From: a virus | Direction: 5' to 3' (one strand) | Virus record (IMG/VR): IMGVR_UViG_3300001680_000001 | Span: 1-45,207 of that record | Length of the DNA: 45,207 nucleotides | Part shown: positions 1 to 45,207 of the stretch, in pieces | Layout of the letters: each line of letters opens with the position of its first letter | Position numbering within the stretch: position 1 is the first letter of the stretch | The notes under the pieces: model-generated | Database searches by the model: none | Told to the model about the DNA's origin: nothing | The model's input: the letters and a program-made list of their open reading frames with translations, nothing else | Translations under genes and position numbers: made by a program

Positions 1-91
1 CTTGCACTTCGGACAATGTTTGTCCATAGAAGAACTCTACGCTAATCGACGACGACTCTATCAGATTTGTAACAAGAGCATCGCCGCCAGG
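1..91. repeat. Left copy of the 91-bp terminal overlap
   Basis: These 91 bases are identical to 45117-45207. The repeat lies inside a coding sequence, and joining the ends at it restores one uninterrupted reading frame. It is therefore best read as assembly overlap from a circular or circularly permuted genome, not as a functional terminal repeat. A true short terminal repeat cannot be excluded without read data. Confidence 0.95.
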
Positions 92-1432
92 GAAGCAGTA
101 GTTTTCCATAACAGAAGTGGAGCTTGCCAACTCGCCCCAGTTCCATGCTGGATTACCAGTGCCGGTTAAGTCTGGCGTTCTGGACGCACCACTTAACTCC
201 CAGTAACCGTCAACAAACCTTTTCTCGGTACCCTGCTTTCCTTGAACAACGTATCCGAAGGTCATGGCTGGCCGAACCTTCATCGAAAAGTTGTACCGCC
301 TGCGCCCTTTAAGTTGAATGACACCGATCACCTTGTAGCTGGCGCGCTGCTTTACTTTCTGCGTGAGGTCGGTCACCTTGATCCATGAGCGCGTTTTCGA
401 CACACCATCTGGGCGGGTTGCAGCGTACTGTCCTGTTGGGTTGTCGCCTATCCAGGGATTGTAGCTGTAGCCACTGCCAAACGTAGGCTCACCAAAACTG
501 TTGCCGTTAAAAAACTCATCGTCCCAAACAATAGGGTTGGTATCAACGAACAGACCAAGACGAATGAACGCGGACTCCTGCATACCCTCACTAATGACAC
601 CTTTCTCGCCAATCATATTGGAGTCGTACATGTGCCATCTGCACTCGTGTTCAACGATTTGGAGATCATCCTCGTCTGGGTCATACGTTTCTAATATCTC
701 AGCAGCAAGGCGTGTTGTATTTGTACCATGCACCCTAAGTGCGGGGGTCATAAAGTAGTTGCCCTTTACTTGGGCTGTGATGACTGCAACACAGGGTTCA
801 TCTACATACACGCCGCCAGCAGCATCGGGAACAGTGAGCCAGCGGGACCAACATTCATCTTTAGGGAACCTCCCCATAGGCGAAGCGGTCGGGGGCCAGT
901 CAGTAACAACTGCGCCATCAATCGTCTGGTAGTATGAAACAGGATCAGCGAACCCCTGCTCTTGAAAGTCATAGTACATGGAGCCACCTGGATAACCAAG
1001 CAGTTCAAACGGATGCTTTACAGGGTGGTTGTACTCCATGCTGTTTTTGGAGGCACCCACCCCCTCTGTGGAGCCGGTTGTAAGAGCATCCGTAAGAGCA
1101 TCCACAACATCTTCCACAAAACTCGTTCCGCCGTCAAACCCAAAAACCACAGTGGAGCCTTTAACGAACGTGATCGCCGCCGCCCCCGAGATCCAGTTGT
1201 TCTCAAATGTACCGTTCACCCCAGTCATTTCAGAGGATGAGTGCGATGACGATCCAGCATTGAACCCTATGATTTTTCCGCTTGTGTACCTGCGGACCTT
1301 AAACTTGTTGAACTTGCCATCAAAGTCCTCATCCTTGATGTTCTCTTTAAGGAAGGTTTCAAGTTCCTCAAAGTTTCCATCAACAATGCTTGCGTCAAGC
1401 TCGCCTGAGACTGGATTCAATACAACTGGCAT
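1..1432 (-). CDS. Fibre-like structural protein, N-terminal 477 residues; gene continues at the right edge
   Basis: An open frame starts at ATG 1432, in a TAATG overlap with the stop of the upstream gene, and runs without a stop to base 1. Across the circle junction it continues to a TAA at 45070-45072, giving 492 residues in all. The start and the composition (Gly, Ser, Asp, aromatic) suit a virion surface or fibre protein. Residues about 1-50 form a short helical stretch followed by a charged Lys/Asp/Glu segment, similar in layout to the next two genes. The middle is probably beta-rich. No catalytic motif or known family was recognised. It sits after the hub/nozzle genes and before the ejection genes, so a tail-fibre or receptor-binding role is inferred from position only. 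Confidence 0.85.
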   Translation of the reverse strand, partial: MPVVLNPVSGELDASIVDGNFEELETFLKENIKDEDFDGKFNKFKVRRYTSGKIIGFNAGSSSHSSSEMTGVNGTFENNWISGAAAITFVKGSTVVFGFDGGTSFVEDVVDALTDALTTGSTEGVGASKNSMEYNHPVKHPFELLGYPGGSMYYDFQEQGFADPVSYYQTIDGAVVTDWPPTASPMGRFPKDECWSRWLTVPDAAGGVYVDEPCVAVITAQVKGNYFMTPALRVHGTNTTRLAAEILETYDPDEDDLQIVEHECRWHMYDSNMIGEKGVISEGMQESAFIRLGLFVDTNPIVWDDEFFNGNSFGEPTFGSGYSYNPWIGDNPTGQYAATRPDGVSKTRSWIKVTDLTQKVKQRASYKVIGVIQLKGRRRYNFSMKVRPAMTFGYVVQGKQGTEKRFVDGYWELSGASRTPDLTGTGNPAWNWGELASSTSVMENYCFPGGDALVTNLIESSSISVEFFYGQTLSEVQ

Positions 1433-2223
1433 TAGTTATCCCTCGCTACCACTGAAAGGTAAAGACGGTCGTACCTTGAGGTCTGGGTTACATGCAGACC
1501 GTAGCTTAAATCGGCACTATACACACGATTCTTACTTGCGTTCAGATTAAACATCATGCCCAGCTTCGTGACGTTTGCCAGGTCTTGCTTGGATAGCAGA
1601 ACGGTGCATATAACGGGGCCACCGTAGCTCGCGGTGTGTGGCCTGTCGTAGCTGCCCACCCCAGTTTTACTGAGCGTAGACGAGTATTGCAGGAACGGGT
1701 GAAAGACTAATCCATCCGAAGGGTTTGACGTGTACGGGCGCTGTTCACCGTCAGCCTGAAACCCAATACCGATACCCGCCGGTCTTCTATAATCAACGAG
1801 AGGAACCCATGCTCCACTACGGTAGACGGCGGGGGCGACCTCGCTATTGGAGCTAAACGAGTACGGGTAGTACCAGATCGTAAACTCTACAAGGTCAACA
1901 CCAGGCTCATCGCCATCTATGCTGTACTCAATCTCAAGGGTATTGTCAGACTCGGATGGCGTGTCCCTGTACAGCGTCCACCCCGCTCCCCCTGTCCCGA
2001 GTCCAGACACAGCGCCCCTACTCCATATCGCGTTACCGCAGTCCTTAAACATGAGGATGACGGGCGGTTTCTTTAGATGCCTAAACCGTATGGACTCATC
2101 ACTTAGGTTGTCAGACGTGAGCTTGTCGGAGTTTATGTACGCCCGGAAGTCGTCACGAATACTATTGTACGAGGCTTCACTTGGTTTTGAACCGAGGCGC
2201 TGGGAGAAAGTAAAGCGGGGCAT
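1432..2223 (-). CDS. Putative fibre or tail-associated structural protein (263 aa)
   Basis: It starts in a TAATG overlap with the preceding gene and ends in another TAATG overlap with the following one, so it is tightly coupled within the late operon. Residues 1-50 are helical and contain an INSDKL...NLSDESIRFRHL stretch of the kind found where phage fibre proteins attach or trimerise. The rest is rich in Tyr, Ser, Gly and Val, as expected for a beta-sandwich. No enzyme motif is seen. Position in the tail region supports a structural role; family unrecognised. Confidence 0.8.
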   Translation of the reverse strand: MPRFTFSQRLGSKPSEASYNSIRDDFRAYINSDKLTSDNLSDESIRFRHLKKPPVILMFKDCGNAIWSRGAVSGLGTGGAGWTLYRDTPSESDNTLEIEYSIDGDEPGVDLVEFTIWYYPYSFSSNSEVAPAVYRSGAWVPLVDYRRPAGIGIGFQADGEQRPYTSNPSDGLVFHPFLQYSSTLSKTGVGSYDRPHTASYGGPVICTVLLSKQDLANVTKLGMMFNLNASKNRVYSADLSYGLHVTQTSRYDRLYLSVVARDN

Positions 2224-2972
2224 TACCTGTTTCTCCTATGGATAGTAAGTGTCGATGCTTTTATTGAGAACGTAGCGCCAGGGTTGCAGTAAATGATAAC
2301 ACCTATGTTTCCGGTAACTCTTGGTACTGAGGCTGCGCCAGAGCCGGATAGGTGTATGTAGTCGCCAGACCCTATGCGGGAGCCAACCAACCATTTCCCA
2401 GTGGTAGTCCACTTGGTACGCCTGCGGGTACCGAACCTCGCAAGTTGAGTGTAGTCGTCGTACAGAAGCTCATAAGCCTTGTTATCTTCGCCAAGCCCTC
2501 CCCAATCCTTACCTCGTGCGTTGGAGTTAGAGATCGCCGTATTGTTGTGCCAGCCCATCTCAGCCTTAAAGTCCTGGGCTGTCCCAACGATTTGATCTCC
2601 TATGAACGCAACCCCTCCAGCATACCGATGATCCCCGAAGCCAGCAGTCGTCTCGCCAGTTGGCGACAACGTAAGCGACCAAGTGACCCAGTAGTCACCA
2701 AAAGCATCCATAGAGACTATCTTCTTAGACGCTGACGTTATGGTCCCTGTGGCTCCCTCCAGAACGCCAGCCGGATCTGTGGATAAAGCGCCCGCGCTGA
2801 ACATTTCAATGAACGCATCTATCGTAAACTTCTGTCTGCCAAACTGAGCGCGGGCGATGTTGTCAGAGTCGAGGTACGACATGCGGTTAGCCCACTGTAG
2901 CCACCCCTCCCACAGCTTTCGTTTGTCTAACGCGTAGTTTTCGTCGAACCTGTGAAGTCGAGTCTCAAACAT
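2223..2972 (-). CDS. Putative fibre or tail-associated structural protein (249 aa)
   Basis: The ATG at 2972 lies in a TAATG overlap with a short upstream frame. The first 50 residues are helical with a LDSDNIARAQFG element that resembles the segment at the same place in the next gene. The remainder is Gly/Thr/Ser-rich and probably beta-structured, ending in a basic tail. No known family was recognised. It lies directly downstream of the gp10-like hub gene and upstream of two further fibre-like genes, consistent with a tail-tip component. Confidence 0.8.
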   Translation of the reverse strand: MFETRLHRFDENYALDKRKLWEGWLQWANRMSYLDSDNIARAQFGRQKFTIDAFIEMFSAGALSTDPAGVLEGATGTITSASKKIVSMDAFGDYWVTWSLTLSPTGETTAGFGDHRYAGGVAFIGDQIVGTAQDFKAEMGWHNNTAISNSNARGKDWGGLGEDNKAYELLYDDYTQLARFGTRRRTKWTTTGKWLVGSRIGSGDYIHLSGSGAASVPRVTGNIGVIIYCNPGATFSIKASTLTIHRRNR

Positions 2973-3121
2973 TACTTCACCTCAACTATTGGCTTGTTCC
3001 TGGGAGCCTGTCCGTAAACCTTCATCGTCAACTGGTGCTGTCTGTCGGTCTTTGGCGCAGGTCTGGACGTGGAGCCTTTAGCTCTCAAGAGTACAGTTTC
3101 GTTTCTATTCCGTAGGCGCAA
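2972..3121 (-). CDS. Possible small coupled gene (about 49 aa, TTG start)
   Basis: Between the hub gene and the 249-aa gene lies a short open frame ending in a TAATG overlap with the latter, the same junction used by most late genes. A TTG at 3121 has an AGGG ribosome site 7 nt upstream; a later TTG (3088) or ATG (about 3025) is also possible. The product is basic and Pro/Arg/Lys-rich, with no recognisable domain. The coupling geometry is the main reason to take it seriously. It could instead be a leader that only keeps ribosomes on the message. Confidence 0.4.
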   Translation of the reverse strand: MRLRNRNETVLLRAKGSTSRPAPKTDRQHQLTMKVYGQAPRNKPIVEVK

Positions 3122-5303
3122 GATTAGTCCCTATTCCGTACTCAATGCCGATGGCCTTAATGCGTTGAGGCCCGCTGAACGTAAACCTAATGTCGTGCTT
3201 GAACGCCGTCACATTCTTGCGCATATCAACCTCGATATGGAAGTCGTTGGGGCCAACCCAATCAGAGCCATCCCAGGTTGATGTTCCATCGTTATAGTGC
3301 GGGTGATACTGGATGTCTTTCGTGACGGTAGACTTGGATGGGTAGGATACCGCGCTCCCTGTCCTGCTCTCAAACTCGTTAGAGCCGGTCACTGTTACAG
3401 CTACATCATTCTTTGATGCTGGCTCAAGGAATAGGGAGAGGCCGCTAAGGGTGCTCTCCCTCATAATCCCGCCCGACTTGTTTAGGATACCCCGCACATG
3501 AACCCTGGACTCCGCATAGTCGTTGCCCCGGTACATGAAGTAAATGGAGTCAGAGACACCTAAGATGTACTGACCGGATACCGCCATGTCTCTCACCGAC
3601 TCCTCAACTTGAAACCAGCGAGACGTTGGCAGGTGGCACATCAGCACAAAGTTGTTCTCGTCTGCCGTCATCTCCTTTCGGATAGACAAGAAGTACCACT
3701 CACCCTGCACAACTGAGTTCTGAACGTCGTGCCAGCGGTCGATGTAGTCGCCCTTTAAGAAGTAGGGAGACTTGGTTGGCGCGAACGCCTGGCCATCAAA
3801 CAGAAAGAACCCGTCATTGAACAGACCAAACGCACGGTCACCGAAGACTGCAAAGCTACGACCGTAGTAAGAGCCTTTGTTCTCATGCGTTTCCAAATGA
3901 GCAATAGCGCCTTCACTGGTAAAGTATAGAATCTCAGCAGTAGAGTGAGTCACGATCAAGAGCCGGTCACCAAGGGGCAGCAGCGCCTCGATTGTGTCCC
4001 GTGCCTTGTACGAGTTTGACGGTCTAAACTGGCCCTCCTTGCCCGCGTCAGAGAACATCATGCGCTCTTTGCGCAGGGGATCTCTCAGGATGACACGGTT
4101 GCCCCACGAAGCAATCAGGTCAGTTGACGGAGGCCCACGAACGCCACGGTCCAGAGCGGGGGAGTTAGCCAGAACCGAGTCTCCATTTATAGACGTGTGC
4201 CGGGTACAGTTGACATTGTTCTGAACGTAGTCCTGGTAGAACACCTCTTTACTGTTCGCCTTGTCTGGATGCAGGTCGAGCGTCTTATACAGGATACAGC
4301 CAGCGATGTGCCAATCGTGCTTGGGTGGTCGCCAGTAAACTGTTGACCAGTGCTTACCGTCCCAGTCAGCTAACGATACACGCTCCATCACGGACTGTTC
4401 TGGCATCCCTGGCCTAACGACTACAGCGGCGTTCTTTGGAACCGTTACGATTTGGGTCGCTGCCGACTCAGGACCAAGGTTCCCGTTCCGGTCAAAATAC
4501 TGGACCTTCCAACTCCATGACGTATCGTTCCAGTTGGCTGGGTCGTGGTAATCGCCAGAAGAATGAAGCCCATGGTAGTGGCCACCAGGCTCGTACTCTA
4601 TAGGCCCAGAATACCAGATACCAGGGTTTCCCCAGTAGCCGTACCTGCTAAACCTACCACCATACAGTTGCCCCACAGGGACGCTTTTCCCAACAACATC
4701 AATAATATCAGCAGACTGCTCACCTGTAGATGTATACCATGGCGTGCGTCCAACACTTACTGTTGGCGGGTCGGGTATCTCAGTCACGCCCAGTGGAACA
4801 ACGTCCTGAAACCCATCCCAGGTCAGGACGGGGTCACCCAGGTTGGCGATGATTAGACGGTTCTTGTGGACGGTTAGGGTTGGATAGCTTGCGCCATCCC
4901 TGGTCACACCAACAAAGGTGTAAAGAACCCGGTACCCGTTACCCTCAACCACACAGAACTGGCTGTCCTTCACAAACACAATGTGCTGTTGACCAGACGA
5001 GTCTCTGTAAATCCGTATGCGGGTAAACTTACCAGTGGGCGGCTGAGTGTAGACGTTAATGGCTGAACCAACCGAACCAGGAGACTCCGGCAGGTCGAGC
5101 GGGCTGGTGTCACTTCCAGGCTGTATTGGTTCAACCGTAACTGGCCGAAAGTACGGAGACTTCCCAGGATAGTTAACGAGGTACCCCTCGCCATCTGGGT
5201 AGAAGTTTACCGTTTGCTCACCAAGAACTGTGCCGTCAGTCTCATGCTCGTGGCTAAGACCGTCCAGCGGAACCAGTATGGTTTGCTTAACAAGCTCTGA
5301 CAT
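3105..5303 (-). CDS. Tail hub/nozzle protein, P22 gp10-like (packaged-DNA stabilisation type)
   Basis: This 732-residue protein follows the gp4-like adaptor, as in P22-type podoviruses. The N-terminus resembles the start of that family (an ordered strand, then EQTVNFYPDGEG). Repeated blade-like blocks follow, for example VHKNRLIIANLGDPVLTWDG near residues 147-166 and ASWGNRVILRDP near 390-400, consistent with the beta-propeller of tail hub proteins. No transmembrane segment is present. It is expected to close the portal/adaptor channel and carry the fibres. The start is coupled by TAATG to the preceding gene. The gp10-like assignment rests on layout and these motifs; confidence in a tail hub role is fairly high. 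Confidence 0.78.
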   Translation of the reverse strand: MSELVKQTILVPLDGLSHEHETDGTVLGEQTVNFYPDGEGYLVNYPGKSPYFRPVTVEPIQPGSDTSPLDLPESPGSVGSAINVYTQPPTGKFTRIRIYRDSSGQQHIVFVKDSQFCVVEGNGYRVLYTFVGVTRDGASYPTLTVHKNRLIIANLGDPVLTWDGFQDVVPLGVTEIPDPPTVSVGRTPWYTSTGEQSADIIDVVGKSVPVGQLYGGRFSRYGYWGNPGIWYSGPIEYEPGGHYHGLHSSGDYHDPANWNDTSWSWKVQYFDRNGNLGPESAATQIVTVPKNAAVVVRPGMPEQSVMERVSLADWDGKHWSTVYWRPPKHDWHIAGCILYKTLDLHPDKANSKEVFYQDYVQNNVNCTRHTSINGDSVLANSPALDRGVRGPPSTDLIASWGNRVILRDPLRKERMMFSDAGKEGQFRPSNSYKARDTIEALLPLGDRLLIVTHSTAEILYFTSEGAIAHLETHENKGSYYGRSFAVFGDRAFGLFNDGFFLFDGQAFAPTKSPYFLKGDYIDRWHDVQNSVVQGEWYFLSIRKEMTADENNFVLMCHLPTSRWFQVEESVRDMAVSGQYILGVSDSIYFMYRGNDYAESRVHVRGILNKSGGIMRESTLSGLSLFLEPASKNDVAVTVTGSNEFESRTGSAVSYPSKSTVTKDIQYHPHYNDGTSTWDGSDWVGPNDFHIEVDMRKNVTAFKHDIRFTFSGPQRIKAIGIEYGIGTNLAPTE

Positions 5304-6619
5304 TAGAACGGGTACTTAAGCGAAGATGTAAAGTCGTCTGCGGACGAGATGGGAGAGTAAAACTTGTACTCCCACGATGACGGGTCCAGCCTGCGATCAT
5401 CTCCGTCCTGTGCGAGAAGAAAGTTAAGCTGCTCCCGTACTGCGCCCTGCATCATACGAAACTGCTTTGGGTCTTTGTTCTGAATGGACTGCTTCATAAG
5501 AAAATAGAGGTGGAACACCTCAATAAACTCACGCTGCCGACCCAGCTTGATGATCTGCTTCTCATCAGGCAGACCCTCCCAAGTGTCGATGTGTAGGCAC
5601 TCAACGCGCAGGTACTCGTCTGGCGCTGGGTACATAACTGTGCGCGACCATGTACCGTCATAGTATCCAGGTGATGTGGACTCAAGCGTAGAGTCTGATA
5701 CGGTGAGCGACACGGAGCCGGTGGCTAAGGGTGTCTGCTCAGCGTGCATAAACGCCGGGTTCCTGGTGTACTTATCCACAACCTTAGTGATGTACAGTCG
5801 TCGGACATACGTTGTCTCAGTGGAGTGGTGCAGCGTAGGGCTGCTATACGATATGTTAGCTCGCGGTAGCGCCGTCGTAGGGGCGAACTCCACCGATGGG
5901 CCTGGGGCACTCTCCTGACCCGTCTCCGTATCATAGAATGTGTAAAACGCCCGGTGAGTACCAGCCGTCGCCACAGCGGTTGAGTCAGCAACAAGGGAAA
6001 CAGATGGAGCGTATAGGGGTGCGATTACATCAAAGTCATCCACATGGTACGCGAGCGGCCTGCCTGAATCACCGTAGTACCAGCGGGGGTCAAGGCCACG
6101 CTTAAACCGGTAGATTTGCTCATCGGTTAGGTGCTCGATCTTAACGTCGTCAACACGTATTGACTTGATGCCGTTCGTCTTGTACGCCAAATCCCTACGG
6201 TAGAAGGTGATGGTGTTGCCAGCCGAGCTTGTGGTGACGATCTTCTTATCCAAGTACACCCGATTGGTATTACCCAGTGGGGCTATGCGTGTACACCGGT
6301 ACCACTCATCCGATATGTAGACGTACCTGCCAGTGTGCTGGTATGTAACGGCTGCAACGTTGACTGCTGTGGACTCAATGTAGTCAGTGCCCTGCACCCA
6401 GCTAAACGTCTCTGTGGCCGCAACAGAGATTATCTGTGGGGTGGCTACAAAGTCTCCACCCGTTTGTGTTTCAGTGACACGGAAGTTCCAAGACCAGGGC
6501 AATCGCCTGACCTTGGAGTACACGTCCTCCAACCAAAGCATGACCCTGTCCTTACCGGACGACTGCCCATGGTCCTCCATGAACTGATTGATGAGGTCAA
6601 TAACCTTGTGTTGGGCCAT
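5303..6619 (-). CDS. Head-tail adaptor, P22 gp4-like
   Basis: The 438-residue product begins with a helical region (residues about 5-40) ending in RLPWSWNFRV, a pattern common in podovirus head-completion adaptors that bind beneath the portal. A long beta-rich middle and a helical C-terminal part (about 350-410, with QFRMMQGAVREQLNFLL) follow. It overlaps the hub gene by a TAATG junction and starts 2 nt after the upstream small gene. Order capsid-small head proteins-adaptor-hub matches podovirus virion assembly. It is longer than P22 gp4 and may carry an extra beta domain. Confidence 0.7.
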   Translation of the reverse strand: MAQHKVIDLINQFMEDHGQSSGKDRVMLWLEDVYSKVRRLPWSWNFRVTETQTGGDFVATPQIISVAATETFSWVQGTDYIESTAVNVAAVTYQHTGRYVYISDEWYRCTRIAPLGNTNRVYLDKKIVTTSSAGNTITFYRRDLAYKTNGIKSIRVDDVKIEHLTDEQIYRFKRGLDPRWYYGDSGRPLAYHVDDFDVIAPLYAPSVSLVADSTAVATAGTHRAFYTFYDTETGQESAPGPSVEFAPTTALPRANISYSSPTLHHSTETTYVRRLYITKVVDKYTRNPAFMHAEQTPLATGSVSLTVSDSTLESTSPGYYDGTWSRTVMYPAPDEYLRVECLHIDTWEGLPDEKQIIKLGRQREFIEVFHLYFLMKQSIQNKDPKQFRMMQGAVREQLNFLLAQDGDDRRLDPSSWEYKFYSPISSADDFTSSLKYPF

Positions 6620-6621
6620 CT

Positions 6622-7008
6622 TTAGCTCGCGGTTTCAGAGAATACAAACTTGACCGGAGGTGGTGTTCCTGGTGCTGTAGTGCCAGCCTGACCCAAGGTG
6701 GTCGTGCAGACGGCAGTAACGCCATTTGCGAACAGCACTCCAGGGAAGAAGTTGTACACTCTGTTTACGTTCGCCTTACAGAGCAAGATAATGTCAGCGT
6801 CATCTGTTCCCGCTACTGCGGAGGCTGCGTTGTACAGCTTGATGTAAACGTCCGTACCGAATGGGGCGTTGGTAACCTCCACGGAATGAATGTAAGCAGA
6901 GCCACCAGTGATGTTGTTGATGCCAACACCAGCAGCACTCGTAAGTCCAGACTCGGACGCGATAATCGTCTTTACTGGGTTCGTTGAGAATGTAGTTTCA
7001 AGTGCCAT
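6622..7008 (-). CDS. Small beta-rich virion protein, paralogue of the adjacent gene (128 aa)
   Basis: Starts in a TAATG overlap with the upstream gene. The core VYIKLYN...GTDDADIILL...NV...FPGVLFANG aligns by eye with VYAKFFN...GTDEPSILML...NV...SSGVAFSTG in the neighbouring 121-aa protein, so the two look like a tandem duplication. The composition (Val, Thr, Gly, Ala; few charges) suits a beta-sandwich decoration or head-fibre protein. No enzymatic motif. A role on the capsid surface or as a trimeric fibre is inferred from position. Confidence 0.8.
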   Translation of the reverse strand: MALETTFSTNPVKTIIASESGLTSAAGVGINNITGGSAYIHSVEVTNAPFGTDVYIKLYNAASAVAGTDDADIILLCKANVNRVYNFFPGVLFANGVTAVCTTTLGQAGTTAPGTPPPVKFVFSETAS

Positions 7009-7373
7009 TATTCTGCCATCACCCTAATGATTACATTGTTGACTGGATTAACGGCGCTTGAGGTTGCCTTACCAGCAACACAAGCAAGGCTAAGGCCAGT
7101 GGAGAACGCCACCCCAGAAGACACGGTCAAAACCTGCCGAACATTACCCCCGACAAGCATCAAGATGGATGGCTCATCGGTTCCGACTGTAACATTCGTG
7201 CTATTGAAAAACTTAGCGTACACAGGCGCGTTGTTGTTGCTGTTGTCTACGTCAAATATGTAGCTTGCAGCAGCACCGCCCAGGACGTGATTCTCAGGCG
7301 TAGCGTTGGCCTGCGTATCGACAACTAACTTGTCAACGTATGGATCGCTCTGAGAGGTAACTGAAGTGGCCAT
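7008..7373 (-). CDS. Small beta-rich virion protein, paralogue of the next gene (121 aa)
   Basis: ATG 7373 is preceded by AGGA. The ending overlaps the next start by TAATG. Its middle (residues about 45-100) shares the pattern VY.K..N...V.GTD...I..L...NV..V....GV.F..G with the 128-aa product. It lies after the capsid and decoration-like genes and a hairpin at 7390-7419. Probably a structural beta-sandwich; decoration, head fibre or tail component cannot be separated from sequence alone. Confidence 0.8.
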   Translation of the reverse strand: MATSVTSQSDPYVDKLVVDTQANATPENHVLGGAAASYIFDVDNSNNNAPVYAKFFNSTNVTVGTDEPSILMLVGGNVRQVLTVSSGVAFSTGLSLACVAGKATSSAVNPVNNVIIRVMAE

Positions 7374-7389
7374 AATAAAATCCTATGAA

Positions 7390-7419
7390 AGTCAGGAGGC
7401 CATGACTGACCCCCTGACT
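7390..7419 (-). terminator. Intercistronic stem-loop after the capsid cluster
   Basis: AGTCAGG at 7390-7396 pairs with CCTGACT at 7413-7419, and two further G-C pairs can extend the 7-bp stem. In the minus transcript it is followed by CTTTCATAGGATTTTATT, too weak a U-tract for a strong terminator. It sits in the 53-bp gap between the 245-aa gene and the 121-aa gene, so it may attenuate transcription or protect the 3' end of the capsid message. Confidence 0.4.
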
Positions 7420-7426
7420 ATGTAAC

Positions 7427-8164
7427 TTAGCTGATTGGCGGAAGCCGCTCAGGCAAACGAAGGTCGAGAAGACCTACTGTAGTCGGTGCAGCAGCATTGG
7501 GGTCAACCCGAACAACACCGAACAGTGAACGTCCGTAGTTGTCTGTCAGCGGGGCTTCACCGGTACCATGAGCAGTATTAGTGAACTCACCATCAGCAGC
7601 ACAGGTCATAAGGTCACCAGCAGCAGTTACGCCAACATCATCGAAGTCAGCAACTACCGTACCACTGCGGACAAGCCACACACCAGCACCCTCGGGGATG
7701 GTGGTTGACACGAACGCATCGGCAGCCAATGACGAAACGCCATATTCGCCAATGGCAGCTTCACCGAAGGAGTCAACCCCAACGAGGAAATACTTGCCAA
7801 GCGAAATACCAGCAACAGTGCTGTGCGTATCCGCAGCACCAGCCAGTGCGCCGTCCTCACCAATCATTCTACCAACGGTAGCTGTAACGGTGAGAGCGCC
7901 TGCACCAGCGGGCTGGGTGTAGAACACAAGGTTTAGAAGGTACTTGTAAGTAACGTTAAGCACGGTTTCAGTGTAGATGACCTTGCGCTCACGGAGGTAC
8001 AAGTCCTGACGATCTTGGTCTTCACTGTAGAGGGTAACCTCGGCAGCGGGGATCAAGATGTTCGGATCCTTGAACATCGAGTGAGGGCTTAGGTCGGTCC
8101 ACGCCTGGGGACCGTGCCCATCGTATGTGCCGACAAGCGTAGCAGCGTCTGAACGAACTGGCAT
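7427..8164 (-). CDS. Putative head decoration protein (245 aa)
   Basis: It starts in a TAATG overlap, with GAGGTGG as ribosome site, directly after the small gene that follows the major capsid gene. The N-terminal third is mixed and ends in a strand (YLLNLVFYTQPAG). The rest is Gly/Ala/Val/Thr-rich, with a domain near residues 115-235 that resembles the small beta-barrel head-decoration proteins only in general composition and location. No catalytic residues are evident. Abundant expression is likely, as it lies next to the capsid gene. Confidence 0.7.
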   Translation of the reverse strand: MPVRSDAATLVGTYDGHGPQAWTDLSPHSMFKDPNILIPAAEVTLYSEDQDRQDLYLRERKVIYTETVLNVTYKYLLNLVFYTQPAGAGALTVTATVGRMIGEDGALAGAADTHSTVAGISLGKYFLVGVDSFGEAAIGEYGVSSLAADAFVSTTIPEGAGVWLVRSGTVVADFDDVGVTAAGDLMTCAADGEFTNTAHGTGEAPLTDNYGRSLFGVVRVDPNAAAPTTVGLLDLRLPERLPPIS

Positions 8165-8580
8165 TATACCACCTCAATATAGTTGATTGCGATTTTGCAG
8201 GTATCAGCACCACCTGTGACGGACGCGACTCTTGCAGTGAGTCGTGCGCCAGAGGCGATGACGGGAATGGAGATAGGGAGCGTCGAGGAGGCAGCTACAG
8301 CACCACCGACCGAGATTGACGAAATGACAACCTCGGCAGCAGCAGCGCCAGTTGCGAAGTCAACAGTGTACCTGTCAGCAGCACTAAGGGCGTAAACACA
8401 GAGGCTTTCGATCTTAGTTTTTGCTGTCAGGGCTGCCGCGATCACAACATAGGCACCAGCTACATTTGCTCCCGCACCACCCGTTAGTGTTATCTCGCCA
8501 GTGGCGGGAACCGCCTTAGAGGACTGATGAGTATACTCAACAGTATCCTTTATTCGTCGTGCGATCATCATGCTTGACAT
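8164..8580 (-). CDS. Small head-associated protein (138 aa)
   Basis: The ATG at 8580 is preferred over an upstream in-frame codon inside the capsid gene: GGAG sits 6 nt before it and it begins two bases after the capsid stop. After a short basic N-terminus the protein is almost wholly Ala/Gly/Val/Thr/Ser with alternating hydrophobic residues, as in a beta-sandwich. It lies between the capsid gene and the decoration-like gene, suggesting a decoration or capsid-cementing function. Family not recognised. Confidence 0.75.
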   Translation of the reverse strand: MSSMMIARRIKDTVEYTHQSSKAVPATGEITLTGGAGANVAGAYVVIAAALTAKTKIESLCVYALSAADRYTVDFATGAAAAEVVISSISVGGAVAASSTLPISIPVIASGARLTARVASVTGGADTCKIAINYIEVV

Positions 8581-8581
8581 G

Positions 8582-9697
8582 TTAGCTCCAAGTGCTCCAG
8601 CGAGAGTCGTTGTCGGAACCAGCAATACCCTGGTCTGACATCCGGCCTACACCGATGTTGAAGGAGTTAACGAGCCATGAAGTCTGGTTAAGCTCGCGGT
8701 ACGGAGTCCGTGCCTCAAGCGTGCGCATCTTCACGTTCGGGTTGTAGGTGAGGAAAATCCCACCGTCCAGCTCAAGAACATTCTTGACCGTCGCGTCCTC
8801 AAGATCACCGTCAAACTTGGCGGTGTTCTCACCCATACGGCGAGAATCCATCTTGGTTGCACCCATGTGGATACAAATAACGGTGTCGGCAGGCATCTGC
8901 GGATCCCAAGCCAGTTTCACACCATCAAAGGTGAGGCTCTTGAACCCGTAGTTGAGATCATCCTCAGACGTAGCCATGTGGTACGAAGAAGTCATCTCCA
9001 TCATGGCCCGGCGGAACATGTGAAAGACCGCCTTGGTGGTAACCAAGTCAGTCGGTACACTTTGCCCAACAGTACACGAGTCAATCAGAGTTTGAGCAGC
9101 AAGGATGCCGGCAGGAATGGTCGTGCCAGCAGCAATGTGTCCAAAGTTCTGAGTGAGGTTCACGAACTGGTTGCGGAACCAAGGCTTTGTGTTCTTATCC
9201 ACGTTACCAACGACTTGAACCTGCGCAGCAGGAGCAGCCTTCTCAAGAATCCGGCCAACCAAGCCGTCAGGCTGGAGTCCACCGGTTCCGTTAAGAACAG
9301 CGTTCGACAACATCCGACGCATACCCCAGGCAGCTTTAAGTGCCTCGAAGTCTGCATCTTGAAAGATGGTGCTTGGGTTGTTCTCGTGCTCCCACAGGTC
9401 AACCAGATTCAACGTGGTTGGCACAGCGAGGTAGCGGTTGCTAAAAGTGGCCAAAGCGAGTTGGTCACTGGAGCTATCGGGAAGGGTTGAACCTCTCCCA
9501 ATCCACTTACCAAGCGTAGGTACGGCTGGCATGAGGGGGATCTCAACATTATCGAAGCACTTAACAGCCCGCGCGTTGCGGGTCAGACGGTAATAAAACC
9601 AGTTCTGAACAAGCTGTTGAGGAATGATAGCTTTCGCACGATCCTCAATAGCTTGGATAAGTGCCCTTGTTTCGGTGTATTCAGAGCGAGCGCCCAT
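8582..9697 (-). CDS. Major capsid protein
   Basis: 371 residues, preceded by a strong AAAGGAAA ribosome site and placed directly after the scaffold gene. The order terminase-portal-scaffold-capsid identifies it. A helical N-terminus (EDRAKAIIPQQLVQNWF) leads into a mixed alpha/beta body. The typical length and the absence of enzyme motifs fit an HK97-fold coat protein. The Gly- and Asn-rich stretches about residues 135-200 could form surface loops. I see no maturation protease gene near it, so assembly probably relies on the separate scaffold, as in P22-type phages. Confidence 0.88.
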   Translation of the reverse strand: MGARSEYTETRALIQAIEDRAKAIIPQQLVQNWFYYRLTRNARAVKCFDNVEIPLMPAVPTLGKWIGRGSTLPDSSSDQLALATFSNRYLAVPTTLNLVDLWEHENNPSTIFQDADFEALKAAWGMRRMLSNAVLNGTGGLQPDGLVGRILEKAAPAAQVQVVGNVDKNTKPWFRNQFVNLTQNFGHIAAGTTIPAGILAAQTLIDSCTVGQSVPTDLVTTKAVFHMFRRAMMEMTSSYHMATSEDDLNYGFKSLTFDGVKLAWDPQMPADTVICIHMGATKMDSRRMGENTAKFDGDLEDATVKNVLELDGGIFLTYNPNVKMRTLEARTPYRELNQTSWLVNSFNIGVGRMSDQGIAGSDNDSRWSTWS

Positions 9698-9722
9698 TTT
9701 ACTTTTCCTTTAAAGGGTTTGT

Positions 9723-10463
9723 TTATCCATAACGGACATTCCCAGCTTTCATGTTTCCATAAATCTCTGGGAACTTCTGTTTCATTATTTCCTCTACCGT
9801 CAAGTTTGAATCCCTCTCGCCGGAGGTCTTCTTGTCGCTGGCTTCGGTCGCGTTCTGATTCTTCGCTTCGACGCGGGAGGATCCCGACGCTTTCCGTAAA
9901 GACTCTTCGTGCTGCCTTGCTTTCCACTCGCCAGTGTCAGCAAGTATTCTTTCAAAGTTGTATAACTTGTAGAGATCCATTGGCGTGATCTTGCCGTTCT
10001 GTAGAACATCACGCGAATAGTTGACAAACTTCTCAAGCTCGCCCTTGTCGGCAAAAGCAAATGAGTGTCCGTCGCCGACTGAAATCGGCTCCTTAAGCAT
10101 AGTCTCAAAGTTGTTTCGGAACTTGGACACAGACTCGTTGTTCTGCAACTGAGCAAGTCTGGCCTGCACCTGCTTCTCAACGTCACTGTCAGCCCCGGCT
10201 GGGCGCTGGTTGCTGGCCCCCGCCTTCTTATCCGCGCCGTCTATCATGGAACGAAGCTCACGGACGGCATTGAACGCGTCCTGCTTCTTATGCTGATCGT
10301 TGATGTGGTCGTAAAACTGACGGAAGTTATCCGGTAGGTCTGACCGGCTTCCGCCAGACTCCTTCCACGAGTCCATACTGAACTCAGGGGTTGCTGCCGG
10401 TGCTGCCTCCGTGGTTGCTGGGGCTGCTACTGGGGCTTCTGTAGTTGGTGCTTGCTCAGACAC
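9723..10463 (-). CDS. Capsid scaffolding protein
   Basis: A GTG at 10463 with AGGAGAAG upstream begins a highly charged, largely helical 246-residue protein. An Ala/Pro/Thr-rich disordered N-terminus (1-28) is followed by Lys/Glu/Gln-rich helices (about 45-190) and a polar, Ser/Lys-rich linker. The C-terminal 25 residues (TVEEIMKQKFPEIYGNMKAG) form a compact amphipathic end suitable for binding coat protein. It lies between portal/FmdB and the capsid gene, the usual place of podovirus scaffolds. It overlaps the upstream gene by 8 nt. Confidence 0.85.
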   Translation of the reverse strand: MSEQAPTTEAPVAAPATTEAAPAATPEFSMDSWKESGGSRSDLPDNFRQFYDHINDQHKKQDAFNAVRELRSMIDGADKKAGASNQRPAGADSDVEKQVQARLAQLQNNESVSKFRNNFETMLKEPISVGDGHSFAFADKGELEKFVNYSRDVLQNGKITPMDLYKLYNFERILADTGEWKARQHEESLRKASGSSRVEAKNQNATEASDKKTSGERDSNLTVEEIMKQKFPEIYGNMKAGNVRYG

Positions 10464-10887
10464 TTTCTTCTCCTAATGGTTTATCTTCCCAAGAGTCAGG
10501 TACTCCAATGTACTTGCACTCGGGTTGGTCAAACTTGTCAAAATCCTTGTAGTTGTCAACGTCTGCATCTGATGTATACATTGTCGGCCTATCTGCCTCT
10601 GGTGTAACAGCGTCAACTAATCCATGCTCTTTGTAGTATCGTTTTCTTTCGCCTGGGTTTTCAAACACAACCGGAGGTTCGCCGCGTTTGCTAAGAAACG
10701 GATTAACCATCGGGTAGTTTTCGTTCTCAGCCTTAAGGCTCCACGCTCTACCCGGTATCGAAAATATCTTACCAGCCTTCTCACCACATTCCTCGCAGTC
10801 CGTTGGGATTAGCCTGTTAGCTACCGGGCGAGACTCAACAGTAATGTGCAAACATGAACGGTCGCTGCACTGGTATTCATAGAACAT
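10456..10887 (-). CDS. FmdB-like zinc-ribbon protein in the head module (143 aa)
   Basis: The ATG at 10887 overlaps the portal stop (TGATG). The N-terminus FYEYQCSD with C7 and C12, then C31 and C34 (CEECG), matches the FmdB/CxxC regulatory zinc-ribbon pattern (MPxYEYxCxxC...CxxC), except that the first pair is spaced by four residues. The acidic C-terminal two thirds have no recognised domain. Function is unknown; such proteins are small metal-binding domains of uncertain role. Its position between portal and scaffold is conspicuous. A second FmdB-like gene lies at 34561-34758. Confidence 0.8.
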   Translation of the reverse strand: MFYEYQCSDRSCLHITVESRPVANRLIPTDCEECGEKAGKIFSIPGRAWSLKAENENYPMVNPFLSKRGEPPVVFENPGERKRYYKEHGLVDAVTPEADRPTMYTSDADVDNYKDFDKFDQPECKYIGVPDSWEDKPLGEESV

Positions 10888-12758
10888 CAACCACTCCTGG
10901 CCAGCCCAGATAGGGCGTTATCGGTTGTTGGTGCCTGTACAGATTGAGACTGATCGGTCGGCCCTCTGCCTGGATTCGGATTAGGGTTTACTGATTGTAA
11001 CCCAGGTTGACCCTGCATAGGTGATATATTCCCCATGTCTGGCATACCCATATCTGGGGTGGGTTGTTTAACTGAGTCGGGTGGCCAGCCGAAGACACGC
11101 GCAACCTCTGTGGCCACCTTGTTCCATTCGTAGTTGGCGGCAAGGTCTGGGTTCATCGAAACAGTACGAATAAACTGCATTAACATCATCTTATCTTCGG
11201 CCCCTGGGTCTGGACCCATATCCTTAACGTCGATGTTGTAAATCAATGAAGTTGTAAAGTCATGCTGCCCGTGGTCGAACGTTACAACCCTATGCCCGTA
11301 TTTGTATTGCTGTTTCTTTCCGTGAAAGATACCCAAAATAAACATCAACTTAGTGATTGATTCTTCTGCCGCCTCTGCGACAAGCTCGCGCATCCCGCCA
11401 ATAATCTGGTCAGTTGCCTCAACCAGAGCAGATGTTTGACGGGCGCTAATCTTCTTAACCGCCTGACCTTTGTCAATCTCTGATGTGGCTGTGCTCTGCT
11501 GTGCGATCTCACGCAAGAAGCGCACGTACTGTATTTTGTTCAGGTCGATACCTGGGCCGCGCTCAACCTTGATGCCGTCTACACGGTTGACCTTAATCAA
11601 GCCCCTGTATGATGGGTTTAGGAGCTTCTTCGCGTCGTCATCCTTCAGGTTCGCCGTCTGGTCCGCCAGGATCTTCGGATTTAGACTGTCCATCATGTCC
11701 TGGTCAATGGACTTCAGGGCGATGCTGTACATGTCCGATATAGGAACAATGTCGTCCACTACTGTGCGCTCTAAAAACTTACCCATCTTGGTCAGCTTGA
11801 CCGGAGTGTAGGGGGTCATCCCTCCCCACGGGTTCGGCATGTCCCGAATAACCTCGTCCTCATCTCCCAGAACCCAGCACGCAAACCAGTTGTTATACCG
11901 AGAGTCGAGACGGTCACGCTTAACCCAGCACTCGACTATTAGTACAATATCTTCCCCAAGGTATTGAAAGTCGAGGCCGGGAAACAAATGCCAATACTGA
12001 CGAGAGATGCCTGTGACCTTGGGTTCAGAGCCGCCAAGCGTCTTAAGCTCGTCAAGCGTTACGGGGCGAAGTCTCGCAACGTAGTCGGCATCAAGGTAGT
12101 TCTCTATGTTGGCGGGGGTGATAATGTGCTTTCCGTTTACGTGGGTAAGATACGGAAAGCCTATCCCGGCATCGTTGAAGACCGGACTCGGCTCCTTGTC
12201 TACCCCCGTAAGGAACGAATCAGGCCCAAACTCAAGCGGCGAAAGATTGTCCACCTTCTCTAAGTCAATGCCCTGGGAGGCTACGAGATTCGGATCTACC
12301 TCTTCCCACTGAGACTCAAGAGAGGATGGGTCAGTTACGTTACGGTTAATGCCTGCGTACTGATTCGGGTTCATGCCCCACGCCGCATACGGGTGTCCAA
12401 CTTCAAGCCAACCCATGCTGTACGTTGAGAACATTGTCGCCTGACGTAGCGCGTCCTTCATGCGCACAATGCGGGACATGTCGTTAACTACAATCTCAAG
12501 ATCATTCGCGCTCTTTGCAAACTGACTATCCGCAGCGCGCACCCGGATGGCCGGGTCTTTGTTTACAACGCGGTGGTAAATCACCTTCTCAAACTCACGT
12601 ACAAGGTTCCCCTTATACTCGGCTGGGTTCCCTAAGCGGTCCTCAGTCTCGTTGCGGACATACTTCTCGTTACGGGTCCATGTCTTATCTATGGCAGACA
12701 TTCTCCACTGGAGATCACGACGTACCCGCTGGTCCCACTTTTCAAAATCAAAAGCCAT
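10887..12758 (-). CDS. Portal protein
   Basis: The 623-residue product follows the large terminase by one base (TAGATG). The N-terminal helical region contains YKGNLVREFEKVIYHRVVNKDP. The central region includes DMYSIALKSIDQDMMDSLNPKIL and later ISARQTSALVEATDQIIGGMRELV (about residues 430-455), a portal-like crown/stem helix arrangement. The C-terminal tail is Pro/Gln/Asn/Met-rich and probably disordered. The portal is the dodecameric channel for DNA packaging at the capsid vertex. Assignment rests on position, length and general architecture. Confidence 0.9.
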   Translation of the reverse strand: MAFDFEKWDQRVRRDLQWRMSAIDKTWTRNEKYVRNETEDRLGNPAEYKGNLVREFEKVIYHRVVNKDPAIRVRAADSQFAKSANDLEIVVNDMSRIVRMKDALRQATMFSTYSMGWLEVGHPYAAWGMNPNQYAGINRNVTDPSSLESQWEEVDPNLVASQGIDLEKVDNLSPLEFGPDSFLTGVDKEPSPVFNDAGIGFPYLTHVNGKHIITPANIENYLDADYVARLRPVTLDELKTLGGSEPKVTGISRQYWHLFPGLDFQYLGEDIVLIVECWVKRDRLDSRYNNWFACWVLGDEDEVIRDMPNPWGGMTPYTPVKLTKMGKFLERTVVDDIVPISDMYSIALKSIDQDMMDSLNPKILADQTANLKDDDAKKLLNPSYRGLIKVNRVDGIKVERGPGIDLNKIQYVRFLREIAQQSTATSEIDKGQAVKKISARQTSALVEATDQIIGGMRELVAEAAEESITKLMFILGIFHGKKQQYKYGHRVVTFDHGQHDFTTSLIYNIDVKDMGPDPGAEDKMMLMQFIRTVSMNPDLAANYEWNKVATEVARVFGWPPDSVKQPTPDMGMPDMGNISPMQGQPGLQSVNPNPNPGRGPTDQSQSVQAPTTDNALSGLARSG

Positions 12759-14903
12759 CTACCAGACCTCAATACCGTTGTGGGAAAAAATAGACTCCAT
12801 TGAATCTGCCGGGGGAAGTGGGGGCTGTGGTTCAGGTATACTCTCAATCATACGCCCCGTCAACCCTACACGGCAGACCTCTGCGTGCCCTCTGGCAAAC
12901 AAACAATCGTCATGTCTACCAGACGACGGCTCCACCTTTCCGTTCGGTTTTCTAACTAACGACTTCATCTCATCAAACAAATGCTGGGAGCGCACCCGAG
13001 TTGGGTCATCTCTGATCGCTGCCCTGTGCATGTTTAAAAATGGGATGCGAGCGCCGGGGCCAATAATAGACCAAGCAAGGTCAGATACACGGCCCCGAGA
13101 ATCGTCACGGTAAAATACGTTTGGATAGCCTGTGGGTTCAAAAAAAGCCCAAACAGTAGCTCCATCTTTGTTCCTTTCACAGTTCACCCTCGCGTTGTTG
13201 TAAAACCTTCCAAGGAGGATGAGGTAATACGCCAACTCTTCCGGCGGTATCCTGTCACGAAACATAGCAACGTCACGACCGTACTCGTCTAAGACCCACA
13301 GCACCGAATAGTCTGCCTCTGACTTCGACCCGTTTAGTATGGTCTTACCCTCCGCTACGTCACCACCAATGAAATACCGCTCCCCCTCTTCGGGCATCTG
13401 CCACACACGAAGCTGGCCGTACTGCTCAGGGACTATCTTTGGCTCCATCCTCAACGCAGAGGTAAGCTGCAACGTTGTTATCGGCTGCCCAGTGTGCTCT
13501 ATCCTCCCGATGAAGCAAGGCTCCTGGCACTCGATCCTATTAAGAACACTGTGAGGGTAGTAGCCTATACCTATGCTTGCCCACGCATGGTCCGGGGTGG
13601 TTGGGTACTCCTGATCGAATACGACATTATCTCCACCAAACCCAGTAGGGGACGGTGCTTTAATCTTCATCCTGCGCCAGTAAATCTGGGCATACGACAA
13701 GTTATACTTGCGAGCAAACCCTTCCTCAGTCAGCGTGATCTCTCCCTCTCCGTCTGTCTCGCATACTTCAAGGTCGTTGTTGAGCCACTTGAACTTTCCT
13801 TTGTGGAACGCCCTGGCTGGTGGGACTTTGCTGTACTCCTCGGACACATACCAAGGCAGAAAAATAGGAACAACGCGAACATCGCTAAACTCATCCTGAG
13901 ACTCGTGAATCCGCACCCAGTCCGATTTGAAGTCATCGTACCCCTCCGCTGTAGACTCATCCACAACCAGCGTGTGACGGGTAACAGGTATCGTTGGCAT
14001 GATGGATGCCTTCACCTGCTGTGACCGGCCTACAGGCCACTTCGGGCGCTCAGACTGGTGTAGCCCCTGCAACATCTCCGATGTACCAGGGTTAGGACTC
14101 TCAGCCGACTCAAGCAATATCCGAGAACCGTTCGTAAGCTCCAGTACCTTTGATGCCCTACGCTTCAGGGTGGGCATACTGGGAAAACGCTCAGCGGCAG
14201 TCTCAATCCAACCAATAAGCATCTGCCGCTTCTCTTCCGAGTGCGCCCCCTTATCAATCATAAACATCGTGGTGTAGCCCTCAATCTGGTAGCAGAGCCA
14301 GAGGTTGAACACCAAGAACATTGTTGTCACGCCAAGCTGGCGAGACTTTAGAATCTGCAAACGAACAGGTACCTGCTTGTTGAAGAACAAATCAATCGCT
14401 ATCGAGATTACCTTCTTCTGTGCGCCCGTCAGTATAAACGGGCCGAAGCCGCCATTCTCACAGTGATCTCCCATGCCGGGCCGATACTTGATCCTGATCG
14501 CCTCTATGCAAAACAGCTCAAAGTCAGAAAGCAGGTCATCTACAGTTAGCTCTACCGCGCCGCCAGTTGGAGGTACACTAACGCAAACATCGACGCTATC
14601 AGCACCAACCACACCAACGCCTGGTCCTCTTCCTTCATCCCTGACCTCCGGTACAACGAAGCAATCATCGCGGCCCATCAATGAAATCTCAAGTGGCGAT
14701 GCGCCTACGGTTTGAACATACAACTCAAGTGCCCGCTGGTCAAGTTTGCGGAAACTTATGTCCTGTTCTGACATCTCAGCAAGTTCAACAAATGTGTCAA
14801 TCCACGCAGATAACTCTTCGTCGTGCGGGTACCCCAGGTACTTGGCCTTCTTCTTGACGTATGCCTCTACGTCTAAACACAGGTTTGGTTTACTATTCTT
14901 CAT
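12759..14903 (-). CDS. terL: Terminase large subunit
   Basis: The ATPase-nuclease that pumps DNA into the prohead. From the ATG at 14903 (714 aa) the Walker A-like loop LKSRQLGVTT lies near residues 182-191, the Walker B/DE region TLVVDES near 313-320, and the RNase H-like nuclease begins with GGDVAEG near 510. A final catalytic Asp pair is suggested by RHDDCLFA near residue 670. The first 130 residues are an extra N-terminal domain not essential to the core fold. The start overlaps the upstream gene by 11 nt. A TTG 42 nt upstream is possible but has no ribosome site. Confidence 0.96.
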   Translation of the reverse strand: MKNSKPNLCLDVEAYVKKKAKYLGYPHDEELSAWIDTFVELAEMSEQDISFRKLDQRALELYVQTVGASPLEISLMGRDDCFVVPEVRDEGRGPGVGVVGADSVDVCVSVPPTGGAVELTVDDLLSDFELFCIEAIRIKYRPGMGDHCENGGFGPFILTGAQKKVISIAIDLFFNKQVPVRLQILKSRQLGVTTMFLVFNLWLCYQIEGYTTMFMIDKGAHSEEKRQMLIGWIETAAERFPSMPTLKRRASKVLELTNGSRILLESAESPNPGTSEMLQGLHQSERPKWPVGRSQQVKASIMPTIPVTRHTLVVDESTAEGYDDFKSDWVRIHESQDEFSDVRVVPIFLPWYVSEEYSKVPPARAFHKGKFKWLNNDLEVCETDGEGEITLTEEGFARKYNLSYAQIYWRRMKIKAPSPTGFGGDNVVFDQEYPTTPDHAWASIGIGYYPHSVLNRIECQEPCFIGRIEHTGQPITTLQLTSALRMEPKIVPEQYGQLRVWQMPEEGERYFIGGDVAEGKTILNGSKSEADYSVLWVLDEYGRDVAMFRDRIPPEELAYYLILLGRFYNNARVNCERNKDGATVWAFFEPTGYPNVFYRDDSRGRVSDLAWSIIGPGARIPFLNMHRAAIRDDPTRVRSQHLFDEMKSLVRKPNGKVEPSSGRHDDCLFARGHAEVCRVGLTGRMIESIPEPQPPLPPADSMESIFSHNGIEVW

Positions 14904-15255
14904 TGGTTGGTAGTGGTTTACTGTCTGAAATAATACGTGTGTCAATGATTGTTGGCAATCTACGAGGCTTTCTTAGTAACTCGTTCGGGTCGCGAGACTT
15001 GCGTGGAAGCAACTGCTCCCCAGCGAGGCCAAGCTCACCACCGCTCAAAATGTCAAACGCGATCAAGCCGCGCATTAGATCCTCGGGCTTCCGTACCCGC
15101 TCTATCTTGGAGACATGGAGGTCGCCCCCCTTGTCCCTTGTCTCAACTATCCTTACCGTCTCCCCTCGAATAACATCTGCGATGCTTGACGTTATCATCT
15201 CGTCGTCTACGCCTATGTCGCGCAAACGCTCAAGGAGTTTCGTGGAACTTATCAA
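14893..15255 (-). CDS. Putative terminase small subunit (120 aa)
   Basis: This frame sits immediately before terL and overlaps it by 11 nt. A TTG at 15255 with AGAAGG about 6 nt upstream is the first usable start after an in-frame stop; an ATG at 15198 is an alternative. Residues 1-35 (LLERLRDIGVDDEMITSSIADVI) are helical and could be a DNA-binding or oligomerising segment; the remainder is charged. The small-terminase call is based on position and size only. Confidence 0.6.
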   Translation of the reverse strand: MISSTKLLERLRDIGVDDEMITSSIADVIRGETVRIVETRDKGGDLHVSKIERVRKPEDLMRGLIAFDILSGGELGLAGEQLLPRKSRDPNELLRKPRRLPTIIDTRIISDSKPLPTNEE

Positions 15256-15502
15256 GTTTGCCTTCTATTCTATCAAGTTTCTCACCAATCGAAGACAACT
15301 TCAACTCAGTGATCTCTTCTCTGGCAGCTATCTTGTCGTCTACAATGTCAGCTACCTCGGCAGAGGTCACACTTGGACCGCTGATATGACCAGATACCGT
15401 ACCGACACCACCAGCTAAAAGAGCGAAAATGACGCTTGTGGGTATTGATATAGAACTGCCCTTTGCGGCAGATACAACTTCGGTTACGGCTTCGGTCGGC
15501 AT
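15230..15502 (-). CDS. Holin-like membrane protein with C-terminal coiled coil (90 aa)
   Basis: One hydrophobic segment spans about residues 17-38 (IPTSVIFALLAGGVGTVSGHI), and the C-terminal 45 residues form a Lys/Glu heptad-rich helix (ELKLSSIGEKLDRIEGKLDKF). A single membrane helix with a long cytoplasmic or periplasmic coiled coil is seen in some phage holins and accessory lysis proteins. It starts in a TAATG overlap with a 57-aa gene and lies close to a YkuD-like protein, supporting a lysis role. The topology is not decided by the sequence. Confidence 0.6.
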   Translation of the reverse strand: MPTEAVTEVVSAAKGSSISIPTSVIFALLAGGVGTVSGHISGPSVTSAEVADIVDDKIAAREEITELKLSSIGEKLDRIEGKLDKFHETP

Positions 15503-15675
15503 TAATCGATCACGTCAATCGCAAGTTGCATAACAATCTGCATCGCACGCTTGGTGTATCCGCGAAGCTCCCGCTTTGTCATCGGCTTCTTGCGCTTCTT
15601 AGAAGCAATCAAGTCCTCGGCAAGCTCAAACAGTGCTTTTGCGAGGTCTGCAACCTCAGTTTTCTTGAGTCCCAT
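15502..15675 (-). CDS. Small basic protein (57 aa)
   Basis: ATG 15675 has AAGGGGAAG upstream, and the stop overlaps the next start (TAATG). The product is helical and amphipathic: an acidic leucine-rich N-terminal half (VADLAKALFELAEDLIAS), then a very basic KKRKKPMTKRELRGYTKR stretch and a hydrophobic C-terminal helix. No family recognised. It belongs to the run of small genes between the YkuD-like gene and terminase. Confidence 0.7.
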   Translation of the reverse strand: MGLKKTEVADLAKALFELAEDLIASKKRKKPMTKRELRGYTKRAMQIVMQLAIDVID

Positions 15676-15676
15676 C

Positions 15677-15772
15677 TTATTCTTCCCCTTCGGGCAGGCA
15701 CTTCTTACGCCTGCCTGGTAACTTGTTTATAATAGCAGTTGCGAGTTGCAAGAAGATTAAAAATAACTTCAT
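15677..15772 (-). CDS. Tiny membrane peptide (31 aa)
   Basis: TAGTAATG places the ATG at 15772 two bases after the stop of the 188-aa gene. The peptide has a hydrophobic N-terminal stretch (KLFLIFLQLATAII) followed by a positively charged segment (KLPGRRKK) and an acidic end. Its last codons carry the ribosome site of the next gene. A short membrane-inserted lysis or leader peptide is plausible. It could also be a translated spacer whose purpose is coupling. Confidence 0.5.
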   Translation of the reverse strand: MKLFLIFLQLATAIINKLPGRRKKCLPEGEE

Positions 15773-15774
15773 TA

Positions 15775-16341
15775 CTATACTTCTATAAGCGTATAAGTGA
15801 ACCTATGCCAGCCTCGCTCAGATACCTGCTTTCTGCATAAGTCCATAAAGCTCTGAAAATCCGATGAGTTAGCAAAAACCTGGCAGGCGGCGGACCACTT
15901 ATCCACAGATGTTGAATGTCCACCCGCTTTGTGGATATTTATACCGTATGTACCCCTATAAGTAACCGTGGTATCTGGATCGACAACGGCGTTCCTGTTT
16001 ATATCCCGATACACGTCCACGTTTTTACACTGGACCAGCGCCTCGTACTGGCCCCTGTGCATCCCTATTCTAAACGCAGACCTGTACTGCCCAGGCTTGA
16101 GGACTGCCGTACCAGCAACGTTCATCGGGTTCTCAAGGTAGTATCGGCCTGGGTCCGTGGTCGCGGCCCACGTCCGAGTCAGCCAGCCATCAGCGTCCTT
16201 GTAGGCTACGCAGAGCCTATCATCGAAAGTGTTGGGCACAGAGTCCTTAGACCGGATACCGATGATGTTCAGGTTGTACAGCCCATCCTCAAACACAGCG
16301 TAGCCAAGCTCCTTGACGCGCTCAAGGATGACGGGAATCAT
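15775..16341 (-). CDS. YkuD-like (L,D-transpeptidase-type) cell-wall protein, possible lysis factor
   Basis: 188 residues. The second half reads GINIHKAGG...KWSAACQV: H137 followed by S150 and C153, recalling the His...Ser-x-x-Cys active-site layout of YkuD-fold peptidoglycan enzymes, in which Cys is the nucleophile. The segment near residues 84-100 (GQYRSAFRIGMHRG) suits the substrate loop. No signal peptide or membrane segment is seen. Its start overlaps the upstream gene (ATGA), and small membrane genes follow. Whether it cleaves or modifies peptidoglycan cannot be told; the YkuD assignment is by motif only. Confidence 0.5.
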   Translation of the reverse strand: MIPVILERVKELGYAVFEDGLYNLNIIGIRSKDSVPNTFDDRLCVAYKDADGWLTRTWAATTDPGRYYLENPMNVAGTAVLKPGQYRSAFRIGMHRGQYEALVQCKNVDVYRDINRNAVVDPDTTVTYRGTYGINIHKAGGHSTSVDKWSAACQVFANSSDFQSFMDLCRKQVSERGWHRFTYTLIEV

Positions 16342-16538
16342 TGAACCCGCTGAGCCTCAATCCACTTAATGAGTACCTTCGCTTGCGTACCACTGGCGAC
16401 CGCCTCCGCCCACTTGCTCGCGGCCAGTCGAAGCTCGACGTTGATTGTCTCCACCTCGTCGGTGCCTGGCTCAGACGCCGAACCGCCCGAAACAAAGCAA
16501 ACTGTGATCGGGTCGTTTTGAATGTCGTCTTGCGTCAT
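16338..16538 (-). CDS. Hypothetical protein (66 aa)
   Basis: Linked by ATGA overlaps to the genes on both sides, which is good evidence that it is translated. The N-terminal half is acidic and polar; the C-terminal half is an Ala-rich helix (ELRLAASKWAEAVASGTQAKVLIKWIEA). No domain recognised. It might be a chaperone for the adjacent 267-aa protein, but nothing in the sequence proves this. Confidence 0.7.
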   Translation of the reverse strand: MTQDDIQNDPITVCFVSGGSASEPGTDEVETINVELRLAASKWAEAVASGTQAKVLIKWIEAQRVQ

Positions 16539-17338
16539 GGCGTCCAGTCCAGGGTTCCGCCGGTCACGGCATAAAAAATACGGAATCTGAGGGTTCTAAC
16601 TGTGCCCCAGGTTTGAGTCCGTCCACATGTGGCGAACCCGTAGACCGGCCCCGATCCGGGTAGCTTGTATGTCCCGAGCGGGTAGTTACCCATCCCCGTA
16701 TCACCGACCGGGCCGGTGGGGCTGGCCGGATCAAATCGATACGACAAAAGGCGATGCTGTCCGCCGTGATTAGCGTGACGCGGGCCATGTACGAATGTGC
16801 CGGCGGTGCTCCATGTCTGATTGACATTCCCTTGGTTGTCGTAGCTATTCTTTTTGAACCTGTAGATGGTTTGATAGTTACTACTGGACGACGAAGTCCA
16901 CCAGGAAGCTATGCCAATCGACGACGCCGAATCCAGCCCGGTGGTCACGCCCGACAAGCCAAAGCCAAAGTACGCGTTGCTCTGTTTATGGGTCGCACCA
17001 CCTACGCTTTCAATCAGAACGTCAACGCTAAACGGTTTGTCCCATGTCAGCGCGTCACCGTTCGCGTCCAGCAACGGCCGCGTATAGATCGCCCCGTTAT
17101 CTGGTTTTTTGCTCTCCGTGGTCCCGAGCGTACCGGACCCAAGCGAAGTCCAAGCCGTATCTGTGGCGTCTTCCGTGATGCTATCGGCTTGACTATGGGG
17201 ATCATCCGTATAGTCCGCACCAACCAGCAAAAATCGCCGCCAACCCTGCTCTACTGATGCCGCACCGCCTCCACCGCCACCCATGCCGGTGAAGTTTGTG
17301 GTTATCCCGTCACCCATGCCTGGTTTAGATAACGCCAT
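16535..17338 (-). CDS. Putative beta-jellyroll structural protein (267 aa)
   Basis: The ATG at 17338, two bases after the upstream stop, is preferred over a TTG at 17356 that would overlap it. A Gly-rich linker (residues about 15-30) leads into a domain with alternating aromatic strands (NAYFGFGLSG...SIGIASWW...NYQTIYRFKK) that looks like a lectin-like or SPRY-like jellyroll. A tail fibre, head fibre or adhesin is the likely role. No catalytic site is visible. It is placed early in the late operon, far from the main fibre cluster. Confidence 0.65.
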   Translation of the reverse strand: MALSKPGMGDGITTNFTGMGGGGGGAASVEQGWRRFLLVGADYTDDPHSQADSITEDATDTAWTSLGSGTLGTTESKKPDNGAIYTRPLLDANGDALTWDKPFSVDVLIESVGGATHKQSNAYFGFGLSGVTTGLDSASSIGIASWWTSSSSSNYQTIYRFKKNSYDNQGNVNQTWSTAGTFVHGPRHANHGGQHRLLSYRFDPASPTGPVGDTGMGNYPLGTYKLPGSGPVYGFATCGRTQTWGTVRTLRFRIFYAVTGGTLDWTP

Positions 17339-17340
17339 GC

Positions 17341-17688
17341 TTAGCCACCCATCCAAACGTCTACAGCCCAGTTTACCGTCGTTGTGCCAGCAGCAACCAC
17401 CGGCTTCAGGTAAATGCTGCCCGTATTGTCCGCCTGGTAGTAAATACCCTCCGCTGGAACCTCGTCGTGGTGAACCCCTGCCACCGAAATAGCCAAAACC
17501 TGGGAAATGGCGGCGGCAGCAAGCGGCTCCTCGGAAAGAACGGGCGTTGTGTTCGACCCAGACGTTACGTGGAAGCGAACAATGTAACCAGTCGGCGGAA
17601 CCGACAAAGTTATGACTGTTGCTGCGCTAACATTGGCCTGTGTGCCGGATATGCGCTTGGTACTTCTGCGAACTGTGTTGTGGGGCAT
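17341..17688 (-). CDS. Small beta-rich protein, probably structural (115 aa)
   Basis: After a basic N-terminal stretch (RRSTKRISG) the protein is Val/Thr/Ala/Ser-rich with strand-like alternation and ends WAVDVWMGG. AGGAGAA lies just before ATG 17688. The composition resembles the small head proteins at 6.6-8.6 kb, but there is no convincing alignment by eye. Function unknown. Confidence 0.7.
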   Translation of the reverse strand: MPHNTVRRSTKRISGTQANVSAATVITLSVPPTGYIVRFHVTSGSNTTPVLSEEPLAAAAISQVLAISVAGVHHDEVPAEGIYYQADNTGSIYLKPVVAAGTTTVNWAVDVWMGG

Positions 17689-17697
17689 GATGTTCTC

Positions 17698-18093
17698 CTA
17701 AAGTAATCCAGATAAAGACTCGGATGGCGAATCCGAATCCTTATCTGGTCGATTACTACCGACTGCGACGGCGGCTTTCTTCGCTTTCAAGGGCGTACCC
17801 TTCAACCGCTTCTTCGACCTGCCTTTAGGGCCACCTAAAGGAGCAGAAGAAGCAATAGGTTGACTGATTTCAACAGACCCGCCCTGTTGAACGGCGGGAG
17901 ATGTGGGGACTTCTCGCAGTGCGAAGCCTTGTTCCTGTAAGAACACCACATCACTTAATGCCTCGTCCCTCGCGGCTGCAAGAAACTCATCTACAGTGCA
18001 AAGGGGGAGGTTCCTGAGAGAAGATAAGGCACCCTTATGGGCGCGATCTACCCGCAAAAGCCTGGCACACCTAAGAACTCTGGATGATGACAT
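17698..18093 (-). CDS. First gene of the late operon, unknown function (131 aa)
   Basis: ATG 18093 has AAAGG six bases upstream. Residues 1-60 are a compact, Leu/Arg-rich region. Residues 60-131 are Pro/Ser/Lys-rich with a strongly basic patch (PKGRSKKRLKGTPLKAKKAA) and an acidic Asp/Ser end, so probably disordered. A nucleic-acid-binding role is conceivable. As the promoter-proximal gene facing the control region it could be regulatory, but no helix-turn-helix is evident. Confidence 0.7.
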   Translation of the reverse strand: MSSSRVLRCARLLRVDRAHKGALSSLRNLPLCTVDEFLAAARDEALSDVVFLQEQGFALREVPTSPAVQQGGSVEISQPIASSAPLGGPKGRSKKRLKGTPLKAKKAAVAVGSNRPDKDSDSPSESLSGLL

Positions 18094-18303
18094 ACATTAC
18101 CTTTACACGCGCGCGCGCGAGGCGCAAGTTTTGGGATTTTTTTCTGGGGGGTGCCCTGCTTTGGCCGAGTGTAGGGTGTATTGGCGCAGTGTTTAACAAT
18201 GTATGACAAAGTATGAAAGTGTAATATGCGTACAGGGTGGCTGTTGTAGTTATTCTTTATGATATGGGGGTAGAGGCAAGTTGCAGTTTTTGTACTATAT
18301 TGT

Positions 18304-18412
18304 TTATTTGGCTTTTGTGGCTTATTTGGCCTATGTTCTTTATTTGGTACCGCAAGAATCATGCCGGCATGGTTCTTGCATGTTGTTTATTTGGCTTATA
18401 TTCTTTATTTGG
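18304..18412 (+). repeat. Iteron-like TTATTTGG boxes at 18-bp spacing
   Basis: Exact TTATTTGG occurs at 18304, 18322, 18340, 18387 and 18405. The first three and the last two are each separated by exactly 18 bp, and the gap between groups is 47 bp. Regular spacing near two helical turns is typical of arrays bound by a replication initiator or a cooperative regulator. Confidence 0.7.
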
Positions 18413-18445
18413 TACCGCAAGAAACATGCCGGTATGATTCTTGCA
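18336..18445. repeat. Duplicated 45-bp unit carrying a 28-bp dyad
   Basis: A 45-bp unit at 18336-18380 recurs at 18401-18445, offset 65 bp. Each contains a 28-bp inverted repeat (18352-18379 and 18417-18444). The arms begin GCAAGAA and end TTCTTGC; 13 of 14 positions pair in the first copy and 12 of 14 in the second. The centre of the first copy, CATGCCGGCATG, is a perfect palindrome. The dyads could be operator or initiator sites, or form cruciforms; no U-tract follows, so they are not simple terminators. Confidence 0.8.
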
Positions 18446-18485
18446 ACGCGCACATGTGTTCAACCTATCCCCGTGTTTAGATTAT

Positions 18486-18535
18486 GATAATGATAATCAA
18501 AATCATTTAGCGTTATGATAATGATTATCAAAATC
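18486..18535. promoter_or_regulatory. Tandem Fur-box-like sites
   Basis: 18486-18504 reads GATAATGATAATCAAAATC and matches the 19-bp Escherichia coli Fur-box consensus at 17 positions. 18517-18535 reads GATAATGATTATCAAAATC and matches at 16. They are the cores of a tandem direct repeat with a 31-bp period (18483-18511 and 18514-18542), close to three helical turns. They could let the host iron regulator sense or control the early operon. AT-rich dyads can mimic such sites, so binding is unproven. Confidence 0.5.
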
Positions 18536-18556
18536 ATTTAGCTATGTATCCTCCCT

Positions 18557-18781
18557 ATGTTGAACATTTATTTACTCTCCTATTGTTCACTTTTGCCCTG
18601 CATTATCGCCATGTTGAACATGGGATATCGGAAACTATTTGTTGCGTGGCTTGTTCAACGGGATAGTGGATTTTTGAGACTTGAAACTCTCCTTGACAAC
18701 TTGATTAGCATTTACATCCGTTCTGAGGTGTATCTGTTATGGCTGGTTATTTGACATTCCCCTATACTCTTTGTTGAACAT
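18557..18781. promoter_or_regulatory. Repeated ATGTTGAACAT palindromes
   Basis: ATGTTGAACAT lies at 18557-18567 and, extended to 13 bp (CATGTTGAACATG), at 18610-18622. TTGTTGAACAT is at 18771-18781 and TTGTTCAAC on the same pattern at 18651-18659. A weaker TGTTCAACC is at 18457-18465. A further perfect copy, ATGTTCAACAT, is at 20160-20170 before the next gene cluster. Recurrence just upstream of early genes suggests an operator for a phage or host regulator. Confidence 0.55.
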
Positions 18782-18821
18782 TGCATGTTTATATCGTGGC
18801 CTCTATTTCTGGAGCACGATT

Positions 18822-19334
18822 ATGAGTTTAGACCTATTGAACTATGATGCAAGAGCCGGTGAAACACTGGCCGCTATTAAAGGCGGTTCGTTTATATCCG
18901 GTACGAGTATCGCCTGTAGAACGGGCGGTAACAAGGACGGGCCTGGCAGGGCTTACGGCTATCTACCGGCTATCGGTATATGTCCGGGCCAAAGCCGTAA
19001 CCGTTTTGAGTCCAGGGCTGCTATGATAGCTAACTGTTATCTGACTATGGCTAACAAGCAGAACAAGCTACAGGTGTACAAGCAAGCCGATGTGGCCCGT
19101 GCTGTGGCGCACAGCGTATTGAATGGCATGGCCAATGTTAGGCTTGCCGAGTATACGCCCGTCCAGGTCGGATTAATGAACAGCATGGACGGCAAGCGTG
19201 CCGATATTCGGCGCACCGTCGAGATGATAAAATACTTTGAGAGAAAAAAGGTAGATACCACGGACCTATTAGCTATCCTTGAGCAAGACAAGAAGCAGAT
19301 CGCAGAAATGAGCATAACCCTTAGACAATCTTAA
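18822..19334 (+). CDS. First early gene, unknown function (170 aa)
   Basis: ATG 18822 has GGAG 7 nt upstream and is preferred over an earlier in-frame TTG that falls in a repeated palindrome. The N-terminal half is Gly-rich with Cys at three sites (AIKGGSFISGTSIACRTGG, then GICPG). The C-terminal half is helical and charged, with a long terminal helix (TVEMIKYFERKKVDTTDLLAILEQDKK). It has no helix-turn-helix that I can recognise. Its promoter-proximal position suggests a host-takeover or regulatory protein. Confidence 0.75.
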   Translation: MSLDLLNYDARAGETLAAIKGGSFISGTSIACRTGGNKDGPGRAYGYLPAIGICPGQSRNRFESRAAMIANCYLTMANKQNKLQVYKQADVARAVAHSVLNGMANVRLAEYTPVQVGLMNSMDGKRADIRRTVEMIKYFERKKVDTTDLLAILEQDKKQIAEMSITLRQS

Positions 19335-19490
19335 CACAACCACGGCCACGATATAAAGATGTAACGTTCGACATAGATATAGACGGGAACGTTTACCTGT
19401 GAGCCACTTAAATGTATGGCACACACACCTGCGTCTACATACAGCGGACGCTACATTCACCTAACGCCACACTATGTGGGCGGGAGTACC

Positions 19491-19682
19491 ATGAGAACAT
19501 ACATATACCTTATCTACTTTCATCCCTCTGACTGTGATACGTGCAAACCATACTCTATTGGAGCGTTTGAATCCCATAGTGCTGCCTTGTTCCATCGGGA
19601 GTTAAGATTAGATCCGAGGTACAAGACGGAAGGATCTATAACCATAGAAGCTGTGCCTATTGGCGACACCTTTGAATGGTAA
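19491..19682 (+). CDS. Hypothetical early protein (63 aa)
   Basis: GGGAG five bases before ATG 19491 decides this start over an upstream in-frame ATG at 19416. The product starts with an aromatic strand (TYIYLIYFHPSDCDTCK) with a Cys-x-x-Cys pair and continues with SIGAFESHSAALFHRELR. Function unknown. It is isolated, with about 150 bp before it and a long non-coding stretch after it. Confidence 0.65.
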   Translation: MRTYIYLIYFHPSDCDTCKPYSIGAFESHSAALFHRELRLDPRYKTEGSITIEAVPIGDTFEW

Positions 19683-19842
19683 ACATTAAACTATGCACGA
19701 TGTACAACATTAGCCATAATGACGCGTCAAGAGCGCACCTAATGGACCACATCGACTTAATAACTCACAGCTTTTGTCCTATACACTTTTAAAACTACAC
19801 TACTGGATTACTTAGTAATATCATATACTTATATAACTATAC

Positions 19843-19959
19843 AGGTTCATACTACCTTATCCAATAAAGGGAGGTTCAACCTACCATATAAGAGACAGTG
19901 GTACACACCATACTGAACACAGATACAGTAGCGAATAACCCAGGTTGAAACTACCATAT
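19843..19959 (+). repeat. Three iteron-like AGGTT...CTACC repeats
   Basis: Copies begin at 19843 (AGGTTCATACTACC), 19872 (AGGTTCAACCTACCATAT) and 19942 (AGGTTGAAACTACCATAT). The last two share the ATAT tail. They follow an AT-rich stretch. The GTTCAAC core recalls the palindromes upstream of the first early gene, so one protein may recognise both. Confidence 0.55.
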
Positions 19960-19992
19960 GGGATAAGTGTATGATATCATTGTGTGTTCTTA

Positions 19993-20018
19993 CCCCCCTC
20001 GTTTCAAAAAGAGGGGGG
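19993..20018. other. Perfect 8-bp hairpin
   Basis: CCCCCCTC (19993-20000) pairs with GAGGGGGG (20011-20018) around a 10-base A-rich loop. There is no downstream U-run on either strand. It could block readthrough, serve as a single-strand initiation site, or mark the 5' end of a transcript. Confidence 0.5.
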
Positions 20019-20168
20019 CGCACCTGCGGAGATGTGTTCCACGTTATGTAAAATAATCCCAAAAGTCTTGACACTACATACCGTAGTTTTAACCGGGCAT
20101 ATGCCCATTTTATGCAACCCTCTGCATATTTTAGTAGTGGGTTATGTTCAGTAGTAAGGATGTTCAAC

Positions 20169-20237
20169 ATGACATTTCCAGTAGCACTCTCCATCCTCCT
20201 ATGCTGGGTCTACTTAGACGCCACGCTCGTACTATAG
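20169..20237 (+). CDS. Possible 22-aa membrane peptide
   Basis: ATG 20169 overlaps the ATGTTCAACAT palindrome, with TAAGGA about 9 nt upstream. The peptide is almost entirely hydrophobic (residues 3-16: FPVALSILLCWVYL). The overlapping longer frame that ends in the 72-aa gene also has a signal-like stretch (WAIATVSCSTVAQA), so an alternative reading is a leader peptide for that gene. Either may be chance in a region this short. Confidence 0.25.
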   Translation: MTFPVALSILLCWVYLDATLVL

Positions 20238-20317
20238 GTACAACCTGGGCTATCGCTACAGTATCGTGCTCCACGGTAGCCCAGGCTGTGCCCCTACATA
20301 AACAAGAGGACAAAGAC

Positions 20318-20536
20318 ATGAAAAGAAACTACCACCCAGCAGCAGTACGCATCATAGATATAGCAGAAGACAACTGCCGGTATAGCTCAAGTGCAAGGAT
20401 GGCACTCGATGATGCAATAGAATGTCATAATAACTATGACTTCAAACATGCACGTCTACGTGCACTTGATAGCTTGGCACATTCGGTGGGCATCATGTCA
20501 CACATCTACATCAACGCGGTAAACCTCCGCACATAA
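20318..20536 (+). CDS. Hypothetical early protein (72 aa)
   Basis: AGAGGA seven bases before ATG 20318 supports this start rather than the longer in-frame opening at 20144. The product is helical and His/Arg/Ala-rich (RIIDIAEDNCRYSSSARMALDDAIECHNNYDFKHARLRALDSLAHSVG), like a short TPR-like or four-helix fold. The leader CATAAACAAGAGGACAAAGA is closely repeated before the next gene. Confidence 0.7.
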   Translation: MKRNYHPAAVRIIDIAEDNCRYSSSARMALDDAIECHNNYDFKHARLRALDSLAHSVGIMSHIYINAVNLRT

Positions 20537-20550
20537 ACAAGGACAAAGAC

Positions 20551-20793
20551 ATGACACGACCAACCACAAAGCCAGTAGCTACACAAAAGCGTGGCAATAC
20601 AACATACAAACTGTACGCCAATGGTGAGCTTTGGACCACAGGTAAACACGGATACTTCTGCGGCTACGTATCGGACCCGATGTTTGAAGAGAGCCTGGAC
20701 TGTGCCATCGACAACCATGAGGAGGAGATGTCATGCCTTGTGGCAGATGCCTTCGCTGAGTTTGGACACCTACAACCAAAGAGGAAGACATGA
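20551..20793 (+). CDS. Hypothetical early protein (80 aa)
   Basis: The start is preceded by AAGGACAAAGAC, nearly identical to the preceding gene's leader. The protein has a small beta-rich N-terminal part (YKLYANGELWTTG) and an acidic helical C-terminal half (ESLDCAIDNHEEEMSCLVADAFAEF). Ends with an ATGA overlap with the next gene. Function unknown. Confidence 0.75.
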   Translation: MTRPTTKPVATQKRGNTTYKLYANGELWTTGKHGYFCGYVSDPMFEESLDCAIDNHEEEMSCLVADAFAEFGHLQPKRKT

Positions 20794-21179
20794 ACATACT
20801 ACACGACAGACTACCCAGCCATGTGTGGCACAAGAAGACAAGGAAGGTTCATATCAAATGTGATGACGTGATTCACATTGCCCACATCGACGACTACTTC
20901 ACCTCGGACGGTGACAGGTACATGTTTGACACCAGACTATTGAGGCGAGATGGGTGGGAACAGTTCGACACAGACCAGGACGCATGGTACTTCGGAGTAT
21001 GGGTAAACAATAGTAAGGGTATGACAGTAACATACTGCGAGGGTGACGTGATGATTAAGCACGGCATACCAGACATGAAGAAAGAGTATGATGACATGTG
21101 CGAGTGCTACGGTAAGGCACCACCATGGGCAACTACCATAGACGACGACGGAACAGTAACACAATACTATTCGAGGTAG
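20790..21179 (+). CDS. Hypothetical early protein (129 aa)
   Basis: It starts in an ATGA overlap with AAGAGGAAG upstream. Rich in Asp, His, Tyr and Trp, with strand-like segments (KVHIKCDDVIHIAHIDDYF; DAWYFGVWVNNSKGMTVTYC) and a DDMCECYG near the C-terminus. No known domain. It belongs to the run of closely packed, acidic small early proteins. Confidence 0.75.
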   Translation: MNILHDRLPSHVWHKKTRKVHIKCDDVIHIAHIDDYFTSDGDRYMFDTRLLRRDGWEQFDTDQDAWYFGVWVNNSKGMTVTYCEGDVMIKHGIPDMKKEYDDMCECYGKAPPWATTIDDDGTVTQYYSR

Positions 21180-21183
21180 TAAC

Positions 21184-21462
21184 ATGGAAACAATAGACAT
21201 AAGTGTGTCATGTGAGACATACATATACAACATGCTCCGCATACTACTAAGCCCACACGCCACGCTATCACATGATGCCCAGGATGCTATGGTCAGGATG
21301 ATGTTAGACATTGGACGCATAGCAGACGCACACATCAAACAACAAGATGACGACTGCGATGAGTGCGGGGGCATGGGTCACACCATCGGGTTTGAAGGCC
21401 CAAAGAAAGTCAAGTACCCATGCGAGACATGCTCTACCTCACAACAAGGAGATACAACATGA
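21184..21462 (+). CDS. Small protein with a DnaJ-like zinc-binding end (92 aa)
   Basis: Residues 1-55 are helical. C58-x2-C61-GGMGH and C80-x2-C83 form two Cys pairs like half of a DnaJ-type zinc domain. A metal-binding structural role is likely; the target is unknown. The C-terminus overlaps the start of the next gene (ATGA). Confidence 0.72.
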   Translation: METIDISVSCETYIYNMLRILLSPHATLSHDAQDAMVRMMLDIGRIADAHIKQQDDDCDECGGMGHTIGFEGPKKVKYPCETCSTSQQGDTT

Positions 21463-21740
21463 GTAGAATCCTACAAACATTCAAAGAGACTATACGCAAC
21501 CCGTACTCATTCCCTGGCGGGTACACTATCGCACTCTACTTCTTAGATGGTGAGCGGGTGTGTACAAAGTGTGCCCGTGACGAGTGGAAGCTGATCTGTG
21601 CTGATACCATCAACGGATGGGGTCTGTGGCAAGCGGGCTTTGCTGGGGTCTATTGGGAAGGCCCACCACAACTCTGTTCACACTGCTACGACCCACAAGA
21701 TTCAGAGTATGGCGACCCTATCTGTACCGTGATGAGGTGA
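21459..21740 (+). CDS. Hypothetical protein with two Cys pairs (93 aa)
   Basis: The start at 21459 has ACAAGGAGATA upstream, a leader cassette repeated before two other genes, and overlaps the previous stop. C-x2-C motifs (VCTKC and LCSHC) lie on either side of an aromatic centre (WGLWQAGFAGVYW), suggesting a single zinc site. Function unknown. Confidence 0.75.
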   Translation: MSRILQTFKETIRNPYSFPGGYTIALYFLDGERVCTKCARDEWKLICADTINGWGLWQAGFAGVYWEGPPQLCSHCYDPQDSEYGDPICTVMR

Positions 21741-21743
21741 GTG

Positions 21744-21896
21744 ATGTATAAGTACAAGCCATGCCCAGTATGTAGAGGCACAGGCCGTGACGAGTGGCAC
21801 ATAGGCTGCGAAGACATGGCACCACCTGACTGCCGCAACTGCCAGGGCTTAGGTGAGCTACCCATCAAACAACAAGGAGATACTGATGTTCTATAA
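21744..21896 (+). CDS. Mini DnaJ-type zinc-finger protein (50 aa)
   Basis: ATG 21744 follows GATGAGGTGAGTG; a stop is at 21894-21896. The product carries C7-x2-C10-RGTG and C30-x2-C33-QGLG, the CxxCxGxG pair of a DnaJ zinc domain. That fold binds one zinc and often unfolded protein or a partner. The protein is otherwise nearly featureless. It overlaps the next gene by 11 nt, and its last codons contain that gene's ribosome site. Confidence 0.75.
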   Translation: MYKYKPCPVCRGTGRDEWHIGCEDMAPPDCRNCQGLGELPIKQQGDTDVL

Positions 21897-22161
21897 AGAC
21901 TACTGGAAGGCCACGTCATGGCACTTCGGCATGACTCCACCCGGCAAGTACCGCAGCCTAACTGTGCGGTACACAGCCTACTACAGTGTGGTTCACTCTC
22001 ATAAGTGTAGAGGGTGCCGCAACCTACCTCGAAAGAGTCAATGGACTGGACCAATAGTGTGTGGATGCGGGAACCCATATGTAAACATATGCAAGGACAA
22101 CGACCATTGGAATAGGATCAAGGCACACAAGCAACATCAAACAACAAGGAGATACCAATGA
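21886..22161 (+). CDS. Hypothetical protein with zinc-ribbon-like cysteines (91 aa)
   Basis: The ATG at 21886 follows the ACAAGGAGATACTG cassette. The protein is basic, with a CRGC pair and a CGCG pair in its second half separated by about 20 residues, which suits a zinc ribbon. The N-terminus (YKDYWKATSWHFGMTPPGKY) is aromatic. Function unknown; nucleic-acid binding is possible from its charge. Confidence 0.72.
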   Translation: MFYKDYWKATSWHFGMTPPGKYRSLTVRYTAYYSVVHSHKCRGCRNLPRKSQWTGPIVCGCGNPYVNICKDNDHWNRIKAHKQHQTTRRYQ

Positions 22162-22499
22162 ACATCTACCCACCAAAGGCACAGCTATACAAGCTGGTCC
22201 GCATATGTAAGACAACATGGCACAGCCACACACTCACAGTATCCATCAACGGTAAGGGTGACTGGACCTACCAGACAGGCGACAACAGCTTCATGGGTAG
22301 CTGCTACCACCATCCCATCTGGGCGGTGGTGAGCCTACCCACTATAGATGATGAGGACGGGGAGGTGCTACGGTCTGCCGACTACAACTGCCGAAGTGTA
22401 GTAAAGGACATACTTGAGCAGTTAGAAGAGGGCTATGCCAACAGCGAAGAGATCATAGAATACTACAGGACCACATCATGGACGCAAGTGACCAGCTAA
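22158..22499 (+). CDS. Hypothetical early protein (113 aa)
   Basis: It starts after ACAAGGAGATACC, the third use of this leader, in an ATGA overlap. Mixed alpha/beta with an acidic C-terminal helix (SVVKDILEQLEEGYANSEEIIEYY). No known domain. It overlaps the next gene by 22 nt. Confidence 0.75.
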   Translation: MNIYPPKAQLYKLVRICKTTWHSHTLTVSINGKGDWTYQTGDNSFMGSCYHHPIWAVVSLPTIDDEDGEVLRSADYNCRSVVKDILEQLEEGYANSEEIIEYYRTTSWTQVTS

Positions 22500-22621
22500 T
22501 AGATATGATAGAGGAGCTACACTATGTAGTGTGTCGCTACCTAAGCATACAGGAGGGCGATGTAATCTGGCACCACCTTGTTGAACATTACTTTTACTAC
22601 AACTATTACGGCGAGGCATAG
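22478..22621 (+). CDS. Hypothetical acidic protein (47 aa)
   Basis: An ATG at 22478 inside the end of the preceding gene opens a short frame with no gap to the next start (22623). The product is acidic and aromatic (DQLIDMIEELHYVVCRYL; HYFYYNYYGEA) and probably a helical hairpin. It fills what would otherwise be a 120-bp gap in a tightly packed operon. A GTTGAACAT match inside it is in coding sequence and may be chance. Confidence 0.55.
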   Translation: MDASDQLIDMIEELHYVVCRYLSIQEGDVIWHHLVEHYFYYNYYGEA

Positions 22622-22622
22622 C

Positions 22623-22787
22623 ATGAAAGAAGGAGTGTATGTAGACACATCTGACTGCCCGACAGGGTTTGTCATAGACTTTTACCGAGGCAAGTACAGG
22701 GTGCGCATGTTTACCACCTGCTCATTAGCATGGGTGAAGGAGCACATGCAAGCTGATGACCTGCCGGTGTACACAGTAGCATGTTGA
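22623..22787 (+). CDS. Hypothetical early protein (54 aa)
   Basis: ATG 22623 follows the previous stop by one base. An earlier in-frame start at 22578 lies inside the 47-aa gene and is less likely. The protein looks like a small beta-barrel (VYVDTSDCPTGFVIDFYRGKYRVRMF), then a short helix. Possibly an SH3-like or KOW-like fold; function unknown. Confidence 0.65.
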   Translation: MKEGVYVDTSDCPTGFVIDFYRGKYRVRMFTTCSLAWVKEHMQADDLPVYTVAC

Positions 22788-23089
22788 GCAACCTACCAGA
22801 CGACTGGAATAGTTATTGGATGAGGTGCGAGCTATGTGGTGGCAGCTACCACCCAGCAGGTACAGACGACTGTAACTGTAAGCCATGCCAGAACATCACA
22901 TCAGGCAGGGCGTGTGCAAATGTTGAAGGACATTGTACTGACCATGAGTGTGACATGTGCGGAGACATTGGAGTAGACACTGAAGAAACCATTAACAACA
23001 GGCGAGCATGTTTTAAATGCGAGCCACAACTATTCGAGGAACAACATGAGCGAGTACAAAAAGAAGAACGTCGTAACCTACCGGATTGA
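22781..23089 (+). CDS. Cysteine-rich zinc-binding protein (102 aa)
   Basis: Overlaps the previous gene by 7 nt. Several Cys pairs are spread along residues 16-85: CELCGG, CNCKPC, CTDHECDMCGDIG and CFKC, enough for two or three zinc sites. The C-terminal 20 residues are a charged helix. The multi-finger layout suggests protein or nucleic-acid contacts. No full family match recognised. No clear ribosome site, so coupling is assumed. Confidence 0.7.
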   Translation: MLSNLPDDWNSYWMRCELCGGSYHPAGTDDCNCKPCQNITSGRACANVEGHCTDHECDMCGDIGVDTEETINNRRACFKCEPQLFEEQHERVQKEERRNLPD

Positions 23090-23603
23090 ACAAGAGACAC
23101 ACGGTAGCTGCAGGCAGTACACCACCACCCACATACGCATCGACACCTATAGCGAGATAAAGGTTAGCGATAAACTTTACTGGACATGTAAAGAGCCTGA
23201 CTACTACGGCCCACCCGAGCCATACCAACTCTTAGCAGCACAGGGTCACGAGAAATACTACGAGATAAACTACAGCAATAACGAGTTGTACCTATCATAC
23301 CTTCACAGCGAGGGTGGCTACTGTTCTCACAAGATAGGTTCCTTCATGCATGGCTTACCACAGATGAGGTGGGCGTACCTCTTGCTCACCAAGATCAGTA
23401 GGCGGATAGCCAAGGCACAGGACAGGTACTATGGACCGAAGGACGACTACTCCTTCCGACTCGACAGCCCGCAAAGTGTAGTCGATGCACTCAAGGCTAT
23501 GGGTGCAGTAGAGATTGAGTACACAGGCGGAACGGCAGGTATGAGCCGGGCAGTAGAAAGGTTCTCACCTGAGCACACGTTCATGGTAGAGGCGGCAGCA
23601 TGA
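23046..23603 (+). CDS. Hypothetical early protein (185 aa)
   Basis: ATG 23046 has CGAGGAACAAC upstream and overlaps the preceding gene's end by 44 nt in another frame. The protein is Tyr/Lys-rich in its first 110 residues with strand-like segments, and then helical (GAVEIEYTGGTAGMSRAVERF near the C-terminus). No recognised domain. Long for this cluster. Confidence 0.75.
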   Translation: MSEYKKKNVVTYRIEQETHGSCRQYTTTHIRIDTYSEIKVSDKLYWTCKEPDYYGPPEPYQLLAAQGHEKYYEINYSNNELYLSYLHSEGGYCSHKIGSFMHGLPQMRWAYLLLTKISRRIAKAQDRYYGPKDDYSFRLDSPQSVVDALKAMGAVEIEYTGGTAGMSRAVERFSPEHTFMVEAAA

Positions 23604-23794
23604 GGTACGCAAGGTATCCACAGGTACGCACAACTAAGGGTAAGGCCCGCCTCACATGGAACAGGGGCCAACGTCACCGACACTACTCATCAAGGGAGGC
23701 AGCAGGGCACGTACTACGCAAGCTAAAGGCAGGTGGACCTTACCACTCAGCCGATGAGATTGAGGCAGCACTGATAGCTATTGGTGCAGCATAA
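23600..23794 (+). CDS. Hypothetical basic protein (64 aa)
   Basis: Starts in an ATGA overlap. The N-terminus is strongly basic (RYPQVRTTKGKARLTWNRGQRHRHYSSR is a run of charges), followed by an Ala-rich helix (EIEAALIAIGAA). It could bind DNA or RNA. Followed by the leader AACAACAACCATTGGAGCATAG, which recurs at 24711. Confidence 0.7.
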   Translation: MRYARYPQVRTTKGKARLTWNRGQRHRHYSSREAAGHVLRKLKAGGPYHSADEIEAALIAIGAA

Positions 23795-23817
23795 ACAACA
23801 ACCATTGGAGCATAGAT

Positions 23818-24213
23818 ATGAACAGTCACACAATAACATTCAAGATAAGGACAGGACTCAACTCCGACACCCTACTGGAGCTTGCACAGGCAGCCCAGGC
23901 AGAACTGGTGTCCGAGTGCTACAGCAAGCACGACGCGCGGGCCTACGGTAATGAGCATGAGGTAGCAGTCATCACAGACGTAAGGCCAGGGAGCATCACC
24001 CCCGGTGGTACCTGCTACTTTCCTACGTTTGTAGATGCTTGCGTATACTACAAGCCATACGGCTTCACAGCTAACGACGTGCGAGCCAAGGTTGCAGCGG
24101 GCGGCATCCATATCGGAGAGCCACCAACAGAGGACGGCGAAGAAGCCTACATCGTCAACGAGAAGCCCGGTCGCCGGTACTTCACCCGAGCCAAGGCAGG
24201 AGGTGAGACATGA
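23818..24213 (+). CDS. Hypothetical early protein (131 aa)
   Basis: The GGAGCATAGAT leader precedes ATG 23818. The protein is alpha/beta (TLLELAQAAQAELVSEC helix; HEVAVITDVRPGSITPGGTCYF strands). No family recognised. The ending overlaps the next gene by ATGA. Confidence 0.75.
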   Translation: MNSHTITFKIRTGLNSDTLLELAQAAQAELVSECYSKHDARAYGNEHEVAVITDVRPGSITPGGTCYFPTFVDACVYYKPYGFTANDVRAKVAAGGIHIGEPPTEDGEEAYIVNEKPGRRYFTRAKAGGET

Positions 24214-24446
24214 GCATAGACCTAAGCCAGTTCAACCACTGCCATTCAACCGACCCACCATTGAAGCGGGCGCTGGTCACACACGGAGAGCACAAGGGCC
24301 GCCATGGCTACATTGTGGGCCGGTGGGATCATGACTATCGCAAGTGGACGATTCGGCTGGCCGATGGCTCGACCGGCCAGGGCTTCGAGTGGGTGAGCCT
24401 ACTGCCGGGTCAGTTCAAGATCGTTGAAGTGACACATGAGCAGTAA
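24210..24446 (+). CDS. KOW/SH3-like small protein (78 aa)
   Basis: GGAGGTGAGAC before ATG 24210. A KOW-like segment (HGEHKGRHGYIVGRW, then KWTIRLADGSTG) near residues 25-55 resembles the five-stranded SH3 barrel of transcription and ribosomal factors. Such domains often contact RNA or RNA polymerase. It might modulate host transcription, but it is too short to say more. Confidence 0.65.
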   Translation: MSIDLSQFNHCHSTDPPLKRALVTHGEHKGRHGYIVGRWDHDYRKWTIRLADGSTGQGFEWVSLLPGQFKIVEVTHEQ

Positions 24447-24708
24447 ACGAAACACCAAAGCCCTTAGCCGCATCATGGCACAGGTAGATCGACACACCGA
24501 GACTGAGGAGTACACCGGTACCATGTGGGTCTACTTAGATGAAGCCCTCGTACTGACAGAGGTGGAGGTCACTGTAGAGGTGAGCTTCGAGAACGGTCCA
24601 GACGGTAGGACATGGGAGATCATCAACTGGTCTGCAACAGACACAAGCGGTGACCCAGTAGAGGTAGACCACGAGGTTGCGCTAAGCGTAGCGACCGACA
24701 ACGTATAA
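24436..24708 (+). CDS. Hypothetical acidic protein (90 aa)
   Basis: Overlaps the previous gene by 11 nt. A basic N-terminus precedes an acidic Val/Glu/Thr-rich beta region (EVTVEVSFENGPDGRTWEIINWSATD). Ends before the second copy of the AACAACAACCATTGGAGCATAG leader. Unknown function. Confidence 0.7.
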   Translation: MSSKRNTKALSRIMAQVDRHTETEEYTGTMWVYLDEALVLTEVEVTVEVSFENGPDGRTWEIINWSATDTSGDPVEVDHEVALSVATDNV

Positions 24709-24730
24709 CAACAACCATTGGAGCATAGAC

Positions 24731-24922
24731 ATGACACCCGAAGAACTGGACGACCACTTCTGCAACCGCATAGAATCGTGGGCCGAGTATGACGCGCAAG
24801 GGATTTACCTCACCCGCGTATGTGACAAGTGCTGCACAGCTAAGCTCGCGCGGTATCGCCCTGAGATCCTGCGTGGCTACAGCCAGGCGGACGTAGATGA
24901 ACCCATTGAACCCATAGATTAA
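24731..24922 (+). CDS. Hypothetical protein with a CxxC pair (63 aa)
   Basis: Preceded by GGAGCATAGAC (the same leader as 23818). Mostly acidic and helical with VCDKCC near residues 30-36, so possibly one half of a metal site. Function unknown. Confidence 0.7.
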   Translation: MTPEELDDHFCNRIESWAEYDAQGIYLTRVCDKCCTAKLARYRPEILRGYSQADVDEPIEPID

Positions 24923-24943
24923 ACAACAACAGGGAGGTGAGTG

Positions 24944-25189
24944 ATGGCGGTTGATACCTACCAATGGAACCTGATCGAAAGGTCGATGTCGATCTCGATG
25001 AAGGGGCACTACTATTGTCACATCAGTAATGATGTGGCGCTGTACCGAAGGCGGGGGGGTGCCCCTTATGTGTATTTTGCAGCCACTACTTGGAACGGTA
25101 ACCTCGTGAGAACAGACGATTTCAAAACAACAGAGGAAGCAATCGCTGAACTTGACAAACTAATCAACGAGCTTGAGGGAGGTGAGTGA
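24944..25189 (+). CDS. Hypothetical early protein (81 aa)
   Basis: GGGAGGTGAGTG precedes ATG 24944; a GTG three bases earlier is in frame. The product is mixed alpha/beta (HYYCHISNDVALYRRR; a long C-terminal helix TTEEAIAELDKLINELEGG). Coupled to the next gene by TGATG. Confidence 0.72.
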   Translation: MAVDTYQWNLIERSMSISMKGHYYCHISNDVALYRRRGGAPYVYFAATTWNGNLVRTDDFKTTEEAIAELDKLINELEGGE

Positions 25190-25473
25190 TGAAGTCACAA
25201 CTACACATCATATACGAGGACGGTACAGTCCTAACGTTCAGCACATTAAAGGAAGCCCTTGCTCACGTAGACGACGACGCTGTGCTTGAAGGGTACGACG
25301 AGAAGGGTATAGCCTACGACATTGACGTGTCACCAGGCGACAGCGTTCAATCTGTTCACCGAAACATGGCATACGCAGACCAGGACCAGAGTGAGGCACG
25401 CATCATGGCTGGCATGGCCCACGGTCAGCAAGGTTTAGATGACTACTACGGAGTTGAGTATGAAGAAGACTGA
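25189..25473 (+). CDS. Hypothetical acidic early protein (94 aa)
   Basis: Begins in a TGATG overlap, with GGAGGTGAG upstream. Strand-rich with acidic loops (LHIIYEDGTVLTFSTLKEALAHVDDDAVLEGYD). The fold looks like a small alpha/beta domain. No motif for activity. It overlaps the next gene's start by 14 nt. Confidence 0.72.
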   Translation: MKSQLHIIYEDGTVLTFSTLKEALAHVDDDAVLEGYDEKGIAYDIDVSPGDSVQSVHRNMAYADQDQSEARIMAGMAHGQQGLDDYYGVEYEED

Positions 25474-25651
25474 GCTAAATGATCTAAAGAACATGCTGTA
25501 CGACCAGCTACTCGGTGATAGAAAGAAGAAGCTAAAGGACGGCGAGGTACAGTGCCCCTTCTGCTCCACTGTATACAAGCCAACCCACAAAGAACACATC
25601 ATCTCCGGCATCTGTGATGACTGCTGGCCGGACGAGGAACCCAATGTATAA
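25460..25651 (+). CDS. Zinc-ribbon-like small protein (63 aa)
   Basis: CGGAG lies before ATG 25460, and the start is inside the preceding gene. CPFC near residue 34 and CDDC near 54 form a zinc-ribbon pair after a charged helix. The nearest similarity is to generic zinc ribbons; function unknown. Confidence 0.72.
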   Translation: MKKTELNDLKNMLYDQLLGDRKKKLKDGEVQCPFCSTVYKPTHKEHIISGICDDCWPDEEPNV

Positions 25652-25823
25652 GATAGTTATGTACAAGCGGCACGACACGCCCGTTGTTAAGCCACCACTG
25701 ACACATCGTGAGGCTCTTGATGAGCAACACAGGTTAAGTGGACAGGCTGGTCAACAAAGACCGCCATACATGTACAGGATAGAGGAGATAGATTGCAACG
25801 AGGAACAGGATGAGGTATCCTGA
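25644..25823 (+). CDS. Hypothetical early protein (59 aa)
   Basis: ATG 25644 overlaps the previous gene by 8 nt, with GAGGAAC upstream. An earlier in-frame ATG at 25614 lies inside that gene and is less likely. Basic N-terminal strand (YKIVMYKRHDTPVVKPP), then a helical/acidic tail. No domain recognised. Confidence 0.68.
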   Translation: MYKIVMYKRHDTPVVKPPLTHREALDEQHRLSGQAGQQRPPYMYRIEEIDCNEEQDEVS

Positions 25824-25869
25824 GTCCTCATTAAACCGGGTACACAACGCCCACCAATAGGAGAGAAGC

Positions 25870-26472
25870 ATGGTTAACGGTAGTAGTTATGAAACAAATG
25901 ACGGGGATTACAACCTCGACGCACTGTTTAAGAAGAACATTGTAGATGCAGGACAGATAGCAGCGAGCGTATTCAGCGCCAACATCGCAGCGTACCATAC
26001 TGACGACAGCTTTAAGTCGTTCGTTCGGGCAGCATACGATGACGGTGGCGACAACGCTGCGCAGCTACTACTTGTAGCCTTCGGTGGACCTGATGCCATC
26101 AAGCAACTGATGAAGTCAGCCCGCACTCACGGCATCAAGGGAGCGAACAAAGCCACAGCCCGGAAGGGGCGAGGGTGGCAGAGTAAACTGATTGAAGCTA
26201 TCAGTAACGTAGGCCACCGGGCTATGTCTGATTACTTCAACGATAACAAAGATGAGTTGTTTGAGAAGTGCGGTGTTCCAACCGATTCCCGTAGAGAATC
26301 ATTCGAGAACATGCTCATGGCTACAGGCCGGGGCACCTTGTCACACAAGGTCAGCAGTTGGGATGGTGTTGGTAAGGCTGGCGACAAGGGATCCTTTGCG
26401 ATGGCCTTGGTCTACCGCCTGGATGGAAACATCAAGGGCCGCGCTAAGCGCGATAAAGTAGAAGCCAAGTAA
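25870..26472 (+). CDS. Hypothetical early protein (200 aa), last of the small-gene cluster
   Basis: ATG 25870 with AGGAGAGAAGC upstream. Mainly helical, with an Ala/Asp-rich first half (KNIVDAGQIAASVFSANIAAY) and a Lys-rich C-terminus (GRAKRDKVEAK). Gly/Lys-rich segment GIKGANKATARKGRGW about residue 96-111. No recognised family. It is followed by a strong stem-loop, which may end the first early transcript. Confidence 0.75.
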   Translation: MVNGSSYETNDGDYNLDALFKKNIVDAGQIAASVFSANIAAYHTDDSFKSFVRAAYDDGGDNAAQLLLVAFGGPDAIKQLMKSARTHGIKGANKATARKGRGWQSKLIEAISNVGHRAMSDYFNDNKDELFEKCGVPTDSRRESFENMLMATGRGTLSHKVSSWDGVGKAGDKGSFAMALVYRLDGNIKGRAKRDKVEAK

Positions 26473-26486
26473 AGCCCACCCACCCC

Positions 26487-26522
26487 GCCCACCGGGTAGC
26501 GTTACCCTGCTATCCGGTGGGC
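26487..26522 (+). terminator. Strong 14-bp stem-loop without U-tract
   Basis: GCCCACCGGGTAGC (26487-26500) pairs with GCTATCCGGTGGGC (26509-26522), 14 bp with one G-U wobble, around an 8-base loop. It lies between the 200-aa gene and the zinc-ribbon gene. The run after it is ACACCCCCCATC, so it is not a standard intrinsic terminator. It may be a partial terminator, processing site or transcript-stabilising element separating the small-gene cluster from the replication genes. Confidence 0.6.
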
Positions 26523-26545
26523 ACACCCCCCATCAAGTCGGCATC

Positions 26546-27019
26546 ATGCACTGTACCCGTTGCAGCACACAGCTACTCACCCTGCCTGACCGGCCCGAGT
26601 ACGCATCTATATCTATTAGGTGTAACTGTGGGGCGAGGCACCGTATCTTTTGGAGAGGCGAGCACATCATAGACAAGGTAGGCATCGACGACCTATCCGA
26701 AGCGAGCGTTGAGGCCATCGACAATGACCCATCGCTTAAGCCATCCGACAAGGTGCAGTCGCTTGAGTCACTGATAGCCAGAGCCACGAAGGCACAGGCT
26801 ACATACAGTAGCGGGTACGACATGCTGATACACGTCGCCACGCAGTCACGAGACAGGTGGGCACGAGAGGCACCGAGCACAGGGCACACCCTACTGTGGC
26901 AGATAGCCGACACAGTGAAGCCGAACATAAACGATAAGTCATACGACCCAACCAATAGAACTATTGAGTACGCAAAACTTGTAGCACACACATTAAACAT
27001 GGAGCATTTACTTACATGA
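26546..27019 (+). CDS. Zinc-ribbon protein preceding the helicase (157 aa)
   Basis: Two Cys pairs (MHCTRC at residues 3-6; CNCG about 28) mark a small zinc ribbon at the N-terminus. The remainder is helical and charged with no recognised family. It overlaps the helicase start by ATGA, so it is translationally coupled and may be an accessory or loading factor for the replication module. No good ribosome site is seen at its start. Confidence 0.75.
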   Translation: MHCTRCSTQLLTLPDRPEYASISIRCNCGARHRIFWRGEHIIDKVGIDDLSEASVEAIDNDPSLKPSDKVQSLESLIARATKAQATYSSGYDMLIHVATQSRDRWAREAPSTGHTLLWQIADTVKPNINDKSYDPTNRTIEYAKLVAHTLNMEHLLT

Positions 27020-29115
27020 TCACCTTCCACGAACACAGTATCGTGGGGTCATGGACGAAGGTAGACAAGTGGAGATACCGGCCACGCCGGAAGTCAGAGA
27101 TATGTCCAAGCGAATGGTGGCAAGCACCTGCGACCATTGAGAACATAGTCACCTTCATGCAGGATCCCGAGGCACCCATTGAGGATCTACCCCTCGCATA
27201 CGCTAAACTACAGGAGCTAAACAAGTCACCCCGCCACGTCTTAGATGCACTGCACTACAAGACAATAGCTGAAGACGGCAAGGTAGTTACGAAGCCATCA
27301 ATGAGTCAGCTACTTCTTGGTGCCAAGGCTGAGCGACCGCTGGCATACTTAGATGGGTACATTGACAAGTACACACCGTTCAGTCAGCAGATGATAGGCG
27401 CTGACTTCATATTGAAGATGAAGCGGTGCGGTATCTTCTACGACATGCGTGTAGGTAAGACACTGACCGCCACGCTGGCACTTAAGTACGCACTGGCCAA
27501 CGGCCTTGTTGACCACGGCATCATCATATGCCCACGCATACTGATACACAGCGTGTGGTCCAAGGAGTTGGAGGGTCAGGGCTTGGACGTGTACGTCTTA
27601 GAGAAGGGCAAGAAGGTGGACGACAACACCCTCTCATACGCTGACGCAGACGTGTACATCATGTCCTATGAAACCTTAGTTGGTAGGCTCGACGTGATCA
27701 ACTGCCACCTTGATCCAACGCGCATCATGGTGATCGCTGACGAGACTTCACGCATTAAAAACCCAACGGCTAAGAGAACCAAGGCGTTCCATAAGCTCAC
27801 CTACTACACACCCTACGTTGCTATGCTTACCGGCACACCGATGGAGCAGGGGCCGCAGGATATATGGTCGCAGATGTTTGCCATCGACCGTGGTGCCAGG
27901 CTGTACCCATCGTTCAGTCAGTTCGCCAACAGGTACACGTATCAAGAGGGTAGCAAATACTTCATCAACCCACAGATGAAGCTCCAGCTTGAGCTATCTA
28001 TACAGTCGGGTGCGATGAGGTACGTGAGAAGCGAGGCTGATCAGTTCGCTGGTAAGGACAAAAACTTTAGGTGGATACAGCTAAGCCCATCAGCAGAGCA
28101 AGCGCACGCTACCGACATGGCGATCAACGGGCTGGTGGAAACATTAGGCGGTGATTCACATGAGATTGTTCCACACATACTGACACTGTACGGGTTCCTT
28201 AGAGAGATATGCTGTGGGTACAACAAGGTACGCCTTGAGGAGCTTGGCCCGTACTCACGGTTCAGGTTCGAGTTCGACGCTAAGACCATGTGGTTAGAGG
28301 CGTGGCTTGAATCCAACCCAGGCCAGCCAGCGGTAGTGTTCTGTGAGTTCGATGAGCACGAGCAGATAATAGCTGACATGCTGGAGCGGGCGAGCATCAG
28401 TCACGTATGGCTTAAGCGGGACAGGCGGACGCACGGGGCAGCCGAGTGTGTACGAATGTTCAACGAGGGTGAGGTACACGTCATCATAATGAAGACGACA
28501 CAGGCCGAGGGGATAACCCTCAACCGTATCGCCGCAGTCGATAAAGGTATCGGAGCCTTCCCGAGTATCGTTTACATGGCACCCACCTGGAGCTTGGGTC
28601 GGTTCATGCAGTCGCAGGACAGGTGTGTCGGCACGCACAACAATCGAAACATTATGACACCCATCTACTGCCTGATAACAAAGGGGTCCATTGAAGAGAA
28701 AATAATGAAGGCGCTCAGGCAGAAGAAGAACGTTCAAGAAGCGATACTCAGGGATGCCAGCCGCAAGGGGTTCACCTCATTCTTAGATGAGTTGCGCCTA
28801 ACTCCAGAGGACAAGGCGGGTGATGAATCCTTCGACGCAAAAGAAATGCACTCGCGTAAAGTGCTGGGTCTAAGCCCGGAACTCAAGGCTACCCACACCA
28901 GGGTGCGTAGGCTTTGCCCTGACATAGCCAGCATAGGGAGCTACACTATCGACACTATTGGAAGCAGGCACGACGAGAGTGCCACCGTTAAAAGACTAAG
29001 AGCAGCACAGTATTTGATGGACAAGTATAACGAGAAGGGAGTCCTGTTAAATCCTCACGTTGAGGACAGGCCGGACTACTCAAGAGAGCAGACAGATACA
29101 TGGGAGGAGTCGTGA
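27016..29115 (+). CDS. SNF2-type DNA helicase/translocase
   Basis: 699 residues. The ATP site is YDMRVGKTLTA (about residues 140-150), similar to the SNF2 Walker A of DEAD-like phage helicases. The Walker B equivalent is VIADETSRIKN near 238-248. Motif III-type LTGTPMEQGP lies near 270-280, and the C-terminal lobe has QAEGITLNRIAA near 495-507 and an arginine-finger region QSQDRCVGT near 535. These are superfamily 2 helicase hallmarks. Phage enzymes of this type are thought to act in replication, recombination or fork remodelling. It is followed by a nuclease and SSB-like gene. Confidence 0.92.
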   Translation: MITFHEHSIVGSWTKVDKWRYRPRRKSEICPSEWWQAPATIENIVTFMQDPEAPIEDLPLAYAKLQELNKSPRHVLDALHYKTIAEDGKVVTKPSMSQLLLGAKAERPLAYLDGYIDKYTPFSQQMIGADFILKMKRCGIFYDMRVGKTLTATLALKYALANGLVDHGIIICPRILIHSVWSKELEGQGLDVYVLEKGKKVDDNTLSYADADVYIMSYETLVGRLDVINCHLDPTRIMVIADETSRIKNPTAKRTKAFHKLTYYTPYVAMLTGTPMEQGPQDIWSQMFAIDRGARLYPSFSQFANRYTYQEGSKYFINPQMKLQLELSIQSGAMRYVRSEADQFAGKDKNFRWIQLSPSAEQAHATDMAINGLVETLGGDSHEIVPHILTLYGFLREICCGYNKVRLEELGPYSRFRFEFDAKTMWLEAWLESNPGQPAVVFCEFDEHEQIIADMLERASISHVWLKRDRRTHGAAECVRMFNEGEVHVIIMKTTQAEGITLNRIAAVDKGIGAFPSIVYMAPTWSLGRFMQSQDRCVGTHNNRNIMTPIYCLITKGSIEEKIMKALRQKKNVQEAILRDASRKGFTSFLDELRLTPEDKAGDESFDAKEMHSRKVLGLSPELKATHTRVRRLCPDIASIGSYTIDTIGSRHDESATVKRLRAAQYLMDKYNEKGVLLNPHVEDRPDYSREQTDTWEES

Positions 29116-30065
29116 ACTTAGTAGACCTATTGTTACAATCATCTTGGAAAGAAAAGTTTAGAAAACTCGGAAGCCTATCGCTTAGACAATCATCCATCCG
29201 TCAGTTTCGTTACTGCCCAAAGAAGTTTTATTATGACTACCACCTTAAAGAAGAAAGAGAAGCATACGCTAAGCCCGCATACTTCACGATGGGTTCATAC
29301 TTCCATGCGTATGTCGAAGCATATTCTACTGGTATTACTGTTCAACCTGAAAGGTTGCTACGAGAGTGCTGGGAGAAAGACGGACTTGTAGATGCAGACT
29401 TCAATGAGTGTCTGTTCAAGTTGGACAACAAGGAGATTTACTATGGCGAGAGCCTGAACAGTCTCGCCGTCAAGGTGTGTCAGTACCTCGACAGTTACGG
29501 GTTCGTGCCTGAGCGGGTGGAGATTAAGGAGTCAATGAACCTTGGTGGGTTTACGATAACCGGCACACCTGACCTCGTATCCGTTAACAGGCTGACGGGT
29601 GAGCGGTACATGCTCGACCTTAAGACGACGGGTATGTGGCGTAAGTTCTTCGGCACTGGCTCGCTCAGTGCATCGAAGTACAGCCCGGATCAGATTACGT
29701 TCGCCACCCAGCTACAGCATTACGACTGGATGCTGTACCGGTTGCATGGGATTAAGGCTGACAAGTACGGGTACATCTGCCCGGTCAACTTCATCCCCAA
29801 CACTAAGACTGGCAAGCTACGGGGCGAGCCTATAAGTATAGCCCCGGCTGCGACATTGGAGCAGCTAACTGAGATATATGAGTACGACCTATACGGTACG
29901 GCGAAAGAGATAGCACGATGCGTTGAGATAGATGAGTGGCCGCGTAGTCGGCCCGAGACTTACGGCAAACTTGACTGTGTTTCATGTAGGCACAGAGACT
30001 CATGCCTTGGACAGAGAGAGATTAGAACAACCATTCCATCCTTCATCGACTTCGATGCAGGGTAA
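29112..30065 (+). CDS. Cas4/RecB-like PD-(D/E)XK nuclease with probable Fe-S cluster
   Basis: The GTG at 29112 overlaps the preceding stop (GTGA) with GGAGG close upstream; an ATG at 29100 is the alternative. GTPDLV (about residues 151-156) and LDLKTTG (about 168-174) are the nuclease D...D/E-x-K motif. An N-terminal Cys (RYCPKKFYY, about 35) plus C-terminal CVSCRHRDSC (about 289-298) give four cysteines, the layout of the Fe-S cluster in Cas4 and AddB-like nucleases. Predicted to resect or process DNA ends during replication and recombination. Exonuclease versus endonuclease is not decided by sequence. Confidence 0.9.
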   Translation: MNLVDLLLQSSWKEKFRKLGSLSLRQSSIRQFRYCPKKFYYDYHLKEEREAYAKPAYFTMGSYFHAYVEAYSTGITVQPERLLRECWEKDGLVDADFNECLFKLDNKEIYYGESLNSLAVKVCQYLDSYGFVPERVEIKESMNLGGFTITGTPDLVSVNRLTGERYMLDLKTTGMWRKFFGTGSLSASKYSPDQITFATQLQHYDWMLYRLHGIKADKYGYICPVNFIPNTKTGKLRGEPISIAPAATLEQLTEIYEYDLYGTAKEIARCVEIDEWPRSRPETYGKLDCVSCRHRDSCLGQREIRTTIPSFIDFDAG

Positions 30066-30085
30066 CCAACCAACTGGAGAATAAT

Positions 30086-30919
30086 ATGAGTACAGAACTA
30101 ATGACCATGCCCGACTTCCTTTCGCCCGATGCTGTAAAGGATGAGCTTGATGCGCAGGCTGAGCTTGTAAACCCCGCGTCACTGTTCCCTGTGATGAGGC
30201 TGAACAAGGATCTGCAAGGGTTTATGATCAGCATGGGTGACCAGAACCTTGGGACACCAGCCGAGGTGACGTTCCTTATCCTTGGTGCGGAGAACCTGTA
30301 TGGTAGCCGCGCCCTATTCCAGCCTGGAGATAGTGAAGACACTACACCCGTGTGCTCAACCCGACTCCTTAACCCATCCCGGCAGCGTGAATGGACGGGG
30401 CGATGGAACAACGAGAGCGGGTTCAGTGTGCCTGAAGGTGGAGCCAACTGTAACACCTGCCCCTGGGGCCAGTGGGAGAGCGCAGGTAAGTGGGATGAGA
30501 ACCGTGGAGGTAAGGGGCCAGCCTGCCAGCAGCGCCGTACCATCTACGGTGTACGTGTAGAGGAAAGCCAGCAGCGTGGCATGTTCACCGTTGCCGACGA
30601 TACAGTCATCCGGCTTGTACTATCAGCTACCAGTATACGTGCCACACAGGCCATGGTGGCTAAGGCAACAGCAGCCAAGATGCCACTGAGTGCAGCGTGC
30701 TTCATGTTGTCAGCTAAGATGAACAGCCGTGGTAGCATTAAGTGGTGTACGCTCGAAGCTGAGTTGGTTGGAGTCATCGGTGACAAGGCCAGCTACGACA
30801 GGGTGCAGGAGCTACGGAAGAAGGTGACGAACATTGTGTCGCAGCCTGCACTTGAGGCTGCACCTGCACCTGCACCAGCACCAGCGGCGGCACCCGAAGA
30901 GGATGTGATCCCATGGTAG
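30086..30919 (+). CDS. Single-stranded DNA-binding-like protein
   Basis: 277 residues with GGAGAATA before the ATG. The central domain holds a Cys/Trp-rich insertion (CNTCPWGQWESAGKW...GPACQQ, about residues 121-150), possibly zinc-binding. An Ala/Pro-rich linker (about 255-268) leads to an acidic tip EEDVIPW. Bacterial SSB proteins end in a very similar acidic tip with a terminal hydrophobic aromatic (DDDIPF), used to recruit partners. It lies between nuclease and primase. The OB fold is not visible by motif, so the SSB call rests on the tip and context. Confidence 0.72.
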   Translation: MSTELMTMPDFLSPDAVKDELDAQAELVNPASLFPVMRLNKDLQGFMISMGDQNLGTPAEVTFLILGAENLYGSRALFQPGDSEDTTPVCSTRLLNPSRQREWTGRWNNESGFSVPEGGANCNTCPWGQWESAGKWDENRGGKGPACQQRRTIYGVRVEESQQRGMFTVADDTVIRLVLSATSIRATQAMVAKATAAKMPLSAACFMLSAKMNSRGSIKWCTLEAELVGVIGDKASYDRVQELRKKVTNIVSQPALEAAPAPAPAPAAAPEEDVIPW

Positions 30920-31137
30920 AGGATTCACTGATAGACAGGTTGGGTGACTGCGAGATGGCGGCTAAGGATACCGCTGACTTATGTAAGGCAATAAAAAAGA
31001 GTCTCATCAAACTTAAGGTCATGGCAGTAGAGATCGAGAGGCAGCTAAGCCTGACTGACGTTGACCTTGAGGACCACTACAACCCTATCGTTAGGGCGTT
31101 GAGGGTCGTGGAGGAACTGATATATGAGACAGATTGA
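30913..31137 (+). CDS. Hypothetical helical protein (74 aa)
   Basis: Overlaps the SSB-like gene by 7 nt. Mostly helical (DTADLCKAIKKSLIKLKVMAVEIERQL...RALRVVEELIYE), like a small coiled-coil accessory protein. Function unknown; coupled to the next gene by a 14-nt overlap. Confidence 0.72.
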   Translation: MVEDSLIDRLGDCEMAAKDTADLCKAIKKSLIKLKVMAVEIERQLSLTDVDLEDHYNPIVRALRVVEELIYETD

Positions 31138-31318
31138 AATACCTCTATTCGTTAAGCCAGACAAGAACGGTGACGAGTATATGATCGGTTCGTTTGACGC
31201 TGACTTTGAAATAAATGTCAACCTAAAGCGCGTGACATTTATTATCTTCCACCCAGAGGAAAGCGATGGGCGCATCACCAAGCCAGGCAAACTTGTCATA
31301 CGCCCAAAGGATCCTTGA
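31124..31318 (+). CDS. Hypothetical protein (64 aa)
   Basis: Begins in an overlap with the preceding gene. Predicted small beta barrel (EIPLFVKPDKNGDEYMIGSFDADFEINVNLKRVTFIIF). It ends inside the next gene. Function unknown. Confidence 0.7.
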   Translation: MRQIEIPLFVKPDKNGDEYMIGSFDADFEINVNLKRVTFIIFHPEESDGRITKPGKLVIRPKDP

Positions 31319-31556
31319 CACCATACTTGAGCAGCCCGCTAACTTCGTAAGAGTACACGGTTGCGGGCTGCTCATGCTCAGATTCAAGGTAGGCAAGGTT
31401 CATCACGTCATCATATTTGATGAGAACCTTTTGGTGGTAGAGCACGTACTCTCTAACAGGAGCACAGGCGACTACTACAGGACACCGAGAGGGTGTTCAT
31501 TTACAGATAGAGCACCAAGAGATTGGATATTTAACCATCTATTTAGGGGTAACTAA
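31266..31556 (+). CDS. Hypothetical protein (96 aa)
   Basis: GAGGAAAGCG before ATG 31266. The protein has a helical N-terminus (SYAQRILDTILEQPA) and alternating strands (FVRVHGCGLLMLRFKVGKVHHVIIF). No motif recognised. It overlaps the previous gene by 53 nt and ends 2 bases before the primase-helicase start. Confidence 0.72.
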   Translation: MGASPSQANLSYAQRILDTILEQPANFVRVHGCGLLMLRFKVGKVHHVIIFDENLLVVEHVLSNRSTGDYYRTPRGCSFTDRAPRDWIFNHLFRGN

Positions 31557-31558
31557 GG

Positions 31559-34500
31559 ATGGACTTGAAGCAGCAGATACTTGCAGTAATAAATGTTGAG
31601 CAAGAGGCGAGGGATATACTCGGTAGCAAGGCACCTAACGGAAACTATAAGTGCTACAACAAGGCAGCGCACAACTCGGGTGACAGCAACCCATCGCTAT
31701 CAATGAGCCACGAGGGACTGTACCTGTGCCACGCTTGCGGGGTGAAGGGTGACGTGTTCCAGCTAATCATGGATAGCCGGGGCATGGATAGGAGTGCCGA
31801 CTTCGGCACCCTACTAAAATCACTGGCCGCTAAGTACAGGCTTCAGGCGAACACTGTGCGCTTTGAAAAGAAACGTAAGGTGAAGCAGATCGTCAAAGGG
31901 TTCAAGCTACTTAACGATGCAAAGAAGCAGCAGTGGTTGTTCTCAAGGCGAGGCATACCGGTTGATGTATACCAACACCTGTTCGATAACTATGGGCTGC
32001 ACAACGCAACGGTTGATCGGTACGGCATAGGCTACAAGGACAGGCGGCTTTGGATACCGATACCAGCCAAGGACTTTGAGCGCCAAGAGCCAGTTAAAAC
32101 TAAGATGATCAACGTCCGTAAGCATGACGTAATGAGGGCGTGCTGCAAGTTCGTTGATGGCGGTGGAAACATATTTGACGCACCAGCTATGGACACCAAG
32201 CCCTACTGGGGTGAGCGTGGAGGTAAGACAATAGGTATCCGTGGCCATAACGTGGCCTACGTCTACCCGATGATGCCGCTAACAGTCAACGCAGAAGTGT
32301 GGCTGGTGGGCGGTGAGCTTAAAGCCCTGCTAATGAACCAGATGGGCATACCTGCGATATGCTTCACTGCCGGTGAGGGGCGGTACCACAAGCGACTACT
32401 CAAGCTGTTTACCAACAAGATTGTACGTGTCGTTATGGACATAGACGAGGCAGGAGAGCGGGCCACGTTCGGCCACAAGGACAAGCCTGGCCTGTGTCAA
32501 GTCCTTGCCGACAACGGGGCGAAGGAAGTCTACGGTGGTAGGCTACCGCCCGAGGGTATGCCTCACAACGGAGACATTACAGACTACCTGCGCATACACA
32601 AGTGGGACACCAAGGCACTGGATAAAGTAGAGTGGGAGAAGTTTGAACCGAAGGCGCTGTTTGAAGCTGGGTTCGGTGAGCAGCAGACACCTAAGTATGA
32701 GTTCCCTGACTTCGATGATGTTCCGTTCGGGAGCTTCGCCAACCTACTGAAGGCCAAGAACGGGGGGAAGGTCATCAAGGTACCGTTCGTTGTGGCTGGC
32801 CGAGGGGAGACACCCTACCTCCTACCGTCTGGTGTGTCGGCCTCATGTGAGGCGGGGCAGATGGACGTGCGGCAGATATGCGCCGTGTGCCCAATGTCTC
32901 GGAACAACTTTGAGATGAGCGTTAGGCTGAGCGAAGAGGAACGCATCGACCTCGTGGGTAAGACACCCATGAAGGTTAAGAACGATGTGTCTAAGCGCCT
33001 TGGCTTACCGAAGTGTCAGTACCCAGAGATCAACATTGAGTCTGATAGTGTTGAGCGGCTAATCATCATCCCGACCCTGGATAGCAATAGCTCCGGTGAC
33101 CAGTTCAACTACAGGCAGCACGCCATCTACGCTTTAGGTGACAAGTACCTTACGGAGAACGTGTCCTACGAGGGCGTAGGGATGGTGCTGCCGGAGCCTA
33201 AGAACAGTCAGTACACATGGGCCATGCCTAAGAGTAGGGCGATGGACAACGACATATTCAACTACAGGCACAAGGAGGATATGGCGGTCAAGCTAAGGGA
33301 GGTGTTCCACCACGACACTCTTGAAGAGAAGATTGGCGCGCTGGTTACAACCCTGAAAGACAACCACCTACACAAGCATGGCATCGACAAGCTCATACTG
33401 TACGAGTTGCTTGCGTTCTTCATGCCGTTCGAGTTCAGCCTGGGCAAGTACAGGAACTATAAGGTATGTCCAGAGGTGTGCATCTTAGGTGAGCCACGGT
33501 CAGGCAAGAGCAGCACCGCTAAGGATCTACTCACACTGTTTGGTGCGGGCAGGTACGTGGACGCACCGACAGTAACAACGGTGGGCCTGATAGGTGGTAA
33601 CTCTAACTTCGGGAAGACCAACATCTTTACCTGGGGTGCCATCCCCATGTGCCACCGGGCCATCTGCATCATAGACGAGTGCAACAAGCTAAGCATCGAG
33701 TCCATCGAAACCCTCACGAACCTCCGAAGTAGCGGGGTAGCTGAGAGGACAACAGCTTCAGGCATTAGAAAGATACGCGCTAACGTGCGCTTCTTGTGGC
33801 TGTGCAACCCGAGGGGTGGTCGTTCCTTATCCCACTATGGTTCGCCAGTACGCGCCGCTCAGGAGGTGTTTGGCAGCCCACAAGACCTGGCCCGACTTGA
33901 CCTCCTACATATCCAGAAGGCAGTACAGTCTGCCAGGGAGGTCAACAGCTTCCACAAGTCTACCTCTGAAGACTGGTACAGCAAGAGCCTCGCACGCTAC
34001 CAGCTACAGTGGGCATGGTCACTCAAAGAACATGACGTTGTCTTTGAGGATGAGATTTACATAATGGACAAGGCGATAGACCTCGTCGAAAGATTCAAGA
34101 CCGACCTGCTACCGATGGCTGAAACCAAGTTCAAGATAGCTCGTATCGCAGCCGGGTTAGCGTCACTGGCGTACAGCACAGACAAGTACAACAGGTGCTT
34201 CGTTACTAACGAGGCTGTTGATATGGCTCACGGTCTGCTTGAGGGGTACAAGGAGTACAACATATCAGAGCTAAGTCAGTCGGGCGCAGACATACCAGAG
34301 GGGCTGCGGGCCGTACTGGAACAGCTACCACCCAATGAGGTGCGAAGGCTCAAGGCGTTCATGGTTCAGGACATGCTGACAATGGGCGAGCTAAAGGATC
34401 TCTTCGGCCCCACATGGACGGTAAACTTTATCCAGACCACCTTCTATGAGATGGGTATTGTCACCAGAAGAAGGCAATACTTCATGTGGGACCACCAGCT

Positions 34501-34561
34501 TAGGGGGTACCTGGAGCAGTACATTGAGAATCCTACACGTAAGTGGAGGCCAGACTACTGA
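31559..34561 (+). CDS. DnaG-type primase fused to MCM-like AAA+ helicase (1000 aa)
   Basis: One protein combines domains that usually are separate. Residues 32-60 hold a CHC2-type zinc site (C32, H38, C57, C60). A TOPRIM primase core follows, with LVGGELKALL near 248 and VVMDIDEAGER near 290. Residues about 400-460 contain VIKVPFVVAG...LLPSGVSASC...CAVCP, resembling the OB/zinc part of MCM N-terminal domains. The AAA+ module has Walker A LGEPRSGKSST (about 642), Walker B CIIDECNKL (about 703), a sensor-type WLCNPRGG, and LARLDLLHI (about 780), like the MCM arginine-finger region. A C-terminal winged helix ends the protein (about 935-985). It should prime and unwind at replication forks. Confidence 0.9.
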   Translation: MDLKQQILAVINVEQEARDILGSKAPNGNYKCYNKAAHNSGDSNPSLSMSHEGLYLCHACGVKGDVFQLIMDSRGMDRSADFGTLLKSLAAKYRLQANTVRFEKKRKVKQIVKGFKLLNDAKKQQWLFSRRGIPVDVYQHLFDNYGLHNATVDRYGIGYKDRRLWIPIPAKDFERQEPVKTKMINVRKHDVMRACCKFVDGGGNIFDAPAMDTKPYWGERGGKTIGIRGHNVAYVYPMMPLTVNAEVWLVGGELKALLMNQMGIPAICFTAGEGRYHKRLLKLFTNKIVRVVMDIDEAGERATFGHKDKPGLCQVLADNGAKEVYGGRLPPEGMPHNGDITDYLRIHKWDTKALDKVEWEKFEPKALFEAGFGEQQTPKYEFPDFDDVPFGSFANLLKAKNGGKVIKVPFVVAGRGETPYLLPSGVSASCEAGQMDVRQICAVCPMSRNNFEMSVRLSEEERIDLVGKTPMKVKNDVSKRLGLPKCQYPEINIESDSVERLIIIPTLDSNSSGDQFNYRQHAIYALGDKYLTENVSYEGVGMVLPEPKNSQYTWAMPKSRAMDNDIFNYRHKEDMAVKLREVFHHDTLEEKIGALVTTLKDNHLHKHGIDKLILYELLAFFMPFEFSLGKYRNYKVCPEVCILGEPRSGKSSTAKDLLTLFGAGRYVDAPTVTTVGLIGGNSNFGKTNIFTWGAIPMCHRAICIIDECNKLSIESIETLTNLRSSGVAERTTASGIRKIRANVRFLWLCNPRGGRSLSHYGSPVRAAQEVFGSPQDLARLDLLHIQKAVQSAREVNSFHKSTSEDWYSKSLARYQLQWAWSLKEHDVVFEDEIYIMDKAIDLVERFKTDLLPMAETKFKIARIAAGLASLAYSTDKYNRCFVTNEAVDMAHGLLEGYKEYNISELSQSGADIPEGLRAVLEQLPPNEVRRLKAFMVQDMLTMGELKDLFGPTWTVNFIQTTFYEMGIVTRRRQYFMWDHQLRGYLEQYIENPTRKWRPDY

Positions 34562-34758
34562 TGCCCGTATACGAGTACAAGTGTAGCCGGTGCGACCACG
34601 AGGTTGAGTTGCTACAGAAGCACAACGAGCCAGCACCTAAGTGTGCCAAGTGCTTGCCGACTGGCGAGGTGATGGAGAAGATGATCTCAGTTGGCTCGTT
34701 CAGCCTTAAGGGCGATGGGTGGGCCAAGGATAACTATGGACTAAAGGCTGGTGAATGA
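34561..34758 (+). CDS. FmdB-like zinc-ribbon protein (65 aa)
   Basis: ATG 34561 overlaps the preceding stop (TGATG). MPVYEYKCSRC, with C8-x2-C11, then C28-x2-C31 (CAKC), is the canonical FmdB/CxxC_CxxC_SSSS signature, followed by an Met/Lys- and Ser-rich tail. Its biochemical function is unknown in general. It is the second such gene in the genome; the first, longer one is in the head module at 10456-10887. Confidence 0.88.
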   Translation: MPVYEYKCSRCDHEVELLQKHNEPAPKCAKCLPTGEVMEKMISVGSFSLKGDGWAKDNYGLKAGE

Positions 34759-34949
34759 TGGAGCAGTCTTCTGGCAGTCCGCACTACCTGGCTGCGATTG
34801 AGGTTGTGATAGCTGTTGCTGGGTTCTTAGATGGACTGGACACCACCACCAGTGCTGAACGTATAGAAAGGCTGCGCCTGTTGCGTGAGTCTTACGGGGC
34901 ATATCGATCCCGTATTGAGAGCAACGCCTCGTATAGCAAAGGCCGGTGA
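34755..34949 (+). CDS. Hypothetical helical protein (64 aa)
   Basis: Starts in an ATGA overlap (two consecutive Met codons). Amphipathic helices (YLAAIEVVIAVAGFLDGL; RIERLRLLRESYGAYRSRI) with a hydrophobic patch near residues 14-24 too weak for a clear membrane span. Function unknown. The TGA stop is followed directly by the next ATG. Confidence 0.7.
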   Translation: MMEQSSGSPHYLAAIEVVIAVAGFLDGLDTTTSAERIERLRLLRESYGAYRSRIESNASYSKGR

Positions 34950-35132
34950 ATGACACCAACTAACAAGAGAGATGAAACACTATTCCAGCATGTACGCAGG
35001 CTTGTTGGACACAACGAATGGTTGAGGGGAGTGAGAGACATTTGCTGCGAACTTGAGTACCTGCGTAGTGCAGTTAAAAAATATGAAGAAAGGATTAAAG
35101 AGTATGAATCACGAACGATACGAAGCACTTAA
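34950..35132 (+). CDS. Hypothetical coiled-coil protein (60 aa)
   Basis: Adjacent to the previous stop. Helical, with C-terminal heptad-like charge (YLRSAVKKYEERIKEYESR). Overlaps the next gene by 29 nt, another frame of the same DNA. No recognised family. Confidence 0.65.
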   Translation: MTPTNKRDETLFQHVRRLVGHNEWLRGVRDICCELEYLRSAVKKYEERIKEYESRTIRST

Positions 35133-35427
35133 GAGATTAGCTGCCCCCGGTTCTGGGGCATCAGACAACGAGAGGGCTATAGCTCTCGGGCTACTCGCAG
35201 CAGCGGATAGACTCGACGACTACCAGAGAGATACCCAGTCCCGCATAGACATTAGGAAGGGCGTGTCAGGCAGTAGTTTCCTGGTCACACGAAAGGATGG
35301 CAGGGGTGGCTGCACAATGTTCATGCCTATATCAGAGGGGCGGGCGCTTAACTTCGTTGGTAACAGCCTTCGACTAAACCTCAATAGAATAGAGAGGCGT
35401 ATGGTATGCGAGAAAGTAAACTCGTAA
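35104..35427 (+). CDS. DUF2786-like or unknown protein (107 aa)
   Basis: ATG 35104 with AAAGGATTAAAGAG upstream. The start YEALKRLAAPGSGASDNERAIALGLLAAADRL resembles the short helical domain of DUF2786-type proteins. The C-terminal half is beta-rich and basic (SSFLVTRKDGRGGCTMF). A longer in-frame reading upstream overlaps the previous gene and is less likely. Function unknown. Confidence 0.6.
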   Translation: MNHERYEALKRLAAPGSGASDNERAIALGLLAAADRLDDYQRDTQSRIDIRKGVSGSSFLVTRKDGRGGCTMFMPISEGRALNFVGNSLRLNLNRIERRMVCEKVNS

Positions 35428-35834
35428 CGCTTGTCCAGGCAAGCCTTGAGCGTCAGTTCAAGGGGGCTTGCTACCTGAACAAGAACCACGGCAACCAGTT
35501 CCAAGCTCACGGCAGACCTGATCTGGAGGGCTGCATATTTGGCAGACACTTCGGGTTCGAGCTGAAGGCTGGCTCACGATTCTCACCAACCCAGATAGCC
35601 CACCTAAAAAGAATAACAAAGAGCGGCGGCATCGGAGGTGCGGTTGTCTATGTAAAGAACGACTACTACTACTTAACTGCGTGGCAGGCGGCAGGATACA
35701 GTCTGCGCAAACTCAGCAACTATAAGCGAATACCGTTTGATAGGTACTTGGACTTCTCATTCTTGTACAAGTACCTAAACATTTTCTACTTACACTATCA
35801 TGGAGAACAAAGTGTACTACCTGAAGCTCGATAA
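35406..35834 (+). CDS. VRR-NUC type nuclease
   Basis: 142 residues. HGRPDLEG (about 34-41) and FELKAG (about 51-56) form the D...E-x-K nuclease motif, and SPTQIAHLKRITKSGG (about 60-75) matches the helix after the active site in VRR-NUC enzymes, which cut branched or flap DNA. A Tyr-rich C-terminus follows. It probably resolves replication or recombination intermediates with the helicase and Cas4-like nuclease. It overlaps the preceding gene by 22 nt and the next by 35 nt. Confidence 0.88.
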   Translation: MRESKLVTLVQASLERQFKGACYLNKNHGNQFQAHGRPDLEGCIFGRHFGFELKAGSRFSPTQIAHLKRITKSGGIGGAVVYVKNDYYYLTAWQAAGYSLRKLSNYKRIPFDRYLDFSFLYKYLNIFYLHYHGEQSVLPEAR

Positions 35835-36636
35835 CATTGAACTACTAACAGACGATAGAGTCCTGGTTACCGTTGGTGCCACACAAACAGTCGTGCCACG
35901 CGGGTCGGTTGTGACAAAGGACAAGATGGGGCAGGTGCCCACCGACGTGCGCAGAATCCTTAAGAGGCTGGATGATATAGGAGTTGCCACCTCCCTTATC
36001 GCTGAGCTTGTGCAGCCATCAAACCTGGGGCACCGCAGCGCACCCGAACCCGATCCAACCCCAGAAAAGCCCCCAGAACGGCAGGCTACCCAGCCAGTTA
36101 AGGCATCTCGGCCTGATCTCGCAGCCCTTGGGCTTGAGTCGTCGTCTGAGTTGGTACCACCATTTGAGGTGAACGAGCAGGCTGCACCAAAGATGCCGTC
36201 CGATGAGTTGGGCCGACAACTCAGTGAGCTATGGGAGACGGACCCGCAACAACGGAGGCGCATCATACGGAAGGTCGCTGGGATGATTCGGCTCGACATG
36301 CTTGCAATCAAGAAGTTCTTGAGCGATGACTTGAGACGCGCGGTGGTAGCCCAGTTGATGCAGCGAGATGCACTGAAGACCTCAATCATACCGCCTGACC
36401 TCGCAGCCTTCTTAAGTGACAAGCCGCTACACGAAACGCTTGGCAGTAGGGGCTGGGATCCTGGCTCGCAACGAGTCAAGGATAAGGTGTCTGCAAACTG
36501 GGAAGAATCAAATCGGGTTCAGAACCGGATAGCAGCAGAGGTCGATGACTCAGAGTTCGATCACATGTACCCAACAACTCAGTTCGCGGCAGTGGAAGTC
36601 AACCGGAAGTTTAGCGCTTTAGGTAAGTTAGAGTAG
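35800..36636 (+). CDS. Hypothetical protein, last early gene (278 aa)
   Basis: It overlaps the nuclease gene by 35 nt and, at its 3' end, the oppositely directed ejection-protein gene by 26 bp. An N-terminal beta-rich part (residues 1-45) is followed by a helical segment, a Pro-rich linker (PEPDPTPEKPPER), a helical block (DELGRQLSELWETDPQQRRRIIRKVAG) and a charged C-terminus. No family recognised. Its length and helical bundle would suit a packaging, late-transcription or virion factor, none of which is shown. Confidence 0.75.
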   Translation: MENKVYYLKLDNIELLTDDRVLVTVGATQTVVPRGSVVTKDKMGQVPTDVRRILKRLDDIGVATSLIAELVQPSNLGHRSAPEPDPTPEKPPERQATQPVKASRPDLAALGLESSSELVPPFEVNEQAAPKMPSDELGRQLSELWETDPQQRRRIIRKVAGMIRLDMLAIKKFLSDDLRRAVVAQLMQRDALKTSIIPPDLAAFLSDKPLHETLGSRGWDPGSQRVKDKVSANWEESNRVQNRIAAEVDDSEFDHMYPTTQFAAVEVNRKFSALGKLE

Positions 36637-39600
36637 ACTTTTTTCTTGTCGGGGAGGTCAACTGAACGGTTCTGATCTCACCTATGTTCTTTAAGAACAT
36701 GGCCATGCGGTCCAGTTTAGCCCTATCGTGGTATAGGCGCTGCTCTGGGCCGTACTTGTATACCTTCTCGCCAAGCACCTGACGGCTCAGTGCGATGAAG
36801 TTCAGCTTATTGTCGGGTGAGCTATACACCTTCTTGGCTACGTTGAAGAACCTACTCATTGGCACTTCGGTCAGCAGCCATGCAGCGCGTGGGTCTACCT
36901 TGGGCCTGCCTGTATTTGGGTCAACGCTGTACCCAACCGCTTGCTTCATCCAGGGCGGTGCGTCTTGGAACGACTTGCCCGACTCAAACGATGACCGCTC
37001 ATACAGCTTACTCTTAAGGTGTGTGCCCCGGAAGAAGTCCCTGTCTACAATGTGCTCAAGCGCAGCCGTAAAGCCGAACGGGCCACGAGCCAGAGCCTTG
37101 GATGGGTCACCGCCAAACATCTCATGCCACAAGTTCATCGTGTCTTCTTGAACGAACCCGTACCCGGTCTTAACCTTGACCTCTTTCTCTTTAGTCTCTG
37201 GGTTGTAGGTGACGCTGATGGTCTTGAGCCTGTTCGACAACCAATCAGGGTAGTCAGCAGGGTCAACGTCCTGGTGTAAGTTCTGGTTATTGATGAACTT
37301 GTATGACTGAGCTACCCGCCCTGGATTCTGAATGAACGAGTCAGCCGATGTCAGTAGCGCGTGCTTCGTCCAAGTATAGAACGGCATCATGCGTTTAATG
37401 ACTCGGCGCTCAACCATCGAAAGGTTCGCGTAGTCGAACAGGTAGTCCTTCACAGCCTTAGCTGCCATGCCCAGGCTGCCGGTTCGCTGAGCCTCAATGG
37501 TGAACAACATCAGTCGCGTTGGTATCTCCGAAGCCAACTCACCAGCACGAAAAGAGTCCCGTGCGAACACAGCGTTAGCTGGATTGATCGCCTCCTTCCA
37601 GCCCACGTCAGCCTTCAGGCCCATCCTCTCACCCATGGCAAGAACCTTAGCGCCACCCTGCTTGAATATCTCTTCACTAACGAAGGTGCTGAACACACCG
37701 CGCCGCGCTGCCTCGTGGGCCATCTCTTCAACGGTCATCTTCATACCGCCAGCCAGTTTAATCTCGTGCTTGGCCAGCTTCTCCAGGTTCCTATAGCCGT
37801 CACCAAGTGCAAGCCTCGTCGCGCCACCACCCGCGAGAGCGCCAGCAACGAAGCCCTCAGCACGGTGGTCGTCTGCCATCAACGCACCAGCAGTACCGCC
37901 AGCTACAGTTTGAGTAGCAACTCCGCCCTCTGCTATGTTCCGCAGACCGCCCCGCATGGCCACACCGGACCCAGCGCCAACCGCAGCACCACCTAACGCA
38001 CCAGTCAGAGCACCACCGACTACCTTACCCGCTCCTCGCAAGAGGGACGGGTCTTCTCCGTTCCACTCCTGCATACCACCAATAATACCGCCAGCAGTAC
38101 CACCGGCATACGCCATGAACGCAGCCTGAGACTTGGGGAGGTGCGTTATGTCGATAGCCTCCTTGCTTAGAACATAGGTGAGCGTCTTGAGAAACGCGCC
38201 CTGGTGAACAGGGTTAATGATCCCGATGCCAACCTTCAGGTAGGTCAGCGCCACGTTGGTCACGCCGTTCCGCATGTAGAACTCAGGGAACACCGCCATC
38301 AGCGGAGCCTTAAACATGTTCTGCATACCGTCGTACATGCGCATCAGCTTGCCAAGCTCAGGCCCGTACAGGTTTTGTTCAACACCGTCCACCAAGTGAG
38401 CGATACTCCTCGGTAGATAGTACGCAGCAGAATCAGGAGTAAGAACCTTCTCACCAGCGGTCTGAACAAACGGACCAAACGTGCCGGGGGTCCGCTCAAC
38501 ATCGAAACCTTTGCCGATAACCTCTTCGCCTGGCCGAGCTAAATCCTCAGTGAACTTGCCGCCTGGCTTGAACACGCGAGGCTCAGACGGTAGGGCGGAC
38601 ACGCCGCGCACTGTGGTTGACTCCCAACCTTCTTTGTTAGCTTTCAGAACCCTATCTTCAGCGAGGTGCCAGCGCCCAGAGTAAACAATAAAGTCATCGC
38701 TAAGCACCTCCCCTTGCCGACCATGTTGTTTCGCCAATCGTTCCAATATAGAGATCATCTGATCGCGTTCTGCGTCTGTCATCTTTTTAACAAACTTGGC
38801 ACTATCGGGGGTGCCGATAACTGTTTTCTTTGAGGTGTCTATACCCATCTGCTGAGCAACACTATGGAGTTCTTCCATCTCCCCGCTTGTTAGGCCGGAC
38901 GGACCCTTTGCCCACGCATCGTCACCCTTTGCCGTTAACCGCTCATCAATAAGTTTTCGGAACTCTGTGCCATACGCCTTTAGTGCTTTTTGCCCCCTGA
39001 AGGTACCGGTTGCAGAATAAAATGGGCGAAGAAACTTATCTACTTCTGGATACGTTTGCCTCATTTTCCAAACAGCTTCCCCGGTTTCATCCCCAAGGTT
39101 TTCTGCTGCCTTTCGTAGCCTATCGTGAGGACTCCATTCCCCAGATAGCTCCATCTCTTTTATGGCCTGTTTGCGTAACCCTGCCCCGCTACCATCTACC
39201 TTCTTAAGTGCTTTGTCATACGCGTCTTTGTTCTTCTTTGTTGGAAAACGCAGGTACTCACTGTGCTTTTTAGCAAGACGCTCTTTAGCTTTAAGCTCCT
39301 TGATTGATTTCTTTCTCTCAATCAAGGCTTCTTTGACTGGCTTGCGGAGGTCTTGTATCTCGCTAAGCTCCTTGTTTATCTCACCGTACTTACCGTGCTT
39401 TTCTTCAAGGACGCGCTTGGCTTCGCGTAGCTTCTTTGTCTCACCCATAGACTTGCGCCACTCAGGGGTGTTGCGCTTAAGGCTTTTACGCGCCACCGTT
39501 CCTGCGCCTATCCCGCGATTAAGGGCTTGAAGGCGGTCACGCGCACGCTCAAGTTTGGCAGATTTGCGCGCATGTTTACCAAGCGCAGCGTTCAGGTCAG

Positions 39601-42241
39601 CGCCCCGACCAGCTAACACTTCACGCTCTTTCTGTAGGCCGCTAAGAACGTCGTCAACATTGGTCTTAACTGCGGAGGGCCGGGCACCCATTGGGGATGC
39701 AAACTCCACCCTAACCATTGGCTCGCCGGTCAACTCCATGTACCTGCCACGAGCGGAAGCGTCACCATGGTGCAGTGAAAGGAAGTTCTGTAGCCGGTCT
39801 GCTTCTGTAGCCGTCAGGTCGTCCAGCGTTTTCTTGTTGAACATTACGTCGAGCAGTTGCTTGGATTCTTCTGGCTCAAACCCAAAGCCACGCCCCTTTG
39901 ACCTGCCAAGCATGGATCGAATGTCGTCCATAACGTGCTTACCGGGCTTTGTTACGTCAGTTAAAATCCCCATCTTCTGACGGTATTGGATCGCCCTGGT
40001 AACCAAATCCTCTGGAAGCTGAGCCGCCTTCTTTAGTCCAGTCACAGGCTCCTTAAGTTTAGCGATCAGATCCTTGTATACTTTCGGTGGCTTGTTTGGG
40101 TTCCGTAGCCCAGCCTTGATCATCTTCTCAAGGTCTGGCATAAGGCCAAGCAAAGGACCAACGCCCTTCTTCCGTAGCTCTGCATCAAACTGTTTAATCG
40201 CCCTAACCATGTGCTTAAGCGGAACCTGATCGAACGGGTCACCCGTCATAATCCCACGGATGGCCTTCATCGCATCTACCTCTCGACTCTCGTTGTCGAA
40301 GGTGGACTTGAATACCCTTTTAACATCTCCGGTGTAGTTCTTTAGATGGTCGGTGAGCCAGGGTGCGTCTACTGCACGAGCCTCCCTGCCGGTCGTAAGC
40401 CACTTAAGTACACGTAGGTTCTGTTTGGTGTCACCCTCCTTAAAGCCCCACTTCTTTACGCTGATTCCCTCATGTGCGTAGAACTGGGTCAAGTCAGATA
40501 TGTCAGCGATAGAGTCCCGAGTCTCCACCATGCGCTTACGGTACGCTGCCGGTATGCTGGCCCCAGCCTGTGCGATTAGGGAAGCAGGAACCCCGTGGGT
40601 AGCCTGCATCTCCATGTAAAACTTCTGGCGGTTAACCATCTGGATACTTGACAACTTGCGCCGCATCAAGATGTTGTAGATGTTTTCCTCAACAGCCTCG
40701 TCTGGCATGATTGCCTTCAGGTCGCTGATTGTAGACACCTGCCTGTGCATACTGTACGCGTTGCCGCCAGAGGATAGGCCACGATCTTTCTTGATCTTCT
40801 GGAACATCGCTATCTTTGCGTCATCACCACTGAACATGTGGGTGACGTAGTTGTCGATCACGTTGTTTAGTACGCCGTACTTCTGTTCCTCTTGGGCGAT
40901 GTCGTCAAAGATGGCCTTCGCTTTGTCTGCCGCATCAAGTAAGTGAGGGGCGTAGTTGTGCTCAATAACATCGGCTGAGTTTTTGGCGGTCTTGTCGAGT
41001 CTGGCTTCCAGTATGCTGGTCACCGTCTTAGCTTCGTCGTCTGTTAAACCCTTAAACTCTTCCGCTATTTGCCTCGTCCACTGTCTACGCTCGTTGTTGA
41101 TCGTGTCGGTCATTACACCAAACAGAAGGCGGGAGTTATCGTCCATGCCCCATGTCTTGTTAAAGACCTTCATTGAACCATGAAGCCAGTTACCGTACCA
41201 CTTGTCCTGTGGGATAGATTCAAGTTGACGACGTAACGCTGCGCCACCAATACCTATCTCTCTTAAATGAAGAGGTGTCGCCTCCTGAAACATCTGGCCT
41301 GGGACCGGAAAACCATCAGGGGCCGCGATCTTCATGGCCCTGCGTGCCTTGGTAACAACGCGCTTGTCAGCCTCCCATGCCAGCTTCGCCAGCCTCGGGT
41401 AGTTGTCTATCATGTGTTCGGCGGCACGGTCATTTAAGAGTAAACGAGAGCGGGTGGCAGCCAAGGTGGAGCCTACTGCAACTTCTTTTGCAATCTCCTC
41501 CTCAATCTTTGGTAGCAAATCCTTGACCGCCTGCTTGTGGACTTGGGTGCCCCAACGGGAGAGGGTCAACTCAGCGCCCTGCTTGCCAGCTTCGGCAGCG
41601 ATGTCGTCACCTAAAATCCGAGGCAGTACCTTGCTTGCTGACTTCAAGGTTATCTTGGCACCGGCACCTGTTCCAAATGTTAGGTACGTCGCTGGGTCAA
41701 GAGCTACGTCCAGAGCGAACGAGCCAATACCACCAGCCGACATGTTGTACTGCTCGCCAAACACGTCGGCAAACATTGTGCGCTCACGGAACGCCTTAGA
41801 GAAAGACGACGGGCTGAACACAGGCAGGAACCTGACCGCAGCCTCTTCCCATGCAGACGCTTCGCCGCTCTCCCTGTCCTCGCTTACGGCCCGGATGGCC
41901 TCATGGCGAGCCTTGGTCATCGCAGCAGCGGCATAGTTTCCAAGCGATAGAACATCAACGAAGGTCTGAAGCCCAGACTCGGATGCCTCGATACCAGTTA
42001 CAGCCTCAAGAGTACGGGCAAAGATGCCAGTGTCTTCTTGCTCATACGCGTTCATCGCGTCATCGGACGAGATAGCTCCGCGTGAGTACGCCTGCTGCAA
42101 GCTGAGCCGGTGACTGGCGCGAGCCTTGTCGTTTACCGGGTCGCCAGTACGTTCAAACTCAGGCAGGTCTAAGCCTTTAAGTAGGTCTACGTCCGAGTTT
42201 GTGAACTGTACGTCTACTAAGTCTCGTGGGTCTACCGGCAT
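36611..42241 (-). CDS. Giant internal virion (ejection) protein, 1876 aa
   Basis: Last gene of the late block, coupled to the preceding gene by TAATG. Its size and place after two smaller ejection proteins match the large internal proteins of T7-like podoviruses, which are expelled into the host envelope to form the DNA conduit. Residues about 880-1110 are a Lys/Glu-rich helical block (visible in DNA as a locally AT-richer part near 38.9-39.6 kb). Residues about 1360-1480 are Gly/Ala-rich with possible membrane-inserting stretches (AGGTAGGIIGG, GALTGALGGAAVGAGSG). A C-terminal motif near 1680, KDYLFDYANLS...RVIKRMMPFYTW, is characteristic of such proteins in marine podoviruses. No transglycosylase motif was found. 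Confidence 0.8.
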   Translation of the reverse strand: MPVDPRDLVDVQFTNSDVDLLKGLDLPEFERTGDPVNDKARASHRLSLQQAYSRGAISSDDAMNAYEQEDTGIFARTLEAVTGIEASESGLQTFVDVLSLGNYAAAAMTKARHEAIRAVSEDRESGEASAWEEAAVRFLPVFSPSSFSKAFRERTMFADVFGEQYNMSAGGIGSFALDVALDPATYLTFGTGAGAKITLKSASKVLPRILGDDIAAEAGKQGAELTLSRWGTQVHKQAVKDLLPKIEEEIAKEVAVGSTLAATRSRLLLNDRAAEHMIDNYPRLAKLAWEADKRVVTKARRAMKIAAPDGFPVPGQMFQEATPLHLREIGIGGAALRRQLESIPQDKWYGNWLHGSMKVFNKTWGMDDNSRLLFGVMTDTINNERRQWTRQIAEEFKGLTDDEAKTVTSILEARLDKTAKNSADVIEHNYAPHLLDAADKAKAIFDDIAQEEQKYGVLNNVIDNYVTHMFSGDDAKIAMFQKIKKDRGLSSGGNAYSMHRQVSTISDLKAIMPDEAVEENIYNILMRRKLSSIQMVNRQKFYMEMQATHGVPASLIAQAGASIPAAYRKRMVETRDSIADISDLTQFYAHEGISVKKWGFKEGDTKQNLRVLKWLTTGREARAVDAPWLTDHLKNYTGDVKRVFKSTFDNESREVDAMKAIRGIMTGDPFDQVPLKHMVRAIKQFDAELRKKGVGPLLGLMPDLEKMIKAGLRNPNKPPKVYKDLIAKLKEPVTGLKKAAQLPEDLVTRAIQYRQKMGILTDVTKPGKHVMDDIRSMLGRSKGRGFGFEPEESKQLLDVMFNKKTLDDLTATEADRLQNFLSLHHGDASARGRYMELTGEPMVRVEFASPMGARPSAVKTNVDDVLSGLQKEREVLAGRGADLNAALGKHARKSAKLERARDRLQALNRGIGAGTVARKSLKRNTPEWRKSMGETKKLREAKRVLEEKHGKYGEINKELSEIQDLRKPVKEALIERKKSIKELKAKERLAKKHSEYLRFPTKKNKDAYDKALKKVDGSGAGLRKQAIKEMELSGEWSPHDRLRKAAENLGDETGEAVWKMRQTYPEVDKFLRPFYSATGTFRGQKALKAYGTEFRKLIDERLTAKGDDAWAKGPSGLTSGEMEELHSVAQQMGIDTSKKTVIGTPDSAKFVKKMTDAERDQMISILERLAKQHGRQGEVLSDDFIVYSGRWHLAEDRVLKANKEGWESTTVRGVSALPSEPRVFKPGGKFTEDLARPGEEVIGKGFDVERTPGTFGPFVQTAGEKVLTPDSAAYYLPRSIAHLVDGVEQNLYGPELGKLMRMYDGMQNMFKAPLMAVFPEFYMRNGVTNVALTYLKVGIGIINPVHQGAFLKTLTYVLSKEAIDITHLPKSQAAFMAYAGGTAGGIIGGMQEWNGEDPSLLRGAGKVVGGALTGALGGAAVGAGSGVAMRGGLRNIAEGGVATQTVAGGTAGALMADDHRAEGFVAGALAGGGATRLALGDGYRNLEKLAKHEIKLAGGMKMTVEEMAHEAARRGVFSTFVSEEIFKQGGAKVLAMGERMGLKADVGWKEAINPANAVFARDSFRAGELASEIPTRLMLFTIEAQRTGSLGMAAKAVKDYLFDYANLSMVERRVIKRMMPFYTWTKHALLTSADSFIQNPGRVAQSYKFINNQNLHQDVDPADYPDWLSNRLKTISVTYNPETKEKEVKVKTGYGFVQEDTMNLWHEMFGGDPSKALARGPFGFTAALEHIVDRDFFRGTHLKSKLYERSSFESGKSFQDAPPWMKQAVGYSVDPNTGRPKVDPRAAWLLTEVPMSRFFNVAKKVYSSPDNKLNFIALSRQVLGEKVYKYGPEQRLYHDRAKLDRMAMFLKNIGEIRTVQLTSPTRKKSTLTYLKR

Positions 42242-43785
42242 TATTTACCCACCTTCCTGAACTGAACGATTCCCCCCGACGTGACCTCTAAACCTCCGTA
42301 CCCTTCGGCTGGAACATACTCTACCGTTCCCTCTGTAGTTAACTCGAAGCTGCCCAGCCCCTTTGGTGGAGTGATACTCACATCACCTTTCTTATCCACC
42401 TTAACTGAGAATCCATCTGACTCTGTCTGAGCCTCTGCCTCCGCAGCCAGCACATCAGTCTGAGCCTCTGCCTCAGTAGGCTCTACCTCAGTAGGCTCTC
42501 CCTCCGCAGCCAGCGTCTCAGTCTGAGTCTCTGCCTCAGTAGGCACAACACGCGCAGCGGCCACCTGAGCAATAGTCTCAGTTTGGCGTGCCATCCGGTC
42601 AGCGTGGGCATCCGGGTCTTGAACAGACTCGCCAGTTGGTGGCCTCTCGCCACTGGTTGGCGCATCGATCATCTGCCAGCCAACCTCTTTTAGAGCGCGC
42701 TGGTAGTTTATCTGGTTGTTTATCACCGCCGAGATCTCCTCAACATCTTTTGGCGGAAAGAAGTTGCCGAGCATCTTCATGTCAGTCTTCAGTAAATCCA
42801 TCTGCCTCAACTCGTCAGTCGTATTGCCCTCTCCCCGGTATTGAATCGCCGCCCTCATGCGAGACTCAGCGGCATTGAACGCGTCAAGTTGACCGGCTGA
42901 GTGTATTGAGTCACCCCTGCTGATCTGTTGGCGGATACTGCTTTGCCAGTCGCCGTCTGGAACACGGATGGTTGTAATGCCCCCTGGACCTGTGCCGTCG
43001 TCCTTACGCGCCATCGACTTGCTGTAGTTGACGCTTATTCCCGCACCGTTACCGGTATACGCACCACTACCACCGTACATGCCACGAGAAGCCCCGCGAG
43101 ACAAAGCCCTCGCCTGCGCCATCTTCATTTCGTTGTCGGTGAACTGCCCCTTAATGCTGGTGTAGTTGTCAACCTTCTCTCGGGCGATGCGAAACTCATC
43201 GTCAGTAACAGTGCCATCTGGCGACAAGACTTTAGCTAATGCCCACGCCTTTGCGTCGGCCTGCTTGTTCCATGCGGCTCCTTTCTCGGCCCAGAACTGG
43301 TCAACATCAACACCCTCTCCGGCCTCTGTGGCCCCCCATTCTTTGTGCATCTCGTGGACGTTAAGAAGCTCCATTTGAACAAGGTTCTCCGACATGCCCT
43401 GGTTCATCACAGTTAGGCGCATCTGGCGTTCGCGTTCCTCTCTCTGCTCATTGACCCGCATGGCCGTAGAGGTGACGCTTGCCTGCGCGGTCATCGCCGT
43501 CCGCCTCTCGGCTGAGATGTTCGCGTCCGCTCCAAACTTGGCCCGTGCCTGTATCGCCAGACCCTCCAGTCGGGACTTCTCCGCAGTACCAATGTCGAAC
43601 GACCGGATCTGCTCGTCTAACTTCTTAAAGCCAAACTCAAGGTTCTGATCAAACTGCCGCTTGGACTCATCAATCTGGTCCCGCTTTAGTTTTAGTTGAG
43701 CAAAGTCCTGCGCACCCTTAGCTGCACCAGTGAAGGCATTAGCCAAGAGAGCAAACTTGTTCTGTCCAGATACGAAAGATGCCAT
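42241..43785 (-). CDS. Internal virion (ejection) protein (514 aa)
   Basis: Starts one base after the previous stop (TGACATG). Residues 1-180 are helical and charged, with few hydrophobic stretches, resembling the middle ejection protein of T7-like podoviruses. The second third is Gly/Asn/Arg-rich. Residues about 395-460 are a low-complexity Ala/Glu/Thr block with repeated EAQTE/PTE units. The C-terminus ends in strand-like segments. The predicted role is as part of the ejection conduit. Confidence 0.78.
   Translation of the reverse strand: MASFVSGQNKFALLANAFTGAAKGAQDFAQLKLKRDQIDESKRQFDQNLEFGFKKLDEQIRSFDIGTAEKSRLEGLAIQARAKFGADANISAERRTAMTAQASVTSTAMRVNEQREERERQMRLTVMNQGMSENLVQMELLNVHEMHKEWGATEAGEGVDVDQFWAEKGAAWNKQADAKAWALAKVLSPDGTVTDDEFRIAREKVDNYTSIKGQFTDNEMKMAQARALSRGASRGMYGGSGAYTGNGAGISVNYSKSMARKDDGTGPGGITTIRVPDGDWQSSIRQQISRGDSIHSAGQLDAFNAAESRMRAAIQYRGEGNTTDELRQMDLLKTDMKMLGNFFPPKDVEEISAVINNQINYQRALKEVGWQMIDAPTSGERPPTGESVQDPDAHADRMARQTETIAQVAAARVVPTEAETQTETLAAEGEPTEVEPTEAEAQTDVLAAEAEAQTESDGFSVKVDKKGDVSITPPKGLGSFELTTEGTVEYVPAEGYGGLEVTSGGIVQFRKVGK
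42416..42545. repeat. Low-complexity tandem repeat in an ejection gene
   Basis: The plus strand shows repeated CTGCCTCAGTAGGC- and GCAGCCAGC-type units, which code for Ala/Glu/Thr/Pro repeats (EAQTE, EPTEVE) in the 514-aa protein. Such repeats expand and contract easily and probably form an unstructured linker. Confidence 0.75.
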
Positions 43786-43786
43786 G

Positions 43787-44338
43787 TCAAGCCACCCTGT
43801 TCAGTAGTTCTTCAAGGTATGCCTCAAGCTCCTCGGGGGTCTGCTCACCTTGGCTGACCTGGGCTGGCTGAGTAGGTGCCCCACCAATCGACTGCGCCAA
43901 CTGCTGTGTCTGCTTGGCGTTGAGGACAAGCTCTGGACCCGCCTCGCCCACTTGCACAATCTCGGGGCCATCCTGGCCAGCTACTCCGCCTGTTTCATAA
44001 GATAAGCCCAGTTTATTAAGCTGCTGACGCTGGGCACGGCTATAAGGAATCTCGCCGGCTTGGGAATCACTAGCCAATAGGGCATCAAACTCGCTGTCTC
44101 CAAGGTCGTATGTACTCGCCCCACCGTATATATCGCCACCAAGGAACGCCACCTTTTCGTCGAGTGTTACTCCTGTTCGATCAGCAGCACCAGACGGTAC
44201 CGGGAGTGGTCCCTGGTCAGGTACACCAGCAGCCCTGTCCGCCGAAGCGTCAGGGCCAAGGTCAAGGGCGGCTGTCTCAGCGTCAAAAAACTCCTCTGGC
44301 AACAAGTATTTATACCGGTCATCAATCGAACCCTGCAC
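43787..44338 (-). CDS. Downstream part of the first ejection-protein gene (183 aa, GTG or frameshifted)
   Basis: The frame opens after a TAA inside the upstream gene and overlaps the 300-aa frame by 172 bp. The GTG at 44338 has no usable ribosome site (AAGG is only 2 nt away). The in-frame sequence upstream of it reads DLAAGDPTAKAVQG, natural phage-protein composition, whereas the overlapping frame turns into a Cys/Arg-rich run. So it is probably the C-terminal part of one protein joined by a -1 shift or a one-base assembly error. A GEAGPELVL motif near residue 130, common in tape-measure-type proteins, lies in this part. Confidence 0.7.
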   Translation of the reverse strand: MQGSIDDRYKYLLPEEFFDAETAALDLGPDASADRAAGVPDQGPLPVPSGAADRTGVTLDEKVAFLGGDIYGGASTYDLGDSEFDALLASDSQAGEIPYSRAQRQQLNKLGLSYETGGVAGQDGPEIVQVGEAGPELVLNAKQTQQLAQSIGGAPTQPAQVSQGEQTPEELEAYLEELLNRVA

Positions 44339-45069
44339 AGCCTTAGCTGTCGGGTCACCTGCCGCCAGGTCACTGCGCCTGTGCCGCCCTTAGCAAAGCT
44401 AACATCAGCACCATGTAGCGCACCGGCAGTTTGAGCAACAGCGCCAAGGCTCTGACCAATAGCAGCACTTGCTGAACTGGTTTCCTGGCCTGAAATCTGG
44501 GTAACGTCAGTGTCGTATTTGCCTGCCGAAGTCTGAAGCCCGATGGCTGCCTTCTGAATACCAAGCTGCATGTCCTGCCTGGCACCACCTAACGCCTGCT
44601 GGTACACAGCCGGGGAGGACGAGGCGCGTGCCTGCTCAACCTGCTGCCTGACTTTAGCGATGTGGTCGGCTTTCTCAGCGCCAATAAGCCCAGACTTGTC
44701 GGCCTCCCGGCTGGCTTGATCCATGGCTGTGCTGACCGCAGCGGAGTCCGATGCCCCCTTAGCTGTCATGGCCTGCTTCACCGACTCCCTCGCTGCCGCG
44801 CCGGCTTGCATCTTCTGGCTCTCAAACTCCTTCAGTGCCTTCTGGTACTCCTCCTCGGCAGCAGCAAGAGCCGCCTCCTTCTTGTGCTGGGCCTTAGCGT
44901 CAAGGGCCGTGCCGAGAATACCCAGACCAAGGCCAGCTACACCACCAATGATTGCGCCGGGAATCGCCATCGGGCCGAACAACGCACCAACACTCGCGCC
45001 AGCGGCAGCGCCACCAAGGGCACCCTGTCCTGCGCCAAGCGCGTAGTCACCTGCTCCTGAATGTGCCAT
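44167..45069 (-). CDS. First ejection protein, N-terminal frame (300 aa; natural sequence to about residue 232)
   Basis: ATG 45069 directly follows the stop of the fibre-like gene. Residues 8-55 are Gly/Ala-rich (GAGQGALGGAAAGASVGALF...GVAGLGLGILG) and likely to insert in membranes, as in the small T7-like ejection protein. Residues 60-170 are a helical Ala/Glu/Lys-rich coiled coil. After about residue 232 (FAKGGTGA) the sequence becomes unlike the rest of the late proteins (many Arg, Cys and Leu), while the overlapping frame becomes natural. The true product is probably about 428 residues (43787-45069) if one base is added near 44370. Confidence 0.7.
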   Translation of the reverse strand: MAHSGAGDYALGAGQGALGGAAAGASVGALFGPMAIPGAIIGGVAGLGLGILGTALDAKAQHKKEAALAAAEEEYQKALKEFESQKMQAGAAARESVKQAMTAKGASDSAAVSTAMDQASREADKSGLIGAEKADHIAKVRQQVEQARASSSPAVYQQALGGARQDMQLGIQKAAIGLQTSAGKYDTDVTQISGQETSSASAAIGQSLGAVAQTAGALHGADVSFAKGGTGAVTWRQVTRQLRLCRVRLMTGINTCCQRSFLTLRQPPLTLALTLRRTGLLVYLTRDHSRYRLVLLIEQE

Positions 45070-45207
45070 TTATACCCCCAAGTCCGGGTCAGCCCCGGTG
45101 ACCAGTTGAACTTCAGCTTGCACTTCGGACAATGTTTGTCCATAGAAGAACTCTACGCTAATCGACGACGACTCTATCAGATTTGTAACAAGAGCATCGC
45201 CGCCAGG
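45070..45207 (-). CDS. C-terminal end of the fibre-like gene (3' part across the junction)
   Basis: Continuation of the gene that starts at 1432. The last 15 codons plus stop lie between 45116 and 45070; the 91 bases beyond repeat the left edge. The product ends ...SEVQAEVQLVTGADPDLGV and its TAA is followed immediately by the ATG of the first ejection protein. A different frame here yields an apparent CxxC peptide (start at 45143), which is a shadow. Confidence 0.88.
   Translation of the reverse strand, partial: PGGDALVTNLIESSSISVEFFYGQTLSEVQAEVQLVTGADPDLGV
45117..45207. repeat. Right copy of the 91-bp terminal overlap
   Basis: Identical to 1-91. It lets the sequence be closed into a circle of 45,116 bp with one uninterrupted gene across the join, consistent with circular permutation and headful packaging, but not proof of it. 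Confidence 0.95.

What the first reader, a model, noticed from the sequence alone, without database searches (positions are those of the whole stretch)
18486..18535. Tandem Fur-box-like elements upstream of the early operon
Two sequences match the E. coli 19-bp Fur box at 17 and 16 positions, 31 bp apart and on the same face of the helix. If bound, the host iron regulator could repress or time the early operon, an iron-responsive switch that I do not know to be described for such a phage. The nearby phage genes have no iron function.
Basis: partly seen in the sequence, partly recalled or inferred. Interest (0 to 1): 0.7.

Follow-up and report, generated by a model that had tools for sequence, protein, structure and literature searches.

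The report
Tandem iron-regulator boxes in phage DNA
An uncultured phage carries two side-by-side copies of the DNA sign that bacterial iron regulators (Fur) bind, in its main control region; one relative keeps the same sign and a number of other phage contigs carry it too, which suggests that some phages read, or disturb, their host's iron status.

Summary
Observation confirmed. Window 18482-18542 is a 31-bp tandem repeat; each unit holds a Fur box (17/19 and 16/19 to the E. coli consensus; 13/14 and 14/14 to the TGATAATnATTATCA core). Chance is excluded: 0 in 100 shuffles. It lies in a gap of about 728 bp between divergent gene blocks.

Evidence for selection: relative L004 (TerL 79% identical) keeps the element in the equivalent gap and orientation (27/33 identical; flanks 26 and 36 of 100); it is the best-aligning block of the two gaps. 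In five related records (188 kb) such boxes occur only there. Three relatives (L007, L008, L009) lack it; L009 has a run of N in its gap.

Of 120 IMG/VR stretches with a strong Fur box (capped scan) 66 are intergenic, against 1 of 52 for a reversed-pattern control. Several are arrays.

Host Fur binding is the likeliest reading. The effect is not shown: iron-dependent control of the divergent promoters is favoured; titration of Fur by replicating DNA is a serious rival. The host is unknown. Phage-borne Fur boxes (stx1) and host PhoB control of cyanophage genes are precedents, so this is a new variant. Relatives' gaps also hold perfect sigma54-type and Pho-like repeats.

The parts
18482..18542 (.). 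31-bp direct tandem repeat (2 copies), the Fur-box array
   Evidence: TRF period 31, 2.0 copies, 96% matches; copies 97% identical
18485..18499 (.). Fur box 1, core TGATAATGATAATCA, 13/14 to 7-1-7; a second overlapping core follows at 18491 (12/14)
18516..18530 (.). Fur box 2, core TGATAATGATTATCA, 14/14 to 7-1-7
18510..18542 (+). 33-bp block conserved in relative L004 (3233-3265, - strand), 27/33 identical, same orientation relative to the divergent gene blocks
18094..18821 (.). divergent gap, read here as non-coding control region (ends at 18770 if the rightward gene starts at TTG 18771)
   Evidence: ORF list; sequence
17698..18093 (-). first ORF of the leftward block (131 aa, unknown function, relatives in L002, L004, L007, L008, L009); the block goes on to an endolysin-like gene (15775-16341) and the terminase large subunit (12759-14945)
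   Evidence: one transcript is inferred
18822..19334 (+). first ORF of the rightward (replication) block, 170 aa from ATG, no family found
18322..18445 (+). 65-bp tandem repeats, each with a 28-bp palindrome; weak sigma54-like -24/-12 (18364-18380, 11/13) and sigma70-like (TTGGTA-18-TATGAT, 18409-18438, 9/12) matches that would place a rightward start just before the Fur boxes
   Evidence: consensus matches only

Best explanation
The tandem repeat is an operator for the host's ferric uptake regulator. Iron-loaded host Fur binds both boxes on one face of the helix, and through this controls transcription from the divergent control region, most likely repressing or delaying the rightward early block when the cell is iron-replete and releasing it when iron is short. 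Shown here: the matches, their excess over chance, the tandem duplication, and conservation of the element in one relative. Inferred: binding by host Fur (about 0.75 likely), cooperativity, a cis effect on transcription, the direction of that effect, and which block responds.
For: Near-perfect Fur boxes far above chance. Over five related records (188 kb) sites with up to 2 mismatches occur only in this gap of the window and of L004; the backwards pattern gives 0. In an alignment made without reference to Fur, the best local match between the 728-bp gap of the window and the 1837 bp taken as the gap of L004 is this element (score 38; highest of 100 shuffles 27; highest of 50 shuffles 25). Its orientation relative to the gene blocks is kept. 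No FUR domain in the record and no DNA-binding family above Pfam's cut-offs in the 20 rightward-block ORF products scanned, so a host factor is the economical reader. Two of the four promoter-like matches in the gap, one in each direction, overlap the boxes, and one more lies just before them. Wider support: of 120 IMG/VR stretches with a strong box 66 are intergenic (32 of 56 flank groups) against 1 of 52 (1 of 22 groups) for the reversed pattern.
Against: Relatives L007, L008 and L009 show no box (best 14-15 of 27 positions), so the element is not essential in the lineage; L009 has a run of N in its gap. L001 and L002 end before the site, so only one relative keeps it. The promoter-like matches are weak (9/12; 4 found, 2.3 expected in shuffles). 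In L004 the element lies 191 bp from the leftward start that I chose (56 bp if ATG 3322 is used) and over 700 bp from the next rightward-sense ORF of at least 60 aa, so spacing is not conserved; the L004 gap as I took it also contains a 144-aa ORF (2076-2510). One early ORF product has a sub-threshold match to an arm DNA-binding domain (13.3 bits, cut-off 22.3), and most early proteins have no family at all, so a phage regulator could be missed. Host unknown: two scans of genome contigs found no relative. The survey control is not perfectly matched: loci of the control are denser in coding sequence (3.9% against 15.3% non-coding).
Confidence: 0.45

Rival explanations
1. Decoy: the boxes are there to bind Fur, not to control a phage promoter. 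As phage DNA replicates, many copies draw Fur away from the host chromosome and derepress host iron uptake, which feeds iron enzymes or receptor synthesis during infection.
For: Box-to-gene distance differs between window and L004 and no strong promoter is placed on the boxes. Other viral contigs carry arrays: 10 boxes of 12/14 or better within about 1.4 kb in L127, 5 in L041, 7 in L119 (6 of them in one gap), 3 in L131. The principle works: a Fur box on a high-copy plasmid derepresses fhuF-lacZ (PMC3145626, passages). Some phages raise host iron transporter genes, e.g. HTVC027P (PMC12753301, abstract and passages).
Against: The window has only two boxes. HTVC027P has no box of 12/14 or better in two pieces that together cover its genome, the join between the pieces excepted, so the published iron effect is not explained this way. 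A decoy would not need a fixed orientation, yet orientation is kept in L004.
Confidence: 0.22
2. Operator of a phage-encoded repressor whose site happens to look like a Fur box.
For: Tandem palindromic operators in a divergent gap are typical of phage repressors (general knowledge); other operator-like repeats stand beside it (TGTTGAACA palindromes); relatives have other repeats in the same place.
Against: No DNA-binding regulator above a family cut-off was recognised among the ORF products scanned; one sub-threshold hint exists and most early proteins have no family. The match to the Fur consensus is near perfect, and the same consensus stands between genes in 32 flank groups of viral contigs.
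Confidence: 0.15
3. The repeat belongs to another DNA transaction (replication iterons, packaging recognition) and does not act through Fur.
For: It sits in the main gap; in 12 of 19 other loci in which I scanned chosen flanking proteins a terminase gene lay within about 3 kb of the box.
Against: Iterons or packaging sites of unrelated phages would not be expected to converge on the Fur consensus; the terminase association has no baseline and may only reflect where phages keep non-coding DNA.
Confidence: 0.08
4. Chance resemblance in AT-rich DNA, doubled by slippage.
For: The gap is AT-rich, and slippage readily doubles a unit.
Against: 0 in 100 shuffles; 0 at 13/14 in 2 Mb simulated from the local composition; conservation in L004.
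Confidence: 0.04

Closest known systems
Fur box in the stx1 promoter region of Stx1-encoding phages (PMC5552940, passages)
   Same: A phage-borne site read by host Fur
   Different: There it serves the promoter of one cargo gene; here it is a tandem array in the divergent control region of a phage with no recognised iron or cargo gene nearby
Host PhoB control of cyanophage genes (PMC10976474, passages)
   Same: A host nutrient regulator binds upstream of phage genes, among them the DNA polymerase gene
   Different: Phosphate, not iron; shown by gel shift and expression there, sequence evidence only here
Bacterial Fur operators with two boxes, e.g. the sci1 promoter (PMC3145626, passages)
   Same: Two Fur boxes in one control region, judged by the same 19-bp consensus
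   Different: Those boxes match 13 and 11 of 19, weaker than here; one overlaps the -10 element, the other lies upstream of the -35
Ferrojan Horse hypothesis (search listing; passages of two papers that cite it)
   Same: Links phage infection and host iron
   Different: Concerns iron in tail proteins, not regulator sites in phage DNA

Membership tests
Fur operator (E. coli type) | Match to 19-bp GATAATGATAATCATTATC or 7-1-7 TGATAATnATTATCA | tested here: met
   17/19 and 16/19; 13/14 and 14/14
Fur operator (E. coli type) | Excess over chance and conservation by selection | tested here: met
   Excess. Conserved in L004; absent in L007, L008, L009, so conserved in one of four relatives whose gap could be read
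Fur operator (E. coli type) | Overlap with, or closeness to, a promoter | tested here: inconclusive
   Two weak promoter-like matches overlap the boxes and one lies just before; 4 in the region against 2.3 in shuffles
Fur operator (E. coli type) | Metal-dependent binding by Fur and iron-dependent expression | not testable with these tools
   Needs protein and cells
Fur operator (E. coli type) | Host has a Fur of this specificity | tested here: inconclusive
   Host unknown; two scans of genome contigs found no relative; the record itself has no FUR-domain match
Fur decoy (titration) | High-copy boxes derepress the host Fur regulon | not testable with these tools
   Principle from PMC3145626 (passages); not tested for this phage

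The most novel reading that the evidence does not exclude
Fur-box arrays are a recurrent, so far unnamed regulatory element of phages: host Fur is read, or titrated, by phage DNA in many lineages, often beside terminase genes. In this lineage the divergent control region is an exchangeable panel of sites for host nutrient regulators: Fur (iron) in the window and L004, Pho-like 11-bp direct repeats (phosphate) in L004 and L008, and sigma54 -24/-12 elements (often nitrogen-linked) in L004 and L007.
Probability: 0.2. Interest if true: 0.85.

Novelty: new variant of a known kind. Interest (0 to 1): 0.6.

Why it matters
Iron limits growth in much of the sea and in animal hosts (general knowledge). 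If phages time their programme by host Fur, or pull Fur off the host chromosome, iron supply would directly set infection outcome, and infection would change iron uptake. The idea is testable at once with standard Fur assays and the DNA alone. The survey here suggests that the sign recurs in unrelated phage contigs and is not a curiosity of one record, although the strict pattern is rare among 2.9 million contigs.

Tried and rejected
Similar DNA in 50,697 phage records: none for 17501-20500; tblastn of ORF 10887-12758: none; the primase matched 50 records, the 40 listed at 24-25% identity, useless for the host. First rightward protein: no relative in IMG/VR and none in six related records. Exact 27-base repeat pattern in IMG/VR: none. 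Rfam at gathering scores: nothing in the window or in L007, L004, L009, L013. IMG sample numbers in the literature library: no paper. Cultured neighbours of box-bearing contigs: P-SSP10, 9515-10a, P-SCSP-R27W, S-CBP4, HTVC027P and 023Pt_psg01 have no box of 12/14 or better in the stretches fetched, and HTVC027P none in two pieces covering its genome; this went against the decoy idea. Three searches of box-bearing contigs found no similar DNA in phage records: L119, L116, L127; L131 had only short partial matches. Yersinia phage YeP2, near L064, keeps the box (14/14 core) close to one end of its record, with terS at the other end. Full Pho box with up to 3 mismatches: none in the five related records.

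Literature searches that listed no report of Fur boxes as a general phage feature: (listings only; open-access library). A search on sigma54 and phage early promoters gave nothing on point in the 8 of 14 papers listed; passages of one (PMC3391216) concern a regulator gene, not promoters.

A first register of the flank comparison was off by 3 bases; the corrected figures are. An earlier count gave wrong L004 coordinates and flank counts for the element; 3233-3265 and one search are right. I dropped an early argument that the box is kept in 9 of 9 members of the L043 family: those members were found through the box pattern, so this is no test of conservation.

Full report
WHAT IS THERE. The 45,207-bp window is a virus record without similar DNA in 50,697 phage records for the stretch tested. 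Two gene blocks diverge from a gap at 18094-18821: leftward, an unknown 131-aa protein, then on to an endolysin-like gene and the terminase large subunit; rightward, unknown small proteins, then a helicase, an exonuclease and a primase. The right end of the gap rests on my choice of ATG 18822; the ORF list starts that gene at TTG 18771. In the gap lie two 31-bp units, 18482-18542. Each holds a Fur box: 17/19 at 18486 and 16/19 at 18517 (17/19 on the other strand); 13/14 and 14/14 to the 7-1-7 core. Shuffles and simulations give none of this quality.

CONSERVATION. TerL searches gave eight and then ten loci with a related protein in IMG/VR. Four relatives (L004, L007, L008, and L003 extended as L009) contain the equivalent gap. 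L001 and L002 stop before the site; L005 and L006 had no box in what they hold; L016 and L018 were not examined for it. L004 has the element: 27 of 33 positions equal window 18510-18542, while the adjoining 100 bases agree at 26 (downstream) and 36 (upstream) positions. When the two gaps are aligned without reference to Fur, this block is the best local match (score 38; highest of 100 shuffles 27; highest of 50 shuffles 25). The L004 gap was taken as 1620-3456, which contains a 144-aa ORF that I did not count as a gene. The element points the same way relative to the gene blocks. Over five related records, 188 kb, sites with up to two mismatches occur only here and in L004, and the backwards pattern never. 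L007, L008 and L009 have no such site (best 14-15 of 27 positions); L009 has a run of N in its gap. So the element looks selected where present, but it is optional in the lineage: one of four readable relatives keeps it.

A WIDER PATTERN. I scanned IMG/VR for TGATAATGATWATCANNNTCA. The same string backwards gave 52, complete. With one simple ORF caller, 66 of 120 Fur stretches fall between genes, in 32 of 56 flank groups, against 1 of 52 and 1 of 22 for the control. Caveats: non-coding DNA is 15.3% in the 80 listed Fur loci (42 of 80 intergenic) and 3.9% in the control loci; the control is dominated by a few families; IMG/VR contigs may include plasmid or host DNA, and one box (L091) stands before a ZnuA-type metal-uptake gene. 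Of the 32 intergenic groups, 11 have a member with two or more boxes within 400 bp of the hit, among them those of L119, L127 and L131; L041 has five; L049, with many, is only 21% GC. One of the 32 groups is the L004 contig itself (L061). In the L043 family the box follows a terminator-like hairpin (by eye), and its terminase DNA is 66% identical to that of Pelagibacter phage HTVC027P over half the query. In 19 loci whose flanking proteins I chose and scanned, 12 had a terminase gene within about 3 kb of the box (L043, L045, L048, L054, L064, L087, L094, L116, L127, L131, L136, L152) and 7 showed none among the proteins scanned (L049, L091, L112, L117, L119, L139, L160). That choice was mine and there is no baseline.

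HOW IT PROBABLY WORKS. Host Fur is the simplest reader: the site is its consensus, the record has no FUR domain, and unrelated viral contigs carry the same site. The spacing of 31 bp allows binding on one face. I favour cis control of the divergent promoters, probably the rightward one. Four weak promoter-like matches lie in the region, against 2.3 in shuffles: two overlap the boxes, one in each direction (18490-18519 +, 18531-18502 -), and one lies just before them pointing rightward (18409-18438); a sigma54-like match at 18364 also points rightward. The decoy reading is a close rival: spacing to genes is not conserved, arrays of up to ten exist elsewhere, and a Fur box on a high-copy plasmid derepresses a Fur-regulated gene (PMC3145626, passages). 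Against the decoy, HTVC027P, which raises host iron transporters (PMC12753301, abstract and passages), has no box of 12/14 or better.

WHAT IS KNOWN. The stx1 promoter region on Stx1 phages has a working Fur box (PMC5552940, passages). Host PhoB binds upstream of cyanophage genes, and the same paper warns that predicted Pho boxes in phage genomes are not reliable without tests (PMC10976474, passages). That warning holds here. Searches for a report of Fur boxes as a general phage feature listed none, in an open-access library only.

VERDICT. It is a new variant of a known kind, of moderate to high interest, with the host and the effect unknown.

Noticed in passing
L004 2013-2029 (-); L007 5577-5593 (-) and 5382-5398 (-): Perfect (13/13) sigma54-type -24/-12 elements in the rightward-block direction in the control regions of two relatives, plus one 12/13 in L007. 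In 188 kb the only other matches with up to one mismatch are two 12/13 sites elsewhere (window 9113; L004 contig); the backwards pattern gives none. The window gap has only an 11/13 match at 18364.
   Followed up: partly
L008 683-843; L004 3077-3092: TGTCA-N6-TGTCA 11-bp direct repeats (Pho-box skeleton, also readable as tandem TTGACA): 5 matches in 188 kb, 4 in control regions (3 in L008, 1 in L004), 1 for the backwards pattern. No full Pho box within 3 mismatches.
   Followed up: partly
window 18105-18133; gaps of L004, L007, L008, L009: An alternating CG run (ACACGCGCGCGCGCGAGGCAAG or similar) stands just before the leftward block. It is the best local match in window-L009, window-L007 and L007-L009 above shuffles; in window-L008, L004-L007 and L007-L008 the score is at or below about the shuffled maximum. 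Function unknown.
   Followed up: partly
window 18558, 18612, 18772 (and 18190, 18457, 18652 with one mismatch): TGTTGAACA palindromes: 3 of the 7 perfect places in the whole window lie between the Fur boxes and the rightward block; perhaps a second operator family.
   Followed up: partly
window 18322-18445: 65-bp tandem repeat carrying a 28-bp palindrome GCAAGAATCATGCCGGCATGGTTCTTGC.
   Followed up: no
L007 4624-5365 (-): About 740 bases after the sigma54-type elements with no ORF above 69 aa on that strand; no Rfam family; folding only slightly better than shuffles (z -1.5, 1 of 20 shuffles as good).
   Followed up: partly
L127 9920-11356: Ten Fur-like boxes (12/14 or better) in one long stretch without long ORFs of an uncultured phage contig, with a terminase gene about 3 kb away.
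   Followed up: partly

Follow-up and report, generated by a model that had tools for sequence, protein, structure and literature searches.

The open reading frame at 31559-34561 (+ strand) of the window, a 45,207-nucleotide virus sequence (IMG/VR record IMGVR_UViG_3300001680_000001), encodes a 1000-residue protein in which a DnaG-type primase is followed, in the same chain, by an MCM helicase. The evidence as a whole is best explained if this single-chain primase-helicase acts as the replicative helicase of the phage, which we consider probable. The gene is a single uninterrupted ATG frame of 1000 codons, and a relative of the same length is 71% identical to it; one clean frame and an equal-length relative rule out an origin by artefact or read-through.

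For the analysis we used a family set of 65 full-length members, comprising the window protein and proteins from IMG/VR contigs, on which the family profile and all residue counts are based. When this profile was compared with all PDB chains, its N-terminal half matched DnaG primases and its C-terminal half matched MCMs only, among the matches listed. An AlphaFold2 model built with the 65-row alignment had a mean pLDDT of 83.4 and a pTM of 0.57, a value at which the predicted positions of the domains relative to each other are not trusted. NCBIfam gave a weak dnaG match to residues 42-163, and the PHROGs search matched residues 398-877 to phrog_18685 ('unknown function', 1.4e-36). The first-pass annotation had proposed a fusion of a bacterial-type primase and an MCM in a single chain, and the reading frame, the family profile and the AlphaFold and Foldseek results bear this out.

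The DnaG-type primase half

The protein begins with a CHC2-type zinc domain (C32, H38, C57 and C60; 31559-31852, +), followed by a DnaG-type RNA polymerase/TOPRIM core at residues 120-362 (31916-32644, +). The zinc domain scored below the cut-off of Pfam PF01807 in the protein scan (21.3 against 24.9 bits) and above it in the genome-level scan (25.6 bits) and in relatives. Its ligands are conserved in the family, with C32 and C57 present in 65/65 members, H38 in 60/65 and C60 in 47/65. The core was assigned from profile matches to 2au3, 5guj and 1nui, from alignment with T7 gp4 and from secondary structure; the first ~310 positions of the family profile matched Aquifex DnaG (2au3) at 1.7e-26 and T7 gp4 at ~1e-9. 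The four members of the window clade carry an insertion of about 25 residues ahead of the TOPRIM core (approximately residues 195-217; 32078-32227), which is absent from the other members.

Alignment with T7 gp4 placed TOPRIM motif IV at residues 251-255 (32309-32323, +), where the window protein has GGELK, the T7 protein EGEID and the canonical form is EGExD. The DxD aspartates D294 and D296 (T7 D207 and D209; 32438-32446, +), the third TOPRIM acid D339 (T7 D237; 32573-32575, +) and E253 (T7 E159) are kept and are invariant in all 65 members, but E157 and D161 of T7 are replaced by G251 and K255. The window protein thus has four of the six catalytic acids of T7 gp4 and lacks the full set. Lee and Richardson are said to have found in 2005 that six acidic residues are needed in the T7 primase. 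Because the equivalents of E157 and D161 are missing, primer synthesis by the window protein is uncertain. The same two acids of motif IV distinguish it from bacterial DnaG, with which it shares the CHC2 zinc domain and the TOPRIM core. Bacterial DnaG also has a DnaB-binding C-terminal domain, whereas in the fusion this domain is lacking and the MCM follows directly after the primase. The first-pass description of the zinc and TOPRIM modules as bacterial in type holds by profile, zinc site and DxD motif, but the active site is non-canonical. We conclude that the N-terminal half is DnaG-type by descent, with a putative primase activity.

Across the family, motif IV reads EGExD in 41/65 members, which retain all six acids, AGExD in 8/65 and GGExK in 16/65, the last being the window protein and 15 relatives. 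G251 and K255 always occur together, and 12 of the 16 GGExK members also have a Walker A of the form GDSSQGK and an EE Walker B. The joint loss of both acids would be expected if the GGExK subgroup had given up primer synthesis and kept its TOPRIM domain to bind nucleotides or DNA, to load the ring or to hand over primers, with the host DnaG making the primers. There are precedents for such roles: animal Twinkle is still a helicase though its primase motifs are lost (PMC3610141), and residues of the T7 primase domain also count in hexamer loading (PMC9198812). On the other hand, E253, D294, D296, D339, C32 and C57 are invariant within the subgroup, which suggests continued metal-dependent chemistry, and neither a second DnaG zinc domain nor a Prim-Pol was found in the 12 searched genomes with a GGExK-type fusion. 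Loss of priming in this subgroup is in our judgment a serious possibility, to be held tentatively.

The MCM half

The C-terminal half consists of an MCM N-tier at residues 395-565 (32741-33253, +), formed by an OB fold with an inserted zinc site (C430, C441, C444 and C486), an AAA+ motor at residues 573-870 (33275-34168, +) and a winged-helix-like domain at residues 914-990 (34298-34528, +). The motor carries Walker A (GEPRSGKS, residues 644-651; 33488-33511, +), the Walker B region (ICIIDE, residues 702-707; 33662-33679, +), sensor 1 N750 (33806-33808, +) and the arginine finger R779 (33893-33895, +) in ARLDL, which corresponds to the sRFD-type motif of MCMs. R862 (34142-34144, +), which is R in 60/65 and K in 5/65 members, is by position the probable sensor 2. 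Since G649, K650, R744, N750 and R779 are present in 65/65 members and E707 in 64/65, the motor looks intact with respect to Walker A and B, sensor 1 and the arginine finger.

The Pfam MCM model (PF00493) matched residues 632-785 with 26.4 bits against a gathering cut-off of 23.3. This match by itself is unspecific because the model also matches bacteria such as E. coli, and the MCM assignment therefore rests on profile, structure and control comparisons. A margin of just 3 bits, with a model that also matches bacteria without MCM, could indicate that the C-terminal half is an AAA+ protein of the Mg-chelatase/RavA/YifB type, a DnaB or an SF3 helicase with only a resemblance to MCM. However, positions ~500-840 of the family profile matched MCMs, with no other AAA+ protein among the PDB matches listed, and a PDB search with a smaller profile likewise gave only MCMs among the AAA+ matches listed. 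Structure prediction, proposed in the first-pass annotation as a check, led to the same result: a Foldseek search of the PDB with the AlphaFold model gave an MCM chain for each of its top 50 matches, with alignments spanning 544-800 columns.

As profile-profile controls we used seven MCMs of archaeal viruses and plasmids, and E. coli RavA and YifB as the nearest non-MCM AAA+ types. The C-terminal half matched the archaeal MCMs with 99.6% over 525 columns; the partial match to YifB reached 86% over 138 columns and that to RavA 7%, and an Mg-chelatase/RavA-type identity was rejected on this comparison. An SF3 helicase gave no match in the Pfam, PHROGs and PDB profile searches, and a DnaB/SF4 identity was rejected, with no PF03796 match in 49 records. 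Placement in DnaB, SF3 or another AAA+ clade, which the first-pass annotation had named as the outcome that would overturn its proposal, was thus not what we found, and we consider a non-MCM origin of this half very improbable.

The OB/zinc tier taken alone reached only 11.6% against the archaeal MCMs in the profile-profile comparison, so its assignment rests on the model, which has the corresponding strands and aligns with MCM folds, and on the alignment of the whole half; its four cysteines are invariant (65/65). The suggested MCM-like OB/zinc region and AAA+ motifs were borne out by profile, controls, model and fold matches. For the suggested winged helix, the fold elements (helices and a beta hairpin) do appear in the AlphaFold model, with a pLDDT of only about 60-75. 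The AAA+ motifs, the OB/zinc tier and the possible winged helix recall cellular and archaeal-virus MCMs, which lack a fused bacterial-type primase; the phage family carries one and, in a tree of the AAA+ region, clustered apart from them on a long branch.

Family distribution, primase exchange and genomic context

The fusion is no isolated case. Among isolates, 51 records encode a relative, and in IMG/VR the number of such stretches is at least 239. The isolates include 36 Microbacterium phages (Krampusvirus and kin), Bacillus phages BSP7 and BSTP, Arthrobacter phage Wollypog, Weizmannia phage Youna2 and Paenibacillus phage API480, among others. Their genes are annotated as 'DNA primase', 'primase/helicase', 'DNA primase small subunit' or 'DNA directed DNA polymerase', and the published description of Krampus mentions a DNA primase alone (PMC7302621). 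A scan of genome contigs gave two distant matches only, with no clear host. Within the DnaG-MCM family the TOPRIM and MCM halves diverged together (Mantel r 0.83), with median identities to the window protein of 24.6% and 23.6% for the two halves; this co-divergence suggests that the fusion is old.

The same MCM half also occurs with a different primase. In Bacillus phage vB_BboS-125 (6831-9911) an archaeo-eukaryotic primase (AEP; PF01896, 3.9e-10) precedes it. The HMM of the MCM half matched this protein, and two relatives as well, over ~600 residues (1e-145 to 1e-151), but that of the TOPRIM half found no match in any of the three. It follows that both types have the MCM module in common and that the primase module was exchanged; on these sequence comparisons, an AEP primase took the place of a DnaG-type primase on one MCM half, or vice versa. 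In a tree of the AAA+ region AEP-MCM was nested inside DnaG-MCM (SH-aLRT 82-84), but monophyly of DnaG-MCM was not rejected when the complete MCM half was put to an AU test (p 0.70), and the exchange may have gone either way. No AEP primase domain (PF01896, PF09250) was found in the window record. An AEP primase also stands before the same MCM half on Bacillus velezensis plasmid p3 (5989-9078); this plasmid, possibly a phage-plasmid, has phage-like genes.

The presence of MCMs in phages and AEP-MCM fusions were already known (PMC5862659, PMC4538821). For a DnaG-MCM fusion we found no open-access description in a literature search that did not extend to a 2016 survey of dsDNA-virus replication (doi 10.1093/nar/gkw322); papers on an abalone virus and on Zblingviridae were false leads.

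The replisome survey covered 49 records, some of them fragments, whose MCM fusion is DnaG-type in 48 and AEP-type in one. A DnaB-type helicase (PF03796) was found in 0/49, the window record included, with a search that does detect T7 gp4, so the MCM is the only recognised replicative helicase in these genomes. PolA was present in 17/49 records (one below the family cut-off) and PolIIIalpha in 21/49 without overlap, so that 38/49 encode one or the other. Because fragments are included, any single absence is weak, but the joint pattern is strong. The window has an exact 91-bp direct terminal repeat (1-91 and 45117-45207) and is therefore probably a near-complete genome. PolA, PolIIIalpha and PolB gave no match in the window or in its two closest relatives.

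This lack of a recognisable polymerase could also fit an accessory repair or restart enzyme, with the host DnaB driving the phage forks. A restart role was proposed for BcMCM (PMC4538821), and the neighbouring genes encode an SNF2-type helicase (27016-29115, +; PF00176, 1.3e-19), a PD-(D/E)XK exonuclease (29100-30065, +; PF12705, 8.5e-14) and, by weak matches, a RecU-like Holliday junction resolvase (35406-35834, +; PF03838 0.0016, below cut-off; phrog_843 4e-4). However, 38 of the 49 surveyed genomes have a replicative polymerase of their own and DnaB was found in none, which in most of the family makes the fusion the only candidate replicative helicase. We therefore regard an accessory role as unlikely.

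No clear origin-like repeats adjoin the fusion gene. An imperfect inverted repeat with 27-nt arms (31313-31389, 74%) lies within the upstream open reading frame and may be due to chance. Further downstream, a 1876-residue open reading frame (36611-42241, -) has no Pfam match and weak PHROG matches to unknown and tail families; its product is probably a large virion protein.

Proposed mode of action and significance

In the replicative role that we favor, six copies of the fusion would assemble into a ring of MCM type and translocate 3'->5' along the leading-strand template, the MCM half standing in for DnaB. In the CMG helicase the N tier of the MCM ring leads at the fork and the lagging strand is excluded. 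If the phage ring has this orientation, with its N tier toward the fork, the N-terminal attachment of the primase modules would place them at the front, beside the excluded lagging strand. The placement would resemble that of Pol alpha-primase on CMG. Phages with a PolA or PolIIIalpha of their own would use this polymerase together with the fusion; in the window phage, which has no recognisable polymerase, that of the host is probably used.

T7 gp4 and Twinkle likewise have a zinc/TOPRIM primase ahead of a hexameric helicase, and the TOPRIM cores align. The helicase of T7 gp4, however, is a DnaB-like RecA-fold enzyme moving 5'->3', while that of the window protein is an AAA+ MCM. The T7 ring encircles the lagging strand and its primase acts on the strand that threads the ring, whereas the ring proposed here would encircle the opposite strand, the leading-strand template. 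The AEP-MCM fusions BcMCM and vB_BboS-125 are similar in that they too come from phages of bacteria and unite a primase with an MCM in a single chain, but their primase is of the unrelated AEP type. The likeness to BcMCM is known by description, and sequence homology was measured with the vB_BboS-125 type, which shares its entire ~600-residue MCM half with the window family (E ~1e-150). BcMCM, from a Bacillus cereus prophage, is a 3'-5' helicase whose ATPase is stimulated by ssDNA; a later study also showed that it has primase activity (PMC4538821).

The wider picture would be that of a widespread phage lineage with an MCM ring in place of DnaB, DnaG-type primases on its leading face, exchange between DnaG and AEP primases and a GGExK branch, to which the window phage belongs, whose TOPRIM primase works with a rebuilt active site; taken in all its parts, we judge the case for it to be evenly balanced.

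Neither the helicases nor the primases of bacterial replisomes are related to those of archaeo-eukaryotic ones. The family described here combines the two replication sets in one chain, within phages of bacteria, and one MCM half occurs with either primase type. If the proposed biochemistry is true, a DnaG-type enzyme could prime without any helicase on the lagging strand, and the family would serve as a compact model, encoded by a single gene, for a primase that sits at the front of an MCM ring. Dozens of cultured phages in which the gene is named merely a primase would then need re-annotation.
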